Source: Saprospiraceae bacterium
Lineage (GTDB): Bacteria; Bacteroidota; Bacteroidia; Chitinophagales; Saprospiraceae
DNA: 64,000 nt
Direction of reading: 5' to 3'
Assembly: GCA_020630955.1 (NCBI GenBank)
Contig: JAHDIE010000002.1
Coordinates: 62,001 to 126,000, forward strand
The translations under genes and the position numbers were made by a program. The notes below the pieces were generated by a model that did not search any database, was not told the origin of the DNA, and worked only from the letters and a program-made list of their open reading frames with translations. This document shows, piece by piece, positions 1-64,000 of the stretch (position 1 is its first letter; every line of letters begins with the position of its first letter).

Positions 1-2322
1 AAAGTTTTCTCAATTGTAATTTCTAGGTTGGGATACATCGAAGCAGAAGTCACAGTACCTAAATTAAAAGCTGGAAGCAAACGTTACTATAAAGTAAAAC
101 TAGCTGCTCAAGAAAATGACCTTGGGATTGTAATAAGAGATTCAAAAATTGAAGATGTTGGAGTGGTTCGAGAAGAGGTTACCGATTTTCTAAGATTGCC
201 AACCACCTCTGGAAATTTTGAAAGTGTTTTACCCAACATTGCCTTGGGAGCAAGTTCAGGAACAGGAGGTGAGTTAAGCTCTCAATACAATGTTAGGGGA
301 GGAAACTATGACGAAAATCTAGTGTATGTTAACGATTTTGAAATATTTAGACCACAATTAATTAGGAGTTCTCAGCAAGAAGGATTGAGTTTTCCAAATA
401 TTGATATGATTCGAGATCTTTCATTTTCATCTGGAGGCTTTCAGGCAAAATATGGTGATAAATTATCCTCTGTACTTGATATTAGGTATAAAAGACCAGA
501 AGAATTTAAAAGTTCATTAAGTATGAGTTTGTTGGGAGCATCTGCCCATCTTGAAGGAAGCAAACGTATTGGTGCAAATGCATATAATAAGCTGCGGTAT
601 CTGGTTGGCGCAAGGTATAAAACAACCAATTACTTACTTTCTGCAACTGATATAAAAGGTGAATATGTTCCTAGCTTCACAGACATTCAGAGCTATCTAA
701 GCTATGATATAACACCGGAAATACAAATTGGAATTTTAGGTAATTTTAATAGAAACCTTTTTAATTATATACCACAAACAAGAAACACAACTTCTGGACT
801 AATTAATCAAACAATCCAATTTTCAGTTCTTTATGAGGGGCAGGAGGTTGATGGTTTTACCAATGCAATGGGCGGACTTTCATTAACTTATATTCCGACG
901 AAGGATAGAAATCCAGTCTATTTTAAATTTCTGGGATCTATTTATGGAAATAGAGAAATAGAAACCTTTGATATATTGGGTTATTATAGACTGTCTGAGA
1001 TTGAAGCAGATATTTCAGAGCAGAATAATGGGGAGGAAATTGCGGTCTTGGGTATTGGTACGACCCATGATTATGGAAGAAATAATCTTTATAGCAGGGT
1101 ACAGAATTTCCAACACAAGGGAGGAATAGAGTTGCAAAATGATAAAGGTGCAGCTACACATTTTGTGCAATGGAGTGCTAAGGTTCAGCAAGAATTAATT
1201 GATGATAGAATTAATGAATTTGAAAGATTAGATTCAGCTGGATATTCGATTCCATTCAATGAAAATTTGGTTGAATTAAATAGTGTCATAAAATCGGAAA
1301 ATGAGTTTTTAACCAATCGTTATTCAGCCTTTATTCAGAATACATATAATAAGATTATTGGTGAAGAAAGGTTTGAATTGTCTGTTAATGGAGGAGTGCG
1401 AGCAAGTTATTGGGATTTAAATAAAAATTTAGATATCAGTCCAAGGGGTCAATTACTTTTTAAACCCTTACAAAGTAGAACCAATATAACCTATAAGCTT
1501 GCGGGAGGAATATATTATCAACCGCCATTTTATAGGGAAATGAGAAGACATGATGGAACAGTTAACACAAATTTGGAATCTCAAAAATCTGTTCACATTA
1601 TTGGAGGGATTCAAAAAGATTTGAACTTGCCCAATATTGGGTCAAAGCCATTCAAATTAATTTCAGAATTATACTACAAGCGTTTAAGTAATCTGGTATC
1701 ATATGAAGTCGACAATGTTCAGATTAGATATTCTGGCGAAAATGATGCAGAGGGTTATGTTTGGGGCTGGGATTTAAGAATTAATGGCGAGTTTGTTCCA
1801 GGCACTGAATCTTGGTTCAATTTCTCATTGTTGCAAGCAAAGGAATCTTTAATAGGGATTGAACATAGAAAACGAGAAAGAGGTGAAAGTGAAGGAGTTC
1901 CGGTAAAGTGGGTGAGTAGGCCAACCGAACAATTGATGAATATTGCTATTTATTTTCAAGATTACTTACCAAGAAATAAAAATTTCAAATTTAATGGAAC
2001 AATGACCTATGCAAGTGGATTACCATTTGGTATAAAGGGTCAAAACATTATATTTCGAAATACCTATCGATTCAAGCCTTATATAAGAGCTGATCTAGGA
2101 TTTTTGTATTTATTGTGGGATGAAAGCAAGCTAAAACAAAATCCTCATCATTTTCTTCGATTTTCAAAGCAAACCTGGATTAGTTTAGAGGTTTTTAATT
2201 TAATGAATGTCCAAAATGTGTCTTCAAATACTTGGATCAAGTCAATCGGTTTGTCACAGTATGCAGTTCCTAATTTTTTAACTTCGCGAAGAGTCAATTT
2301 AAGATTTCGAATAGACTTTTAG
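1..2322 (+). CDS. TonB-dependent receptor, 5' end cut by window
   Basis: Outer-membrane TonB-dependent transporter; the substrate cannot be told. The frame is open from base 1, so the N-terminus (signal peptide and most of the first domain) lies upstream. The first visible residues, around GYIEAEVTVPKL, look like the end of a carboxypeptidase-regulatory-like beta-sandwich, the usual leading module of Bacteroidota receptors. A plug domain follows (YNVRGGNYDENLVYVND, then AKYGDKLSSVLDIRYK), then a long barrel rich in alternating aromatic and polar strands. It ends in LRFRIDF, a typical barrel C-terminus with terminal Phe. There are 773 visible residues. No SusD-like partner follows; the next gene is pyrG, 61 bases on. 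A TTG at 28 could be mistaken for the start but lies inside the domain. Confidence 0.9.
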   Translation, partial: KVFSIVISRLGYIEAEVTVPKLKAGSKRYYKVKLAAQENDLGIVIRDSKIEDVGVVREEVTDFLRLPTTSGNFESVLPNIALGASSGTGGELSSQYNVRGGNYDENLVYVNDFEIFRPQLIRSSQQEGLSFPNIDMIRDLSFSSGGFQAKYGDKLSSVLDIRYKRPEEFKSSLSMSLLGASAHLEGSKRIGANAYNKLRYLVGARYKTTNYLLSATDIKGEYVPSFTDIQSYLSYDITPEIQIGILGNFNRNLFNYIPQTRNTTSGLINQTIQFSVLYEGQEVDGFTNAMGGLSLTYIPTKDRNPVYFKFLGSIYGNREIETFDILGYYRLSEIEADISEQNNGEEIAVLGIGTTHDYGRNNLYSRVQNFQHKGGIELQNDKGAATHFVQWSAKVQQELIDDRINEFERLDSAGYSIPFNENLVELNSVIKSENEFLTNRYSAFIQNTYNKIIGEERFELSVNGGVRASYWDLNKNLDISPRGQLLFKPLQSRTNITYKLAGGIYYQPPFYREMRRHDGTVNTNLESQKSVHIIGGIQKDLNLPNIGSKPFKLISELYYKRLSNLVSYEVDNVQIRYSGENDAEGYVWGWDLRINGEFVPGTESWFNFSLLQAKESLIGIEHRKRERGESEGVPVKWVSRPTEQLMNIAIYFQDYLPRNKNFKFNGTMTYASGLPFGIKGQNIIFRNTYRFKPYIRADLGFLYLLWDESKLKQNPHHFLRFSKQTWISLEVFNLMNVQNVSSNTWIKSIGLSQYAVPNFLTSRRVNLRFRIDF

Positions 2323-2331
2323 AAATTTTAA

Positions 2332-2339
2332 TATCTTTG
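2332..2339 (+). promoter_or_regulatory. Candidate Bacteroidota -7 element for pyrG
   Basis: TATCTTTG matches the Bacteroidota -7 consensus TAnnTTTG. It lies 44 bases before the pyrG ATG, just after the receptor stop codon. No good -33 TTG is visible at the usual distance, so this rests on the -7 match and position only. Confidence 0.45.
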
Positions 2340-2374
2340 AATCCCGTAATGAAGTCTTTCTAAAAAAACCTTAG

Positions 2375-4520
<2,146 letters not shown>

Positions 4521-4523
4521 ACT

Positions 4524-4552
4524 AAAAAAAAAAGAGAACCTATTGGTCCTCT
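4524..4552 (-). terminator. Intrinsic terminator after the 4540-5130 gene
   Basis: On the minus strand an 8-bp stem, AGAGGACC then loop AATA then GGTTCTCT (one G-U pair), is followed by a run of nine to ten T. The hairpin overlaps the TAG stop of the minus-strand gene. The plus strand has no T-run after the stem, so it would stop the minus gene but not the methyltransferase transcript. Confidence 0.7.
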
Positions 4553-5130
4553 GAATCTGTAGTCGTTTCTTGTGCCTTGAGCAAGTGTTCAGTCGCTTTA
4601 AAAGACTTGATAACATCTTGATTGGCTTTGTACTCTTCATCAAATTTAAGATGATAATCTTTGATGATTTCTTTAAGTTCTTTTTCTTTTTCCATGACTA
4701 AAGATCTAGGTAACTTTCTAATAGAACTAGTCATTTGTTTGTTGAATTCCATCATAACGGATTTCTTACTTTTTAACAAACTCATAGACAATGCATGCAC
4801 AGATGTTCCTACTCTTCTTTTTTCAACAACTACATCTTGTTCTATTCCTTTTTCCAACACTTTGTTGAATTTTTCTATAACTTCTCCAACATCTTCTTTG
4901 AATTTGTCGCCATGTTTGCTTAAAAGTTCTTCAACCTTAGACTTTTGTTCTTCTAAAGCAGCTTGATACTCTGTATCTGCTTCTACTGTAGTTTCATCCA
5001 TTTCTTGAGTCACTGGGGCTACATTCATAATGTCTGCTATTAGAGACCCTCCTGAAGATGCTTCTTCCTCCTGTCCAAACAGTACATTCATTGATAGGAA
5101 TAACAAAGCAAAAAAGAATAAATTTTTCAT
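4540..5130 (-). CDS. Secreted helical protein of unknown function
   Basis: Not recognised. The 196 residues open with a clear signal peptide (MKNLFFFALLFLSMNVLFGQ, cleavage expected after Gly or Gln) and are otherwise rich in Lys and Glu. Predicted long amphipathic helices such as LEEQKSKVEELLSKHGDKFK suggest a helical or coiled-coil periplasmic or exported protein. There are no Cys residues in the mature part and no catalytic motif. The C-terminus is acidic (TTDSEDQ). It has its own terminator and about 300 bases of upstream non-coding DNA, so it is probably transcribed alone. Confidence 0.7.
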   Translation of the reverse strand: MKNLFFFALLFLSMNVLFGQEEEASSGGSLIADIMNVAPVTQEMDETTVEADTEYQAALEEQKSKVEELLSKHGDKFKEDVGEVIEKFNKVLEKGIEQDVVVEKRRVGTSVHALSMSLLKSKKSVMMEFNKQMTSSIRKLPRSLVMEKEKELKEIIKDYHLKFDEEYKANQDVIKSFKATEHLLKAQETTTDSEDQ

Positions 5131-5430
5131 TTTTTAACGACGTTTAAATACAAGCGAAAATTACCAAAAAAATAGGATTTAGATCAATTTATACACCAGT
5201 TAAATAGGATTGTATCACTTTGTGAGCAAAAAACCTACCTTGGTTAGTCAAAATCAATGTAAAGAAAATCATTTATTCGCTTGTCGTCAAGCCTGACGAC
5301 CTATAATTAAATATTAAAAACTATAATAATACCTTAATTTATGTCGATTTTGACTCAATTTGCCCATTTTGTGTCATATTTATTTTTAACGAAGTACTTA
5401 AAAGAATATTGAGTTCCTTTCAAATAGTAT
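5131..5430. other. 300-base non-coding gap with one perfect hairpin
   Basis: No gene is visible on either strand. The gap separates two minus-strand envelope genes and should hold the promoter of the 4540-5130 gene, although no TAnnTTTG match stands out. Its one clear structure is the perfect inverted repeat at 5283-5300. Confidence 0.6.
5283..5300. repeat. Perfect 7-bp inverted repeat
   Basis: GTCGTCA - AGCC - TGACGAC, a perfect 7-bp stem with a 4-base loop in otherwise AT-rich DNA. Neither side has a T-run, so it is not a classical terminator. It could be an operator, an RNA hairpin in the leader of the downstream gene, or an RNA-processing site. Confidence 0.5.
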
Positions 5431-6150
5431 TTATCTAAACATGCCTCTTTGTTCTTTTAAATAGTCTGGTCTAAACATAAGTCTAATTCCAGGCTGAATT
5501 TCCCAAATCTTTGATTTATTTTCAAATAAAGGTTTGTTACCATTATTTACTTGATTTTCTAAATTCTCCCACACCAAAGAAGGAGTATAATTCAATGTTA
5601 TATAAGGACTAATAGTGATCCATTCAGTAATTCCTATATCTAAACCTGTTGAAACACCTAATCTAAAATTTATCATTGTATTCTCATTTGACCCAGTTTC
5701 ATTTTCGTTATCAAGGATTTCTAACTTATGATAGGCAATTGCGGGATTTATTCCAACAAAAAATCCTTTTTCTATAAAGCTTCCGTCTTTACCCCAGGTA
5801 GGACAATTACAGTCTCCTTCAATATCTAAAGTGTAAATCTGGGTATTGAAATTTAAATAAAATGATTGTTTGGCAAACTCTAAACCTTCTCCGTTTAAAC
5901 GCTGTCCTTGAGTATTTTGGAATGAAAGTTCTGGAAGAAATTCAACCCGGTAATTCTTCAGTCTAAACCAATACGAAAGTCCATATTCTATTCCATCAGC
6001 TATGAAAGCCTCACTCGAAACAGGGGATTCATTTATAATCTCTTCCCATTCTGGATATGAATTTAGACTGTATTTTGCTGAAACAGAAAATTGTGCTGAT
6101 AGCGTGACAAATCCTATCAAACAAAAAGAAAGAACAACTAATTTTTTCAT
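5431..6150 (-). CDS. Outer-membrane beta-barrel protein, unknown function
   Basis: Predicted small outer-membrane barrel of 239 residues. Signal peptide MKKLVVLSFCLIGFVTLSAQ is followed by alternating strands with Gly and aromatics (ISPYITLNYTPSLVWE, IWEIQPGIRLMF). Two Cys (DCNCPTWG) sit in a likely loop. The longer open frame reaches 6312, but the ATG at 6150 directly precedes the signal peptide, and the upstream part overlaps the rimO start on the other strand. It is divergent from rimO with only 64 bases between starts, so the two promoters share that space. No specific family is recognised beyond the general Bacteroidota barrel type. Confidence 0.75.
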   Translation of the reverse strand: MKKLVVLSFCLIGFVTLSAQFSVSAKYSLNSYPEWEEIINESPVSSEAFIADGIEYGLSYWFRLKNYRVEFLPELSFQNTQGQRLNGEGLEFAKQSFYLNFNTQIYTLDIEGDCNCPTWGKDGSFIEKGFFVGINPAIAYHKLEILDNENETGSNENTMINFRLGVSTGLDIGITEWITISPYITLNYTPSLVWENLENQVNNGNKPLFENKSKIWEIQPGIRLMFRPDYLKEQRGMFR

Positions 6151-6214
6151 GGTTCCAAAAGTTATAAACGTTAAGTTTGTTATTAATAAACGTACTTTTA
6201 TAGTAATAATTGGG

Positions 6215-7525
6215 ATGAAGACAAAAAAGTTAGATAAAGATAAGGTTTCTGTGATTACTTTGGGTTGCTCAAAGAATCTGGTCGATTCAGAGAATTTAAT
6301 TACACAGCTCAAAGCAAATGATTTTGATGTAGAGCATGATCAGAGTACAGATGCAAATATTGTTGTTGTAAATACATGTGGATTTATAGACTTAGCTAAA
6401 GAAGAATCCGTTGAAACCATACTCCATTATGCTGATGCAAAAACAAAAGGGCAGATAGAAAAACTCTATGTTACTGGTTGTCTTTCTGAACGATATAAGG
6501 CCGACCTTGAAAAAGATATTCCTGAAGTTGATGCTTATTTTGGAACAATGGAACTTCCCAGCCTTTTAGGAAGGTTGAATGCTGATTATCAGCACGATTT
6601 GTTAGGAGAGAGAAGTATTACAACACCCATGCATTATGCTTACTTGAAAATATCCGAAGGGTGTAATCGGACATGCAGTTTTTGTGCAATACCATTAATG
6701 AGAGGTAAGCATATTTCTAGGAGCATTGAAGATTTGGTAAAAGAGGCTCGACATCTTGCTTCTATGGGAGTGAAAGAACTTTTATTAATAGCTCAAGAAT
6801 TAACCTATTATGGTCTTGATATTTATAAAGAAAGAGCATTGCCCAAATTACTCGATGCTTTGTGTGAAGTGGAGGGTATAGAATGGATTAGATTGCACTA
6901 TGCATATCCTTCAAAATTTCCATTAGAAATTATAAAGACTATGGCAAAACAAAGTAAGGTTTGCAATTACCTGGACATGCCATTACAACATGCTAGTGAT
7001 CCTGTTTTAAAAAATATGAAAAGACAAATCACAAATGCTGATCAGATAGAGTTAATTAAAAATATTAAAGCACTTAATCCAGAAATTAGAATGCGGACAA
7101 CTATGCTAGTTGGTTTTCCTGGCGAATCTGAGAATGATTTTGAAGATCTTTGTGCTTTTGTGAAGTTCGCCAGATTCGATCGTTTGGGCGTATTTAAATA
7201 TTCACACGAGGAAAATACTTCAGCACACGAAATGGAGGATGATGTTTCTGAAGAAGTAAAGCAGGAAAGAGCCAATAGGATCATGGAAGTTCAGCGTGAA
7301 ATATCTTTGGAAAATAATGAAGCTTTAGTTGGAAAAACATTAAGAGTATTGGTTGATAGAAAAGAGGGAGAGTACTTTATCGCCAGGACAGAGTACGATT
7401 CACCTGAAGTAGATAATGAAGTATTGATTGATGCAAAGCTTAATTATTGCAGAATTGGTGATTTCACTACAGTCAAAATTGATTCAAGCGAAGAATATGA
7501 TTTGTATGCCTCAGTAGTTAAGTAA
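6215..7525 (+). CDS. rimO: Ribosomal protein S12 methylthiotransferase RimO
   Basis: Radical-SAM enzyme that methylthiolates the conserved Asp of ribosomal protein S12. It is 436 residues, normal for RimO. The N-terminal MTTase domain has its three cluster cysteines in TLGCSKN, VNTCGF and VTGCLSE. The radical-SAM core carries CNRTCSFC (CxxxCxxC), and a C-terminal TRAM domain follows (residues about 370-436). The LGCSKNLVDSE opening is characteristic of RimO rather than MiaB. The chosen ATG gives a normal N-terminus; the frame is open further upstream to 6002 but overlaps the divergent barrel gene. Confidence 0.95.
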   Translation: MKTKKLDKDKVSVITLGCSKNLVDSENLITQLKANDFDVEHDQSTDANIVVVNTCGFIDLAKEESVETILHYADAKTKGQIEKLYVTGCLSERYKADLEKDIPEVDAYFGTMELPSLLGRLNADYQHDLLGERSITTPMHYAYLKISEGCNRTCSFCAIPLMRGKHISRSIEDLVKEARHLASMGVKELLLIAQELTYYGLDIYKERALPKLLDALCEVEGIEWIRLHYAYPSKFPLEIIKTMAKQSKVCNYLDMPLQHASDPVLKNMKRQITNADQIELIKNIKALNPEIRMRTTMLVGFPGESENDFEDLCAFVKFARFDRLGVFKYSHEENTSAHEMEDDVSEEVKQERANRIMEVQREISLENNEALVGKTLRVLVDRKEGEYFIARTEYDSPEVDNEVLIDAKLNYCRIGDFTTVKIDSSEEYDLYASVVK

Positions 7526-7544
7526 TTTTATATCAATCATTGTA

Positions 7545-7973
7545 ATGAAAGATAATTCCATATTAGAAGCAAGAATACACCCACTCAAACAAGCGATCGG
7601 TGTTCTATCTATACTTATTGTCATTTTAGGTGTAGCTAAGTTAATTTTTTCACCAACATCCAGTAATTATTGGGAAATTGTATCAGCAGGGGTTTTGTTT
7701 TATGCAATGATGAATGCTGTTTTAAGTATAGCTTTTGAAAATCAAAACTACTATTGGTTATATTCCATCATAGGTTTTTTTACTTTGTTGTTATTGGGTG
7801 GTGGTCTTGCATATATTTTGTCTGGAACAAATATTGATGAAGCTGGTTCTTTTAGATGGATATTTCTAGTATTCACAATGGGGTATATAATACTTTTAGG
7901 TATTGTAAGAACTATGAAAAAAATAATAACGATTGCCCAACGAGAAGATACTCGTTTTAAGAATGAACAATAA
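7545..7973 (+). CDS. Small integral membrane protein, unknown function
   Basis: Not recognised. The 142 residues hold about four hydrophobic helices (around 18-38, 46-64, 72-92 and 102-122) with a short basic C-terminal tail (RTMKKIITIAQRED). No signal peptide cleavage site or conserved catalytic residue is visible. It lies 19 bases after rimO and 8 bases before msrB on the same strand, so it is probably in their transcript. Proteins of this shape are often annotated only as DUF membrane proteins in Bacteroidota. Confidence 0.7.
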   Translation: MKDNSILEARIHPLKQAIGVLSILIVILGVAKLIFSPTSSNYWEIVSAGVLFYAMMNAVLSIAFENQNYYWLYSIIGFFTLLLLGGGLAYILSGTNIDEAGSFRWIFLVFTMGYIILLGIVRTMKKIITIAQREDTRFKNEQ

Positions 7974-7981
7974 AAAACCTT

Positions 7982-8521
7982 ATGAAAAAAATAATTCTTT
8001 TCACTTCATGTTTGTTTTTTTTTACAGCCTGTGGTTCTAAGTCACAATCTACTTCAAATAAGAAATCTGATTCACAATTGGATCAAGTAAAATCTACTTA
8101 CGTAAATAATTATACTGGTGAAAAAATAGTAAAATCTGAAGAAGATTGGCAAGAAGAACTTTCAGAGATGGAATTTTATGTAATCAGAGAAAAAGGAACT
8201 GAACGAGCTTTTACAGGTTCATTGTTGGATGAAAAAAGAAATGGCACTTTCGTTTGTAAGGCTTGCCAGTTGCCATTGTTTGACTCAACGTCAAAATTTA
8301 AATCTGGAACTGGTTGGCCTAGTTTTTATATTCCACATGAAGAAGAAAATATTGCTTCAGAAACAGATTATCTAATCGGATATGCACGCACCGAAGTCAT
8401 GTGTGCTAGGTGTGATGGACATCTAGGGCATGTTTTTGATGATGGACCGAAACCAACTGGACTGCGATATTGTATCAATTCAGTCTCCTTGGATTTTGTA
8501 CCAAATCAAAAAGAACCCTAA
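7982..8521 (+). CDS. msrB: Peptide-methionine (R)-S-oxide reductase, lipoprotein form
   Basis: Reduces methionine-R-sulfoxide in damaged proteins. The 179-residue protein starts with a lipoprotein-like signal (LFFFTACGS, lipid-carrying C17), so the enzyme should be anchored outside the cytoplasm rather than soluble. The MsrB domain covers about residues 45-175, with both zinc CxxC pairs (CKAC and CARC), the SGTGWPSF substrate motif, GHLGHVFDDGP, and catalytic Cys in LRYCINS. It ends with a 4-base stop overlap against convergent tyrS. Electrons could come from a periplasmic thioredoxin such as the one at 22665-23219 (inference). Confidence 0.92.
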   Translation: MKKIILFTSCLFFFTACGSKSQSTSNKKSDSQLDQVKSTYVNNYTGEKIVKSEEDWQEELSEMEFYVIREKGTERAFTGSLLDEKRNGTFVCKACQLPLFDSTSKFKSGTGWPSFYIPHEEENIASETDYLIGYARTEVMCARCDGHLGHVFDDGPKPTGLRYCINSVSLDFVPNQKEP

Positions 8522-9795
8522 ATTGTTTTAATCAAGAATTTATTTTTCTTTCCATTTTCTATCATTAAAAATTGTCCATGTAGCAGTTGTTCTGCTTTTA
8601 TCTCATAATTTTCGTCAGCAACTTTTTCTTTGTTGACAGAAACTGAATTGTTTTTTATAGCTCTTCTGGCTTCACTTTTTGATCCAACTATCGTACTATA
8701 TTCAGCCATAAGATCAATTAATTTTATTCTGTTTTGAATCAGGGATTTGGCTATTTCGAAACTTTGAATTTCTTGACCAACAGAATCTAATGTTTGATTA
8801 TCCATTGATAATAATGACTCCTTAGTAGCATGTTTGTTAAATAGAATTTCAGATACTTGCATAACTGACTCATATGCCTCATCAGAATGCACCCGTCTGG
8901 TAATTTCTTCTGCCAATAATTTTTTAAGTATTCTTGGGTCAGATTCATGTTCTTTTTCCTGTGCCTCTACTTCTTCTTTTGATTTCAGCGTGAAGTACCG
9001 AGTGTACTTTGGAATATCAGCATCATCCGAATTTATCCAAAATTGGTAAAACTTATATGGGCTTGTCATTGTAGGATCCAACCAAATGTTCCCTCCTTCT
9101 GATTTGCCAAACTTTTTACCATCTGATTTGGTCAACAATGGTGTTGTTATAGCATATGCTTTTGCATCTGTAAGATTCCTTCGAATAAACTCTGTACCAG
9201 AGGTAATATTTCCCCATTGATCAGAGCCACCCATCTGAAATTTTACGCCATGATTTTGATATAGAAATTGGAAGTCATAAGCTTGAAGTAACTGATAACT
9301 GAATTCAGTAAAAGAAAGACCTGTTTCCAATCTGTTTTTAACAGAATCCTTTGATAACATATAACTTACGGTCAAGGTCTTGCCCACATCCCTTAAAAAG
9401 GAAAGTATATTCATGTCCTTGTAAAAGTCGAAGTTATTCAACATAATAGCCTTATTAGGGCCATCTTCAAAATTTAAAAGCTTTTCTGCTTGTTTGGCTT
9501 GATGAGAAAGGTTAAAATCTAATTCTTCAAAACTTTTTAGTTGCCTTTCTTTATCTTTTCCAGATGGATCTCCAATGCGACCTGTGGCTCCACCCATCAG
9601 TACAATTGGGGTGTTTCCAGTCAATTGCCACAACTTTAAAAGCTGCAATTGTACAAAGTTACCTATTGTCATTGAAGGAGCAGTCGGGTCAAAGCCTATA
9701 TAACCGATATTAGATTTTTGTTGTAATTGTTCTTCAGCCCCAGGAGTCATATCAAACAACATGTCTCTCCATTTTAATTCTTCAATAAAATTCAT
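8518..9795 (-). CDS. tyrS: Tyrosyl-tRNA synthetase
   Basis: Charges tRNA-Tyr with tyrosine. The 425 residues have the standard plan: class I catalytic core (FDPTAPS near residue 35, GGATGRIGDPSGK, MGGSDQWGNI), KMSKS-like loop KFGKS, and a C-terminal S4 RNA-binding domain (KSEARRAIKNNSVSVN). The HIGH signature reads TIGN at residues 43-46, replacing both histidines. The frame allows a TTG one codon earlier; ATG at 9795 is preferred. It is divergent from the permease gene, and its stop overlaps msrB. Confidence 0.95.
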   Translation of the reverse strand: MNFIEELKWRDMLFDMTPGAEEQLQQKSNIGYIGFDPTAPSMTIGNFVQLQLLKLWQLTGNTPIVLMGGATGRIGDPSGKDKERQLKSFEELDFNLSHQAKQAEKLLNFEDGPNKAIMLNNFDFYKDMNILSFLRDVGKTLTVSYMLSKDSVKNRLETGLSFTEFSYQLLQAYDFQFLYQNHGVKFQMGGSDQWGNITSGTEFIRRNLTDAKAYAITTPLLTKSDGKKFGKSEGGNIWLDPTMTSPYKFYQFWINSDDADIPKYTRYFTLKSKEEVEAQEKEHESDPRILKKLLAEEITRRVHSDEAYESVMQVSEILFNKHATKESLLSMDNQTLDSVGQEIQSFEIAKSLIQNRIKLIDLMAEYSTIVGSKSEARRAIKNNSVSVNKEKVADENYEIKAEQLLHGQFLMIENGKKNKFLIKTI

Positions 9796-9811
9796 CAATG
9801 ATAAGTTTATG

Positions 9812-9819
9812 CAAATGTA
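9812..9819 (-). promoter_or_regulatory. Candidate -7 element for tyrS
   Basis: On the minus strand TACATTTG matches TAnnTTTG, 16 bases before the tyrS ATG. This would give a very short leader. No clear -33 element is seen. Confidence 0.4.
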
Positions 9820-9847
9820 TGATATTTGTGCATATTTGAGATATCAG

Positions 9848-11122
9848 ATGAATTCTTCATTATTTATAGCCAAAAGATTAATACATAAATCCTCGTCAGG
9901 GTTTACAAGCATTATTATTAAAATTGCTACTGCTACTGTAGCCTTGGGTCTCGTTGTTATGCTATGTGCTAATTCAGTGATAAATGGATTCCAAAATGAA
10001 ATCTCAAATAAGATTTTTGGATTTTGGGGGCATATTCATATTAACGACACAAAAATTACACGAAGCTTTGAAACCATACCAATTAAGGCTGATCATGCAT
10101 TGGTAGATTCCATATCTAATATTGGGCAAATAGAGGTGATTGATAATTTTACGGGGGATATAATTTCAACAAAAGGAGGAGTAAGACATGTACAATCTTA
10201 TTCTTTTTGTCCTGGTGTTTTAAATAGACATAAAGTCTTTGAAGGAATAATACTGAAAGGTATTTCTGACGATAGTGACAAAGAGCGCTTGCAAAGTTTC
10301 TTGAAAGAAGGTGAACTTATTTCATTTTATGATACAATTGAATCTCGGGATTTGATTATTTCGGAGCAAACTGCTAAAAGGTTGGAAGTTAAAATAAAAG
10401 ATAAATTAATAATAAATTTTGCAAAAGACCGTAAAGTTTTAAAAAAGCCATTTACAATTAAAGGAATTTATAAAACAGGATTGGAGGAATATGATAAGAA
10501 GTTCGCCTTTTGTGATCAGAAAGTTGTACAAGATGTATTAGGTTGGGAAGATTACCAAATTACAGGATACGAAGTGTTTTTAGACCATATCGATGATGCT
10601 CCTAAGATGTCAGAATTGATTTATAAAGAGTATTTACCTACTGGTCTATATTCCGAAACAATTCAAGAAAAACGACCAAATATTTTTGAATGGTTAGACT
10701 TGTTGAATATTAACGAGCGAATTATTATTATGTTAATGATACTGGTTTCAATCATTAATATGGCTACGGTGATTTTGATTTTTATTTTGGATAGAAGTCA
10801 TATGATTGGAGTATTAAAATCAGTAGGTTACAAAAATTGGCCGGTTAGAAAAGTATTTATGTATCAGGCAGTTTGGATTCTCCTACGAGGAGTTGTTTAT
10901 GGAAATTTAATCGCATTTGTTTTGTTGTTTGCACAAAAGAATTGGGGCATAGTAAAACTGAATGAAGCAAGTTATTATTTGTCAGTAGCACCTGTTAGTT
11001 TTTCAATTTGGCAGGTTCTTGTGATTAATTTTGTTGTAATTATTGTTACTTGCATGTCTATGATTTTGCCAACATATATCATCACTAGAATTAAGCCAAT
11101 CAAGGTTCTTGAATTTACCTAA
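9848..11122 (+). CDS. ABC transporter permease, LolC/LolE-MacB (FtsX) type
   Basis: Inner-membrane permease of the lipoprotein-release/FtsX family; no ATPase gene is adjacent. The 424 residues show one N-terminal transmembrane helix (about 23-47, ATATVALGLVVMLCANSVI), a large periplasmic MacB-like domain (about 50-280) and three C-terminal helices forming the FtsX domain, with DRSHMIGVLKSVGY between helices, as in LolC/E. The ATG at 9848 is chosen because the longer frame back to 9761 overlaps tyrS. The likely role is extracting lipoproteins from the inner membrane, but MacB-like export cannot be excluded. Confidence 0.85.
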   Translation: MNSSLFIAKRLIHKSSSGFTSIIIKIATATVALGLVVMLCANSVINGFQNEISNKIFGFWGHIHINDTKITRSFETIPIKADHALVDSISNIGQIEVIDNFTGDIISTKGGVRHVQSYSFCPGVLNRHKVFEGIILKGISDDSDKERLQSFLKEGELISFYDTIESRDLIISEQTAKRLEVKIKDKLIINFAKDRKVLKKPFTIKGIYKTGLEEYDKKFAFCDQKVVQDVLGWEDYQITGYEVFLDHIDDAPKMSELIYKEYLPTGLYSETIQEKRPNIFEWLDLLNINERIIIMLMILVSIINMATVILIFILDRSHMIGVLKSVGYKNWPVRKVFMYQAVWILLRGVVYGNLIAFVLLFAQKNWGIVKLNEASYYLSVAPVSFSIWQVLVINFVVIIVTCMSMILPTYIITRIKPIKVLEFT

Positions 11123-11132
11123 AGACTATTTA

Positions 11133-11837
11133 ATGCCGAAGCTAAGAAGTCTGATTTATCGCTTATTTTTACCAATTGCTTGCTTTCCAATAAGATTGTT
11201 AAGGCTTATTTTTCACTTATTATTTCCCTTTTTATTTTGGGTTCAAGATGTTCCTCAGTTCCAGTTGATTAAAAGAGTATTGGATTGGTTTTTTATGATT
11301 CCTTTTTATCTAATTGATTTATTAGGCATTTGTGAACTGTATGAAATTATAAATGAGCTTATTAATTGGAAGATTCGAGATTTAAATCACCATGAAAGTT
11401 TATTAATTGATAAAATATTTAATAAAAATAGTGTAGATAAAACGCATTTAAGAATTAGTCCAGCGAATTTTTTATCTAAAAAATTTCAAATTGCCTATGT
11501 TAGTTTCAGACAAATAAATTTTCATAATTACATTTCTGATGATGTATTTATTCATGAGGTCGTACATCTTTGGCAATATCAAAAATTTGGGGCTGTGTAT
11601 ATATATTTTGCTTGGAAAGCACAGCTTTCTGAAGAAGGATATAATTATGGCCAAGTTGATACATTAATCAAAGCCTTTCGTGGCGGTAAGCTTTTTCATC
11701 AATTTAATTTTGAGCAGCAAGCTGAAATAATTCAAGATTATTATAAGAATATGTTTTATGAAAAAAGAATCTCTGCAAGTGGTAAAGACTTCTCAATTTA
11801 TGTAAAGTATAAAAATGAAATGAACAATTTAACTTAG
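11133..11837 (+). CDS. Membrane-associated putative zinc metallopeptidase
   Basis: The 234-residue protein has two hydrophobic stretches in its first about 75 residues (LFLPIACFPIRLLRLIFHLL and FFMIPFYLIDLLGI) and a soluble C-terminal part with HEVVHLWQYQ, an HExxH zinc-binding motif in the form xxxHxWQ seen in DUF4157-like peptidases. A later Glu-rich stretch (NFEQQAEIIQDYY) could supply the third ligand. It starts 10 bases after the permease stop; a TTG at 11109 would overlap the permease. The stop shares 4 bases with the convergent regulator gene. Protease activity is inferred from the motif alone. Confidence 0.65.
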   Translation: MPKLRSLIYRLFLPIACFPIRLLRLIFHLLFPFLFWVQDVPQFQLIKRVLDWFFMIPFYLIDLLGICELYEIINELINWKIRDLNHHESLLIDKIFNKNSVDKTHLRISPANFLSKKFQIAYVSFRQINFHNYISDDVFIHEVVHLWQYQKFGAVYIYFAWKAQLSEEGYNYGQVDTLIKAFRGGKLFHQFNFEQQAEIIQDYYKNMFYEKRISASGKDFSIYVKYKNEMNNLT

Positions 11838-12475
11838 TTCAAAATTGAATGATATTTGATTGACCATTCCATTAGAGCTTTATCTTTTTCAGGGATATCA
11901 ATTTTTCTACAAATACTATTGGTCATTTGAGACATTGATTTTGAACTGAGAACCATTTCATTTGCAATATCTTTAGGGTCTTTCCCAGCACTTAATTCAG
12001 TTAATAATATTTTTTCAGAAGTTGAAAGTGTTGCTATTCTTTTAGTTATTTCACAATAAATCTCTATCATTTTTAACATTGTGCTGCTAATGAAGCAGCT
12101 TTCATTTAAAACGGCTTCAATACATTCATCAATTTCTTGATTTAGATTATTTAGATTTATGAAAGTATTAAATCCCAATTCTTTTGCTTTTTGAAAAGAT
12201 TCCATATTGGTTTCAGAACACATCAAAATAAATTTAACCTTATCTCCTTGTTGTTCTTTGTATTTCGCTGCAACTTCTAGTCCCGAAAGAATTGGTAGTT
12301 TAATTTGTAGGATAGCTATATCAATATTTTTCTCTGATAAAGATAGTAGGGTAGAAGCCCCATTTTCAACTTCAATGAATTGAGTTGTAGGTTTTATCCT
12401 AAGAATTGAATTTCTAATTACAGATTTATATTTTAAATCCGTTACCGCTATAAGTACGTTGAGTATTGAAGAAAT
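11834..12475 (-). CDS. LuxR-type response regulator with degenerate receiver and no standard start codon
   Basis: The open frame runs from a TAA at 12488-12490 to the stop at 11834 and encodes a receiver domain followed by a LuxR-type helix-turn-helix (KILLTELSAGKDPKDIANEM). There is no ATG, GTG or TTG in frame until a TTG ATG pair at 12229-12224, in the middle of the receiver. The start is therefore unclear; ATT at 12475 (ISSILNVLIAVTD) is my guess. The receiver is degenerate: the phosphorylated Asp is Gln (IAILQIKLPILSG), the leading acidic pair is VTD, and the conserved Lys is Asn (TFINLN). It may be a phosphorylation-independent regulator, use a rare start, or be a decaying gene. No kinase is adjacent. 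Confidence 0.7.
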   Translation of the reverse strand: MSSILNVLIAVTDLKYKSVIRNSILRIKPTTQFIEVENGASTLLSLSEKNIDIAILQIKLPILSGLEVAAKYKEQQGDKVKFILMCSETNMESFQKAKELGFNTFINLNNLNQEIDECIEAVLNESCFISSTMLKMIEIYCEITKRIATLSTSEKILLTELSAGKDPKDIANEMVLSSKSMSQMTNSICRKIDIPEKDKALMEWSIKYHSILN

Positions 12476-12564
12476 AACATTATATATTTACAGGGTTGTC
12501 GTAATAGGAAGCTGTTAAATAAACTTTGTTATAGCTCTTTAAATATAATATTTTGATTTTAACT

Positions 12565-12595
12565 AAAAAAAGCAGGATGAATAATTTCATCCCGC
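12565..12595 (-). terminator. Intrinsic terminator downstream of aquaporin gene
   Basis: Minus strand: GCGGGATGAA, loop ATTA, TTCATCCTGC (10-bp stem with one G-U), followed by seven T. It starts 21 bases after the aquaporin stop and would separate aqpZ from the regulator gene downstream. Confidence 0.85.
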
Positions 12596-12615
12596 CGATA
12601 TATCTTTAATATTTT

Positions 12616-13266
12616 CTAGTCATCACTGTCCATACTTGTATAAGTTGCTTTAAAGGCCATAGCTGCTAATGCACCACCGACCAAGTTTGCAACAATTGCT
12701 AAGCCAGCAGTTCCCCAACCAGCAAGGCCATTAAAAGCTGCTCCAATAGCAACTGCTGGATTGAAGCATCCCCCTGTTCCAAAGCCACCCAAAGCATACG
12801 CCATAGCTGTTACAGTGAATCCAATGGCAAGACCATAGAAGGAATTTCCAGCATTACTTTTAGTCGTAGCAGTTTGCAGAACAACCCAACACAAAGCAAA
12901 GGTTCCTAATAATTCAGCGACGAAAGCTGCTGTTGTGTCAGCAGGCATCGCACCTCCTCCCATAAAATTTCCTTTGCCAAGTAAAAATGCACCAATTATA
13001 GCAGCAGTTATCCCTCCTAATATTTGTGAAATCATATACATAGGAGCTTCTCCACTGCTTACTTTTCCTCTCATTAAGACTGCTACAGTTACTGCAGGAT
13101 TAAAGTGAGCTCCTGAAATATGGCCACCTGCAAAAATCATTACCATTAATGCTGATCCAATGGCAACCGGAGCAAGATAATTGTCTGGTGCCGCCCCATT
13201 TACGACACAAACAATGGTTAGAATAAGGAAAAATGTTCCAATAAATTCTACTAAATACTTTTTCAT
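12616..13266 (-). CDS. aqpZ: Aquaporin (MIP family), AqpZ-like
   Basis: Inner-membrane water channel. The 216 residues have six predicted helices and both NPA boxes (HFNPAVTVAV near residue 56, CFNPAVAIG near residue 168). Small residues at the half-helices and the lack of the longer loops of glycerol facilitators favour a water-selective AqpZ type over GlpF. It is transcribed alone, with a strong terminator behind it. A perfect AT-rich 8-bp palindrome lies 45-68 bases upstream and could be an operator. Confidence 0.9.
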   Translation of the reverse strand: MKKYLVEFIGTFFLILTIVCVVNGAAPDNYLAPVAIGSALMVMIFAGGHISGAHFNPAVTVAVLMRGKVSSGEAPMYMISQILGGITAAIIGAFLLGKGNFMGGGAMPADTTAAFVAELLGTFALCWVVLQTATTKSNAGNSFYGLAIGFTVTAMAYALGGFGTGGCFNPAVAIGAAFNGLAGWGTAGLAIVANLVGGALAAMAFKATYTSMDSDD

Positions 13267-13311
13267 TTCGCTTATTGATTAGTTATAGAAAACTTGAATA
13301 TAACAATTTAT

Positions 13312-13334
13312 ACATATATAAATGAAATATATGT
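13312..13334. repeat. Palindrome upstream of aqpZ
   Basis: ACATATAT - AAATGAA - ATATATGT, a perfect 8-bp inverted repeat in the aquaporin leader or promoter region. In such AT-rich DNA it may be chance; its position between promoter and start makes an operator possible. Confidence 0.3.
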
Positions 13335-13425
13335 AATTTTCGTATTTGTTAATTTCTTATCAAAAAGTTTTTACTCTATTAGGAGTAGGCCAGAATCAGG
13401 TTTATTGTGCGCCGAATTAAACTGT

Positions 13426-15210
13426 CTAATTGTTGATTTGTAGAATTTTTATTTCGACTCTTTGGTTTCTATTTCTTCCGGCCACAGTCTCATTTGAAGC
13501 AATGGGCTTTCTTTTACCATAACCTTTATGGCTAATTCTATTTTGAACAATACCGCCTTCAACTAAAAAATTAGCCACATTTTCTGCTCTTTTCGAAGAG
13601 AGTTCATCACAATATTCATGGACAGGAATATTGTTTGTGTGTCCACCAATTTCTATGTGCACTGTCGGGTTTTCCTGCATAAAAGCTAAAACCTCAAACA
13701 ATACATCTTCTGATTTGTCATCAAATTGAGTACTATCTGCTTTAAAGAATAAGTTATTTATCCTTAAGGTTTGACCAACTTTTATATTAGCAATATCAAG
13801 TTCAGGTATAAATTTTTCTTTTAGGATTTCAACAGTCGATGATGTTTTGCAACCATTTATATCCGTAACATCTATGATGTGAATTCCATAATTTAAGTTT
13901 GAGACTTTTGTTCCTTTGTTTTTTCTACTTGCGTTATTGTCCCAAACAATTTCATATGGACTTGTACCTCCGGTTATTTCAATTTCACAATTTCCATCTT
14001 TTTTTCCGGGCCCAGTTATTCTTGTGGTGGAAAGGATGTTAATTTTTATTGGGGCAGGTTCTTCAATGGTAATATTTCTCACAATTTCATTTTTGAAAGC
14101 ATCGACAATTGTAACAGTATATGATCCTTTCTTAAGATTTTGTGGGTTTGTACCTTGAACATTGGCAGGGCTCCAATAATACTCTAATGGAGCTTGTCCT
14201 CCATTTACTTCTAGCAATATTGATCCATCCATTCCACCTGGACAAGTGATTGGATTTTCTAATATTGCGACAGCAGATAGTTTTTCAACTTTTATTTCTT
14301 CTGTTGAGATTTTAAATAATCCTGCATTCTCAGTTCCTATGTAAACTGAATTTTCAGTATCTACTGCCAAGGCCAAACATTTTTGTGAAAGTAAGCCTAA
14401 TGATTTACCATATTCTTCAATAAGGTTAGATTCTGGATGAAATCGAATCAATACATCCGAAGCTATGAAAATATAACCTTCATTATCAATTACTATATCG
14501 TTAATATCACCTTTATATAATCCATTTTTTAATGCAGCAGGATACCATCTATTTCCTTCAGATTCGATCTCCCACATTTCTTTATCACTGATAAGCCATA
14601 CAATATCAAAATATTCAGTAATTGCTAGCATTTTTTTATCCTGTTCAAAGCATTTGCTCCACTTATCTCTGTTTACTCTTAATACTCCATTATCAGTTCC
14701 AATCCATAAAATATCTGAAGAATCACTGTAGATAAAACTTATGTTGTTGCTAAGTAACTTTGAGTTTCTTTTTGTATAATGTTTTACCAGCTGTTTGGTA
14801 TCTTGATTAAAAACTAAAATTCCATCATTGCTAGCCACCCAAATTTTTCTATTATAAACCTCAATGTCTGTAATTCGAACAGATGTTTTTGGGATTTTAT
14901 AAATCATTTCGTTATTGGCATAAATGGAATTATCTTGAAATCCAGCATAGATATCTCCGTCTCGATCTTTTTTAACAGCTAAAGCGTTTTTAACATTTAT
15001 TTCATTTTTTCCTTTCCTGGAAGGGGAGTAAGAGTGCACACCGGTTTTACTTGCAATCCATAAATCACCATTATCCTCAAACATTAGGTCAGCAATTTTA
15101 TCTGATGAACTGAAACCTTCCACTCGATTTAAAGAAAGCTCAGTCTGGCCAAATGAAAAAATAGATATGAATATTAGTGTTCCGAGAAAAATATATTTTG
15201 ATGAATTCAC
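13426..15210 (-). CDS. Secreted beta-propeller / SprB-repeat / OmpA-domain protein
   Basis: A 594-residue exported protein of mixed architecture. Signal peptide MNSSKYIFLGTLIFISIFSFG is followed by a beta-propeller (about 25-305) made of two-component-regulator-type repeats (GDLWIASKTGVHSY, DILWIGTDNGVLRV, NSVYIGTENAGLFKI). Two SprB-like repeats follow (about 315-465; CPGGMDGSILLEVNGG and GPGKKDGNCEIEITGG). The C-terminal OmpA domain (about 480-594) has HIEIGGHTNN and RAENVANFLVEGG, expected to bind peptidoglycan. The start is GTG; TAA lies immediately upstream in frame. Such propellers normally sit on sensor kinases, but no kinase follows here. It probably tethers a surface or periplasmic sensor or adhesin to the wall. 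Confidence 0.85.
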   Translation of the reverse strand: MNSSKYIFLGTLIFISIFSFGQTELSLNRVEGFSSSDKIADLMFEDNGDLWIASKTGVHSYSPSRKGKNEINVKNALAVKKDRDGDIYAGFQDNSIYANNEMIYKIPKTSVRITDIEVYNRKIWVASNDGILVFNQDTKQLVKHYTKRNSKLLSNNISFIYSDSSDILWIGTDNGVLRVNRDKWSKCFEQDKKMLAITEYFDIVWLISDKEMWEIESEGNRWYPAALKNGLYKGDINDIVIDNEGYIFIASDVLIRFHPESNLIEEYGKSLGLLSQKCLALAVDTENSVYIGTENAGLFKISTEEIKVEKLSAVAILENPITCPGGMDGSILLEVNGGQAPLEYYWSPANVQGTNPQNLKKGSYTVTIVDAFKNEIVRNITIEEPAPIKINILSTTRITGPGKKDGNCEIEITGGTSPYEIVWDNNASRKNKGTKVSNLNYGIHIIDVTDINGCKTSSTVEILKEKFIPELDIANIKVGQTLRINNLFFKADSTQFDDKSEDVLFEVLAFMQENPTVHIEIGGHTNNIPVHEYCDELSSKRAENVANFLVEGGIVQNRISHKGYGKRKPIASNETVAGRNRNQRVEIKILQINN

Positions 15211-15324
15211 TTATAATGCATTTATGATGAATATATTGTAAATACGAATTTAAATGAGGATTGCTTACTAGTATTTTTAGTTTATCCTTTTTTTAATATT
15301 AAATTAAGAATCAGCTCTTAAAAC

Positions 15325-15966
15325 TTATCCTTTTCTCAACCAACCTGATATATCTGGGTCAGCGATATTATAATACGATCCGTAATTTTGTAATCTATAT
15401 GTAGCACGAGTGCTTTTAGCAACATTTTGCTGTATTATTTCCACAAAATCAGTACCAACCTTACTTACTATTCCTACATGACCAAATGGATTGTCAGAGT
15501 TTCCATTAAAAACAACCAAATCTCCTTTGGTTGGCTTCATCACTCCTCCATTTGGGTGTTGTACCAATCCTCTAGCTTTATTGTAGCCGTGTCCTTTTAA
15601 TCCATGATCAAAAAATTCCTTTGCATGTCCATATGAATTAGGCATTTTATGATCATAATACAGATAATAGTATCTTTTTACAAACTCTACGCATTGATAC
15701 TTTAATCCCAAATTATAACCGTCCGCTGTTGTGTTTCTGCCATTGACATTAGAAATTGGTCCATTGAAATAAACTGGAATTCCATCTAAATTATCCAGAA
15801 CGGTACCAACCTTTGTGTTATCATAAAAGTCAACTGATTTTCTGGCTTTTTTGGTATAACTCTTAGAACTTAGTTTTGTTCTATTCTTTGATTTGAGATT
15901 TGGAAGAAATCCTTCTAAATTGCAATGGAAAATTGAACAGAAAAAAACTAAAAATAAGAACCTCAT
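15325..15966 (-). CDS. Secreted CHAP-domain peptidoglycan hydrolase
   Basis: Predicted cysteine amidase or endopeptidase acting on cell-wall peptides. The 213 residues begin with a short hydrophobic export signal (MRFLFLVFFCSIFHCN). The CHAP domain covers about residues 75-205: catalytic Cys in YQCVEFVKRYYY, catalytic His in PFGHVGIVSKVG and the EIIQQN acidic/Asn position. It is preceded by the OmpA fusion gene downstream on the same strand, with 114 bases between them and no terminator, so co-expression is possible. The basic segment after the signal (KSKNRTKLSSKSYTKKARKS) may bind the wall. Confidence 0.85.
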   Translation of the reverse strand: MRFLFLVFFCSIFHCNLEGFLPNLKSKNRTKLSSKSYTKKARKSVDFYDNTKVGTVLDNLDGIPVYFNGPISNVNGRNTTADGYNLGLKYQCVEFVKRYYYLYYDHKMPNSYGHAKEFFDHGLKGHGYNKARGLVQHPNGGVMKPTKGDLVVFNGNSDNPFGHVGIVSKVGTDFVEIIQQNVAKSTRATYRLQNYGSYYNIADPDISGWLRKG

Positions 15967-16099
15967 TTAATATTGGTGATTTAGACGCTAAAATACAATT
16001 ATATAATGATATTTTTTAATGTGTTTTGGATTCTACTAAATTAAGAGTAATTACGGTGATATGGAATTCGTATCTTGCGTTCAGTAAAAAATTTAACAA

Positions 16100-17437
16100 A
16101 TGTTTGATAGTTTAAGTGATAGATTAGAACAGGCTTTTAAAGGGTTGTCAGGAGATGGCAAGTTGACTGAAATTAATGTCGCCCAATCGATTAAAGAAAT
16201 TAGAAGGGCACTAGTCGGAGCAGATGTAAACTACAAAATTGCAAAGGAATTTACCGATAAGGTAAAAGAACAAGCAATGGGTACTAGAAATGTACTTTCT
16301 TCCGTAAAGCCGGGAGATTTAATGGTGAAGATTGTGATGGATGAAATGACTGAACTCATGGGAGGGCAGGCGGTTGGAATCAATGCAAAAGGTAACCCAG
16401 CTGTCATTTTGATTTCTGGACTCCAAGGTTCAGGTAAAACTACCTTTACTGGAAAGTTGGCTAAGTTCTTAAAGGAGAAAAAGAATATGAAGGTAATGGT
16501 AGTCGCTTGCGATGTATATAGACCTGCAGCCATTAATCAATTATCTGTAGTCGCTGAACAAGTTGGTGCTGGTATTTTCAAAGATATTGAGAACAAAGAT
16601 CCAGTTGATATTGCTTTAAAAGGGATAGCTGAAGCAAAGAAAAACAGTTACAATGTCGTAATTGTAGATACAGCAGGACGACTCGCTGTCGATTCCCAAA
16701 TGATGGAAGAAATTTCCAATATAAAAGAAGCAATCACTCCGAATGAAACTTTGTTTGTTGTAGATTCCATGACAGGACAAGATGCTGTAAATACTGCAGC
16801 AGCCTTTAATGAAAAAATCAACTATGATGGAGTAGTTTTGACCAAGCTAGATGGGGATACAAGAGGTGGAGCAGCACTATCTGTAAAATACACAGTAGGG
16901 AAACCAATTAAATTTATAAGTAATGGTGAAAAGATGGAAGATATGGAGGTCTTTCATCCAGAAAGAATGGCCCAACGGATTCTGGGTATGGGTGACATTG
17001 TCACTTTTGTGGAAAAAGCACAAGAGCAATTTGATGAAAAGGAGGCGAAAAGGATTGAAAAGAAAATCAAAAAGAATAAGTTTGATTTTAATGATTTCCT
17101 AGGTCAATTAAATCAGATTAAAAAGATGGGTGACCTTAAGTCTTTGATGGGAATGATTCCAGGTATGAATAAAATTACAAAAAACCTAGATGTAGATGAC
17201 AAAGCTTTCGGAAAGGTTGAATCTATTATTAAGTCGATGACTCCACAAGAAAGAGCGCAACCTGAGTTGCTGAATATGAGTAGAAAAAGAAGAATTGCAA
17301 AAGGCTGTGGGCACAATATTCACGAAATTAACATGTTCATAAAGCAATTTGATCAAATGAGAAAAATGATGCATCAGATGAGTAAAAACCCAGCTGCTAT
17401 GCAAAATATGATGAACAATTTGCAAAACATGAATTAA
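16100..17437 (+). CDS. ffh: Signal recognition particle protein Ffh
   Basis: GTPase of the signal recognition particle; it binds signal sequences on ribosomes and 4.5S RNA and targets membrane proteins to FtsY. The 445 residues hold the N domain (1-90), the G domain (P-loop GLQGSGKTT at 107-115, DTAGRL, TKLDGDTRGGAA) and the methionine-rich M domain (about 325-445) with RNA-binding MSRKRRIAKGCG. All GTPase motifs are intact. The gene stands alone; a TATCTTGC at about 16071 resembles the -7 element but misses one consensus base. Confidence 0.97.
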   Translation: MFDSLSDRLEQAFKGLSGDGKLTEINVAQSIKEIRRALVGADVNYKIAKEFTDKVKEQAMGTRNVLSSVKPGDLMVKIVMDEMTELMGGQAVGINAKGNPAVILISGLQGSGKTTFTGKLAKFLKEKKNMKVMVVACDVYRPAAINQLSVVAEQVGAGIFKDIENKDPVDIALKGIAEAKKNSYNVVIVDTAGRLAVDSQMMEEISNIKEAITPNETLFVVDSMTGQDAVNTAAAFNEKINYDGVVLTKLDGDTRGGAALSVKYTVGKPIKFISNGEKMEDMEVFHPERMAQRILGMGDIVTFVEKAQEQFDEKEAKRIEKKIKKNKFDFNDFLGQLNQIKKMGDLKSLMGMIPGMNKITKNLDVDDKAFGKVESIIKSMTPQERAQPELLNMSRKRRIAKGCGHNIHEINMFIKQFDQMRKMMHQMSKNPAAMQNMMNNLQNMN

Positions 17438-17440
17438 AAC

Positions 17441-18646
17441 TTAGTTCTCGAGATAATTTCTTAAGTATTCAAAATTTTTACCCAAATTACCATATTTAGC
17501 TATTGAAGCTCGATCTATCATGTTGCCTTCTTGGGGATTGGATAATTCAGGTAATACTTGTTTGATGAACATGTTGCCAAATGCAGTGGAAGCATCTCTA
17601 GGTAATTCATTGGGGAGATTGTCTATTGTCATCATATCAATTGCACTTTCCGTAAATGGCTTGACTTCTTCCTTTAATACTGGATCATAACCAAATACCG
17701 GATCCGAAATCGTACTTGCTTTTATTGTTGAAGGAATTGAACTGACTGGCGCAATGTCGCATGTTACATCTGCAATAACTTTTATTTTGAAGTTTTGTTC
17801 CGCCATTTGCTTAAGCGTAAAAAAAGCTGGAGCCTTATTGTCCCAATAAATTCCATTTATCATAATATCTGAGCATCCTATAAAATGATTAAAATCCGAT
17901 TCATAGTCACTTGGGTTATCATAAAAGTCTTGAACGTTGTCAAATTCTTTTCCATCTTTTCGCTTTGCATAATAGAAACTGCTAAGCTGAGTGAAGATCG
18001 GAAAATTATAGTTTTTTGTAACGAAATCAATTGGTCTTACTTTTGTAAAACCCATGTCTTTTAAAACCAATTCAGACCCTCCGGATACTCGTCCAGTTCC
18101 TGTAAGTACAATCTTAACAGGGGGAAATTTAATAGATCGGTAAATTTCTTGAGCAGCAGTATAATCATAAAGACTGTTCATTCTTGGAAGATCAAACAAC
18201 TTGGTCCTTTTCCCATAAGTCCATAATGCATTATGCGCTCCGACCATGCCTGCAAACTTGCCAAATGCAATTACTCGTTGCCCATTAATATCTGTGAGAA
18301 CTTCATAGTCTACCAAATGTATTTTTTTCCGGACTATTTCTTTTAATAGCTTTTGATTATAAGCTTGTTCTTTAATAGTATGGGAAAAAAAGAAATAGGT
18401 TTTATTTTCTATTAGCGATTCAATGGGCACTTCCTTCACGCCAAGTAGAATATCTTGATTCGAAATATCTTCTGCCATTGGAATGTTTAGATCCAGATAA
18501 TCTTGATTTGAAAAACAACGAGAATTCGATTTTTGTACTAGAATATCAAAGCCATTATTAATCAAATGCTTACACTGCGATGGATTTAAAGGAACCCTAC
18601 TGTCTGGAGGAGATTTCTCTTCTTTTATAATTCCAATTTTTAACAT
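17441..18646 (-). CDS. AlaDH/PNT-family NAD(P)-dependent dehydrogenase (saccharopine-dehydrogenase-like)
   Basis: A 401-residue protein with the two-domain plan of alanine dehydrogenase, transhydrogenase and lysine-forming saccharopine dehydrogenase. The N-terminus IGIIKEEKSPPDSRVPL is the family opening (KE...R.PL). The nucleotide-binding region has GTGRVSGGSELVL rather than a plain GxGxxG alanine dehydrogenase site, and IADVTCDIAPVSSIPST lies near residue 295. These features fit the LYS1-like branch better than alanine dehydrogenase, but the substrate is not decided. It follows yggS by 3 bases, downstream of the kinase gene, in one operon, and ends 3 bases from the convergent ffh stop. Confidence 0.75.
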   Translation of the reverse strand: MLKIGIIKEEKSPPDSRVPLNPSQCKHLINNGFDILVQKSNSRCFSNQDYLDLNIPMAEDISNQDILLGVKEVPIESLIENKTYFFFSHTIKEQAYNQKLLKEIVRKKIHLVDYEVLTDINGQRVIAFGKFAGMVGAHNALWTYGKRTKLFDLPRMNSLYDYTAAQEIYRSIKFPPVKIVLTGTGRVSGGSELVLKDMGFTKVRPIDFVTKNYNFPIFTQLSSFYYAKRKDGKEFDNVQDFYDNPSDYESDFNHFIGCSDIMINGIYWDNKAPAFFTLKQMAEQNFKIKVIADVTCDIAPVSSIPSTIKASTISDPVFGYDPVLKEEVKPFTESAIDMMTIDNLPNELPRDASTAFGNMFIKQVLPELSNPQEGNMIDRASIAKYGNLGKNFEYLRNYLEN

Positions 18647-18649
18647 CTT

Positions 18650-19294
18650 TTAATTTTTAAATAATAACGAACCTACCCTGACCATATTCGAACCATTTGC
18701 TATTGCTAATTCAAAATCTCCAGACATTCCCATCGATTTAATTTTAAAGTCAGGATTGTTATAAAAAGTTGTTTTTTTTAGGCGTTCAAATATTAGATTG
18801 AGATTTTGAAATTCTCTCCTATTAATTTCCTCATGATTTGTGAAGGTACCCATGGCCATTAATCCTAAGATTCTTACATTTTTTAGCTCACAAATTAAAT
18901 CAATTATTTGTGAATCATTTTCTGGATCTATGCCAAATTTTGTCTCTTCTTGCGCAACCTTATATTGTAAAAGAATATTTGTGACAACATTCTTTTTTAA
19001 ACTAATTTCATTTACTTTTTCAAGTAATTTCACACTATCAATAGAATGAATCAATTCTACATCCGGAATAATATATTTCACCTTATTGGTTTGAAGGTGA
19101 CCAATAATGTGCCATCGGATATCATTAGGGAGTAGTTCTTTTTTTTCAAGCCATTCTTGCACTCTATTTTCACCAAAAATTCGCTGTCCTTGATCATATA
19201 ATTTTCGAATTTCCTTTTCTGTTCGAGTTTTGGAAACGGCAACAAGTTCTACATTGTTTTCAGAACAATATTTCTTTAGATCTTTAAAGTTCAT
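18650..19294 (-). CDS. PLP homeostasis protein, YggS/PROSC family
   Basis: Pyridoxal-phosphate-binding protein that buffers vitamin B6 and affects amino-acid pools; it has no known catalytic activity. The 214 residues form the single alpha/beta barrel with PLP lysine K22 (VELVAVSKTR), family signature FGENRVQEW, WHIIGHLQTNK, and the phosphate-binding end SMGMSGDFELAIANGSNMVRVG. All family landmarks are present. It is the middle gene of a minus-strand trio with a deoxynucleoside kinase and an amino-acid dehydrogenase; the latter link suits a role in amino-acid balance (inference). Confidence 0.93.
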   Translation of the reverse strand: MNFKDLKKYCSENNVELVAVSKTRTEKEIRKLYDQGQRIFGENRVQEWLEKKELLPNDIRWHIIGHLQTNKVKYIIPDVELIHSIDSVKLLEKVNEISLKKNVVTNILLQYKVAQEETKFGIDPENDSQIIDLICELKNVRILGLMAMGTFTNHEEINRREFQNLNLIFERLKKTTFYNNPDFKIKSMGMSGDFELAIANGSNMVRVGSLLFKN

Positions 19295-19317
19295 TGATTG
19301 ACAGGTATAGTGTAATC

Positions 19318-19959
19318 TTAGAATAGACCGTGTAACTCGGCATCAACACTTTCTATAATACTACCAAAATCTTCGGCACTATTTTTAAAATCAATATCAT
19401 CTACAGGAATAACCAACAGTTTGCCAAGGTCATAAGATTCGATCCAATTTTCATATTTTTTGTTAAGTCTCTTTAAGTATTCAAGACTTATGCTTCCTTC
19501 ATAATCGCGACCTCTTTTATCAATATGATTTACTAGGGTTGGAATCCCTGCTTTTAAGTATATTAACAAATCGGGTGGATTAACTTGGGAGGACATAATC
19601 CTGAATAAGTCGGTATAATTTTCAAAATCTCTTTTTTCCATTAAGCCTAATTCATGCAAGTTAGGTGCAAATATATTCGCATCTTCATAAATGGTCCTGT
19701 CTTGAATTACTGTTTTATCTCCTTTTTGAATTTTTAGTATTTGTTGGTATCTAGAATTCAGGAAATATATTTGCAAATTAAATGACCACCGTTTCATATC
19801 ATTATAAAAATCACTTAAATACGGATTATGGGAGGTGTCTTCATAATGAACATGCCAACCGTAATGTTCAGATAGCATTTCTGACAAAGTAGTTTTACCA
19901 GCACCGATGTTTCCAGACACAGCAATGTGCCTTAATTTTCTTTCTCCGGTAGGATTCAT
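19318..19959 (-). CDS. Deoxynucleoside kinase (dGK/dCK/dAK family)
   Basis: Phosphorylates deoxynucleosides for dNTP salvage in the cytosol. The 213 residues have P-loop GNIGAGKTT at 16-24, the catalytic/substrate region YEDTSHNPYLSDFY, the DRT motif in QDRTIYED (family ERS/DRS position), and LID arginines in KRGRDYE. The length and layout match bacterial deoxyadenosine/deoxyguanosine kinases. Which base is preferred cannot be read safely. It is the first gene of the trio with yggS (23-base gap). Confidence 0.9.
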   Translation of the reverse strand: MNPTGERKLRHIAVSGNIGAGKTTLSEMLSEHYGWHVHYEDTSHNPYLSDFYNDMKRWSFNLQIYFLNSRYQQILKIQKGDKTVIQDRTIYEDANIFAPNLHELGLMEKRDFENYTDLFRIMSSQVNPPDLLIYLKAGIPTLVNHIDKRGRDYEGSISLEYLKRLNKKYENWIESYDLGKLLVIPVDDIDFKNSAEDFGSIIESVDAELHGLF

Positions 19960-20109
19960 TTAAATTGGGTTCTGTTTGGATTCCAAAATACGATTTCAAA
20001 TGAAATTGGAATCTAAATCACAACCATGATTGTAAAAGTTTTTATTTGAGATATGGATTTTTTACATATGATGTGATTATTCAGCTAATTTTACGTCATA
20101 ATCTTTGAA

Positions 20110-21033
20110 ATGACAAAATTTAGAAAAAATCATGGAAAGAGTGATCGAGGAGATTCTTGGTTTGCAAGGGTAGTGATGTTTACTATTTTATTGCTAATAG
20201 CACTTGTATTCTCCTTTTTTTTCCTCCCAGATATGTTTGAAAATAAATCAACCCAAAAGTCAGCAGATCTTTTGGAAAATAATGTTGAAATAGATCGATC
20301 TGGGCTCATACCAGCCTTTCATCGCGAATATTTACCGATTTCAAATAATCATGATATTATTCATCATGATTATTATTCACTTGCATATAACGAAAAATAT
20401 GAGCAAGCTGATTGGGTAGCATATGAGCTAACAAAGGCCTCTTTACAAATTAAAAATGTTCCTCGCGCAAAACGTTTTAATTCTGATCCTAAAGTAAAAA
20501 CTTATTCAGCAAAGCATTCTGACTACAGTCACTCTGGTTATACCCGTGGGCATTTGGCTCCTGCAGGGGATATGGCTTTTTCTGGTGATGCGATGAAACA
20601 ATGTTTTTATATGAGCAATATGAGTCCTCAATTAAAAGCATGTAATAATGGTATTTGGAAAGAATTAGAAGAAACGGTTAGGGATTGGGCTTATAAAAAA
20701 GGTTCAGTGTACATTGTTACTGGTCCTGTGTTTTATGATAATGGCACACCTACGATTGGCAAAAACAAAGTCGCTGTACCTGACGCATTTTATAAAATTA
20801 TATTGGAAAAGGATACAGAAAAATCGGCCAGCTTTATTATTCCTAATGAAATGACCAACAAGCATCTAAAGGAATATCAAGTATCTATTAATGAAGTCGA
20901 AACTCAGACAGGTATTAATTTTTTTCCTGAATTATTAGATGAAGAAGCTGAATCAATCAAAGAATTAAAATATTGGCCAATAAATGATAAAAGATATCAA
21001 CAAAGGGTCAATAAATGGAATAAAGAAAAATAA
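20110..21033 (+). CDS. Membrane-anchored DNA/RNA non-specific endonuclease
   Basis: Sugar-non-specific nuclease of the Serratia nuclease / NUC1 type. The 307 residues have an N-terminal anchor helix (about 20-42, VVMFTILLLIALVFSFFFLP) and an outward-facing nuclease domain (about 75-295). The catalytic His sits in YTRGHLAPAGDM (family DRGH), and the metal-binding Asn region is NMSPQLKACNNGIWKELE. The likely site of action is the periplasm or cell surface, for scavenging or cleaning nucleic acid. It ends 9 bases before the HerA-like gene, so the two should share a transcript. Confidence 0.88.
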   Translation: MTKFRKNHGKSDRGDSWFARVVMFTILLLIALVFSFFFLPDMFENKSTQKSADLLENNVEIDRSGLIPAFHREYLPISNNHDIIHHDYYSLAYNEKYEQADWVAYELTKASLQIKNVPRAKRFNSDPKVKTYSAKHSDYSHSGYTRGHLAPAGDMAFSGDAMKQCFYMSNMSPQLKACNNGIWKELEETVRDWAYKKGSVYIVTGPVFYDNGTPTIGKNKVAVPDAFYKIILEKDTEKSASFIIPNEMTNKHLKEYQVSINEVETQTGINFFPELLDEEAESIKELKYWPINDKRYQQRVNKWNKEK

Positions 21034-21042
21034 ATTTAAATC

Positions 21043-22617
21043 ATGTCAAAAGAAAAATTTTTAGCAGAAATAGAACAAGGATACCAATTTGATGGTGATT
21101 CAATCCAATTAGGTGCTTCTATGTACAAGGGGGAAGTTCAAACAAACAGCATCGTCAATCTTCCTCTGAAAATGTTTAATAGACACGGGTTGATTGCTGG
21201 GGCAACGGGAACAGGGAAAACTAAAACAATGCAGGTAATAGCCGAACAGTTGTCTGCAAATGGGATTCCATCTATGCTTATAGACATAAAAGGAGATCTC
21301 AGTGGTATTGCCAAAGCAGGCGAACAAAAAGAATTTATTTCTGAAAGACATTCTAAAATTGGGTTTGATTGGAAACCAGATTCATCTCCAGTTGAACTTA
21401 TGAGTATCTCTAATGAAAAAGGAGTAAGAATGAGAGCTACTGTTCATGAATTTGGTCCAACCTTGTTTGCCAAAATATTGGGATTAAACGATACTCAGAC
21501 TGGTATTTTTTCCGTCTTGTTTAAATATTGTGATGATAATGACTTGAAATTAGTTGACTTAACTGATGTTAAAGAGACTTTAAAGTTTGCCATGTCTGAA
21601 GACGGGAACGCTGTTTTGGAACAAGAATACGGTAAAATTTCATCCGCATCTATTGGAGTCATGCTTCGTGAAATTGCGGCCTTAGAAGAACAAGGTGCTA
21701 ATAAGTTTTTTGGAGAAACTTCTTTTGATGTTTTGGATCTTATGAAGACTGATCGATATGGTAAAGGGATGATACATATCCTCAGGGTGATGGATATCCA
21801 AAACAAGCCCAAGTTTTTTGCAACTTTTATGATGCAATTGCTTGCAGAGATATATGAAACTTTACCAGAAGAGGGAGATTTGGAAAAGCCAAAATTTGTT
21901 ATGTTTATTGACGAGGCACATCTTATTTTTGATGGTGATGCACCTAAGGTATTGATAGAACAATTAGAGATCATGGTAAGGTTGATTAGATCGAAAGGTG
22001 TTGGTATTTTCTTCGTTTCACAAAGCCCAGACGATATTGATGATAATGTTTTAGGTCAACTTGGTTTGAAAGTTCAACACGCGCTTAGGGCATTTACGGC
22101 TAAGGATAGAAAAGCTATTAAAGCTGCAGCACAAAATTATCCAACAACCAATCACTATGATGTCGAAGAATTAATAACAAGTTTAGGTATTGGAGAAGCA
22201 TTGGTAACTACACTAAGCGAAAAGGGTATACCAACACCATTGGTTCATACTTATTTAAGAGCGCCACAATCCAGAATGGATATTTTATCAAGTGCCGAAG
22301 TTGATGAAATAATGTCATTTTCAAACCTTGCTAGTAAATACGAAAAAGATATTGATCCAGAAAGTGCAGGTGAATTATTAAAAGCAAAACGGGATGCATA
22401 TGCTGCTAAAGCTGAAGAAGAAGCAGAGAAAATCGAGTTAGATAAAATAGCAAAGGAAGAAGAGAAATTGGCAAAAGCAAAAGCTAAAGAAGAAGAGAGA
22501 GCTGCAAAAGAAAAAAGTAAAGTGGTTGGTAAGGTCGGAAAAGAGGTTGGTAATTTATTAATCGGAGCTGGTTTGAAAGCTTTGGGAATAAAAACAAGGA
22601 GAAGAAAATTTTTCTAA
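21043..22617 (+). CDS. HerA-like P-loop ATPase, DUF853/YjgR family
   Basis: Cytosolic hexameric-type ATPase of the HerA/FtsK superfamily. The 524 residues open with LAEIEQGYQF, then Walker A GATGTGKTKT near residue 53, LIDIKGDLSG, Walker B FVMFIDEAHLIF near residue 285 and the sensor FFVSQSPDDI. A long charged helical segment rich in Lys/Glu (about 435-505) and a basic tail (KTRRRKFF) end the protein. DUF853 proteins are widespread with unknown function. The neighbour is an exported nuclease, so a physical HerA-nuclease complex is not implied. Confidence 0.88.
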   Translation: MSKEKFLAEIEQGYQFDGDSIQLGASMYKGEVQTNSIVNLPLKMFNRHGLIAGATGTGKTKTMQVIAEQLSANGIPSMLIDIKGDLSGIAKAGEQKEFISERHSKIGFDWKPDSSPVELMSISNEKGVRMRATVHEFGPTLFAKILGLNDTQTGIFSVLFKYCDDNDLKLVDLTDVKETLKFAMSEDGNAVLEQEYGKISSASIGVMLREIAALEEQGANKFFGETSFDVLDLMKTDRYGKGMIHILRVMDIQNKPKFFATFMMQLLAEIYETLPEEGDLEKPKFVMFIDEAHLIFDGDAPKVLIEQLEIMVRLIRSKGVGIFFVSQSPDDIDDNVLGQLGLKVQHALRAFTAKDRKAIKAAAQNYPTTNHYDVEELITSLGIGEALVTTLSEKGIPTPLVHTYLRAPQSRMDILSSAEVDEIMSFSNLASKYEKDIDPESAGELLKAKRDAYAAKAEEEAEKIELDKIAKEEEKLAKAKAKEEERAAKEKSKVVGKVGKEVGNLLIGAGLKALGIKTRRRKFF

Positions 22618-22664
22618 AGGATAAAAAACGTATAAAATTTGCTTAAACCACTCGGCAACTTTTT

Positions 22665-23219
22665 TTAGTTCCCTCCATTTTTTACTGGTTCAGGTGCAAT
22701 TGGAGCAGGTTTAAATTCTCTTGTGTATTTTTGCCAAGGGACTTTCTTAAAATAGTCTTCTGCAAAGTATTTGATGATCATTTCAAATGTTTGGGCATCT
22801 TGATAACCAGGTATTGGCTGAATGATTTTTGATTCTTCATCTAGAAATACAACAGTTGGAAAGCTCAATTTGCCACGCAATAATTCTGCAGCTAGTTCAT
22901 GATACCCATTTTTACCTCGCTTAATGAATTTATATTCTTTGTCGTTATAAGTTATGGTTTCTCTTCTTTCTGCATCAAACTTCACAGGATAGTAGTTGTT
23001 GTTCAGGTAGTCAGCAATAATATCAGCTTCAAAAGTATTTGAATCCATTTTTTTGCACCAGCCACACCAATCTGTGTAAATATCAACAACTATTTTTCTT
23101 TGTTCTTCTTTGTTTTTTTCCATTGCTTGCTCCCAAGTAAGCCAATGGACCTTTTTCTGTCCAAAGCTTAAGGATCCTGTTAAAAATAAGAAAGAAAAAA
23201 CTAAAATTATTTTTTGCAT
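22665..23219 (-). CDS. Periplasmic thioredoxin-fold protein
   Basis: Predicted exported thiol-disulfide protein of 184 residues. Signal peptide MQKIILVFSFLFLTGSLSFG; the thioredoxin fold carries the redox pair C52/C55 in TDWCGWCKKMD and the cis-Pro in LSFPTVVFLD. The WCGWCK form and the insert around KEYKFIKRGKNG resemble DsbD C-terminal and thioredoxin_7-like proteins common in Bacteroidota. The C-terminus is proline-rich (KPAPIAPEPVK). It could reduce periplasmic partners such as the lipoprotein MsrB elsewhere in this window (inference). Confidence 0.87.
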   Translation of the reverse strand: MQKIILVFSFLFLTGSLSFGQKKVHWLTWEQAMEKNKEEQRKIVVDIYTDWCGWCKKMDSNTFEADIIADYLNNNYYPVKFDAERRETITYNDKEYKFIKRGKNGYHELAAELLRGKLSFPTVVFLDEESKIIQPIPGYQDAQTFEMIIKYFAEDYFKKVPWQKYTREFKPAPIAPEPVKNGGN

Positions 23220-23332
23220 GGGTTTAGCGGATATTATGTCTGCTTGTTATAAGAACAAAATAACAATAAGTAAACCAGTTTTGCAAAGCTAAACGGGCAC
23301 TAGAGGCAGCTTTTAATGCTTCTTTAACTCTT

Positions 23333-24361
23333 TTAACTATCCTCTTTAAGGATTGTTGTAATATTGTCATCAGAAATGCTTTGTTTATGGTATAATTTGC
23401 CAATTACCGTAGGTGATTTTATGCCTGTGTACAAAAATTTGTTGTTTGTAATAATTCGAGCTTCATCCCATAAACCAGATTTGAGTATGGATTCTAATAA
23501 CTGTTTTCCTCCTTCAACCAAAACACTATAAATTTGTCTATTGAAAAGAGCCCCCCAATATTCATGAATGGTTTTAGAAGAAAGAGAGATATATTCCACA
23601 CTCCCTTCTTTTTTATTTTTTTTTGTATTTAAGATTATTGTAGATAATCCATCATTTAATATTTGGTGTGAAGCGTTTAATCTGTTGTTAAAATCAGGTA
23701 TTATTCTAATTGGATTTTCTCCTTCCCATTCCCTTGTTGTTAGAGCTGGGTTATCATTTATAATTGTTTGAGTCCCAACCATGATTCCATCAACTTCAGC
23801 CCTCCATCTATGGACTAATATTTTTGAAAATTTATTAGAAATCCATATTTGCATGTCTGGTTTTCCCATGAATCCATCGTAAGACTGTGCCCATTTGAGA
23901 ATAATGTATGGCCTTTTCTTAAGATTGGCTTTAAATTTAGAAATGAGAAAATTACATTGTTTTTCTGCTACACCAATGATTGTTTCAACTCCTTTTTCAT
24001 TTAGTAATTTGATGGATTTTCCTGCAACTATTGGATTGGGGTCTTGACACCCTACAACAACTTTTTTAATCTTATGTTCAAGAATTAGCTGAACGCAAGG
24101 AGGGGTTTTCCCTTGGTGAAAACAGGGCTCTAAAGTTACATAAAGAGTGGCTTGAGAAATTAATGCAGGATTTTTTTTAAGAGCTTCATTAATAGCATTG
24201 CGCTCAGCATGATTTTTACCATACAACTCATGAAATCCTTCTCCAATAATATTCTCTTGATGAACTAAAATAGAACCAACATTTGGATTGGATTGCGTTA
24301 ATTTTCCTGCTCTTTTAGCCAGTTGAACACAATATAGCATGTATTCTTCATGAGAAGCCAT
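23333..24361 (-). CDS. ribD: Riboflavin biosynthesis deaminase/reductase RibD
   Basis: Bifunctional enzyme that deaminates the pyrimidine from GTP cyclohydrolase II and then reduces its ribose side chain. The 342 residues have an N-terminal cytidine-deaminase-like domain with zinc ligands H51, C80 and C89 (NHAERNAI, LEPCFHQGKTPPC) and a C-terminal RibD reductase domain (about 145-342; KWAQSYDGFMGKP, VGTQTIINDNP, LVEGGKQLLES). The ATG at 24361 overlaps the upstream stop as TAATG. A TTG three codons earlier is less likely. It is the last gene of the glmM operon, far from other rib genes. Confidence 0.95.
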   Translation of the reverse strand: MASHEEYMLYCVQLAKRAGKLTQSNPNVGSILVHQENIIGEGFHELYGKNHAERNAINEALKKNPALISQATLYVTLEPCFHQGKTPPCVQLILEHKIKKVVVGCQDPNPIVAGKSIKLLNEKGVETIIGVAEKQCNFLISKFKANLKKRPYIILKWAQSYDGFMGKPDMQIWISNKFSKILVHRWRAEVDGIMVGTQTIINDNPALTTREWEGENPIRIIPDFNNRLNASHQILNDGLSTIILNTKKNKKEGSVEYISLSSKTIHEYWGALFNRQIYSVLVEGGKQLLESILKSGLWDEARIITNNKFLYTGIKSPTVIGKLYHKQSISDDNITTILKEDS

Positions 24362-25491
24362 TACACGCAATTGGATTTAAGGGCACTCACCAAAAAGTCT
24401 ATTTCTTCTGTTGTAGTAAAATGAGAAAAGGAGAATCTTATTGTTTTTCTTTTGGGGTCATGACCAATTGCCTTTAAAACATGCGAGTCATGCTCAACAC
24501 CAGAACTACATGCACTTCCAGAAGATGCACAGATTCCGGCAATGTCAAGATTGAACATAATTAGATCAGATTTTTCTGAAGCGGGAAATGATGTGCTTAG
24601 TACATGGTACATTGAATGATCTGGACATCCATTAAATAATACATTGCTTATTTCTAATAATCTTTCCTTTGCATAATTTTTAATTTTTAATGTAGTTTTG
24701 GTTCTTAGCTCCATTTCGTTAATCGCTATTTCTGTAGCTTTGGCGAAACCAGCTATGCCATGGACATTTTCAGTTCCAGATCTCATGTTTCTTTCTTGGC
24801 TGCCTCCAAGAAATAATGGTTTGATAATGTTGTCATTATTGATATACATCAACCCAGTTCCTTTCGGTCCATACAATTTATGTGCTGATGCCGTTAAAAA
24901 GGAAATATTTAATTGATTCACATTTATTGGATATTTTCCAAAAGTTTGGGCACAATCCACCATAAATAATGCGCCATGATTTTTACAAATGGCACCAATT
25001 GTTTCCAAATCATGCATGGTTCCTAATTCGTTATTTCCATGCATAAGACATACTAAACTCTTTTTCGAATTTGAGTTCAGTTGATCAATTAATCTTTGAT
25101 TTTCAATTCGTCCATAAGAATCGGTGGGCAACAATGTAATTTCAATTTCAGGAAATTTATTTTTTAATTCACCTAGAGTATGGGTTACACAATGATGTTC
25201 TGCAACCGATGAAATAATTCTTTGGATTCCAAGATCTTGGATACAAGAATAGAAAATTGTGTGACATGATTCTGTTGCTCCCGATGTAAAAAAAACTTCG
25301 CCAATTGAAGCTTGAAGGTAATTGGCAATCACTTTCCTTGATTGTTCAATAATCATTTTGGATTTTCTTCCATAATGGTGTATTGAGGAAGGATTACCGA
25401 AGTCTTCTTTTAAGACTTCACACATTTGATTTATAACTTCTGGTAAAAGCGGAGTAGTTGCAGCGTAATCTAAATATACTTTTCTATCCAT
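24361..25491 (-). CDS. Cysteine desulfurase, NifS/IscS-like
   Basis: PLP enzyme that takes sulfur from cysteine as a protein persulfide for Fe-S clusters or tRNA thiolation. The 376 residues open with YLDYAATTPL, bind PLP at K205 (ASAHKLYGPKG) and carry catalytic C328 in SGSACSSG on the long mobile loop of group I enzymes, giving the NifS/IscS rather than SufS class. No iscU or iscR is next to it. It follows the class V aminotransferase gene by 3 bases and is coupled to ribD by TAATG. Confidence 0.92.
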   Translation of the reverse strand: MDRKVYLDYAATTPLLPEVINQMCEVLKEDFGNPSSIHHYGRKSKMIIEQSRKVIANYLQASIGEVFFTSGATESCHTIFYSCIQDLGIQRIISSVAEHHCVTHTLGELKNKFPEIEITLLPTDSYGRIENQRLIDQLNSNSKKSLVCLMHGNNELGTMHDLETIGAICKNHGALFMVDCAQTFGKYPINVNQLNISFLTASAHKLYGPKGTGLMYINNDNIIKPLFLGGSQERNMRSGTENVHGIAGFAKATEIAINEMELRTKTTLKIKNYAKERLLEISNVLFNGCPDHSMYHVLSTSFPASEKSDLIMFNLDIAGICASSGSACSSGVEHDSHVLKAIGHDPKRKTIRFSFSHFTTTEEIDFLVSALKSNCV

Positions 25492-25494
25492 GGA

Positions 25495-26970
25495 TTAAAC
25501 TAAAGGTTGGTCAAACCATTCTTGAATAAATTGCATCTCTGTGTAGTTTCCTCCTTTGTAGGTAAATTCATTGGTTCGATTATTATATGAATAATCTAGT
25601 GCCCACTCTTTGTGATTTTTTGCTAATTGTTCAATCGCCTTCAATACAAATTCAGCTTCTTCATTTGTCATACAAGGGTGGATTGACATTCGAATCCAAC
25701 CAGGTTTGTCATCTAATATTCCTTCATTTATTTTACATGTTATGCTGTTTGAGAATTCTTTGTCTACATGTAAAAGAAAATGACCATAGGTTCCTGCACA
25801 GGAGCATCCTCCACGGACTTGTACTCCAAATCGGTCATTAAGCAATTTTACGCCTAAGTTGTAATGGAGGTCATCGATATAAAAAGAAAACACTCCCAAT
25901 CTTTCTTTTTGATTATCAGCAAGTATATTGAGATTAGGGATTGCCTTTAACCTTGGCCAAATAATATCTAAAAGTTCTTTTTCTCTTGCCAAAATATTAT
26001 CAACACCCATTTCTTCTTTGAGTTTTATACATAGTGCAACTCTTATGGTTTGTAGAAATGCAGGAGTGCCACCGTCCTCTCTCGCTTCTATTTCTTCATA
26101 ATATTTGTGTTCTCCCCATGGATTGGTCCAATCTACAGTTCCTCCTCCTGGATTATCCGGTATTTTGTTATTATACAGTTTTTGATTAAAAATTAATATT
26201 CCAGTGCTAGAAGGTCCGCCAAGAAATTTATGTGGAGAAAAATAAATAGCATCTAAATCTGCCCCATCGATTTCATGCATGTCCATATTAATATATGGTG
26301 CGGAGCATGCAAAATCTACAAAGCAAAGGCCATTATTTTGGTGCATTTTTTTTGCAATCTCTTGATAAGGAGTTTTGATTCCAGTAACATTTGAACATGA
26401 GGTGATTGCTGCAATTTTCTTTTTTCGATTCTTGTACTTTTCTAACAATTGATCTAAGTGATTGAGATCAACCAAACCATCTTCGTTTGGATTAATTATT
26501 TCGACGTCAACCAATGTTTCTAACCAAGAAGTTTGATTAGAGTGATGTTCCATGTGGGTGACAAAAACGATTGGACGTTCATCTTCTTCTTGCTTGATGC
26601 AATCCATATAATTTTCATGCACTCTCAAACCAAGAATTCTTTGAAATTTATTAACCACTCCAGTCATCCCAGAATTGGACGATATTAATATATCGTTTTC
26701 GTTGGCATTGACATGTTTTTTTATGATGTCTTTAGCTTTTTTATAGGCAATCGTCATGCTGCATCCTGTCACAGTAGTTTCGGTATGTGTGTTTCCAACG
26801 AAAGGCGCAATTCTTGAAGTTAAAAGTTTTTCGATGGGTTCATACATTCTTCCGCTTGCAGTCCAATCAGCATAAATAATTCTCTTTTGACCAAATGGTG
26901 TTTCGAACACTTGGTCGAATCCGATAATATTTTGCTTGAATTTTGAAAAATATTGCTCCAGTTGGCTCAT
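25495..26970 (-). CDS. Class V aminotransferase / cysteine desulfurase-like PLP enzyme
   Basis: A 491-residue PLP enzyme, longer than IscS or SufS. It has IIYADWTASGRMYEPIE at the start, the PLP lysine K248 in YFSPHKFLGGPSSTG, and a cysteine-containing loop VRGGCSCAGTYGHFLL, similar in place to the group II (SufS/CsdA) active-site Cys. The extra C-terminal about 60 residues are unusual. Desulfurase or selenocysteine-lyase-like activity is likely but not proven. It lies between glmM (3-base gap) and the IscS-like gene (3-base gap), giving two class V enzymes side by side in one operon. Confidence 0.82.
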   Translation of the reverse strand: MSQLEQYFSKFKQNIIGFDQVFETPFGQKRIIYADWTASGRMYEPIEKLLTSRIAPFVGNTHTETTVTGCSMTIAYKKAKDIIKKHVNANENDILISSNSGMTGVVNKFQRILGLRVHENYMDCIKQEEDERPIVFVTHMEHHSNQTSWLETLVDVEIINPNEDGLVDLNHLDQLLEKYKNRKKKIAAITSCSNVTGIKTPYQEIAKKMHQNNGLCFVDFACSAPYINMDMHEIDGADLDAIYFSPHKFLGGPSSTGILIFNQKLYNNKIPDNPGGGTVDWTNPWGEHKYYEEIEAREDGGTPAFLQTIRVALCIKLKEEMGVDNILAREKELLDIIWPRLKAIPNLNILADNQKERLGVFSFYIDDLHYNLGVKLLNDRFGVQVRGGCSCAGTYGHFLLHVDKEFSNSITCKINEGILDDKPGWIRMSIHPCMTNEEAEFVLKAIEQLAKNHKEWALDYSYNNRTNEFTYKGGNYTEMQFIQEWFDQPLV

Positions 26971-26973
26971 TAT

Positions 26974-28341
26974 TTATTTAATTTTATTCATTACTTTATC
27001 AACCAATATTTGTGCAGTTTGCGCGTCTTTTGCTTCTGCATAAATTCTAATGATGGGTTCTGTGTTGCTCATTCTCATATGTACCCATCCTTCAGAAAAA
27101 TCTATTTTTAATCCATCACTATCATTTAATTTTTCATCTTTAAACTCATTTTTTAGAGTATTGAAAATACCCTCTAGTTCTTCAGGAGATTTTAGATCCA
27201 TTTTGTTTTTAATGATGGTATAATCAGAATAGCTTTTTCTAATTTCAGAAAGTTTTTCATCTCTGCTAGCCATTAAATTTAGGATAAATGCGATACCTAC
27301 CAAAGCGTCTCTACCATAATGAAGCTCTGGATATATAATGCCTCCATTTCCTTCTCCTCCAATGACCGCTTTGTTAGATTTCATAGCATTAACAACATTG
27401 ACTTCGCCTACTTTAGCGGCAAAGTAAGAACCCCCATGTTTTTCGGTAATATCCGCTAGAGCTCTACTTGAAGAAAGATTAGATACTGTGTTTCCTTGTT
27501 TCTTTGATAAAATATAATCTGCAACTGCTACAAGAGTATATTCTTCTCCAAAATAGCTTCCATCTTCACTAACCAGCGCAAGTCTATCAACATCAGGATC
27601 AACTGCAACCCCCAAATTGGCATTTGAATCTTTAGTCTTTTCTATTAATTCTGTTAAATTTTGAGGGAGAGGTTCTGGATTATGGGCAAAGTTTCCAGTG
27701 ATATCTGGATTGATAATTTCATAAGTACAATGAAAGGCTTCAAGTAGGGCAGGAATAGCCAATGCTCCTGTCGAGTTAATGGCATCAATTAATACGTGAT
27801 ATTTTTTTGATTGAATTAATTCTAAATCTATCAATTCGAGATTTATTATTGCATCAACATGAGATTTGAAATAGTTTTTATATTGTGAGTATGTTCCAAT
27901 ATTATCAAGCTCAGCAAAATTCATTGCTTTTTCATCAATGTAACGCAAGATTTGTTCTCCAGAACCCGCTGAAATAAATTCACCTTTGTTATTTAAAAAT
28001 TTTAATGCATTCCATTGTTTTGGATTATGGCTCGCTGTAAAAATAATGCCGCCATCAGCTTCAAATTCAACCACAGCCATTTCTACAGTTGGCGTAGTAG
28101 AAAGATGCAAATCAATGACATCGATTCCTAAAAAACGCAATGTATTTGTGGATAAATCGGAAACCATTTGCCCTGAGCTCCTGCCATCTCTTCCAATAAC
28201 AACTTTAGGTTTTTTATTTTTTTGTAGTAGCCACCAACCATAAGCTGAAACGCATTCGACGATGTCAATAGGTGTAAAATTGCTGCCAATTGCACCTCCA
28301 ATTGTGCCTCTAATTCCTGATATTGATTTTTTTAGCGTCAA
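26974..28341 (-). CDS. glmM: Phosphoglucosamine mutase
   Basis: Converts glucosamine-6-phosphate to glucosamine-1-phosphate for UDP-GlcNAc, hence peptidoglycan and lipopolysaccharide. The 455 residues contain the phosphoserine loop TASHNP (S104), the metal loop DPDVDRLA near residue 245, the sugar-binding EGNGG stretch and the phosphate-binding RMSNTEPIIRIYAEA at the C-terminus. The four-domain phosphohexomutase plan is complete. Phosphomannomutase activity cannot be excluded from motifs alone. The start is TTG. It heads the minus-strand operon ending in ribD. Confidence 0.9.
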   Translation of the reverse strand: MTLKKSISGIRGTIGGAIGSNFTPIDIVECVSAYGWWLLQKNKKPKVVIGRDGRSSGQMVSDLSTNTLRFLGIDVIDLHLSTTPTVEMAVVEFEADGGIIFTASHNPKQWNALKFLNNKGEFISAGSGEQILRYIDEKAMNFAELDNIGTYSQYKNYFKSHVDAIINLELIDLELIQSKKYHVLIDAINSTGALAIPALLEAFHCTYEIINPDITGNFAHNPEPLPQNLTELIEKTKDSNANLGVAVDPDVDRLALVSEDGSYFGEEYTLVAVADYILSKKQGNTVSNLSSSRALADITEKHGGSYFAAKVGEVNVVNAMKSNKAVIGGEGNGGIIYPELHYGRDALVGIAFILNLMASRDEKLSEIRKSYSDYTIIKNKMDLKSPEELEGIFNTLKNEFKDEKLNDSDGLKIDFSEGWVHMRMSNTEPIIRIYAEAKDAQTAQILVDKVMNKIK

Positions 28342-28479
28342 TTCTATATATTTTGTTTCAAAGGTGATAATTAGTCTAATGGAAATGAAATATTACGGTC
28401 TATATATTCAGAATAAAGCATAAGAAATTTCAACAACTTTTAGGATAAAGTAGATATAGAACAAATTATGAATATTTGA

Positions 28480-28487
28480 TACCTTTG
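28480..28487 (+). promoter_or_regulatory. Candidate -7 element for PAP2-folD-prmA
   Basis: TACCTTTG matches TAnnTTTG and ends 10 bases before the PAP2 ATG, which would give a nearly leaderless mRNA. No -33 TTG is clear. Confidence 0.45.
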
Positions 28488-28497
28488 AGCCCTATTT

Positions 28498-29073
28498 ATG
28501 CTTGAAAATATAGACATATCATTGTTTCATTACATTAATAATACCTTGAGTTCTGAATTCTTGGATTTTTTATTAACCCCAATACGGTATGAACTGTTTT
28601 GGATTCCATTGTATGTATTTATCCTTACTTTTTTACTCTTTAATATTAAGAAGTTCAGGTGGTTTTCTATTTTCATGATTTTTGCAACAATTGGGACGGC
28701 TGATTTAGTTAGTAGTCATATTATTAAACCTTTGGTACAACGACCAAGGCCATGTCATGAAAATTCTGGACTTGAAAATGTAAATGTACGCGTTAGATGT
28801 GGTGTTGGATATAGTTTCACTTCATCTCATGCCACCAATCATTTTGCCACAGCTAGCATTTTATTTCTGATCTTTGGGGGAAGAAGAAGAAAATGGCTTG
28901 CACTTTTATTTATTTGGGCAGGATTGATTTCTATCGCTCAAGTCTATGTTGGGGTTCATTATCCAATTGATATTTTTTGCGGAATGATACTCGGAATAAC
29001 CATAGGGCATATAGGTTATTATTTTTACAAAAATTGGAGAAATATTTATCTCAATAAAAAATATAGTGTATGA
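28498..29073 (+). CDS. PAP2-family membrane phosphatase
   Basis: Integral membrane phosphatase of 191 residues with five to six helices. The three PAP2 motifs are present: KPLVQRPRP, SFTSSHATNHF (family PSGH position) and the Arg-less but His/Asp-bearing AQVYVGVHYPID, giving catalytic His and Asp. Likely substrates are undecaprenyl pyrophosphate or lipid phosphates at the outer face of the inner membrane. The stop overlaps folD by 4 bases (ATGA), so the two are translationally linked. Confidence 0.88.
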   Translation: MLENIDISLFHYINNTLSSEFLDFLLTPIRYELFWIPLYVFILTFLLFNIKKFRWFSIFMIFATIGTADLVSSHIIKPLVQRPRPCHENSGLENVNVRVRCGVGYSFTSSHATNHFATASILFLIFGGRRRKWLALLFIWAGLISIAQVYVGVHYPIDIFCGMILGITIGHIGYYFYKNWRNIYLNKKYSV

Positions 29074-29942
29074 TCTTATTAGACGGAAAGGCTTTGTCTA
29101 AACAAATTAAACAAGAGATAAAAACCGAGGTAGATGCCTTAAGAAAATCTGGAGGAAATATTCCTCATCTCGCAGCTGTAATAGTTGGTGATAATCCAGC
29201 AAGCGAATCTTATGTTAAAAATAAAGTAAAATCCAGTGATGAAGTTGGATTTGAATCAACTGTAATTAAAAAAGATGCAAATATTTCTGAGGAGGAATTA
29301 TTGGAGATTGTCGATAGCCTGAATAAAAATTCTGATGTTGATGGATTTATTGTTCAATTGCCCTTGCCAAGGCATATTGATCCTGACAAAATTGTGTTGG
29401 CAATCGATCCACAGAAAGATGTAGATGGTTTTCATCCATTCAATTTTGGCAGTATGGCGCAAGGACTTGATGCTTATCTACCGGCGACACCATACGGCAT
29501 ATTGTTGATGTTGGAAAGATACAATATAGAAACGGAAGGAAAGGAAGTGGTTGTTTTAGGAAGAAGTAATATTGTTGGTTCTCCAATTAGTATTCTTTTG
29601 TCTAGAAAAGGTAACCCAGGTAATGCTACAGTTACCATAACACATAGTAGAACTAAGGATTTAGATTCGGTATTAAAAAAGGCTGATATTATTATTGCTG
29701 CTATAGGCAGAGACAGATTTGTGAAATCCCATCAAGTGAAAGAAGGTGTTGTGATCATAGATGTAGGAATTAATAGAATAAGTGATCCATCAAGGAAAAA
29801 AGGATCTCGACTTGTTGGCGATTGTGATTTCGATGATTTGCAAAATACAGCATCACATATGACTCCTGTTCCTGGAGGTGTGGGGCCAATGACAGTTACA
29901 GCATTATTGCTGAATACATTGAAGGCTGCAAAAAATAAATAA
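29070..29942 (+). CDS. folD: Methylenetetrahydrofolate dehydrogenase/cyclohydrolase
   Basis: Bifunctional folate enzyme that interconverts 5,10-methylene-, methenyl- and 10-formyl-THF, using NADP. The 290 residues carry the family landmarks: ESYVKNKVKSSDEVGF with the catalytic Lys, DGFIVQLPLPRHID, PATPYGILLMLERY, the nucleotide site VVLGRSNIVGSPI and the closing TPVPGGVGPMTVTALL. The domain is full length. It overlaps PAP2 by 4 bases and prmA by 1 base. Confidence 0.97.
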   Translation: MILLDGKALSKQIKQEIKTEVDALRKSGGNIPHLAAVIVGDNPASESYVKNKVKSSDEVGFESTVIKKDANISEEELLEIVDSLNKNSDVDGFIVQLPLPRHIDPDKIVLAIDPQKDVDGFHPFNFGSMAQGLDAYLPATPYGILLMLERYNIETEGKEVVVLGRSNIVGSPISILLSRKGNPGNATVTITHSRTKDLDSVLKKADIIIAAIGRDRFVKSHQVKEGVVIIDVGINRISDPSRKKGSRLVGDCDFDDLQNTASHMTPVPGGVGPMTVTALLLNTLKAAKNK

Positions 29943-30769
29943 TGGCTTGGTATGAATTTCTAGTTGGCTTCCACGCAGAAAAAAAAGAAATTGTAAATGC
30001 CTTTTTGATATCAATTGGTGCAGATGCAATATTGGATAACGAAGACCATTTTATTTGTTATAAAAATAATCCTGATAACCTAGAAGAATTCTGTGAACAG
30101 ATTAGAGATTTACCTGGAGTGAAAGGAAACATCGATTATAATCTCTGTGAAGAGAAAAATTGGAATGCCGACTGGGAATCTAATTATGAACCAATTTCAA
30201 TTTCTGACATCTGCTCAATTCGTGCAGAGTTTCATCCAAAAAATTTATTAGCACAAAACGAAATAATTATAAGGCCTCAAATGGCTTTTGGAACTGGACA
30301 TCATGCAACAACCTATATGATGATCGAAATGATGAATCAAATTGAACTTTTTGGCAAAGAGGTATTAGATTATGGTTGTGGTACCGGAATACTTGCTGTT
30401 TTTGCAGGCTTGCAAAAGGCGAAATGTGTCACAGGGGTTGATATCGAGGTTCCAGCTATTGAAAATTCTACACTCCATCGAGAACTTAATAATTTAGATC
30501 CAAACTCTATAAAGTTTTTATTGGGAGGGCTTGATGTTATAGCTAATGAAAAATTCGAAGTAATTTTAGCTAATATTAATCGCAAAGTTTTACTTCAAAC
30601 CAAAGATGGAATAAAGCAAGCATTACATCCAAATGGCCTTTTGATTATGTCTGGGATCCTTGAAGAAGATGAGTCTCTTTTGGTAAATCATTATAGCTCT
30701 GATTTTCACTTGATCGAGAAAAAGAAAAAAGAAGACTGGTTGTGTTTTTTATGGAGGGCTAAAAATTAA
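29942..30769 (+). CDS. prmA: Ribosomal protein L11 methyltransferase
   Basis: SAM-dependent methyltransferase for ribosomal protein L11. The 275 residues have the short N-terminal L11-binding domain (1-60) and a Rossmann methyltransferase domain with PQMAFGTGHHATT, motif I DYGCGTGILAVFAG and motif IV ILANINRKVL, all diagnostic of PrmA. Its ATG overlaps the folD TAA as TAATG. The last 11 bases overlap the convergent maf gene, so the two mRNAs are antisense at their ends. Confidence 0.95.
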   Translation: MAWYEFLVGFHAEKKEIVNAFLISIGADAILDNEDHFICYKNNPDNLEEFCEQIRDLPGVKGNIDYNLCEEKNWNADWESNYEPISISDICSIRAEFHPKNLLAQNEIIIRPQMAFGTGHHATTYMMIEMMNQIELFGKEVLDYGCGTGILAVFAGLQKAKCVTGVDIEVPAIENSTLHRELNNLDPNSIKFLLGGLDVIANEKFEVILANINRKVLLQTKDGIKQALHPNGLLIMSGILEEDESLLVNHYSSDFHLIEKKKKEDWLCFLWRAKN

Positions 30770-31325
30770 TTAATTCCTTATATAGCTTTGCTGTTGGTAA
30801 GCCCATGATATTTGTGTAACTTCCATTGATTCTGGATACTTTATTATGGCCAAACCATTCTTGAATTCCATAGGCACCAGCTTTATCAAGTGGTGAAAAA
30901 TTTTCAATATAATATTCAATTTCTTCTTCAGTAATTTTCGAAATCACTACTTCTGAAGAGTCAGAAAAGCTAACAAACTTACTTTGGCTCATCAAGCAAA
31001 CACCAGTGATGACCTTATGTTTGTTTTCTGATAACTTATTAAGCATATCTTTAGCTTCCGCAAAAGTTTTTGGTTTACCTAGAATTTCACCTTGATGTAA
31101 AACAATTGTATCAGCAGTGATTATTATGGTATTTAAGTCTAATGAATCCTTAAATGCATTTGCTTTTTTTTCTGCAATATATTCTGCAACCTTATGGCTG
31201 TCCATGTCAGAGGGAAATGACTCATCTACATCTTTGATTTTAACTTCAAATTTGAAGCCCATTTCTTCTAATAGCCACTTCCTTCTTGGTGATTGTGAGG
31301 CAAGAATAATTTTTTGTGTATTCAT
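30759..31325 (-). CDS. maf: Maf-family nucleoside triphosphate pyrophosphatase
   Basis: Hydrolyses dTTP/UTP or modified nucleotides to monophosphates and keeps them out of nucleic acid. The 188 residues contain the signature start LASQSPRRKWLLEEMG, the catalytic ITADTIVLHQGEILGKP and the DKAGAYGIQEWFG segment. The WFG wording follows the dTTP/UTP pyrophosphatase (YhdE-like) class in general layout. It lies 2 bases after the UbiA-like gene and ends the ferredoxin-iscX-kdsC-ubiA-maf run. Confidence 0.93.
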   Translation of the reverse strand: MNTQKIILASQSPRRKWLLEEMGFKFEVKIKDVDESFPSDMDSHKVAEYIAEKKANAFKDSLDLNTIIITADTIVLHQGEILGKPKTFAEAKDMLNKLSENKHKVITGVCLMSQSKFVSFSDSSEVVISKITEEEIEYYIENFSPLDKAGAYGIQEWFGHNKVSRINGSYTNIMGLPTAKLYKELINF

Positions 31326-31327
31326 CT

Positions 31328-32227
31328 TTATATTGATAGATAAAATAAATAGATTAATCCAAATGCCATCGATACTTTTATTAAAGTTGAGATAAACTTA
31401 AAGTCAGCACTTGTTCTTGCTGAGTAAGTTTTTACAGATACCAAAATAATTAATACTAGAGCAGGTGCAAAAATTAATTTTTGTATGTTAGTATTATTGG
31501 AAGTAAGAATCCATGTTGTACATATTGTTGCTAATGTTAGTAAAAAAAATATAGCAAAAAAGATTGCTTTATCAATCCCAATTTTTATTGGTAGAGTTTC
31601 CATCCCATATTGAGCATCCCCTTTAATATCTTGACAATCTTTTATTATTTCTCTTGCGATGGAGCTAAAAAAAATAAAGGACATAAAGATCAATAAAGTA
31701 ATTTGTTTATCATCAGAAATCATACCTTCTATCTTTGAATGGGTAAACCAAAGAACCCCAATTACCAAACTACTATAAGTTGATACCAATACATTTCCAA
31801 TGAGACCTTTCCCTTTAAAATGCGAAGCATAAATAAAAAGGAATAAAACAGCAATTATATAAATTGTAGAATAATTTAGCTTGTCTAACAATTGGGAGAT
31901 ATAAATAGCTAATCCAAACCCAATTAATGTAACACCAAAATAAGGTAAGATCAATTCGACTTTATTCAACTGCAATTTATTAGGTTTATTGATTAAGTCT
32001 ATATCGTAATCAAAATAATCATTGATTATATATCCACCAATTGTGATCAATAGGGTGCAAACCATGATGGAAAAATAAATAAAAAATTCAATTGAAATTG
32101 GAATTGAAAATAGCTTATTCCAAGAATACAAATATGCAAGCACAATTATTTGTGTGAAGGCAACAATAATAAGATTAATGGGTCTTGAATGATATAGAAG
32201 TTGTCTAAATCGAATCAAAATTACCAA
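31328..32227 (-). CDS. UbiA-family prenyltransferase
   Basis: Integral membrane prenyltransferase of 299 residues with about eight to nine helices. The two Asp-rich pyrophosphate-binding motifs are clear: GYIINDYFDYDIDLINKPNK near residue 65 and REIIKDCQDIKGDAQYG near residue 190. Similar proteins in Bacteroidota are often labelled geranylgeranylglycerol-phosphate geranylgeranyltransferase, but the acceptor is not determined by sequence. The start is TTG and overlaps the KdsC-like gene by 7 bases. It could also serve menaquinone or haem synthesis. Confidence 0.85.
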   Translation of the reverse strand: MVILIRFRQLLYHSRPINLIIVAFTQIIVLAYLYSWNKLFSIPISIEFFIYFSIMVCTLLITIGGYIINDYFDYDIDLINKPNKLQLNKVELILPYFGVTLIGFGLAIYISQLLDKLNYSTIYIIAVLFLFIYASHFKGKGLIGNVLVSTYSSLVIGVLWFTHSKIEGMISDDKQITLLIFMSFIFFSSIAREIIKDCQDIKGDAQYGMETLPIKIGIDKAIFFAIFFLLTLATICTTWILTSNNTNIQKLIFAPALVLIILVSVKTYSARTSADFKFISTLIKVSMAFGLIYLFYLSI

Positions 32228-32715
32228 TTATTACTTATTCGCAATGTGCGCTCTACAACATCTCTAACACAACCATAACCACCTTTATATGGACTAATAT
32301 AATCGCAGATTTCGATGACTTCATTTACTGCATCAAAAGGACAGCTGGATAAAAGCACTTCTTTAAGTACTTCTATGTCGGACAGATCATCCCCCATGTA
32401 AAGGCACTTTTTAGGATTGATGTTAGTAGTTTGACAAAATTTGCGGAACGTATTTAATTTTCGATCAACTCCTGCATAGATATAAGGAATATCTAATCCT
32501 TTTAATCTAGAAGTTACTCCTTTGGAGTTCCCTTTTGTTATGATAGAAATGTTTATTCCTTTCTTAATGGCTTTTTTTATGGCCAAGCCATCTTGGGTAT
32601 TCATTGATCTTAACAATTGACCCTCTTCAGTAATCAGTATATCAGAATTAGTAAATACACCATCTATATCAAATATCAAGGTGTTAATTTGAGCAAATTT
32701 TTTAAAAACATTCAT
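32221..32715 (-). CDS. kdsC: KdsC-like HAD phosphatase (Kdo-8-phosphate phosphatase)
   Basis: Predicted to dephosphorylate Kdo-8-phosphate in lipopolysaccharide core synthesis. The 164 residues form the small cap-less C0 HAD fold: nucleophile/acid pair D16/D18 in IFDIDGVFTNSDI, LRSMNTQDGLAIKK, a Ser/Thr-Lys motif in ITKGNSKGVTSR and the metal Asp in YMGDDLSDIEVL. The DGVFTD-like start and GGYGCVRDVVERTL end are typical of KdsC. Related small HADs include N-acylneuraminate cytidylyltransferase C-domains. waaA elsewhere in the window supports a Kdo role. Confidence 0.87.
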   Translation of the reverse strand: MNVFKKFAQINTLIFDIDGVFTNSDILITEEGQLLRSMNTQDGLAIKKAIKKGINISIITKGNSKGVTSRLKGLDIPYIYAGVDRKLNTFRKFCQTTNINPKKCLYMGDDLSDIEVLKEVLLSSCPFDAVNEVIEICDYISPYKGGYGCVRDVVERTLRISNNW

Positions 32716-32723
32716 TCAACGGC

Positions 32724-32969
32724 TTAATTATTGTCTCTCCATTCATAGACCCATTTTGCTTGAATCTGTTCTAAATGCCCTTCATTGGAATCTTCTTTTT
32801 TTCCAGTAAAAGAATCAATTTCTAAAATCCACTGTAATAAGTCAGTAAATCGGATTCTATAGATTTTATTCTCAGTAAATTCAGCACCAAATCGCTCGTA
32901 TAATTTCATGGCGATATCTTCGTGGTCTTCCCACCCTATAGGTAAGTTGTCAAAATCTTCGAAGGACAT
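32724..32969 (-). CDS. iscX: IscX-like Fe-S assembly protein
   Basis: Small acidic protein of 81 residues resembling IscX (YfhJ), which binds IscS and iron and modulates Fe-S assembly. Matching features are GWEDHEDIAMKLYERFGAE, the RFTDLLQWILEI core (family VRFTDL), SNEGHLEQIQAKWVYEW, and many surface Asp/Glu. It lies between the ferredoxin gene (11-base gap) and the KdsC-like gene (8-base gap). No iscU, hscA or hscB is next to it; the IscS-like gene is about 7.5 kb away on the same strand. Confidence 0.85.
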   Translation of the reverse strand: MSFEDFDNLPIGWEDHEDIAMKLYERFGAEFTENKIYRIRFTDLLQWILEIDSFTGKKEDSNEGHLEQIQAKWVYEWRDNN

Positions 32970-32980
32970 ATTTAAAATTT

Positions 32981-33322
32981 TTAATGTTCGTGACCTATAA
33001 TTTGAGATTGATCAGGTATAGTTACTTCAATTTCTGCATTTTCATCAAGGATTATGCACTGACAGCCTAATCTTGACTCAATTCTTGGGTCTATGGCTCT
33101 ATCAACAAAATCTTCTTCTTTATCTGAAATTTCTTCAATACTTTCTTCACCTTTATCAATGTAAATGTGGCAAGTGCTGCAAGCACAGACCCCACCGCAG
33201 TTATGATTCAAATGTACATCATGGTCTTCTGTGACTTCTAGGATACTTAATCCTGCTTCTACATTTTCTACAACCTTTTCTTTTAGTGTTTTATCCTCGA
33301 ATCTAAAAGTAATTTTTGCCAT
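32981..33322 (-). CDS. fdx: 2Fe-2S ferredoxin, adrenodoxin type
   Basis: Electron-transfer protein of 113 residues. Cluster ligands are C42, C48 and C51 (CGGVCACSTC, spacing C-x5-C-x2-C) and a fourth Cys near residue 90 in RLGCQC. Two extra Cys lie in the binding loops. The DHDVHLNHNCGG and SRLGCQCIILDE contexts match the ISC-type (Fdx) ferredoxins rather than plant-type. It is followed directly by iscX, supporting a role in Fe-S assembly. It is divergent from the AAA+ gene with 117 bases between starts. Confidence 0.92.
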   Translation of the reverse strand: MAKITFRFEDKTLKEKVVENVEAGLSILEVTEDHDVHLNHNCGGVCACSTCHIYIDKGEESIEEISDKEEDFVDRAIDPRIESRLGCQCIILDENAEIEVTIPDQSQIIGHEH

Positions 33323-33439
33323 GTATCTAATTTATGTTTAAATTGAATATTATAACGTCTCAAAGTAATGTGAGGTTCCAATATTGTATTTTGCTGCAAA
33401 TATGGCAGTTTTTTTATTGATTAATGAATAATCCTAGAT

Positions 33440-36064
33440 ATGTTGATGGAAGATCAATCGCTACCGAAGTTATATAAGTTTAAAGAACTAAAAGTTTATT
33501 CTTCTACAGAATGGCTAGCTGATAACAAGAAAAAATACCGTCAAGTCTTTGATCGCTATGATACCAGCTATATATATGCTGAATTGGCATTTTTTAACAA
33601 ATCCTTTGACTATGAGTCCTGGGACGTAGATGTGAACCTAAAATGTTTTGAATTAGGAAAGAATCCGAGAGAAATTTGTAACCTTGAATTTACAAAAAAG
33701 GTAAGTAAATACAATAATATTGTTCGTATTCGTGAAGGTTGGGGTAATAAGAGAAAAGGTGCATTCTGGAAAAAAGGGGTTTATTACTGGGAAGCTTGGC
33801 TGGATGGAGAAAAACAAGCAACAAAGTATTTTTATGTTGAAGATGTTGGAGAAAATTCGGCAGATGAAAATTTGTATTTCAAAATAGATTCAATTTCGTT
33901 ATTCGAGGGGCAATATGATGCACCATCGGACTCTGAAAAGGTTTATTACCGAGAATTTTCTGCTCAGGAAACCAAATATATTTATGCTGATATAAGTGTA
34001 GAAAACTTAATTCCTAATGGAACTTGGCATCTTGAAATTTTTGCAAAATTCTATAACGAAGCTCGAGAATTAAAAGGACAAGTAACAAAACTTGTTAAAG
34101 TAAAAGAGAGTGAAAAACTAATTCAAATTTCTGCAGGATGGGGGAGTAATACACCGGGATCTTGGAGGCCAGGAAACTATACTATGGAATTGATATTCTT
34201 AGACAAACTGATTGCAGATGTGAGTTTTGTGATTGGAGAAAACTTTGAAGAGGGTATTGTCCCGATAAGATTACCTCATCAAACTAAGGAAGAAGTAATT
34301 TCATTTGATCCCAATACAGCTTTGAACTTTGATGAGCTAATGGAAAAAATGGACGCCTTAATTGGATTAAAAGACATCAAAGAAAAAGTTAGAGAACATG
34401 CCATGTACTTAAAATTTCTTCAATTAAGGAAGGAAAAAGGAATAGAAAAGGGATCTATTGAAGATATTCATTCTGTATTTATCGGAAATCCAGGCACTGG
34501 TAAAACCACTGTAGCAAAAATGTTAGGGCTACTGTATAAAAAAATGGGATTATTAAGTAAAGGACACGTTCTTGAAGTGGATCGTGTTGATTTAGTAGGT
34601 GAATATATTGGTCAAACTGCTCCGAAAGTCAAAGAAGTAATTAAGAAAGCAAGAGGAGGAGTCTTGTTTATTGACGAAGCATATTCATTGGCAAGAACCA
34701 ATGATGATAGCAAAGATTTTGGAAGAGAAGTAGTGGAGATTTTGGTAAAAGAAATGTCCAATGGGAAAGGTGATCTATCTGTAATAGTTGCTGGTTATCC
34801 AAAAGAAATGAAGCATTTTATTGATTCGAATCCTGGATTAAAATCAAGATTCAAACAGTTTTTTGAATTCAAAGATTACTTACCTCAAGAATTATCCAGG
34901 ATTGCCGCCTTTGCTTGTGAATCAAAAGGAGTTTCCATGGATTTACCGGCAAAAGATTTGTTAGATCAAATTATTATTGAAGCTTTTAGAAATAGAGATA
35001 AATCTTTTGGAAACGCACGTTATGTGTTTGATCTGATAGAAAAGGCTAAAATAAATCTTGGACTACGAATTATGAGTCAAGAAAGCCCTAAAGAATTGGA
35101 AGACAATGTTTTAAGTCTTATCACAACCAGCGATATTGAATTAATCAATGTTGATAAAATAAATGAAAGTCCAAGAATACCAATTGATGAAAAATTATTA
35201 GCAGAAGCAATAAAAGAACTTAACGCGCTCATTGGAATAACACATATAAAAAATCAGATAAATGAACTAATTAGAGTAATTCAGTACCACCACCAAACAG
35301 GTAAAGATGTTCTTAACAATTATTTTCTTCATACTGTATTAATTGGTAATCCAGGAACGGGGAAAACAACTGTAGCTAGAATATTGGCTAAGATATACAA
35401 GGCTCTGGGGTTATTGGAAAGAGGCCATATGATTGAAACTGATCGGCAAGGATTAATCTCTGGATTTGTTGGTCAAACAGCAATTAAAACTGCTGAGAAA
35501 ATTGACGAAGCCATGGGAGGTGTTTTATTTGTTGATGAAGCATATGCTTTGTCAAACTATGGAGGTCTTCAAGGCGATTACGGTAATGAAGCTATCCAAA
35601 CCATTTTAAAGCGAATGGAGGATAGTCGAGGCCAATTTTTTGTTTTTGCAGCGGGTTATCCAAGTAACATGGAAGCTTTTTTAAAGGCAAATCCAGGTTT
35701 AAGTTCTAGATTTGATAAAATATTAAAATTTGAAGACTACTCTCAAGATGAATTATTTGAGATTGCCATAAAAATGATTTCTGATTTTAAGTATCAATTA
35801 AGTGAAGAAGCTAAACCTTTGTTATTCAGCATCTTATCGAATCTTCATATGAAGCGAGATAAGTACTTTGGAAATGCTAGAGATGTTAGAAAAATGATTC
35901 TAGAAATTATCAAGCAACAAAATTTACGAATAGCTCAGCAAAATTCATTGGGTGAAATTGTCACCGAAGAATCGGTAATTCAACTGGTTGATATAAAATC
36001 TTTAGACTTAAAAGCGGAAGAAGATATATTTAATAAATCTAAAATCGGATTTGGAAAAAGATAG
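33440..36064 (+). CDS. Double CbbX/CfxQ-type AAA+ ATPase with two N-terminal beta domains
   Basis: An 874-residue cytosolic protein with no signal peptide. Residues about 10-127 and 148-270 form two similar domains: both have YIYA(E/D) strands (SYIYAELAFFN, KYIYADISVEN), a W-D-V or W-H-L strand, and end with EGWGN / AGWGS, W, Y and W/M-E-L strands. This suggests an internal duplication of a beta-sandwich. Two complete CbbX-like AAA+ modules follow: Walker A GNPGTGKTT near residues 350 and 636, Walker B VLFIDEAYSL and VLFVDEAYAL, and C-terminal lids with FGNARYV / FGNARDV. Family members remodel Rubisco (CbbX) or act in ESX secretion (EccA) and sporulation (SpoVK). The target here is unknown. 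Confidence 0.85.
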   Translation: MLMEDQSLPKLYKFKELKVYSSTEWLADNKKKYRQVFDRYDTSYIYAELAFFNKSFDYESWDVDVNLKCFELGKNPREICNLEFTKKVSKYNNIVRIREGWGNKRKGAFWKKGVYYWEAWLDGEKQATKYFYVEDVGENSADENLYFKIDSISLFEGQYDAPSDSEKVYYREFSAQETKYIYADISVENLIPNGTWHLEIFAKFYNEARELKGQVTKLVKVKESEKLIQISAGWGSNTPGSWRPGNYTMELIFLDKLIADVSFVIGENFEEGIVPIRLPHQTKEEVISFDPNTALNFDELMEKMDALIGLKDIKEKVREHAMYLKFLQLRKEKGIEKGSIEDIHSVFIGNPGTGKTTVAKMLGLLYKKMGLLSKGHVLEVDRVDLVGEYIGQTAPKVKEVIKKARGGVLFIDEAYSLARTNDDSKDFGREVVEILVKEMSNGKGDLSVIVAGYPKEMKHFIDSNPGLKSRFKQFFEFKDYLPQELSRIAAFACESKGVSMDLPAKDLLDQIIIEAFRNRDKSFGNARYVFDLIEKAKINLGLRIMSQESPKELEDNVLSLITTSDIELINVDKINESPRIPIDEKLLAEAIKELNALIGITHIKNQINELIRVIQYHHQTGKDVLNNYFLHTVLIGNPGTGKTTVARILAKIYKALGLLERGHMIETDRQGLISGFVGQTAIKTAEKIDEAMGGVLFVDEAYALSNYGGLQGDYGNEAIQTILKRMEDSRGQFFVFAAGYPSNMEAFLKANPGLSSRFDKILKFEDYSQDELFEIAIKMISDFKYQLSEEAKPLLFSILSNLHMKRDKYFGNARDVRKMILEIIKQQNLRIAQQNSLGEIVTEESVIQLVDIKSLDLKAEEDIFNKSKIGFGKR

Positions 36065-36156
36065 AAATACTGTATTTATATAAGAGAAAGTAACTTTATA
36101 AGGATTTATCGTCCTAATCTATGTAAAAGCTTCTATTTAGTATCAAACAAAACATA

Positions 36157-37035
36157 ATGAATCAAAACCCTTTAAATTTTAATAATAAAAAGGATAGAAA
36201 CGACTTTTATATTGCTTTGGCTGTTATCTTATTTTTTGGGCTACTTTTTTGGTGGTTATTTACAAGTAAGAATTCAGTGGAAATTCCAGAAATTTCAACG
36301 GCAAAGGTTTTAGAATCTGTAGAGATTTTAGATCACGATAATGATGGCATTCCTGATAAAGAAGACAAATGTCCAGAGATTTATGGTGTCGTCCAAAATC
36401 ATGGATGTCCATTAGATTCTGATGGAGATGGGGTTTACGATGCACAAGACAAATGTCCAAATTTTGCAGGATCTATTGAATTAAACGGATGTCCAGCTGA
36501 TTCCGATGGAGATGGTATTCATGATGGAATTGATAAATGCCCAGAACTTGCAGGTGTACCGCTAAATGATGGTTGCCCTGCTGATTCTGATGGTGATGGT
36601 GTATATGATCATGAAGACAAATGTCCAAACAGATCTGGGCTTGCTTCCAATAATGGTTGTCCGAAAATTAAATTGGATGACACGGAAAGAGAAATCTTGA
36701 AAACTGCTTTAAAAACAGTGGAATTTGAAACAGGAAGCTCTAATTTGAAAGTTTCATCTAAAATTACTTTAGATAAAATCGTTGCCCTAATGACAAAATA
36801 TCCAGCTTATAAGCTCGCTATCAAAGGACACACAGACAACCAAGGGGATCCTTCGAAAAACTTAACTCTATCCAAAGAAAGAGCCAATGCAGCAAAATCT
36901 TACCTCGTGGATAAAGGAATCAGAGCAGCAAGAATAAGTGCCACAGGGTTTGGTGATAAAATTCCAATTTCAACAAATGAAACAGCTGAAGGAAGGCAAG
37001 AAAATAGACGTGTAGAATTCATTCCAAGCTATTAA
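36157..37035 (+). CDS. Membrane-anchored OmpA-domain protein with TSP3 calcium repeats
   Basis: A 292-residue envelope protein. A single N-terminal helix (about 16-35, FYIALAVILFFGLLFWWLFT) without a cleavage site looks like a signal anchor. Four thrombospondin type 3-like repeats follow (about 58-170), each with a D.D.DG..D..D.CP core and a NGCP end, likely to bind calcium. The OmpA peptidoglycan-binding domain covers about 180-292 (LAIKGHTDNQGDPSKN, RANAAKSYLVDKG, GRQENRRVEF). No beta-barrel is present. It would bridge the inner membrane and the wall. It starts 93 bases after the AAA+ gene and is closed by a terminator. Confidence 0.88.
   Translation: MNQNPLNFNNKKDRNDFYIALAVILFFGLLFWWLFTSKNSVEIPEISTAKVLESVEILDHDNDGIPDKEDKCPEIYGVVQNHGCPLDSDGDGVYDAQDKCPNFAGSIELNGCPADSDGDGIHDGIDKCPELAGVPLNDGCPADSDGDGVYDHEDKCPNRSGLASNNGCPKIKLDDTEREILKTALKTVEFETGSSNLKVSSKITLDKIVALMTKYPAYKLAIKGHTDNQGDPSKNLTLSKERANAAKSYLVDKGIRAARISATGFGDKIPISTNETAEGRQENRRVEFIPSY
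36334..36663 (+). repeat. Four tandem TSP3-coding repeats of about 80 bases
   Basis: Inside the OmpA gene, four units of about 27 codons encode the Asp-rich repeats; nucleotide similarity is visible in the GATTCTGATGGAGATGG-type cores. They are coding repeats that could expand or contract by recombination. Confidence 0.75.
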
Positions 37036-37063
37036 AAATAAAGCAGTATTAAAATAATGAAAG

Positions 37064-37098
37064 AAAGGCATGCAGGCAGAAAGTCTCATGCCTTTTTT
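37064..37098 (+). terminator. Intrinsic terminator after the TSP3-OmpA gene
   Basis: AAAGGCATG, a 14-base loop, then CATGCCTTT and six T. It starts 28 bases after the stop codon and lies between the convergent OmpA-domain gene and rlmH. Confidence 0.8.
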
Positions 37099-37123
37099 AC
37101 TCACTTTGCCTTGATAAAGAATA

Positions 37124-37597
37124 TTAATCATTGTGATACTTTTCTCCTTTCAATATTGTAAAAGATCTGTATAACTGTTCTAGAAAAATTAGTCTTATCA
37201 ATTGATGAGAAAAGGTCATTTTTGAAAGCGATATTTTGGAACTTGCTTTTTGCTTAAGTTCTTCTGAAAAACCATAAGCACCACCAACGGCAAAAACTAT
37301 ATGCTTACTTGATTGAAGCTGTTGCTTTTCTATAAAATTGGCAAATCCTCTAGAATTGAATTCTTTCCCGTTTTCATCCAAAAGAATAAGCAGATCCTCT
37401 TGTTTTAGTTCATCAAGATAAATCTTAGCCTCTTTCTTAAGCAATTCTTTTGAAGGTAACTTTTCTCCATTTTTTACACTCTTAAAAATTCTAACTTCAA
37501 AGCGACAATAATGCTTTATTCTTTTTTCTAAAAGCTTAATACCTTCAGAGATAAAATCATGTTTGTTTTTACCGATAAACCAAAGCGATATTTTCAT
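37124..37597 (-). CDS. rlmH: 23S rRNA pseudouridine(1915) methyltransferase RlmH
   Basis: SPOUT methyltransferase acting on m3-pseudouridine 1915 in helix 69 of the assembled ribosome. The 157 residues match the family length: start MKISLWFIGKNKHDFI, SAM-knot segment FAVGGAYGFSEEL and the C-terminal MTFSHQLIRLIFLEQLYRSF and YHND ending with the conserved His. The gene is monocistronic. A -7 promoter match lies only 4 bases before the ATG, suggesting a leaderless mRNA. Confidence 0.96.
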   Translation of the reverse strand: MKISLWFIGKNKHDFISEGIKLLEKRIKHYCRFEVRIFKSVKNGEKLPSKELLKKEAKIYLDELKQEDLLILLDENGKEFNSRGFANFIEKQQLQSSKHIVFAVGGAYGFSEELKQKASSKISLSKMTFSHQLIRLIFLEQLYRSFTILKGEKYHND

Positions 37598-37601
37598 TGA
37601 A

Positions 37602-37609
37602 CAAAGTTA
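37602..37609 (-). promoter_or_regulatory. Candidate -7 element for rlmH, leaderless
   Basis: On the minus strand TAACTTTG fits TAnnTTTG and ends 4 bases before the rlmH ATG, so transcription should start at or next to the start codon. No -33 match is seen. Confidence 0.4.
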
Positions 37610-37638
37610 TTGAATTGTAGCCATGCATTACTTTAATC

Positions 37639-37657
37639 AAGTTCAGTTTGTGAACTT
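37639..37657. repeat. Inverted repeat upstream of rlmH
   Basis: AAGTTCA - GTTTG - TGAACTT, a perfect 7-bp dyad, 42 bases before the rlmH start and close to the expected -33 region. It could be an operator. Confidence 0.35.
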
Positions 37658-37676
37658 TCAGACCATCAAACGTTTT

Positions 37677-37693
37677 TATGTTGCAGCAACATA
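37677..37693. repeat. 17-base palindrome between rlmH and the PA-domain gene
   Basis: TATGTTGC A GCAACATA, a perfect 8-bp dyad around a single base. It is the second dyad within 55 bases and lies before the terminator of the PA-domain gene; the function is unknown. Confidence 0.4.
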
Positions 37694-37725
37694 GCTAGCT
37701 TTTGATTAATCACCTTTAATTATCG

Positions 37726-37756
37726 AAAAAAAAAAGGGCTACCCAATGGATAGCCC
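37726..37756 (-). terminator. Intrinsic terminator of the PA-domain gene
   Basis: Minus strand: GGGCTATCC, loop ATT, GGGTAGCCC (9-bp stem with one G-U), then ten T. It starts 25 bases after the stop codon. This is one of the strongest terminators in the window. Confidence 0.88.
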
Positions 37757-37780
37757 CAAATATTTTATCGTGTTAATTGA

Positions 37781-40156
37781 TTATTTATTTACAACAACTT
37801 TTTTGTTGATAAAACCATTTTCAGTATTAACATTCAACATATAAATTCCTGATGGAACTTCTGTGATATCCAATTCTACTTGGTTGTATTGTACATTGTA
37901 AGCTCTTTCATTAAGAATTACTTTGCCATCTACGCTAGTCAGGTTAAACGATACTGTTTCAGAATTGTTATCAAGTATCAAATCAACAATTAGTTTATCA
38001 CTTGCTGGATTTGGAAATACCTTAACATTTAAATCATTATTTAATTCATCAACGTCGCTATATACTCCTATAGTAAGAGGCATTGCAACCGACCAGAAAG
38101 GATTATATCCAAATGTTCTGTTCTCGATATCACCTGGTGTAGAATCAGCTCCATTTCCTGACATAGATCCGTATCTTCCAGTTGCAAAATCTTGAGCTAA
38201 TGCCAAATTCATAGCAGAGTAATTAAAGTTAGTATTGATCTCTGTATTGGCAGCCACAATTCTATATTGGCTCCCAGTATTTAAAAGAGGTCTCATGTGT
38301 GCCATGATTAGATAATGACCATCATCAGTAAGATCGATTGGACCACCACCAGGGTTCTTAAGATTGAAGGTCATTTTTCTTAATTCAGCAGCAGTTATGT
38401 CCTCACTAATAAGAATTTCTTCTCTTCCTAGCTCTATTCTTTCATCACCAGTACATGCTCCATCTTCATTGGTATCATTCCATTGATACATTGCTAAAGT
38501 GATGAATCCTGAACTATTAGCAATATCATCTACAACAACACCAAAGCTTACTTCGTCAACAGATAATCCAGCACCATTAGGTATATAATAATAGTTACCA
38601 TAAGATTGGTAGTATTCATTTGGTGCAGCTCTGTTTCCTAGATATTCACCTCCAGCTTCTTCCTCAGAAATAACTTTTGCAAATTCATTTTCAGTAATTT
38701 CGAAGTCAAAGGTATTTACATCGTTATCTGCATTTTCGTCATTGTCTGAAACAACGGCATAAGCACCAGTATAGCTAGCAACTTCTGCAGGAGGTGTCCA
38801 TAATTCAGAAAAAACTCTGTTTTCATCAAGAAATCCAGCCTCAATTGTACCATATTCAAGAGATTGCTCATAAACAACACTTCCACTGTCATTGTTGGTA
38901 ATGGTTGCATCTACTCTAACTCCTGTTACATCAATGTTTCCAATATTTTCAACATCAATTAAGAAAGGCATTGCATCCACTTGATCTTTAGGAGTTTTAT
39001 AATTGGTATAAACTGAATAGAAGTTTGAATTTCCTCTAACGTCAACTATTCTAGAACTTCTTATTACAACATCATCCAAAATCCAGAAGTAATAATCATT
39101 GGAATTAGAAGTAAATCTCACTCTAACATCGGATTGGTTTGCAGCTTCCGGAATATTGATCGAAACAAATTCTGTTCCCACAACATTAGAAATACTTGCA
39201 GTAAGTATATTTTCGGTTTCAATTGGATATTCTTCGCCATATGTAGTTCCACCATCAATAGAAACTGCTAAAGAAGCTGATCCATTCAATGGTAGTTGAA
39301 ATTGATAAAATTCAACTACTGGAAAGTCTGCATTTGAAAGATCAATGGACGGTGAAATTAATTGTCCACTGTGCGTAAGATATGGCCATACATTGTTATC
39401 CAATCCTGCTTGAGTTCCACCAGTAGATAGAAAATCATAATCCATGATCATCGCTCCATTACATAAAGTTGGTGATTCAATGGTAAATTGATTTTGGAAT
39501 AAAAATCCTTCGTTATATCCAAGAGGTGTGTGAACAAAAATATCAGACTCAGCTGATGTTCCTACGGTTGTCCAATCGCCTAGACCTCCTTCAAAAGCAC
39601 CTTCACCATTTGCTCCCCAAACAATGGTAGAATCATACTCTGCATTACATGGAGGTAATTTAAAACTAAATTCAACATCAACGGCAGTTGCGTTTCCTAA
39701 TTCCGCTTTGATTAAATTACAATCTTCTTGAGATGCCATCGCCGCATAAACAGTTATCTCATCTGCAATATCACCAGGACCCATTGCAGTAGCAGGGCCT
39801 GGAGCACTGTTACAAACTAAAACTGCAACAGCACCAGCATCTTGTGCATTTTTAACCTTGATGTCAAAATTGCAAGATCCTCTGTCTACCATGCCTATCA
39901 TGCCTGTTAAATCATTGATTAATGGTGTACAAGCATCATTTACTGGATCGGTGTCATCTTCTCCTAACATTAGGCTTCCTGTAACAATATCCATAGGTTC
40001 CAAGCCAAAACCAGCACTCACGATTGGATAATCACCAGCTAAAGAAGCTGGAGCTGTAATTGTCATCGTATTAAATGACTGTGCTGACAGTTGAATGGCA
40101 CAAAATGCCACTGCCAAAGAAAATATGGTTCTAATTTTTGTAGAATACATTCTCAT
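37781..40156 (-). CDS. Secreted PA-domain protein with T9SS sorting signal
   Basis: A 791-residue exported protein. A signal peptide (TIFSLAVAFCAIQLSAQ) is followed by a protease-associated (PA) domain at about 60-170 with GMIGMVDRGSCNFDIKVKNA and DAGAVAVLVCN. Next come long beta-rich regions with FVHTPLGYNEGF and VRFTSNSNDYYFWILDDVVI, resembling MAM/jellyroll domains. The last about 75 residues form a type A C-terminal sorting domain (VKVFPNPASDKLIVDL ... GIYMLNVNTENGF ... KKVVVNK), the substrate mark of type IX secretion. No peptidase domain is visible, so it is probably a surface adhesin or binding protein. It is transcribed singly with a strong terminator. Confidence 0.88.
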   Translation of the reverse strand: MRMYSTKIRTIFSLAVAFCAIQLSAQSFNTMTITAPASLAGDYPIVSAGFGLEPMDIVTGSLMLGEDDTDPVNDACTPLINDLTGMIGMVDRGSCNFDIKVKNAQDAGAVAVLVCNSAPGPATAMGPGDIADEITVYAAMASQEDCNLIKAELGNATAVDVEFSFKLPPCNAEYDSTIVWGANGEGAFEGGLGDWTTVGTSAESDIFVHTPLGYNEGFLFQNQFTIESPTLCNGAMIMDYDFLSTGGTQAGLDNNVWPYLTHSGQLISPSIDLSNADFPVVEFYQFQLPLNGSASLAVSIDGGTTYGEEYPIETENILTASISNVVGTEFVSINIPEAANQSDVRVRFTSNSNDYYFWILDDVVIRSSRIVDVRGNSNFYSVYTNYKTPKDQVDAMPFLIDVENIGNIDVTGVRVDATITNNDSGSVVYEQSLEYGTIEAGFLDENRVFSELWTPPAEVASYTGAYAVVSDNDENADNDVNTFDFEITENEFAKVISEEEAGGEYLGNRAAPNEYYQSYGNYYYIPNGAGLSVDEVSFGVVVDDIANSSGFITLAMYQWNDTNEDGACTGDERIELGREEILISEDITAAELRKMTFNLKNPGGGPIDLTDDGHYLIMAHMRPLLNTGSQYRIVAANTEINTNFNYSAMNLALAQDFATGRYGSMSGNGADSTPGDIENRTFGYNPFWSVAMPLTIGVYSDVDELNNDLNVKVFPNPASDKLIVDLILDNNSETVSFNLTSVDGKVILNERAYNVQYNQVELDITEVPSGIYMLNVNTENGFINKKVVVNK

Positions 40157-40278
40157 ATAAATAAAAGTTTTTAATAAATATTCAATTTTTTACAATAAGG
40201 ATAAATTTAAGAAAACATATGCGTTTCAATGCCTATTATTAGAGCTTTAATAAATAAACTTTACCAATTAAGTCTCAC

Positions 40279-41244
40279 CTATGACTTGTCAAATGCTCTT
40301 AAATCTTCTATTTTAACTCCAACCGCGCCTTGATTTCTACAAGCAAGATTCCCAATTATATTCAATATTGGGCAAATTTGGTCTTCAGCAAAGTTTTGAG
40401 CTAATAATAAAGCCAGCATTGAGACCACTGAATCACCAGCTCCAGTAATGTCGGTTATTTTTACATTATAGCCAGAAGAGATTGTATTATTCTGATAATT
40501 GTAAATGCCATTTGCACCTAATGTTACATAGGCCTTATCAAACTCGACATATTTTTTTAATGCTTCAACGGCAGATTTTAAATCATCTAGATCTAATGTA
40601 ACCTTTCGATTGATAGCCTTACTTAACTCTTTGTGATTTGGTTTTATCGCAGTACATCCATTGTAAGCCTCAAGGTTTTTGAACTTAGGATCTACAATTG
40701 TAGGTATATTCATAGCATTGGCTTCCGCAATAATGTGCTGTATCAATTTTGGGTGCAAGAAGCCTTTATTATAATCTTGGATAATGACTGCATTGTGGCT
40801 TGAAGATTTAAAAATTTTATCAAAAATAGAGCTTGATTTCAAAAGCACATCAGCATCTATTACTGCTGTTTCCTCTTCATCAATGCGCATTATTTGTTGA
40901 CTTTTAGAAATAAATCTTTGTTTTCGTGTACTTGGTCTCTTAGAATCTATAATCCGATGGAAAGTAATTTGACTTTCATCACAGAGTTTTTCAATAGTAA
41001 CTCCATTTTTGTCATTTCCAATGAGTGCTAAAAGTGATGATTCCGCTCCAAGTGACTTAATATTTTTCGAAACATTACCACTTCCTCCTAAAGTTGATTT
41101 GGTTTCGATTTTGGAAAATATTGGAATTGGGGCTTCTGGAGATATCCTATCTACTTTGCCATATACATATTGATCAAGCATTACATCACCAACTGTAAGT
41201 ACAGAAAGATGATCAAATGATAGATTCTTAAGATTTTGGTTCAT
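40279..41244 (-). CDS. PfkB-type heptose-7-phosphate kinase, RfaE1/HldE-N-like
   Basis: Sugar kinase of 321 residues predicted to phosphorylate D-glycero-manno-heptose-7-phosphate for ADP-heptose and lipopolysaccharide core. VGDVMLDQYVYGKVDRISPEAP, shortened here to its DVMLDQY and RISPEAPIP parts, is the RfaE signature. The anion hole and catalytic base lie in DITGAGDSVVS. Only the kinase domain is present, without the nucleotidyltransferase of full HldE. The ATG at 41244 overlaps waaA by 17 bases; the frame is open to 41289. Its placement after waaA supports the core-LPS role. Confidence 0.87.
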   Translation of the reverse strand: MNQNLKNLSFDHLSVLTVGDVMLDQYVYGKVDRISPEAPIPIFSKIETKSTLGGSGNVSKNIKSLGAESSLLALIGNDKNGVTIEKLCDESQITFHRIIDSKRPSTRKQRFISKSQQIMRIDEEETAVIDADVLLKSSSIFDKIFKSSSHNAVIIQDYNKGFLHPKLIQHIIAEANAMNIPTIVDPKFKNLEAYNGCTAIKPNHKELSKAINRKVTLDLDDLKSAVEALKKYVEFDKAYVTLGANGIYNYQNNTISSGYNVKITDITGAGDSVVSMLALLLAQNFAEDQICPILNIIGNLACRNQGAVGVKIEDLRAFDKS

Positions 41245-42454
41245 ATGATTTCTCAATGATTTCAGACATTTTCTGCAAGTCTGACTCAATAATTTTTAAT
41301 ATCTGCGGAGTTTCCAAAAGTATAGAACCCTTTTTCAAATTCTCAATTATTAAGCTAAATTCTTCATTATTTTTAATAGAGTAGGCTAATTTTTTAGCTA
41401 ATAAGAACTTGGCTTCCGGAAATTTCTCATACTGCGGTCCAAATACGATTAGGGATTCTGCATATAAGGGTTCCAAAACATTGTGTAATCCCGTTTTAAA
41501 GGCCCCTCCAACATAGTTTAATACCCCGTATCTGTATAAGTGTTTCAAATCGCCAATGGTGTCCACAACTAAAATATTAGAATCAAAATCAATCTTTTCA
41601 GAACTAAAATAATTTTTGATATCGAAGATGGACTTCAGGTGATTTATTGAATTCGCAGTAACCTCATGAGGAGCGAGAATCCAATTAATTTCTTTATGCT
41701 TCTTTATAGAAGGTAATATGACCTCAATATCTTCTTTCCATATGCTTCCGCAAATGATGTTTGGTCTTTCAGAAAGGAATGATTTGATATGAGATTCAAT
41801 TTTGTAATTATTTATTTTTTTCGTCTCAATGGACTGGGCATATCTGAGATCTGTAAGTTCTGCATGAGTATTCAGGCCATTATCTCTGAATAATTTTGAA
41901 GTAATGGTGTTTGTTGTTAACACAAAATTTGCTGTATTGATAAGTTCTTTCGCTTTCTTGTATTTTAAGTTATTACTGATGGTTTGTAGGTTGACATTAA
42001 CAAATCCAAAAGGTATTTTTCTTTGAATTATCTCATTTAGGTACATAAACCAAAATTCATATTTGATAAAAAGGATCAAGCTTGGATTGGTGAATTTTAA
42101 AAATCGGTCAATATCAGATTTTCTGTCAAAAGGTAAATAGCATTTTTGTTCTCCAGAGGGAATCTTTGCATATTTAAATCCTGAAGGGGAGAAGAAAGAA
42201 AATAAAAATTTATGGTCTGGGTATCTTTCTCTAAGCTTTCGATACAAAGGAAGGCTTAATTCAAATTCACCGAGAGAAGCAGAATGTATTTGTATAATAG
42301 CAAACTCATTTGCTTTGAGCCAAGCTAATAGTTCTACATTAGTTTCAATTTGACGGCCTTGTAAAAATTGTTTTGTTTTTGGATCCCACTTGGATTTAAT
42401 CTTAGCTATTCCAAGAAAAATAAAAATCAAAAACCGATATCCGATCCAAAACAT
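41228..42454 (-). CDS. waaA: Kdo transferase WaaA/KdtA
   Basis: Glycosyltransferase family 30 enzyme that adds Kdo to lipid A precursors at the inner membrane. The 408 residues start with a membrane-anchoring stretch (FWIGYRFLIFIFLGIAKI), then the acceptor-side IHSASLGEFELSLPLYRKL with the catalytic Glu of the SxGE motif, LPFDRKSDIDRFLKF, and YEFWFMYLNEI. The donor domain has ICGSIWKEDIE and APHEVTAN, and ends with the conserved GGAFKTGLHNVLEP. Its start overlaps the upstream barrel gene as TAATG, and its end overlaps the heptose kinase. Confidence 0.94.
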   Translation of the reverse strand: MFWIGYRFLIFIFLGIAKIKSKWDPKTKQFLQGRQIETNVELLAWLKANEFAIIQIHSASLGEFELSLPLYRKLRERYPDHKFLFSFFSPSGFKYAKIPSGEQKCYLPFDRKSDIDRFLKFTNPSLILFIKYEFWFMYLNEIIQRKIPFGFVNVNLQTISNNLKYKKAKELINTANFVLTTNTITSKLFRDNGLNTHAELTDLRYAQSIETKKINNYKIESHIKSFLSERPNIICGSIWKEDIEVILPSIKKHKEINWILAPHEVTANSINHLKSIFDIKNYFSSEKIDFDSNILVVDTIGDLKHLYRYGVLNYVGGAFKTGLHNVLEPLYAESLIVFGPQYEKFPEAKFLLAKKLAYSIKNNEEFSLIIENLKKGSILLETPQILKIIESDLQKMSEIIEKSYEPKS

Positions 42455-43191
42455 TAATAATATATGTCTTTACCAACTTCTTTGGCTGTTAATCCTAAGT
42501 ACCAAACAACTTTGATCCCTAAACCTACATCGAATCTTTGATTTTTCTCTTCGGACATGTTATCAAACTGGATTGGACCTGCCTGATTTAAAAAGCCCTC
42601 AAAGGCATTAATCATAAAGTCAAATTTCCTTGGCCCATTTCTGAATTTTACACCTACTTGGTTTTCGATATATATGCCTCGAGAATTTCTATCATGACCT
42701 TTGCCATATTCTTCAAATGCAAGTGTAACAGATTTCGAAAATTCTACAAACCTGATTTTATGTTGCATCAACCCAACTCCTGCACCAACAAATAGTTTTG
42801 CACGTTCATTTTTATCAAGGAACATTAGGTTCTTTTTAAAATCTATGCCTATAAATGAAGCAGCCATTCTTCGATTGACAACTGTTGGAACTCCTTCTCT
42901 GCTTAGTAACTGACCAGATGATGTTCTATAAACAGCCAAAGGATCTTCTTTAACTACATCACTTGTGAAAAACCCTGCTTTAAATCCAAATTGACTTTCA
43001 ATATCACCACGATAGAAATTTACCGAAAGGTCGCCACCATACATAGTCCCAAACCTATCTTTTAGATCGGCCAGTGGAGTATTGAAACCAAAGCCGAAAC
43101 CAATATCTAATGATGTTGTATTGAAGTTTTGCCCCCAAGTTTTGAGGAAGGCCAGACAACATATGACTGTAATAATATTTTTAAACATCAT
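42454..43191 (-). CDS. PorT-like outer-membrane beta-barrel protein
   Basis: A 245-residue exported barrel. Signal peptide FKNIITVICCLAFLKTWGQ; the mature part has LDIGFGFGFNTPLADLKDRF, YGGDLSVNFYRG, FVGAGVGLMQHKIRF and QRFDVGLGIKVVWYL, the alternation expected of 8-strand barrels in the PorT/outer_membrane_beta-barrel group. The function is unknown. The start could be either of two adjacent ATGs (43191 or 43188). It is translationally coupled to waaA through TAATG, so it may concern envelope assembly. Confidence 0.75.
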   Translation of the reverse strand: MMFKNIITVICCLAFLKTWGQNFNTTSLDIGFGFGFNTPLADLKDRFGTMYGGDLSVNFYRGDIESQFGFKAGFFTSDVVKEDPLAVYRTSSGQLLSREGVPTVVNRRMAASFIGIDFKKNLMFLDKNERAKLFVGAGVGLMQHKIRFVEFSKSVTLAFEEYGKGHDRNSRGIYIENQVGVKFRNGPRKFDFMINAFEGFLNQAGPIQFDNMSEEKNQRFDVGLGIKVVWYLGLTAKEVGKDIYY

Positions 43192-43337
43192 CAAAATTAA
43201 TTATTTGTATCCTTCTGTTTAGCTATTTCCCTAGATTAATGGAAATAAACTATTGCAAACTAAGTGTCAAACTTATGCCCTAAGATATAATTACATAAAT
43301 ACTGAAAACCTGAAAGAAATAATAGATAGAAAATATA

Positions 43338-43362
43338 ATAACTAAGTTATTAACTTGGTTAT
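43338..43362. repeat. Hairpin in the region upstream of the SLBB gene
   Basis: ATAACTAAGTT, loop ATT, AACTTGGTTAT: an 11-bp stem with one G-U. No T-run follows, so it reads as an operator or RNA stem rather than a terminator. Confidence 0.4.
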
Positions 43363-43409
43363 AGTGCTTTCCTTGACAGATAATTCACTTGACCAACTGT
43401 AGAGTATTC

Positions 43410-43488
43410 ATTTGTATTGATCTCAAATAGTTGTTAATTCAAAAGAAACAACAGAAAATAGCTGAATACAAATTAAATAAATACAAAT
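43410..43488. promoter_or_regulatory. Three copies of nonamer AATACAAAT
   Basis: One inverted copy (ATTTGTATT, 43410-43418) and two direct copies 15 bases apart (43465, 43480), the last ending 6 bases before the candidate -7 box. This layout fits binding sites for a regulator of exopolysaccharide export, but the DNA is AT-rich and chance is possible. Confidence 0.35.
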
Positions 43489-43494
43489 ATGTAT

Positions 43495-43502
43495 TATCTT
43501 TG
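43495..43502 (+). promoter_or_regulatory. Candidate -7 element for the SLBB exporter gene
   Basis: TATCTTTG matches TAnnTTTG, 59 bases before the ATG. It is the same octamer as at 2332 and 58778. No clear -33 element is seen. Confidence 0.45.
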
Positions 43503-43561
43503 TCTATAGATATTTATAAAATGGTTTTTTTATAATATTACAGACTACAATTCAAAATAAG

Positions 43562-46270
43562 ATGAAATTAAAATGCCTTTCTCTGGTAGTAACCATTCTT
43601 GTATCGGTTAATATTCAAACATTTGCACAATCACCTGTACTTACTGAAAAAGAAATTATTGCAGAACTTGAAAGGAGGGGATTGGATCGAGAATTGGTTG
43701 AAGAAGAACTAATTGCTCGTGGAATTGATATAACTTCTCTTGAAGATGTTACCCCTGAAGAAATTCAAATCATCCGCGAAGTAATTCTAGACGCAGAACA
43801 AAATTTAAACAATCCTAAAAAGGACATATCTGAGGATGAAGATGAAATTGATGAAACTATAGAAAAGGATACTATTGAATTAAATTTGGATAAAGAAAGA
43901 GAGGAGGACCAAGTCCAAGTTGAAAAGTTACCTGAAGCAGAAATTTATGGTCAAGAGCTGTTTCGAAAGGATTTAATTAGAACTTATACTGATGGATCTG
44001 ATCTTGATGCCTCAGAAAATTACATATTAGGATCAGGTGATATTATTTCCATTTCCATTTGGGGAAGATCACAGTTGGACAAACAATATCCTATCAATGA
44101 AAAAGGATATGTTGTTTTGCTTTCTGGCTCTAGAAGGGTTTTTCTTCAAGGATTGACATTGGCGCAAGCTCGAGAAAAGCTTACCTCAGTTCTATCTCAA
44201 AGTTACAAGTTTACAGATGGAGAAATGGATTTATCGCTCATTCAATCAAGAACTGTTACCGTAAATATTAGAGGAGAGGTATATAGACCCGGTACTATTA
44301 CCATACCGGCTATAAATGATGCTTTTAATGCCTTGGCTGAATCTCAGGGACCAACGAATATAGGTTCAGTCAGAAATATTGAGCTTAAGAAACGGAATGG
44401 TAAGAATATACAAATGGATGTGTACAAATACATGAGCGATGCCAATTATTCAACCCAGTTTTCCATTGATGATAATGATGTTATATTAATCCCAATTGCT
44501 GAGAATGTAGTAGAAATACACGGTGCTATAAAACGTCCAATGAAGTATGAACTGTTGAAGGATGAAGGAATTATTGAATTAATAAAGTATGCGGGGGGAG
44601 TTAATGCAAATGCACTATTGAAAACAGTTCGTATCCAAAGATATGAGAACGATCAGAGAATAGTTACGGACCTAGATTTAAGACAATTAACAAATTCAAA
44701 CTCAAATTTTAGATTGCGTAATGGAGATTTTATAACAATTGACACAATAGTAACAATTGCAAATAATTATGTTGAGGTTCAAGGTGAGGTTAATAACCCA
44801 GGGCAATTTGAAAGGTCGCCTAATATGCAGGTATTTGATGTTCTTAAGCTAGCAGGTTTGAAGGATGTCTCAAGAACAGATATTGCTTTTATAAAGAGAA
44901 AAAATGATGATAGTAGTTTTGAGTTTGAAGAGATAAATATTGATGATATCCTTACAGATCCCTCTAGTCCTTCAAATTTAAGATTAAGGAATGAAGATAT
45001 CATTACCATTTGGGGAAAAGATAGATTTACTGACGAAGGAGTAATCCAAATAGATGGTGCTATTAGATTCCCAGATGAATTCCCTTACGATGTATCAAAA
45101 AGAGTAAAATTGCGGGAGGCAATTATCCTTGCTGGAGGCTTAAGAAGAGATGCTTCTAATTTTGGTACCATTTTTAGGAAAGATCCATTAAATCCAAAGG
45201 TGATCGAATACCTGACCGTCACTGACCTTAATGATGTTATAGAAAACCCTCTTAGTGAAGAAAATATTGAATTAAATCCATTTGATAGTATATTTATTTA
45301 TAGCGATAATACTTTTCTTGAAGAATCTTTTGTCTCAATTTATGGTGCTGTTAATAATCCAGGAAATTTTCAATACGGGAAAAATATGAATATTGAAGAT
45401 TTGATTGTTTTAGCTGGTGGATTTAAGATTAGCGCTGCAACCAATAACGTTGAGGTGTCAAGAGTAATTATAAAAGACAATGAACCAACCAATGTAGTCA
45501 TTGCAAAATTGGAACTTGATCGAAATAGTTACAAACCAATTGGAGCAAATCAAAATTATACTTTAGCACCATTTGATAAGGTTGCGGTCCGATACGTTCC
45601 AGAATTTGAATTGCAAGAGTCTATAATATTAAAAGGTGAAGTTAAATCACCAGGCGCATATGCTATTGTTGGAGAAAATGAAACAATAAGTAGTATTATA
45701 AAAAGGGCAGGTGGTCTGACAAAGGAAGCATTCCCCGAAGGCGCATCTCTCCAAAGGGTTGAAGATGATTATGGAGCTATTGTAGTGAAATTGAACGATA
45801 TTTTTGAAAATCCAAACTCTAAATTTGATTTTATTGTTAGAGGAGGTGATACCATCACTATTCCTAAAAGAAGACAATTTGTTACTATTGCTGGAGCAAC
45901 AAATGTATGGGAAGTTTTATCAAGCGAATCCATAAATCAAGGGAATGAAATTCACGTTCCTTATCATGAAGGTAAAAATGCTTTATTTTATATTAACCAT
46001 TATGCAGGAGGATTTAATGAAAGTGCCAATAAAAAGTCTTTGGTCGTCAGACATCCAAATGGGGAAGTGAAAAAGTTGCAAGGATTTGGATTATTTAACA
46101 AATATCCTGATGTTAAAGAAGGCTCTGTTATTTCGGTTTCATTCAAAACAACGGAGCAATCAGATAAAGAATCAAATGAAAAAGTAAATTGGACACAAAT
46201 TCTAGGAGATTCTGTGGGGCAGGCAATGTCTATATTGACACTGCTATTACTTATTCAAAATTTTGATTAA
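43562..46270 (+). CDS. Polysaccharide export protein with multiple SLBB domains
   Basis: Predicted outer-membrane or periplasmic exopolysaccharide/capsule exporter of the Wza-related family. The 902 residues comprise a signal peptide (LSLVVTILVSVNIQTFAQ), a charged helical segment (ELERRGLDRELVEEELIARG) and an acidic linker. The Poly_export domain follows (about 150-240; YILGSGDIISISIWGRS). A series of about six SLBB domains (recurrent VxVxGxVxxPGxF/Y motifs, for example VNIRGEVYRPGTITIP, VEVQGEVNNPGQF, VSIYGAVNNPGNFQY, IILKGEVKSPGAYA) comes next. A C-terminal hydrophobic helix (AMSILTLLLLIQNFD) closes it. It is longer than Wza. No Wzz/Wzc gene is adjacent. Confidence 0.9.
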   Translation: MKLKCLSLVVTILVSVNIQTFAQSPVLTEKEIIAELERRGLDRELVEEELIARGIDITSLEDVTPEEIQIIREVILDAEQNLNNPKKDISEDEDEIDETIEKDTIELNLDKEREEDQVQVEKLPEAEIYGQELFRKDLIRTYTDGSDLDASENYILGSGDIISISIWGRSQLDKQYPINEKGYVVLLSGSRRVFLQGLTLAQAREKLTSVLSQSYKFTDGEMDLSLIQSRTVTVNIRGEVYRPGTITIPAINDAFNALAESQGPTNIGSVRNIELKKRNGKNIQMDVYKYMSDANYSTQFSIDDNDVILIPIAENVVEIHGAIKRPMKYELLKDEGIIELIKYAGGVNANALLKTVRIQRYENDQRIVTDLDLRQLTNSNSNFRLRNGDFITIDTIVTIANNYVEVQGEVNNPGQFERSPNMQVFDVLKLAGLKDVSRTDIAFIKRKNDDSSFEFEEINIDDILTDPSSPSNLRLRNEDIITIWGKDRFTDEGVIQIDGAIRFPDEFPYDVSKRVKLREAIILAGGLRRDASNFGTIFRKDPLNPKVIEYLTVTDLNDVIENPLSEENIELNPFDSIFIYSDNTFLEESFVSIYGAVNNPGNFQYGKNMNIEDLIVLAGGFKISAATNNVEVSRVIIKDNEPTNVVIAKLELDRNSYKPIGANQNYTLAPFDKVAVRYVPEFELQESIILKGEVKSPGAYAIVGENETISSIIKRAGGLTKEAFPEGASLQRVEDDYGAIVVKLNDIFENPNSKFDFIVRGGDTITIPKRRQFVTIAGATNVWEVLSSESINQGNEIHVPYHEGKNALFYINHYAGGFNESANKKSLVVRHPNGEVKKLQGFGLFNKYPDVKEGSVISVSFKTTEQSDKESNEKVNWTQILGDSVGQAMSILTLLLLIQNFD

Positions 46271-47661
46271 AATTTAATGATGTTGAGCTTAGTGTTTGTA
46301 CTCAATTGATTTCTTACAATAGAGGTTATTTGTTTGTCCGTTTTAAGGTATTGAATTGATTCTTTGATTTCTTCAATACCTAGAAAAACATCTTCTGATG
46401 AAATATAGCCATATCCTTTAAAGACTCCTTCTTCGACAAGGAATACTGCTTTTTCAGTATCGTCACGACCATGATCCACTATTACAAAATTAGGTTCCAA
46501 AAAGACATTGGTCATCTCTGCTGCTTCTAATACTCTTTCATTATAGGAAGATGGATCTTCCAATTGAATACAAGCACCTAAACATTTTTGCATTGCATAT
46601 TCAAAACAAGCACCTCCAGTATCTTTTTCTATTTCATTAATTTGTCTGCAAAGACCAAATGCACTTGTGTATCTTTTGATAAATGACTTGGCGGTTCTTG
46701 CCGAACTATGTCTACTAATTATTTCAAATTGATTTTCTATTGCATTAGTAAGTTTTGCAGATTTAAATTTGAAGTAATCATTCTTTTTCTCTACTAGATA
46801 CACTCCATAAGGATAATCAGAACGTCGAAGCGCCTTATTGATTTCAGGTTTAAGTTCTTTGATCTCAACAGCTTCTTTAACTAACGCAGCTAATTCGCTG
46901 CCGGTCAGTTCATAATGAATAGACCGAACCTTTTGAAGCATTTTGTCTGTTTTATTGTCAACCTTTGAAAAATGTTGTTTTATCCTTTTTTGGATATTTA
47001 CACTTTTACCGATGTAAACGATTTCATTACTTTCGTTAGACATATAATAAACACCCGTTTGTGTAGGTAAGGTCTTTATGTACTCCATCGTTATACCTTC
47101 CGGTAGTCGTGTAAGAGCAACTGCCTCTGAGATTAATTTTCTTTCTTTAATTTCTGAAGGTTTCTGCTCAAGGATCATATGGAAAATCTTTGTTGTAGCT
47201 ACTGCATCTTCTAGTGCTCGATGTCGATCATTTACTGAAATATCAAAGTGCTTTATTAGATTTCCAAGGCTATAGGATTTTAATCCTGGAAAAGCTTTTC
47301 TGCTCATTCTTACTGTGCATAATCTTCTTTTTGAGAAACTATAGCCTAAGGAAGCAAAAGCATTCTGGATAAACCCGTAATCAAATCCAACGTTGTGAGC
47401 AACAAAAATTGTATCTTCTGTCATCTCAACAATTTTTTTAGCTACTTCATAAAATTTTGGAGCATCTACTACCATGTCGTTGGTAATTCCTGTAATCCTT
47501 GTAATGTTGTAAGGAATGCTAATTCCTGGATCAATTAGGGTATCATATTGATCGATGATTTTTTTACCATCACTAATTACAATTGCAATTTCTGTAATCC
47601 TGTCTCGTTTGGCAAGACCACCTGTAGTTTCGATGTCAATGATGGCGTATTTTGTTGCCAT
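46267..47661 (-). CDS. DnaQ-type exonuclease fused to a UvrC-like GIY-YIG nuclease
   Basis: A 464-residue two-nuclease protein. The N-terminal DEDDh 3'-5' exonuclease (1-170) has IIDIETTGG, VAHNVGFDYGF and NDRHRALEDA. A GIY-YIG endonuclease follows (about 200-290; TGVYYMSNESNEIVYIGKS, with Arg in IQKRIKQHFS). The following cysteine cluster ACFEYAMQKCLGAC matches the C-terminal side of the UvrC/Cho N-terminal half. Such DnaQ-Cho proteins are taken to work in DNA repair, cutting and trimming damaged strands. The ATG overlaps the dynamin stop as TAATG. The 3' end shares a 4-base stop overlap with the SLBB gene. Confidence 0.88.
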   Translation of the reverse strand: MATKYAIIDIETTGGLAKRDRITEIAIVISDGKKIIDQYDTLIDPGISIPYNITRITGITNDMVVDAPKFYEVAKKIVEMTEDTIFVAHNVGFDYGFIQNAFASLGYSFSKRRLCTVRMSRKAFPGLKSYSLGNLIKHFDISVNDRHRALEDAVATTKIFHMILEQKPSEIKERKLISEAVALTRLPEGITMEYIKTLPTQTGVYYMSNESNEIVYIGKSVNIQKRIKQHFSKVDNKTDKMLQKVRSIHYELTGSELAALVKEAVEIKELKPEINKALRRSDYPYGVYLVEKKNDYFKFKSAKLTNAIENQFEIISRHSSARTAKSFIKRYTSAFGLCRQINEIEKDTGGACFEYAMQKCLGACIQLEDPSSYNERVLEAAEMTNVFLEPNFVIVDHGRDDTEKAVFLVEEGVFKGYGYISSEDVFLGIEEIKESIQYLKTDKQITSIVRNQLSTNTKLNIIKF

Positions 47662-49400
47662 TAATTTTGATGAAGATGTTTTTGGACAGCAGCATTAACT
47701 TGATTTAGGTCAAGATTAATTCTTTCAAATTCAGCATCTAAATATTCTATAGTTTCTTTTTCTTCTTTAAGTAATTTGTCAAAGTTGGAGAAGTTTCTAT
47801 CTATTCGAGCTTTGATTTTTGCTGTATAATTTTTTAGTTTCTCTGTGATGTCTTCTTGGATTTGCAGCCTTCCTTTTTTAACAGCCTCCTTATAGCCTGA
47901 GACAACTTTATTGCGCTTGAGACCAACAGTGACTCCAGCAAACACCAATCCCAAGGTTGTAATTATACCGCCAGTAATATCAAAGACTGCACCTTGGATA
48001 AAAGTCACCAAAAGACCTGCGGCAGCGATGGTTCCACCGGTTGCGATGTTAGGGACAATACTTCCTCCATCACCAAGAAGATCGGGATCATAAAAGTTTT
48101 CTGATTTCTTTAGAAAACCTGAAAATGTTTGTTGCAAATCTTTTAATACATTCGCTCTTCTTTCTGCAATGTCAGCGAATATTTCGTGATCATCTTTTAA
48201 TATAGTTTGGCTGTTTTTAATTTTTGCATCAACAAGCTTTCCCATATCTTGAATGCTTTCAGCAATATCAACAACTCCATCTTGCAACTTGTCTTTTAAA
48301 CTATGGTTAAACTGTTTTTCAAGATCACCAGAGATACCCTCAAGCCATTGCTTGGCATTTTTTCCTCCTCCAAACATGGAGCCGAATGATCTTTTTAACA
48401 AAGAAAAGACACCAAGGCCTTCTTTTAATTCCATTTCTTTTTCAGTGGTGATTTTATCATAACTTGATAATAGATTGTCAACCAGTGAACTTATTTGTTT
48501 CTGAGTTCTAAGTTCTTGTTCATCCAAAGTGCTTTTGATATCTTGTCTGAATCTCAAATCAGCTTCAAATTGTTCTTTTCTAATCAAGACTCCTTTATAG
48601 ATTTTATCATTGATCATTAAAGCAGTTTGTGCGTTATTTTCAATTTTTAGAAATGGAGCTCGATTGCCTGTAATATTTTCTCTGATATAGTTTCTAATAT
48701 CTTTAAAACCACTTATTTCTTTCTCATCATTTAATTCTTGTAAGGCAGAAACTGCATATACCTTTGGTTCTTTGATTCCTTTTTTCACTGCTTGATCATA
48801 TACACCTTTTATGTTCACATTCAAGTCTTCAGGAACCATTAAATCCTTTTGTTGTAAAACAAAAATTATTTTTTTGTGCCAATCTTCATTGATATAATCA
48901 AAAAACTCCCAAGAAGATTGGCGATAAGGATTTTTTGATTCAAATACAAAAACGATCAAGTCCGATGTTGGGATAAATTTTTCAGTAATTTCCTGATGAT
49001 GATCGATTATAGTGTTGGTCCCAGGAGTGTCTACAATTGCAATTTCCTTCAAGATTTCTATAGGTTGATAAATTCTTTTTAAAAAAGGATTTATTTCTAC
49101 TATTTTCTGCTCTGGACCATAGGTAATTTGTTGTATTGTGTCTGTCATGGGAGAGGGTGCTACTTTGCAAATTTCCTCTTTTGATTCCAGCAAGGCGTTG
49201 ATAAAACTACTTTTACCTGCCTTGACTTCACCAACTATCACAAACATGTAAGGGTCATTGATTCTGGCCCTTACATCCGAAACTGTTTGTCTGAGCTGAT
49301 CGTGTTGTATAGTCTCTGTGATATCATATAAAGAATCGACAGCTTTTGCCAATTGATCGTTATAAATTTTTGCATCTTGATTCTCGAATAATGGTTTCAT
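47661..49400 (-). CDS. Bacterial dynamin-like GTPase
   Basis: A large membrane-remodelling-type GTPase of 579 residues. P-loop GEVKAGKSS at 57-64, switch-I Thr in PMTDTIQQ, G3 IVDTPGTN near 120, and a G4 position reading LQQKDLM rather than NKxD. The stalk is helical (about 260-430, ISSLVDNLLSSYDKI, KQFNHSLKDKLQDG). A paired hydrophobic segment around 445-495 (GGTIAAAGLLVTFIQGAVF, ITTLGLVFAGVTVGL) would insert into the membrane, followed by a further coiled coil to the end. It is a single dynamin, not the usual tandem pair, and is translationally coupled to the DnaQ/GIY-YIG gene. Confidence 0.87.
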   Translation of the reverse strand: MKPLFENQDAKIYNDQLAKAVDSLYDITETIQHDQLRQTVSDVRARINDPYMFVIVGEVKAGKSSFINALLESKEEICKVAPSPMTDTIQQITYGPEQKIVEINPFLKRIYQPIEILKEIAIVDTPGTNTIIDHHQEITEKFIPTSDLIVFVFESKNPYRQSSWEFFDYINEDWHKKIIFVLQQKDLMVPEDLNVNIKGVYDQAVKKGIKEPKVYAVSALQELNDEKEISGFKDIRNYIRENITGNRAPFLKIENNAQTALMINDKIYKGVLIRKEQFEADLRFRQDIKSTLDEQELRTQKQISSLVDNLLSSYDKITTEKEMELKEGLGVFSLLKRSFGSMFGGGKNAKQWLEGISGDLEKQFNHSLKDKLQDGVVDIAESIQDMGKLVDAKIKNSQTILKDDHEIFADIAERRANVLKDLQQTFSGFLKKSENFYDPDLLGDGGSIVPNIATGGTIAAAGLLVTFIQGAVFDITGGIITTLGLVFAGVTVGLKRNKVVSGYKEAVKKGRLQIQEDITEKLKNYTAKIKARIDRNFSNFDKLLKEEKETIEYLDAEFERINLDLNQVNAAVQKHLHQN

Positions 49401-49557
49401 TAACTTTGTTTAGCTATTTGTTTACTTCCGTAAATGTTTATGAAATTCATGAATATGACGAAGCTTTAAATAGTTACTTTAATTTTGGATCAAGAAATTA
49501 GTGGTTATCCCTGCTTCATAGGTAAATATATAACTATTCTTAATTTAATGGATTCGG

Positions 49558-49586
49558 TTAGATTCACTGTATTGATTTGAATCTAA
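49558..49586. repeat. Inverted repeat downstream of the WbqC-like gene
   Basis: TTAGATTC, 13-base spacer, GAATCTAA: a perfect 8-bp dyad 12 bases after the WbqC-like stop. No T-run on the minus side, so it is a weak terminator candidate at best. Confidence 0.35.
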
Positions 49587-49597
49587 TTAATTTATAA

Positions 49598-50239
49598 TCA
49601 AGGAATTATTATTTCTTTCGCCAATTCTTTTAAATAAAGCCTTGCCTCTGGTCCACAGCAAAACAAAAGGTCAATGATAGTTAAGTCTGAAATAAAGTTA
49701 ATTCCTTTTTCTTCAAACAATTGTGGGTATTTCATTACTTTTTGAAGTTGAATTTGCTTGCTTCTATAGTCTAGAACATCAGTTGGGTAATTTTTGTTCC
49801 AAGTTTGAGTAAACAAAGTAGTTTGGTTAATACCCAATTTTTGTAAGATTAAATGATGTAGTTCTAAATTCAATTTCCATAAATATTGATGCCTTTTGTT
49901 GATGATATTTGTTATATCCTCTAAATAATAATCGATATACGGAGCATTTGAATAATTAGTGATCATGATTTGATAAAAATCCTTCGTCCAATTTTCTTCA
50001 TATGAAATCTCTATATTTTGAATATTCAATTGTTGATTTTTGCCAGACTTTAGAGGTATACTAAAGTGTTTTTTACCTTGAGCAGATTTATAAAAAAGCC
50101 TATTCCTGGTTGATCTTTTTTGGTAATTTTCATTTGCCTCCCACATTACTTTACCCAAAAAGTAAATAGCATAACGGTAACAACTTCCTAAAAATTGACA
50201 AGGAATTATGATGGTTTTCTTTGTACTTTCTTTTATCAT
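49598..50239 (-). CDS. WbqC-like family protein
   Basis: The 213-residue protein resembles the WbqC family linked to surface polysaccharide loci: opening IIIPCQFLGSCYRYAIYFL (family P.QYLP or FLG position), YQKRSTRNRLFYKSAQGKK with the conserved N/R.R/G stretch, FSIPLKSGKNQ, and SYEENWTKDFYQIMITNY with the W..K....I pattern. Family members are thought to act in sugar-amine modification for O-antigens but lack a firm biochemical role. It is head-to-head with a glycosyltransferase gene; only 10 bases separate the start codons. Confidence 0.8.
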   Translation of the reverse strand: MIKESTKKTIIIPCQFLGSCYRYAIYFLGKVMWEANENYQKRSTRNRLFYKSAQGKKHFSIPLKSGKNQQLNIQNIEISYEENWTKDFYQIMITNYSNAPYIDYYLEDITNIINKRHQYLWKLNLELHHLILQKLGINQTTLFTQTWNKNYPTDVLDYRSKQIQLQKVMKYPQLFEEKGINFISDLTIIDLLFCCGPEARLYLKELAKEIIIP

Positions 50240-50249
50240 TATACTATAG

Positions 50250-51488
50250 ATGCATAAAGGTAAAAATGTTGTACATAATTATATTCAAAGACGCGTTTTT
50301 GAACCCACTTTGATTATGAAAATTCCGTCTCCTTTATTGGAGATTATTTTGGTTGTTCCTAGTTATAAAGAAAAATTAAGTGATTTATTAGCACTTTGTT
50401 GTTCTTTAGAAAATCAAACCATTCATGGATTGTTTGAACTTATAATTGTGTTAAATAACCCTAAGTCTGATAAATCGGGTTACGAGACAAATAAAGAATT
50501 GTTGAATAGGAAAGAGGAGTTTCAAAAATTTTCTTTCCCTGTTTATATAATTGATAAAACGAATTTGCCTGATTCAAAAAAAGTCGGAGTAGGCTTAGCT
50601 CGTAAAATTGGTTTGGATGAAGGATTGCAAAGATTTAATTATTTGAATAAAAATGGTCTTTTAGTTTGTTTAGATGCAGATTGCACTGTCGAGCCGACTT
50701 ACATTTCAGAAATTAGAAATTATTTTAAGTTAAACATTTCCCAAGATGCACTATCTATTGGGTTTTTGCATCCATTAGACAGAATGGAAAATGTAAAAGA
50801 GAGGCATGCCATTATCGAATACGAATTACATCTTCGATACTATATCCATATTCAGGGTTTGATAGGGCTTCCATTTGCTTTTCAAACTGTTGGTTCAGCA
50901 ATGGCAGTGAGATCTCAAGCCTATGCTGCAGAGGGCGGTATGCCTGCATTAAAAGCAGGAGAAGATTTTTATTTTTTGCACAAATTTATAAGGAAGAATA
51001 AGTGTGGAAATCTAAGGAAAGCCTTGGTGATTCCTTCAGGAAGAATTTCTGATAGAGTTCCATTTGGTACTGGTCGTGCTGTAGGTGAAATAATAAATAG
51101 TAAAAAGCAATATCAAACTTACCAGCCAACTAGTTTTAAAATCCTTAAAGAGGATCTGAGTCAAATAATAAATGCTTATCCAGACTTTAAAAACATTTAC
51201 GGAAGTCTAAACAAAAAAAGTAGCCAGTATTTTAAGGATAACGATTTGGTCTTGAGCCTTAAGGAGTGTCTAAATAATACTAAAGATATAGAATCCTTTA
51301 TTAAAAGGTTTTATCAGTGGTTTGACGCTTTCCGATTGATGAAATATTTACATTATTTAAGAGATAGGCATTTTCCAAATGTTCTTGTATTAAACGCTGT
51401 CAATGAATTGCAAGAAATGAAGGGGAAGATTGGATTTGATAATACACTAGATGCCCTAATGTATTATAGACGATTAAATTATGATTAA
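50250..51488 (+). CDS. Family 2 glycosyltransferase
   Basis: A cytosolic GT-A fold glycosyltransferase of 412 residues. LEIILVVPSYKEKLSDLL starts the nucleotide-binding fold, the metal-binding DxD is D142-A-D in CLDADCTVEPTY, and acceptor-side GSAMAVRSQAYAAEGGMP and the catalytic AGEDFYFLHKF follow. The last about 120 residues are helical and unassigned. The start at 50250 keeps HNYIQRRVFEP, which reads like the usual leader of these Bacteroidota proteins; a later ATG at 50316 is possible. It pairs divergently with the WbqC-like gene, so both may serve one surface glycan. Confidence 0.83.
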   Translation: MHKGKNVVHNYIQRRVFEPTLIMKIPSPLLEIILVVPSYKEKLSDLLALCCSLENQTIHGLFELIIVLNNPKSDKSGYETNKELLNRKEEFQKFSFPVYIIDKTNLPDSKKVGVGLARKIGLDEGLQRFNYLNKNGLLVCLDADCTVEPTYISEIRNYFKLNISQDALSIGFLHPLDRMENVKERHAIIEYELHLRYYIHIQGLIGLPFAFQTVGSAMAVRSQAYAAEGGMPALKAGEDFYFLHKFIRKNKCGNLRKALVIPSGRISDRVPFGTGRAVGEIINSKKQYQTYQPTSFKILKEDLSQIINAYPDFKNIYGSLNKKSSQYFKDNDLVLSLKECLNNTKDIESFIKRFYQWFDAFRLMKYLHYLRDRHFPNVLVLNAVNELQEMKGKIGFDNTLDALMYYRRLNYD

Positions 51489-52069
51489 TGAAGCGCAGGT
51501 CTAATTTCTAAAGCTTCTAGAATTTTAGATTCTTGCTCAACCCACCATTCAAGTCTTTTGTAAACTTTTTCTTTTTCAAAGTATTGAAGTGCCATTTTAA
51601 CAAAGATGTGTCCATGTTTTGCTTCTGAAACCCAGAGTGTTTTGTAGAATTTTTTTAGTTTTTCTTCATTTAGGGCTTCGGCAACCATTTTAAACCTTTC
51701 GGCACCTCTTGTTTCTACTATTGATGCAATAAGCAAGCGATCCATAAATCTTTCCTGTCTCCCAGAATGGCAAAGCTTCAATAATGCATCCAAATAGGGA
51801 TCTTTGCCTATGCTATGTTGCAATCGGATTCCCCGTTCTTCCATCAATTCATAGACTTGTTGGAAATGTTCAAGTTCCTCAATACCAGTTTCTATTAATT
51901 CAGGTAAGATCTCAATTCTATCTGGATATTTGGCTACAAAACTCATGGCCATTGCAGAAGCTTTTCTTTCGCAATCCGCATGATCTTGAAGAAATGCATT
52001 AAAATCGCTCATTACGGCATCTAGCCATTCTTGCGAACTAGGAACGGCAAGGTCTAGATTTAGCTTCAT
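51485..52069 (-). CDS. miaE: MiaE-like tRNA 2-methylthio-N6-isopentenyladenosine hydroxylase
   Basis: Di-iron hydroxylase that modifies ms2i6A37 in tRNA. The 194 residues form a ferritin-like four-helix bundle with iron ligands in HADCERKASAM, GIEELEHFQQVYE (ExxH), VETRGAERFKMV and SEAKHGHIFVKMA (ExxxH type). The layout matches MiaE rather than other ferritin-like proteins. The stop shares 4 bases with the convergent glycosyltransferase gene. A 44-residue membrane protein gene lies just upstream on the same strand. Confidence 0.92.
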   Translation of the reverse strand: MKLNLDLAVPSSQEWLDAVMSDFNAFLQDHADCERKASAMAMSFVAKYPDRIEILPELIETGIEELEHFQQVYELMEERGIRLQHSIGKDPYLDALLKLCHSGRQERFMDRLLIASIVETRGAERFKMVAEALNEEKLKKFYKTLWVSEAKHGHIFVKMALQYFEKEKVYKRLEWWVEQESKILEALEIRPALH

Positions 52070-52084
52070 TTAGGTGAATTGGTC

Positions 52085-52219
52085 TTAATTTCTTGCAAAG
52101 AAGCTAATGAATAGAAGCACTAATATAATTGCAGAGACAATCATGGTGATTCTCCAAAATTTCTTTTCCTGTGCTTTGTTTTTAGCTTCTAATTTTTGTT
52201 TTTTTCTTGATTTAGCCAT
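52085..52219 (-). CDS. 44-residue basic single-helix membrane protein
   Basis: A short frame with ATG at 52219 and TAA at 52085. The product begins with a strongly basic stretch (MAKSRKKQKLEAKNKAQEKK) followed by one hydrophobic helix (TMIVSAIILVLLFISFFA) and RN. This N-in single-pass plan is common for real small proteins. It lies 15 bases before miaE on the same strand, so it is likely co-transcribed. The function is unknown. Confidence 0.6.
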   Translation of the reverse strand: MAKSRKKQKLEAKNKAQEKKFWRITMIVSAIILVLLFISFFARN

Positions 52220-52266
52220 AAAGTAGAATTTGCCTCAATATACAATTTCCAAAAAAAATATCAAAT

Positions 52267-53568
52267 CTACCAATAACGACTTTTTGTTTCATAGAAGTCA
52301 ATAATTCTTGGATCAACAAGGATATCGCTAGGTTTTATAGGATTTTGGAGTACAATTCCATTTAATGTTCTGCATCGGCTTAAGGCGACATAAGTCTGTC
52401 CGTACTCAAAAGCTCCTCTTCCTAAATCAATTTTGATCTGATCAAAGGTCTTTCCTTGGCTCTTATGTATCGTTATGGCCCAAGCAAGCTTTAAGGGATA
52501 CTGGGTAAATGTACCAACAGGCTCGGTTTTAAATCTATTTATATTTTTTTCATCCAATTTGTAACGAATTATTTCCCAATCCATTTTTTCCACTTGAATG
52601 ATTTCTTCTGCATTTTCCTTTTTGATTAACACATTAATGACACCCTCTCCAATTTTGATTATTCTTCCAATAGTGCCATTTACAAACCGTTTATTTGGGT
52701 CGTTTTTAACAAACATTACTTGTGCACCTTCTTTTAGTTCCAAAACTTCAGCTGTGGGGAATACGCTAGCTTTGAAGTTACCCGTTATTGAAGCTTGGAA
52801 AAAATGAGAATAACTTGGGATTTCATTGAGTTTTTTATGATTAACTGCGTTGGCTGTGGAATTTATAGTGCATAAGGTTATAAACATATCACCTTCGTCT
52901 TGTTGATGACCAACTTGTTGATTCAACATGATTACATCATCTTCATCAAAGGTTCTGATTCTAATTCTATCCAAAAGTTTGACAAAGAACTTTTCAGTTT
53001 GTCTATACACTTTCTGCAATTCTATCATCTTGAGATCAATCTGATGTTCAATTACTTTTGAAGAGAAAAAATATGGAGAACCATAAGAAGTTTTAAAGTA
53101 TTGTCTTTCAAATCCTGTACTCACAACAGGGGGAAGTTGAAATAAGTCGCCAAAGCAAATCAATTGAACCCCGCCAAATGGAATATCTGCATCTCTGTTG
53201 ATCCGAAGGAACAAATCTATGTTGTCTAACATGTCGGCTCTGACCATTGAGATCTCATCAATAATGAGTACATCTAGGTTTCGATATAGATAATGGTTTC
53301 TTCGTTTAGTGATATCCTTTGGATGAAGCATTTTTGGTGGAAAACCAAAGAAACTGTGGATGGTTTGACCTCCTACATTTAAGGCAGCAATTCCTGTTGG
53401 AGCCACAATTACAGCCCTTTTTTTTGTTGTTTTCTTGAATAAGGCCAATAAGGTAGATTTTCCAGATCCTGCTCTCCCTGTAATAAAATAATGTTCTTTG
53501 GTGTTCTCAAGTTGGTCGAGTACATCCTTAAATTCTCCATCTAATATTTTAGGTGCCAGATCTTTCAC
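52267..53568 (-). CDS. Pif1-like superfamily 1B DNA helicase
   Basis: ATP-dependent 5'-3' DNA helicase of 433 residues. Walker A GRAGSGKST at 31-39, then APTGIAALNVGGQTIHSFF (Pif1/RecD motif Ia), Walker B LIIDEISMVRADML, motif III FGDLFQLPPV, and the late motifs AITIHKSQGKTFD and YVALSRCRTL. All core motifs are present; it lacks extra domains of RecD2. Pif1-type helicases process replication forks and G-quadruplexes. The start is GTG. It is divergent from smc with 152 bases between. Confidence 0.92.
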   Translation of the reverse strand: MKDLAPKILDGEFKDVLDQLENTKEHYFITGRAGSGKSTLLALFKKTTKKRAVIVAPTGIAALNVGGQTIHSFFGFPPKMLHPKDITKRRNHYLYRNLDVLIIDEISMVRADMLDNIDLFLRINRDADIPFGGVQLICFGDLFQLPPVVSTGFERQYFKTSYGSPYFFSSKVIEHQIDLKMIELQKVYRQTEKFFVKLLDRIRIRTFDEDDVIMLNQQVGHQQDEGDMFITLCTINSTANAVNHKKLNEIPSYSHFFQASITGNFKASVFPTAEVLELKEGAQVMFVKNDPNKRFVNGTIGRIIKIGEGVINVLIKKENAEEIIQVEKMDWEIIRYKLDEKNINRFKTEPVGTFTQYPLKLAWAITIHKSQGKTFDQIKIDLGRGAFEYGQTYVALSRCRTLNGIVLQNPIKPSDILVDPRIIDFYETKSRYW

Positions 53569-53704
53569 AATGGGATTATGCCTTCAGAGCCATAAATGTA
53601 GTGCTAAAAACTATGAAAACTTCCTAAAATAGGGACTTTTAGCGTAGATTAAAATATGTGGATAAAATCTAATAATAGGGCTTCTTAGATACTGATAATA
53701 TAGA

Positions 53705-53712
53705 TATATTTG
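53705..53712 (+). promoter_or_regulatory. Candidate -7 element for smc
   Basis: TATATTTG matches TAnnTTTG and ends 8 bases before the smc ATG, implying a nearly leaderless transcript. No -33 match is seen, and the sequence is AT-rich. Confidence 0.38.
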
Positions 53713-53720
53713 GCCAAATT

Positions 53721-56700
53721 ATGAGGCTAAAAGAATTACGATTAAAAGGCTTTAAAAGCTTTGCCAATACCACAAGAATTGGGTTTGATGAACAAGTTGT
53801 AGGAGTTGTGGGACCTAATGGTGCGGGAAAATCAAATATTGTTGACTCCATCAGATGGGTTTTGGGTGAACAAAAAGGCAAAGACCTTAGAACAGACACA
53901 AAAACAGATGTCATCTTTAATGGAACTTCTGTTAGAAAAAAAGCAAGCGTTGCTGAAGTGTTTCTCACCTTCGATAACACTAAGAATATCATTCCTACCG
54001 ATTATAAACAAGTTGAGATAGGAAGAGTGCTTTACAGAAGTGGAGATAGCGAATATCTGCTTAATGGTACCAAATGCCGAAGAAAAGATATCATTAACCT
54101 TTTTCTTGATACGGGTATTGGTTCAAATTCGTACGCGATCATTCAACTTGGAATGGTAGATGATATTCTATTCGATAAAGACAATGCAAGACATAAGATG
54201 TTTGAGCAAGCTTCTGGTATTTCTAAATTTAAAATTAGAAAGAGAGAAACCCTGTTAAAGCTAAAAAGTACAAGAGAAGATCTTGAAAGAGTTAAGGACA
54301 TTTTACATGAGTTAGAAAGTAATATGTCTTCTTTAGAAAAACAAGCAAAACGGACAAAGAGGTTTTATGAGTTAAAAGATAAATACAAGGAACTTAGTAT
54401 TAATTTATCATCATCAAGTTACAATGTGATTTCAAATCAACATTCAACTTTAACTCAAAAAATTACCGCCGATGAGGATATTTATCGAGAGGTCAAAAAC
54501 AAAATGCTTGATTTAGAATCTAGACTAGAAAAGTCAAGGACTGAAAATTTATCAAAAGAACAAAGTCTTTCAGAAAGTCAAAAAAAGTTTAATAAACTTA
54601 ACGATGATCTTCGATCAAAAGAGAATGAAAAACAAATAAATTTACAAGAAAGGCAGTTTAGTGAAAATAGTTTAAAGAAAATTTCTTCTTCTGTAGATGC
54701 TAATAAAGAAGAACTCAAGAAATTAGGAGAAGAGATAGAACCAATCCAAAAACTATACAAGGAAAAATTTGAGGAACTGACCAAAGAGAAACAATCTTTT
54801 GAAAAAGTCGAACAGAAATATAACCATGTAAAAGAGCGATTAAATTCTTTGCAAGGTGATTCAGAGTCCCAAATCAGCCTACTCCAAAAATATGAAAATG
54901 AAGTTTTTGAGTTAGAGAAACAATTGGTGGTAACAGAAAATGATTTGGAACGAACGAAATCAGTAATTGAAAATCTTCTTTTGCAAATTGGTGAATCCAA
55001 ATCCCAAGAAGCAGAATTTTCTAAAAATCTAATTTCTGTTAGGGAACAAGAGCGTGTTGTTGAAAACAAATTGGCCCAGTTTGAAATTAAATCAAAAAAT
55101 ATAAGAGAAGAACTTAAAGAGACAGAGTTTGCGATTTCTGAAAAGTCTCAAAAATTAATTGAAATAAACCGAAAATTAGATTCCAAGCAGAATGAGCATG
55201 ACCTTATTAAAGACATGATAGATAACTTGGAAGGATTTCCTGCATCAACCAAGTTTTTGGTTGAGAAATGGAAGAAAACACCAATCCTTTCAAATGTAAT
55301 TGATGCTGCACCAGAATTTAAAACAAGTTTAGAGTCTTATTTGCAACAATACCTTAACCATTTTATTGTTGATAATTATAGAGATGCAATTGAAGCAGTA
55401 AATCTCCTAAGCGGGGCTCAAAAAGGTAAAGCTCAGTTTTTTATTCTAGACCAAAATACCAATGTTAACTCTTCAGCAAGCTGTGAAATTCCAGGAGCTG
55501 TTGAAGCTGCTCACGTTTTAGAGGTTGATGCAAAGTACAAGGACTTGTTATCTGGATTGTTGGACGGGGTATATTTCGTGGATGAATGGAAAGATGAATA
55601 CTACGCTTTATTAACAGAAGATATCACAGTACTTGAAAAAACAGGAAAATATATTATTAATAAGAGACAGCTTGCTGGCGGAAGCGTTGGCCTTTTTGAA
55701 GGAAAAAAGTTAGGAAGAGAAAAGACCTTGAAGAAACTGGCAGACGAGATTTCTAAACTAAAAGAAAATGGTGCCACAATTGAGATTGAATTGACTTCAT
55801 TGAAGGACCAAAAGAATTCTTTGAGTGAAAAATTAGAATCCAAGGAAAACGAGCCAATCATTGCAGAATTGGAAACAATACGTGCTTCAAGAATCCAAAT
55901 GGAAACTCAATTGGGAGCAAAAAGCGATTTTACACTCAATCTTAACAATCAAATTCAATCCAATGAAAGTTTCATACTTGGATTTCAATCTGGAATTGCA
56001 GATATCAAAGTAAAAAGAGATGAAGCTCAAAAGCTTTTATTGGAATTTAAAAATGAGAGAGAAAAGGCAACTGGTGAAATAGATAAGGTGGTTGAAGAAT
56101 CTCAGCAATTGACTGAGGAATACAATGCTGCTAATATTGCGTTGATTAAAATACAAAACGCCGTGGAATCCTTTGAGCAAGACATAAACTTTAAAACCGA
56201 AAGAATTGCTAGGCTCCAAGCGGAACTTGAAAATGCTGAAACAGAAGCAGCTCAATTGAGAAAGGCAATCCAGGAATGCAAAGGAAAATATGAAAAGATT
56301 GAGGAAGAATTACGAGCTCTATATGATAAGAAAGAAGGTATGGCAAAAGAACTTAGCGATACTGAACAAAATTACTTTTCAGAGAGGTCCTCAATAAATG
56401 AATTAGAAAATGAGACGCAGAAAGTAAGAAGAGAACTTAATGAAAAACAAGTTGCAATCAATGAAAATAAATCAGAATTACAAAATTATACTTTTCAGCT
56501 ATCTGCAATCCGTGAAAGATTAAGTATAGAATTTCAGATGGAAAAGGATGCTATCCAAAGTCTTCTTGAATCTGCAGAAGATACTGAGGTGGAGGAAGGT
56601 TTAGAATTAAAAGTGAGTAAGTTAAAACACAGACTGGAGAATTATGGTGACATTAATCCTTTAGCCGTTCAAGCATATGATGAAGTAAAGGATAGATTTG

Positions 56701-57281
56701 AAATGATTGCAGGCCAAAGGGATGACATTTTAGAAGCAGAATCATCACTTTTAGAAACAATTGACGAAATTGAAAAAACTGCATCTGAAAAATTCCTTAA
56801 TGCTTTTAATAAAGTCAATGAGCATTTTGGAGAAGTATTTAGAGGCTTATTTACCGAAGATGATACAGCTGAAATCATATTGCTTGATCCAGAAAGACCA
56901 CTGGAATCATCAATAGAAATAATTGCAAAACCTAAAGGCAAAAGACCAAGCACCTTAAAACAATTATCAGGAGGAGAGAGAACTTTAACTGCTACCGCTC
57001 TATTGTTTAGTCTATATCTTTTGAAGCCTGCTCCATTTTGTATTTTTGATGAGGTAGATGCACCTTTGGATGACAGTAATATCCAGAAATTCGTGAAGTT
57101 GATTAAACAGTTCTCCTTAGAGTCGCAGTTTGTGATCATAACCCATAATAAATCAACAATGGCTGCAGTGGATACCTTATATGGAGTATACATGCAAGAG
57201 AAAGGAGTATCTGATGTTGCTCAAGTCGATTTTAGACAATACGAACACCAAGAAATTTTCCAATCTGCTAATGTAAATTAG
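53721..57281 (+). CDS. smc: Chromosome segregation protein SMC
   Basis: DNA-loop-forming ATPase that organises the chromosome. The 1186 residues are full length: N-terminal head with Walker A GPNGAGKS at 31-38, first coiled coil (about 170-500), hinge (about 505-665; GFPASTKFLVEKW), second coiled coil to about 1000, and the C-terminal head with signature LSGGERTLTA near 1083 and Walker B CIFDEVDAPLDD near 1108. No scpA or scpB is in the window. The gene is closed by a hairpin shared with the convergent barrel gene. Confidence 0.97.
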   Translation: MRLKELRLKGFKSFANTTRIGFDEQVVGVVGPNGAGKSNIVDSIRWVLGEQKGKDLRTDTKTDVIFNGTSVRKKASVAEVFLTFDNTKNIIPTDYKQVEIGRVLYRSGDSEYLLNGTKCRRKDIINLFLDTGIGSNSYAIIQLGMVDDILFDKDNARHKMFEQASGISKFKIRKRETLLKLKSTREDLERVKDILHELESNMSSLEKQAKRTKRFYELKDKYKELSINLSSSSYNVISNQHSTLTQKITADEDIYREVKNKMLDLESRLEKSRTENLSKEQSLSESQKKFNKLNDDLRSKENEKQINLQERQFSENSLKKISSSVDANKEELKKLGEEIEPIQKLYKEKFEELTKEKQSFEKVEQKYNHVKERLNSLQGDSESQISLLQKYENEVFELEKQLVVTENDLERTKSVIENLLLQIGESKSQEAEFSKNLISVREQERVVENKLAQFEIKSKNIREELKETEFAISEKSQKLIEINRKLDSKQNEHDLIKDMIDNLEGFPASTKFLVEKWKKTPILSNVIDAAPEFKTSLESYLQQYLNHFIVDNYRDAIEAVNLLSGAQKGKAQFFILDQNTNVNSSASCEIPGAVEAAHVLEVDAKYKDLLSGLLDGVYFVDEWKDEYYALLTEDITVLEKTGKYIINKRQLAGGSVGLFEGKKLGREKTLKKLADEISKLKENGATIEIELTSLKDQKNSLSEKLESKENEPIIAELETIRASRIQMETQLGAKSDFTLNLNNQIQSNESFILGFQSGIADIKVKRDEAQKLLLEFKNEREKATGEIDKVVEESQQLTEEYNAANIALIKIQNAVESFEQDINFKTERIARLQAELENAETEAAQLRKAIQECKGKYEKIEEELRALYDKKEGMAKELSDTEQNYFSERSSINELENETQKVRRELNEKQVAINENKSELQNYTFQLSAIRERLSIEFQMEKDAIQSLLESAEDTEVEEGLELKVSKLKHRLENYGDINPLAVQAYDEVKDRFEMIAGQRDDILEAESSLLETIDEIEKTASEKFLNAFNKVNEHFGEVFRGLFTEDDTAEIILLDPERPLESSIEIIAKPKGKRPSTLKQLSGGERTLTATALLFSLYLLKPAPFCIFDEVDAPLDDSNIQKFVKLIKQFSLESQFVIITHNKSTMAAVDTLYGVYMQEKGVSDVAQVDFRQYEHQEIFQSANVN

Positions 57282-57291
57282 TAACAAAAGT

Positions 57292-57326
57292 AAAAAGGTT
57301 TCCTAGTCGTTACCAGGAAACCTTTT
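57292..57326. terminator. Bidirectional terminator between smc and the 57431 gene
   Basis: AAAAGGTTTCC, 12-base loop, GGAAACCTTTT: a perfect 11-bp stem flanked by A-rich and T-rich sides, 11 bases after the smc stop. The T-run is short (4-5) in either direction, so it is a modest bidirectional terminator. Confidence 0.75.
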
Positions 57327-57430
57327 AGGTTTTAACAGTTGCAGGATTATACATAGTGATAGCCAAATACTATGCCAATCAACTGATGTTGAAACTTGTT
57401 TTAACAAAATGTAGAGTGGAATGTCGATGG

Positions 57431-58063
57431 CTAAAATGCCAGACCAATAGAAAGTATAAGTCTGGAAGGACTTTCAGAAAAATTGTAGGATTCTCCTTCA
57501 AAACTTATATGGTCTCCGTAATTGGTGAAGTTTCCTTCGTAATTAAGTGATAAACGTAATTTACTTAAATCTAGACCAAAACCAGCTTGATAACCAAAAG
57601 TTGCATTTTTGAACTTTTGTTCATAACCTTCAACATCAAATAATTCAGATGTACTGTTCAAATGAATATGAGCAACAGGACCTACATGAAACTTTACAAA
57701 AGCTACTTTAAAACCAACCAATAATGGTAGGTCTAAATCTTGATAATATTCTTTTACTTCAATGACAGAATTATCGGTTTCTTTTACTAGGTAGGTAATC
57801 CCTTGAGAATTTAGAAGTAAGCTAGGCTCCCAATAAAGTTTTAAGAATTTAAATCTAGCATAAAAACCAGCATGAAACCCATAGTCAATATCTCCAATTG
57901 ACATTTCTATTAATTCACTTGAATTATTTAGACTAATGGTTTCTGGCGTAATGAAGTTATGATTTTGCAATCCGATCTTAATGCCAAATTCAGCACGGTC
58001 ATTTTGTGCATTGACTGCAATTGATATTGTAAGAAGTAATATGAGTATGTAAAACCTATTCAA
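57431..58063 (-). CDS. PorT-like outer-membrane beta-barrel protein
   Basis: A 210-residue exported barrel. Starting at TTG (58063) it has signal peptide NRFYILILLLTISIAVNAQ and strands such as FGIKIGLQNHNF, YGFHAGFYARFKFLKLYWEP, FGYQAGFGLDLSKLRLSLN and a terminal SRLILSIGLAF with aromatic last residue. A longer frame to 58177 would overlap the engB start on the other strand and bury the signal peptide, so it is rejected. The PorT/opacity-like barrel function is unknown. Confidence 0.75.
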   Translation of the reverse strand: MNRFYILILLLTISIAVNAQNDRAEFGIKIGLQNHNFITPETISLNNSSELIEMSIGDIDYGFHAGFYARFKFLKLYWEPSLLLNSQGITYLVKETDNSVIEVKEYYQDLDLPLLVGFKVAFVKFHVGPVAHIHLNSTSELFDVEGYEQKFKNATFGYQAGFGLDLSKLRLSLNYEGNFTNYGDHISFEGESYNFSESPSRLILSIGLAF

Positions 58064-58137
58064 AATCTTTATTATTACAACAAATATCGTTCTTTTTGGG
58101 TTAATTTTCAGCTTTGATGCTCTTAAAGAAAATTTAA

Positions 58138-58752
58138 ATGGATATAAAGACTGTGTATTTTTTGGGAAGCTTTCCAACTGAATCCAAATGCCCTACAGAC
58201 GGAAAGCCAGAATTTGCATTCATTGGAAGGTCTAATGTTGGCAAATCATCTCTAATTAATATGCTTTGCAATCACAAGGATTTGGCAAAAGTATCTGGAA
58301 CTCCTGGTAAGACTAGACAGATCAATTATTTTGTAATCAATGCAGAATGGTATTTGGTTGATTTACCAGGCTATGGATTTGCAAAGGCTTCAAAAAAGGC
58401 TAAAGCAAACTATGAAAGGATGATTGAGCAATATTTACTGCAACGCGAAACCCTTATGTGTGCAATGGTTCTTTTGGATAGTAGACATGAATTGCAGAAA
58501 ATAGACAAAGAATTTATTGATTGGTTAGGCTCTATGCACATCCCTTTTGTGCTCGTCTTCACAAAGTTAGATAAATTAAAACCTACAGAAATTGAGGAAA
58601 ACATACAAATAATCAAAGATAAACTACTTGAATCTTGGCACTCTTTACCAGAAAGTTTCGCTACAAGTGCTAAAAAGAAGCATGGTAGGGAAGAAGTACT
58701 AAATTTTATTGAAGAAACCATGAAGAAATATGAAGAAAGACTAAGAGTTTAG
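58138..58752 (+). CDS. engB: Ribosome biogenesis GTPase EngB/YsxC
   Basis: Essential small GTPase for large ribosomal subunit assembly. The 204 residues carry G1 GRSNVGKSS at 30-37, the TPGKTRQINYF G2 segment, G3 DLPGYGFAKAS, G4 FTKLDKLK and G5 SAKKKHG. Spacing and length match EngB/YihA. It is divergent from the barrel gene (74 bases between starts); a new -7 element follows its stop. Confidence 0.96.
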   Translation: MDIKTVYFLGSFPTESKCPTDGKPEFAFIGRSNVGKSSLINMLCNHKDLAKVSGTPGKTRQINYFVINAEWYLVDLPGYGFAKASKKAKANYERMIEQYLLQRETLMCAMVLLDSRHELQKIDKEFIDWLGSMHIPFVLVFTKLDKLKPTEIEENIQIIKDKLLESWHSLPESFATSAKKKHGREEVLNFIEETMKKYEERLRV

Positions 58753-58777
58753 TCCTATAATCTATAGCTATAAATAG

Positions 58778-58785
58778 TATCTTTG
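58778..58785 (+). promoter_or_regulatory. Candidate -7 element for the acyltransferase gene
   Basis: TATCTTTG, the same octamer as upstream of pyrG and the SLBB gene, 19 bases before the TTG start. No -33 element is obvious. Confidence 0.45.
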
Positions 58786-58804
58786 AGCAAAATCAATCCT
58801 TTTC

Positions 58805-60481
58805 TTGAGTAGTCAGAAAGATCATATCATTGCCAATCTTGATAATTGGCCCATTACCAAGTTTTACGAAAAGCGATCAGAATTCGTCCACGCTCTGAAT
58901 GAATACACTTTCAAACGATTAAAGGAAAAGAACACAGACCTTATATCAGTGCTCGAAAAAACCATCTATATGGAAAAGCAAAGGGTCAAAAATAAACCTT
59001 GGAAGGTTGATCCTCCTGATGATAAAGAATATTGGAGAAGTTTGGCCAGAGATTTAGCAGGTACAACTTCACAAGAGAATAGAGAGTACATTGCAGAACA
59101 AATGGTTTCGCGGATCATCAATAGATATGCTGAAGAAATATTAGGAGGATTTTCACCCAAAACATTTCGCTTTGCACGAAAGACACTAACTTCCGTTTTT
59201 AAAAGGTTATTTAATAAAATAAAATTCCCATATGTTATCAAGGCTTGGGGCACCAAATCTGATCTTTTTGAAAAAATTAAAGTTACCGGTAGCATTGATA
59301 AAGTCAGGTCAATATTTGACAAAGGAACGGTAATTCTTGTACCCAATCATTTTAGTAATCTCGATTCTATACTGCTGGGATATGCCATAGATTCCAAGGT
59401 TGGAATTCCCGCATTTACCTGGGGCGCCGGACTTAATCTCTTCGATTATGAAATTCTGGCAAGGTACATGAACAGATTAGGAACTTATCGAGTCGACAGA
59501 CGGAAAAAAAATCCTATTTATTTAGAAACCTTGAAGGCAATGTCTTCTTTGTCTCAACACTTTGGACTAAACAATATTTTCTTCCCTGGTGGTACTCGGA
59601 GCAGGTCTGGAGCTATGGAGAAAAACCTAAAACTTGGATTGTTGCAATCTACTTTGGAAGCACAGAGATTAAATCTTCAAAATGGCACCAATAAAAAGAT
59701 TTTCATCGTTCCCGTAGTATTAGGATATCACTTTGTACTTGAAGCAAATAGTTTGATAGAAAGCCACCTAAGGCATTCCGGTAGAGAGAAATATACCAGA
59801 ATAAAATCTGGAACCTCTAAAATTAAAAAGACTTGGGTTGTAGTGAAAAACCTTTTGCGCAAAGAAACAGATGTAAGAATTCATTTTTGTGAACCGCTAG
59901 ATGTTGTTGGCAATAATATTGACCTCAACGGTAATTCGATCGATCAAACTGGCAAAAAGGTTATTGTAAGAGATTATTTCACTTTGGATAGTGAAATCAA
60001 TAAGGATAACCAAAGAGAAAAAGTATATACTCAGATATTAGCAGGAAAGATTATAGAAAGGTATTATAAAGAAAATATCATTTTGAGCTCACATTTGTTG
60101 GCGTTTGTTGCTTTTCGACTTGCTTACAACCAGTTTGATGGAATTTCAGTCTATGAAATGATGAACAGATTGAATAAAAAATTTGGAATTGGTGCAGATG
60201 AGCTCCATGGGGAATTATCTACAGTTATTGCGCAACTAAAAATTAAAGAGATCGAAGGAGAATTAATGCTTTCAGACGTTGTAAGATCAGGTGCTACAGA
60301 AACGATTAAGGAAGGTTTAGATAAACTAGGCTTATTTCATCAAACTAGGCCATTGTATAGAAAAAATGTTAAAGAAATAGGTTCTGAAAATTTAAAGTTA
60401 CTTTTTTATTATCACAATAGATTATCTGGTTTTGGAATAGAGAATTTCTTGGACAATGCTTCCACAAATTTAAATGAATAA
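58805..60481 (+). CDS. PlsB-like glycerol-phosphate acyltransferase
   Basis: Membrane-associated acyltransferase of 558 residues, probably for phospholipid precursors. The acyltransferase block lies at about 175-330: motif I NHFSNLDS (HxxxxD), motif II TYRVDRR, motif III FFPGGTRSRSG and motif IV IVPVVLGY. Motif III normally reads EG(T/G)RS; here Glu is replaced by Gly. The large N- and C-terminal helical parts resemble the GPAT/PlsB group rather than short PlsC. The start is TTG with no usable ATG upstream. The next gene lies 11 bases downstream. Confidence 0.83.
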   Translation: MSSQKDHIIANLDNWPITKFYEKRSEFVHALNEYTFKRLKEKNTDLISVLEKTIYMEKQRVKNKPWKVDPPDDKEYWRSLARDLAGTTSQENREYIAEQMVSRIINRYAEEILGGFSPKTFRFARKTLTSVFKRLFNKIKFPYVIKAWGTKSDLFEKIKVTGSIDKVRSIFDKGTVILVPNHFSNLDSILLGYAIDSKVGIPAFTWGAGLNLFDYEILARYMNRLGTYRVDRRKKNPIYLETLKAMSSLSQHFGLNNIFFPGGTRSRSGAMEKNLKLGLLQSTLEAQRLNLQNGTNKKIFIVPVVLGYHFVLEANSLIESHLRHSGREKYTRIKSGTSKIKKTWVVVKNLLRKETDVRIHFCEPLDVVGNNIDLNGNSIDQTGKKVIVRDYFTLDSEINKDNQREKVYTQILAGKIIERYYKENIILSSHLLAFVAFRLAYNQFDGISVYEMMNRLNKKFGIGADELHGELSTVIAQLKIKEIEGELMLSDVVRSGATETIKEGLDKLGLFHQTRPLYRKNVKEIGSENLKLLFYYHNRLSGFGIENFLDNASTNLNE

Positions 60482-60492
60482 AAAGATAGATT

Positions 60493-61047
60493 TTGAAATA
60501 TATAATTTATGACGTTGAAGCGACTTGTTGGAGAGGAAAACCCCCAAAAGGAATCAATGAAGTTATCGAAATTGGTGCAGTTATGATCAATGATTATGGT
60601 GAGTTAGAATCAGAATTTAACAAATTTATTAAACCTACGGTGAACCCTTTACTCTCAGGATTTTGTAAATCACTAACGCATATATCTCAAGAAAATGTTG
60701 ATGCTGCTGACGTATACCCTAAAGTTATCGATCAGTTTAAGGAATGGATCGGAGTAGGAGAGGAGGATTATGTTTTAGCTGCATGGGGAGATTTTGACAA
60801 AAGAATCCTTAGAGATAATTGCCACTTGCATAAAATTGAGGCTGATTGGGTCGAATATTTTATAAATTTAAAATCTCAATACAATACGATTAAAGGGAAT
60901 TTAGGCCACGAAAAAAGCGGACTGAAAGCTACCGTTAAAAAAGAAGGATTTGAATTTGATGGAGTGCATCATAGAGCTATATCAGATGCAACCAATCTAG
61001 GAAAGGTCTTTTCTAAATATATGGATGAATGGGTTGTCGTTTGGTAG
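60493..61047 (+). CDS. DEDDh 3'-5' exonuclease, ERI1/KapD-like
   Basis: A 184-residue single-domain nuclease. Exo I YDVEATCW (D and E), GINEVIEIGAV, exo II WGDFDKRILRDNC and exo III HHRAISDA (His and Asp) are all present. The ATCW and PVNPLLSGFCKSLTHI-type stretch (here TVNPLLSGFCKSLT) point to the ERI1/KapD branch, which trims RNA 3' ends in eukaryotes; bacterial roles are poorly known. The start is TTG, 11 bases after the acyltransferase stop, so it is likely in the same operon. Confidence 0.9.
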   Translation: MKYIIYDVEATCWRGKPPKGINEVIEIGAVMINDYGELESEFNKFIKPTVNPLLSGFCKSLTHISQENVDAADVYPKVIDQFKEWIGVGEEDYVLAAWGDFDKRILRDNCHLHKIEADWVEYFINLKSQYNTIKGNLGHEKSGLKATVKKEGFEFDGVHHRAISDATNLGKVFSKYMDEWVVVW

Positions 61048-61140
61048 AATTTTAAGATTTATTTATCGATCATTTAAGAAAACATTGGAACTTTCAACTT
61101 AATTTAATCAGTTATAATAATTGAACATTAAACTTTAAAA

Positions 61141-61848
61141 ATGAAAAAATTAATTCTAACAGTATTATCTCTTTGTTTCTTGGTAGGCTTTGTCACAGCA
61201 CAGGAGCAAGGCTATATAAAAATGGAAATCACAGATGTAAGTAGTGATAATGCTGAAATGGCTACCTATTTAGAGATGATGAAAGGTACTGAGACTGAGT
61301 ACATGTACAATGATGACAAATCTTTGGTTAAAGCGAATATGATGGGCGGAATGGTAGAAATGACCACAATTATTGAAAATGAAACTGAAGCCATGGTCCT
61401 GTACATGAATGCAATGGGGCAGAAGATGCAAGTTGAAAGCACAAAGGAAGAAAGAGATATGGTTGAGGCTAAAGCTCAAAAAGAAACACCAGATGTTAAG
61501 ATCGAATACGACGAAAATGTGACCAAGGAAATCTTAGGCCATGAATGTATTAAGGCGGTTGTTTCTTTTGATAATGGAACGGACGAAGGAAATATGTCTA
61601 TGGAAATGTTCGTAGCTCCAGATCTAAAAATGAGTGCTAAGATGATACAAGGATTGGAAAAAGTTGACCTGAAAGGCTTTCCTTTGGAATACATTATGGA
61701 TGCGGGAATGATGAAAATGACTGTTACTGCTGTAGAATTTAAACAAGAAGTTAATGCCGAAGCTTTTGTGGTGGATGCAAAAGGTTATAAAAAAATGACC
61801 TGGCAAGAATTTTCTGATCAGATGTCAGCTATGGGTGGAGGTTTTTAG
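61141..61848 (+). CDS. Secreted methionine-rich DUF4412-like protein
   Basis: A 235-residue exported protein. Signal peptide KKLILTVLSLCFLVGFVTAQ, then a DUF4412-like beta-rich domain (GYIKMEITDVSSDN, GHECIKAVVSFDNG, FVAPDLKMSAKMI). Twenty-seven of 235 residues are methionine, many in MM or MxM pairs (ANMMGGMVEM, NMSMEMF, AGMMKMT). Such richness suggests metal (copper) binding or sacrificial oxidation, but no activity is known for the family. It is monocistronic with a perfect terminator. Confidence 0.82.
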   Translation: MKKLILTVLSLCFLVGFVTAQEQGYIKMEITDVSSDNAEMATYLEMMKGTETEYMYNDDKSLVKANMMGGMVEMTTIIENETEAMVLYMNAMGQKMQVESTKEERDMVEAKAQKETPDVKIEYDENVTKEILGHECIKAVVSFDNGTDEGNMSMEMFVAPDLKMSAKMIQGLEKVDLKGFPLEYIMDAGMMKMTVTAVEFKQEVNAEAFVVDAKGYKKMTWQEFSDQMSAMGGGF

Positions 61849-61867
61849 AGGCCACACATAATAATAG

Positions 61868-61904
61868 AAAGGGGAAATGGTTTAATCGACCATTTCCCCT
61901 TTTT
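61868..61904 (+). terminator. Intrinsic terminator after the DUF4412-like gene
   Basis: AAAGGGGAAATGGT, loop TTAATCG, ACCATTTCCCCTTT: a perfect 14-bp stem, then a T-run, 19 bases after the stop. Confidence 0.92.
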
Positions 61905-61987
61905 ATTTAAAGTCTATTTGGTTTTTACTTAGGTAAATGTGAATTATACCATTCAGATACACAATTTTGATATATTTTATGGACCAA

Positions 61988-62019
61988 TTTGATTTACTAC
62001 GATTTTTATCGTAGATTTG
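61988..62019 (+). promoter_or_regulatory. Promoter of blaI-blaR (-33 TTTG and -7 TAGATTTG)
   Basis: TTTG at 61988-61991 and TAGATTTG at 62012-62019 match the Bacteroidota -33 and -7 elements with a 20-base spacer. This is the only promoter in the window where both elements are clear. The spacer contains the dyad operator. Confidence 0.65.
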
Positions 62020-62039
62020 TACGAGAGAAATCGTAGTAA
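61994..62039. promoter_or_regulatory. BlaI-type operator with repeated CTACGAT half-sites
   Basis: Perfect dyad CTACGAT - TTTT - ATCGTAG at 61997-62014 overlaps the -7 element. A further ATCGTAG at 62030-62036 completes a second perfect pairing: TTACTACGATTT (61994-62005) with AAATCGTAGTAA (62028-62039), whose last base is one base before the blaI ATG. Binding by the BlaI-like product here would block its own promoter. Confidence 0.65.
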
Positions 62040-62040
62040 C

Positions 62041-62439
62041 ATGACTAAATCAAAAACACAATCCTCACCAACAGCTTCGGAATTGTCAATTCTTCAATTG
62101 TTATGGAAAGAAGGCCCGCTATCAGTTCGAGATGTCCATGATGCACTCGCTCAAAATAAGCCTGTGGTATATACGACAGTTTTGAAAACTATGCAGGTCA
62201 TGCTTGAACGAGGAATGCTTAACAGAGAATCAGAGGGAAGAAAACATATATACAGAGCTGCCATTGAACAGTCAAAAACCCAAGATAAATTATTAGATAC
62301 ATTCCTAAATAAAACTTTTGGAGGCTCAGCAAAAAAAATGGTTATGCGAGCACTGGGTAAACACACACCTGACAAAGAAGAGCTAGAAGAGTTGAAAGCC
62401 TATATCGAATCATTAGAAAACAACCAATCCAATTTGTAA
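62041..62439 (+). CDS. blaI: BlaI/MecI-family transcriptional repressor
   Basis: DNA-binding repressor of 132 residues. The winged-helix domain covers about 10-80 (SELSILQLLWKEGPLSVRDV, VVYTTVLKTMQVMLERGML), followed by a helical dimerisation tail (LLDTFLNKTFGGSAKKMVMRAL). In this family the tail is the site of cleavage when the paired sensor is activated. The start is the ATG at 62041; a TTG at 62017 lies inside the promoter. The stop overlaps the sensor gene as TAATG, so the pair is one operon with a self-operator. Confidence 0.93.
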   Translation: MTKSKTQSSPTASELSILQLLWKEGPLSVRDVHDALAQNKPVVYTTVLKTMQVMLERGMLNRESEGRKHIYRAAIEQSKTQDKLLDTFLNKTFGGSAKKMVMRALGKHTPDKEELEELKAYIESLENNQSNL

Positions 62440-64000
62440 TGATTGAATACATTTTCTTACCACAAACAATTGAAGCACTTGGATGGACATTGGTCCATAG
62501 CTTTTGGCAAGGTGCAGCATTTGCAATGATGCTCGCTGTCATTTTAATAGTTTTAAAAGCTTATTCAGCAAATACTAGATACATTGTATCGGTTGGTATG
62601 ATTTGCGCATTTTTTATTGCCATTTCAGCTACGTTTTGGCAACAATGGCAGCTGGCAAATATTAAAGAAATTAATGCCATTGAGTTTGCGAATAATTATG
62701 TTCACATCGGACTTGCAAATAACGATTTAGTAAGAGCATCAGACTATGAGCTAATATATGATGTTCCTATCTCAAATGCCAGCCCAAGCAGTAAGGCAGT
62801 ACCAATGCACTTAGAATTTTTAAAAAAGTGTAAAAATTATTTTAACAAGCAATTACCATTATTGGTGTCGATATGGTTGTTTGGTATATTGTTGCTTCAA
62901 GTACGATTCTTAGGAAGGTTGGTTTTTGTGCAGCGTCTAAAACATTATGGTACGCAGTTATTTCCTGAAGTGTTGAAAGAAAAGGTCAAAGAACTAGAAT
63001 TAAAACTACGAGTTAAAAAAGCAATTGCTTATAGAACAAGTAACAGAATAACATCTCCTATGGTGATTGGTTGGATAAAACCATTTGTCTTATTGCCTAA
63101 ACAATTGATTGAAAGCTTATCCGAGTCTGAATTATATGCCGTGTTAGCCCATGAGTTAGCGCACATAAAACGTGAGGATTTTATTGTCAACCTCATTCAG
63201 ATTACACTATGTAATATATTTTTCTTTCATCCAGGTATTTGGTGGATGAGTAGTAAGGTAGATGAAGAAAGAGAACATTGTTGCGACGATTTAGCTATTG
63301 AGGCGACTGGAACAGCAAGTTCATACGCAAAGACCTTAATTAGCGTATCTGAATTACAATTAACCTTTCAATCAAATTCATCTTTGACAATGGCCCTGTC
63401 CGGTAAAAATAAAAATATTAGCCGAAGTAGCTTCAGTACTAGAATAAAAAGGCTATTTGAAATCGGAAATGGAGTTGGAACGTTTAGAGAAAATTTGACG
63501 ACTGCTGGTGTTTTAGTAATGATTTTCTGTTTTAGTTTTATTGCTATGGGTAGTACTGTTAAGAAATCAGAAGATGAAACAAAAAGTTCAGACGAAGAAA
63601 TTGCAAGTGAAATAGATCATAGTGAAACAACTTCTGATATTGAGTCAACAAACAATGTGAAAACAATTGATCAACCAAGAAATCAAATTCAAAGTGTTGC
63701 GTCAATAAATAAAATTTCACAGAAAACCATTCATTCTATTGTTCAAAATGAAATTACTTCTACTAAAGATAATATGCTAAATAATCACTTACTAGCCTCC
63801 GAGCCTATATATTTTGAAAATGTTATTGAACAAAATACAAAAGATTCAAGAATTGAATCTTTGATGATGGCATGCTTTGACGGAGATTTGACTTTTGTAA
63901 AATCACTTTTGCAATTAGGAATTGATATTAATGGAATAGGTGAAAAAGGGTTTACACCTCTTATGGTTGCCGTTAGTAAAGATAGGCATCAAGTAGTTAA
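62439..64000 (+). CDS. BlaR1-type M56 sensor metalloprotease with ankyrin region, 3' end cut
   Basis: Membrane zinc protease paired with BlaI. The visible 520 codons run without a stop to the window end. N-terminal helices (ALGWTLVHSFWQGAAFAMML, YIVSVGMICAFFIAI, LPLLVSIWLFGILLLQ) lead to the M56 core: HELAH at 238-242, then EEREHCCDDLA with the third ligand Glu. A last transmembrane helix (VLVMIFCFSFIAMG) is followed by an outward, Ser/Thr/Glu-rich linker. From about residue 468 ankyrin-like sequence begins (MMACFDGDLTFVKSLL, GFTPLMVAVSKDRHQVV). No penicillin-binding domain is visible so far. The ligand is unknown. Confidence 0.88.
   Translation, partial: MIEYIFLPQTIEALGWTLVHSFWQGAAFAMMLAVILIVLKAYSANTRYIVSVGMICAFFIAISATFWQQWQLANIKEINAIEFANNYVHIGLANNDLVRASDYELIYDVPISNASPSSKAVPMHLEFLKKCKNYFNKQLPLLVSIWLFGILLLQVRFLGRLVFVQRLKHYGTQLFPEVLKEKVKELELKLRVKKAIAYRTSNRITSPMVIGWIKPFVLLPKQLIESLSESELYAVLAHELAHIKREDFIVNLIQITLCNIFFFHPGIWWMSSKVDEEREHCCDDLAIEATGTASSYAKTLISVSELQLTFQSNSSLTMALSGKNKNISRSSFSTRIKRLFEIGNGVGTFRENLTTAGVLVMIFCFSFIAMGSTVKKSEDETKSSDEEIASEIDHSETTSDIESTNNVKTIDQPRNQIQSVASINKISQKTIHSIVQNEITSTKDNMLNNHLLASEPIYFENVIEQNTKDSRIESLMMACFDGDLTFVKSLLQLGIDINGIGEKGFTPLMVAVSKDRHQVV

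Follow-up and report, generated by a model that had tools for sequence, protein, structure and literature searches.

What is the task of a protein that joins two CbbX-type ATPase motors to a pair of beta-rich domains? The question is raised by a gene at positions 33440 to 36064 (forward strand) of the window, by which we mean the whole stretch of 64,000 nucleotides of Saprospiraceae DNA that was analysed. The open reading frame is real and uninterrupted, and it encodes 874 amino acids that make up two Ig-like domains and two AAA+ modules of the CbbX clade. The initial annotation had described two CbbX-like AAA+ modules behind two similar beta-rich domains, and this description was borne out by Pfam, by profiles and by the sequence comparisons given below.

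Domain architecture and the N-terminal pair

The Pfam scan of the 874-residue protein recognised AAA twice and AAA_lid_6 twice and gave no match in the first 293 residues. With borders taken from the profiles built in this analysis, and with every part on the forward strand, the protein is divided into Ig-like beta-sandwich domain 1 (residues 11-136; 33470 to 33847), Ig-like beta-sandwich domain 2 (residues 146-267; 33875 to 34240), AAA+ module 1 with its lid (residues 298-559; 34331 to 35116) and AAA+ module 2 with its lid (residues 583-836; 35186 to 35947), the two former being assigned from profile, AlphaFold model and homology to one another and the two latter from Pfam, profile and motifs. 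Hydropathy analysis detected no strongly hydrophobic stretch (19-residue maximum of 1.38), and values were below 0 in every 19-residue segment starting within the first 59 residues; nothing in the sequence looks exported, and we read the protein as probably cytosolic. In the full-length structural model (pLDDT 84.5, pTM 0.42) each domain is predicted with confidence and the arrangement of the domains is not, so that the stacking of the modules is not demonstrated by it.

The two N-terminal domains are homologous, as indicated by BLASTP within the one protein (E 9e-8, 29% over 94 amino acids) and by profile-profile comparison of 56 aligned sequences over 121 columns, with 99% probability at E 8.3e-18, the control comparison of an unrelated pair, beta domain 1 against AAA module 1, giving E 0.52. 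The landmarks reported earlier were all recovered in both domains (YIYA at 44-47 and 180-183, W at 61 and 196, GWG at 100-102 and 233-235), and no fewer than 95% of 56 full-length sequences retain the tryptophans W61, W101, W110, W234 and W242. For residues 1-287, AlphaFold2 with 22 aligned sequences gave a model (mean pLDDT 87.7, pTM 0.82) with two beta sandwiches, each made up of about eight strands.

Searches with this pair gave no match in Pfam up to E 1, none in PHROGs and none in PADLOC; against PDB sequences the best phmmer match reached only E 0.17 and the profile search found none up to E 10, and a library of viral structures returned nothing specific. The best Foldseek match was the biofilm scaffold RbmA, with E 8.2e-9 but a TM score of 0.29 over the pair, and the top rows of VIA-align were tied within 1 Z unit, including residues 253-365 of AlkC (Z 10.9, rmsd 3.2 over 108), GH2 enzymes (Z up to 10.6) and the carbohydrate-binding domain of Wzt (Z 10.4, rmsd 3.1 over 109). 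Because many Ig-like folds of unrelated function score almost equally, the fold names no function, and none was drawn from RbmA, AlkC, GH2 or Wzt, these matches being generic to Ig-like domains. As modelled, the pair is thus an Ig-like tandem without a function-specific match, and where the initial annotation had named a match to a characterised family of known function as counting against it, structure prediction gave generic Ig-like folds only. Its proposal that the pair is a target-binding adaptor can be kept in conditional form: the pair is a compact two-domain unit standing before the motors, and the N-terminal regions of the clade that unites SpoVK, CbbX and EccA are variable and indicative of interactions that might recruit substrate (PMC10659427).

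Conserved residues of the two motors

Motifs were counted at 73 loci with a central open reading frame, of which the 56 central frames of 840-940 amino acids were aligned over their full length. Walker A (GNPGTGKT, residues 349-356 at 34484 to 34507 in module 1 and 636-643 at 35345 to 35368 in module 2), the DE of Walker B, the arginine of NPGLxSRF and the arginine of FGNAR/FGNGR are each present in 56/56 sequences in both modules. We take EYIGQT (residues 388-393; 34601 to 34618), which aligns with YIGHT of CbbX, and GFVGQT (residues 675-680; 35462 to 35479) to be the pore loops. The pore-loop aromatic is present in 56/56 sequences in module 1 (Y in 48, F in 8) and in 54/56 in module 2 (Y in 34, F in 19, W in 1), the other two having H. 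Since the ATPase residues are all kept and the pore-loop aromatics nearly always, both modules would be expected, by analogy with CbbX, to hydrolyse ATP and to grip polypeptide.

The features given for the SpoVK/CbbX/EccA higher-order clade of AAA+ proteins include a GY signature at sensor 1, a second arginine finger or sensor 2, and a bihelical hairpin immediately before Walker A (PMC10659427), and counterparts to the first two were identified here. The dipeptides G452-Y453 and G739-Y740 are invariant in 47 sequences and carry the GY signature at what, in our reading of the sequence, would be the sensor-1 place; R527 and R814 of FGNAR and FGN[AG]R are present in 56/56 sequences and are taken, from the motif, as the putative second arginine finger or sensor 2; and helices 297-306 and 311-332 stand before Walker A in the full-length model. 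The asparagines N464 and N751 and the arginines six positions after them (R470, R757) were likewise found in 56/56 sequences. The position four after the asparagine, which is Arg in CbbX, holds K in 53, R in 2 and Q in 1 in module 1, and K in 30, S in 11, R in 11, N in 3 and H in 1 in module 2. The protein fits the clade uniting SpoVK, CbbX and EccA, but none of those named families.

Distribution and evolution of the architecture

A full-length search of the phylum at E 1e-20 gave matches in 35 of 296 genomes; the five of the same class that do not belong to the family match by one module, one of them with the pair. With the profile of the N-terminal pair, whose counts are of genomes of the own phylum, 91 matches were obtained in the class, in 89 of 395 genomes and 52 of 197 genera, and in Saprospiraceae 142 of the 150 sampled genomes matched (123 of 129 when only those of good quality are considered). 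Open frames of 864-935 amino acids hold 80 of the 91 class matches, and the pair therefore goes with the motors. In some genomes of the family the two-motor gene is present twice; in the window's genome the pair occurs once, and the 874-residue gene is the only strong match to the SpoVK model. Scanning of contigs, which detects close relatives only, gave 18 (15 Saprospiraceae, one Portibacter, one Bacteroidetes and one Chitinophagales), and no plasmid or phage record covered 80% of the protein at a single site. The near-universality of the pair in the family is more in keeping with a constant role in the cell than with a mobile element or a defence system. Whether the four-domain order might turn out to be both common and studied had been raised as an objection in the initial annotation: common it is, by the counts above in class and family, whereas full-text literature searches found no study of the four-domain protein among the matches listed.

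In a FastTree phylogeny of 75 modules from 37 selected proteins, the first modules of the 17 two-motor proteins grouped in a clade of 17 members with support 0.99. The second modules of the same 17 formed another clade together with three single-motor forms (support 0.88). The separation of these clades implies that the doubling predates these lineages and that the two motors were kept as distinct units. The single-motor forms (L053, L134 and L135) keep the Ig-like pair and module 2 and have no module 1, and they nest inside the module-2 clade with L117 and L122 (support 0.97), from which position a loss of module 1 is probable. Other variants have more motors: L133 combines three modules with two beta matches, and up to five modules occur in relatives from other classes, the usual form outside the class being about 1300 amino acids long with three. 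A related beta domain was detected at E 0.01 in 18 of 24 three-motor proteins from outside the class, and as a group these domains match domain 1 in profile-profile comparison (E 1.6e-12); the N-terminus of the three-motor form has TPR-like repeats (TPR_2 at E 1.3e-5 in L021, below the Pfam cut-off).

Gene neighbourhood and alternative explanations

The two flanking genes scanned by Pfam encode a 2Fe-2S (Fer2) protein, divergent and upstream (32981 to 33322, reverse strand), and a protein with TSP3 repeats and an OmpA domain (36157 to 37035, forward strand), and neither was counted as part of the system. The Fer2 ferredoxin gene is a neighbour at 14 of 19 loci of the family and the other genes of its cluster at 11-13 of 19; it is not among the recurrent neighbours at class loci of other families, where, over 43 loci, no neighbour cluster occurs in more than five. 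Given those low counts, the recurrence of the ferredoxin cluster looks like inherited gene order. We read the gene as one without a fixed partner gene, whose neighbours change from family to family, and the 'undescribed system' of the initial annotation, in so far as it meant a gene cluster, is not supported. A function for the window gene based on its neighbours was rejected on the same counts, to which is to be added that the OmpA/TSP3 gene recurs at only 3 of 19 Saprospiraceae loci. Most neighbour genes are without annotation, so that genes for secretion may have gone unnoticed there.

The proposed explanations other than a remodelling chaperone have to be weighed against these data. An envelope machine partnered with the OmpA/TSP3 protein, the task hinted at in the initial annotation, would be in keeping with a neighbour on the same strand, beginning 92 bases after the gene (not 93, as had been given, its identity being right) and kept in the two closest relatives (L035 and L036), and also with the envelope-linked clients of EccA1 and SpoVK (PMC10659427); its restriction to those two loci and the window, and the absence elsewhere in the class of any cluster in more than five of 43 loci, make it very improbable. 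The participation of EccA, from the same ATPase clade, in type VII secretion (PMC10659427) would by analogy allow a cytosolic chaperone for the type IX secretion system (T9SS), an idea that we regard as unlikely. The T9SS marker SprA was found in 79 of 80 genomes that carry the gene and equally in 79 of 80 that lack it, a comparison at its ceiling that has little power and does not discriminate, for which reason the link is not supported (the sets were 80 of the 84 non-family genomes bearing the pair and 80 without it, taken in the order of their numbering and unmatched for kinship). As for an anti-phage defence ATPase, the AAA part matches the IetA, TRIP13 and DolB models of PADLOC in what looks like generic AAA resemblance, but the N-terminal part has no PADLOC match and near-core presence in the family is presumably unlike the patchy occurrence of defence genes, so that this explanation is scarcely credible.

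Two further explanations come from gene orders outside the class. There the three-motor relatives are often followed directly by a pair of genes for an ABC ATPase and a PF16949 membrane protein, as at 10 of 17 loci of family f16, where a DUF2807 (GIN) gene also lies upstream in divergent orientation at 14 of 17; the former pair also follows at L061 and L145 of family f34, giving 12 of 29 out-of-class loci in two families, on the same strand and with gaps of -41 to 129 bases except for 605 at L158 (the Pfam names come from L057 and L061, the remainder by homology). That the protein works with an ABC transporter or helps to assemble one is nevertheless highly improbable here, as the two genes are absent beside the two-motor gene of the window and from the recurrent neighbours of the 43 class loci, and within f16 they may represent inherited gene order in the same manner as DUF2807. 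In three of the seven main f34 loci (L060-L062) groES-groEL stands 110-132 bases upstream on the same strand, and it does not at L142-L145. None of these out-of-class gene orders (DUF2807, ABC ATPase with PF16949, groES-groEL) was considered transferable to the window gene.

An output component of serine/threonine phospho-signalling, through a SiaC partner switch or a kinase-FHA-PP2C setting, is suggested by five loci. L160 has the order receiver-SpoIIE phosphatase, SiaB-family kinase (106.9 bits, cut-off 85), SiaC (Pfam 125.5, cut-off 24.5), 85-residue protein and three-motor protein; L147 has a SiaA-like SpoIIE phosphatase (230.8 bits against 700 for SiaA), SiaC, a 77-residue protein and a two-motor protein, the SiaC of both loci being above the Pfam cut-off and below the NCBIfam equivalog cut-offs; and L146, L148 and L149 (the last by homology only) have the order double zinc ribbon, protein kinase, protein with four to five CbbX-type modules, FHA and PP2C. 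Within the class, frames resembling SiaB and SiaC occur at one locus, L126, at a distance of about 5 kb. On the other side, these are five of 29 out-of-class loci, a further multi-motor locus is present in every one of the five genomes, and for none of the five AAA proteins did a match to the beta-domain profiles attain E 0.01. In the same class sets of unmatched kinship, SiaC is moreover rarer where the pair is present (39 of 80 genomes) than where it is absent (61 of 80), which runs counter to a link. A search of the window's genome gave no SiaC; no control genome matched there, but the model used was the one that found the 39 and 61. For the window protein we hold such a role to be quite unlikely, and phosphorylation control of the wider family is kept as a suggested lead only.

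Proposed mode of action

Taking the motors, the pair and the distribution together, the explanation that we favour, and hold to be reasonably probable, is that of a cytosolic tandem-motor chaperone or unfoldase of the SpoVK/CbbX/EccA clade that would remodel proteins without a protease and whose Ig-like pair would pick a dedicated client. We infer a ring assembly, probably a hexamer, in which the two AAA+ modules would lie one above the other as two tiers; at the mouth of the ring a specific client or partner would be bound by the Ig-like pair, and the aromatic pore loops of both tiers would then pull a segment of the client, which may lead to its activation, disassembly or refolding. In favour of such remodelling we counted the intact motors, CbbX as the nearest structure, a pair that travels with the motors and the lack of export signs. 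Counted on the opposite side were that a generic Ig-like fold could serve dimerisation or ligand binding, that the single-motor forms suggest that two tiers are not always needed, that the fourth position after the conserved asparagine is mostly not Arg, unlike CbbX, and that the arrangement of the domains is of low confidence (pTM 0.42), with two-module matches to p97/Cdc48 at an rmsd of about 16-23 Å.

Comparison with known systems

The solved structure closest to the full-length model is CbbX, the red-type Rubisco activase (PDB 3SYL, 3SYK, 3ZUH), on module 1 (Z 27.7, rmsd 4.7, 276 aligned residues, 41% identity), and the sequence match is E 6.9e-59. Walker motifs, pore loop (YIGHT/YIGQT) and lid are shared, whereas CbbX has one module and no Ig-like pair. 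The CbbX equivalog TIGR02880 (cut-off 459.25 bits) scores 231.0 and 193.2 for the modules and 415.8 when summed, and the co-occurrence with Rubisco in the genome that this equivalog has is not seen for our protein. The earlier remark that no Rubisco lies nearby can indeed be extended to the whole genome (95.6% complete), where a search for the RuBisCO large subunit gave no match, as against matches in 5 of 14 control genomes. SpoVK is the best-scoring NCBIfam model for both modules (264.8 and 257.4 bits); neither module alone reaches the cut-off of its equivalog TIGR02881 (422.95 bits), and the whole-protein score of 508.6 bits passes it only as the sum of two modules. SpoVK is a MurG chaperone of sporulating Firmicutes with a short N-terminal domain of three strands and a helix (PMC10659427), which differs from the Ig-like pair. 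The chaperone of type VII secretion, EccA, has a motor of the same clade, and its equivalog TIGR03922 (cut-off 466.65 bits) gives 201.0 and 210.6 for the modules and 402.5 summed; EccA-like proteins have TPR or beta-helix N-termini (PMC10659427), the former resembling the TPR-like repeats of the out-of-class relatives, which lie below the Pfam cut-off.

Two other systems resemble the protein in its tandem form. In p97/Cdc48, a two-tier AAA+ unfoldase, an N-terminal domain is likewise followed by two AAA+ modules and both modules align, but the chains that match both jointly do so at the rmsd given above, they belong to another AAA sub-clade (15-18% identity) with another N-domain, and the tiers of our protein are putative, its model being that of a monomer. 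The Streptomyces plasmid protein WP_326813255.1 matches residues 301-871, that is both modules, within 1,680 bases of one gene, and as in our protein the tandem CbbX-type modules stand behind a beta-rich N-terminal part; that part is annotated as a right-handed beta-helix, not an Ig-like pair, and the gene lies in an ESX locus two genes from eccCa. The doubling of the motor alone is therefore not new, and the statement that such ATPases normally have a single module does not hold as a firm rule, given this protein and the relatives with up to five modules. What is known is hence the type of motor, and what is new is an N-terminal pair for which no description was found, in an architecture that is common but apparently unstudied.

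A bolder proposal, which we consider doubtful as a whole, would add a fourth, unstudied branch to CbbX, SpoVK and EccA. It would consist of a two-tier protein-remodelling motor, near-core in Saprospiraceae, whose Ig-like pair would hold one dedicated enzyme, essential or of the envelope, within a wider family (TPR-like, Ig-like or zinc-ribbon N-termini and one to five motors) that may repeatedly have come under serine/threonine phosphorylation control. The characterised members of the clade are described as chaperones of narrow range that have variable recruiting domains at the N-terminus and do not associate with peptidases, the three of them acting on a dedicated target or in a dedicated setting (PMC10659427). 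A member present in nearly all the sampled Saprospiraceae genomes, with intact motors and a conserved pair, predicts another such dedicated target, for which the Ig-like pair provides a direct bait.

Genomic context of the study gene and its relatives

Upstream of the study gene lies a divergent cluster of five genes (window 30759-33322), each found in 11-14 of the 19 Saprospiraceae loci, which includes genes for a Fer2 ferredoxin and an 81-aa protein, the further members presumably resembling KdsC, UbiA and Maf. At a related locus (L051:7968-10740) the protein is divided between two adjacent frames with a gap of one base, a 321-aa frame for the Ig-like pair and a 601-aa frame for the two motors, reflecting either a natural split or a sequencing frameshift.

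Both CbbX-type modules were also matched in tandem by a Streptomyces scopuliridis plasmid protein annotated as beta-helix (L162:2309-5653), whose gene adjoins that of an S8 family serine peptidase and has eccCa two genes away. Two CbbX-type modules also occur in a 950-aa frame (L140:2029-4878) on a human faecal scaffold carrying the unverified label 'Bacteriophage sp.', which may be bacterial DNA; its N-terminus weakly resembles the second Ig-like domain (E 0.02), and its modules group with those of L133, a protein with two beta matches and three modules.

Outside the class of the window's genome, the multi-motor gene is followed in 12 of 29 loci (L057:7554-13905, for example, and 11 more) by genes for an ABC ATPase and a membrane protein of PF16949, named 'putative ATP-binding cassette'. 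In three genomes of a single family (L060, L061 and L062) groES-groEL precede the multi-motor gene at a distance of 110-132 bases and share its strand, the multi-motor product of L061 being 764 aa long. Directly upstream of a multi-motor CbbX-type gene in two loci (L160:5893-12066 and L147:6679-12308) stand genes for a SpoIIE phosphatase, SiaC and a conserved protein (77-85 aa) without a Pfam match.

Three genomes from two families outside the class share an operon (L146:5193-15291, L148:5271-14440 and L149:209-12133) encoding a double zinc-ribbon protein, a Ser/Thr protein kinase, a CbbX-type AAA+ protein, an FHA protein and a PP2C phosphatase, where the kinase, FHA and PP2C assignments come from Pfam for L146 and L148 and from homology for L149. 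Its AAA+ protein carries 4-5 modules in tandem behind an N-terminus that, by eye, resembles a zinc ribbon. The operon appears to encode an uncharacterised signalling system of eukaryote-like type.
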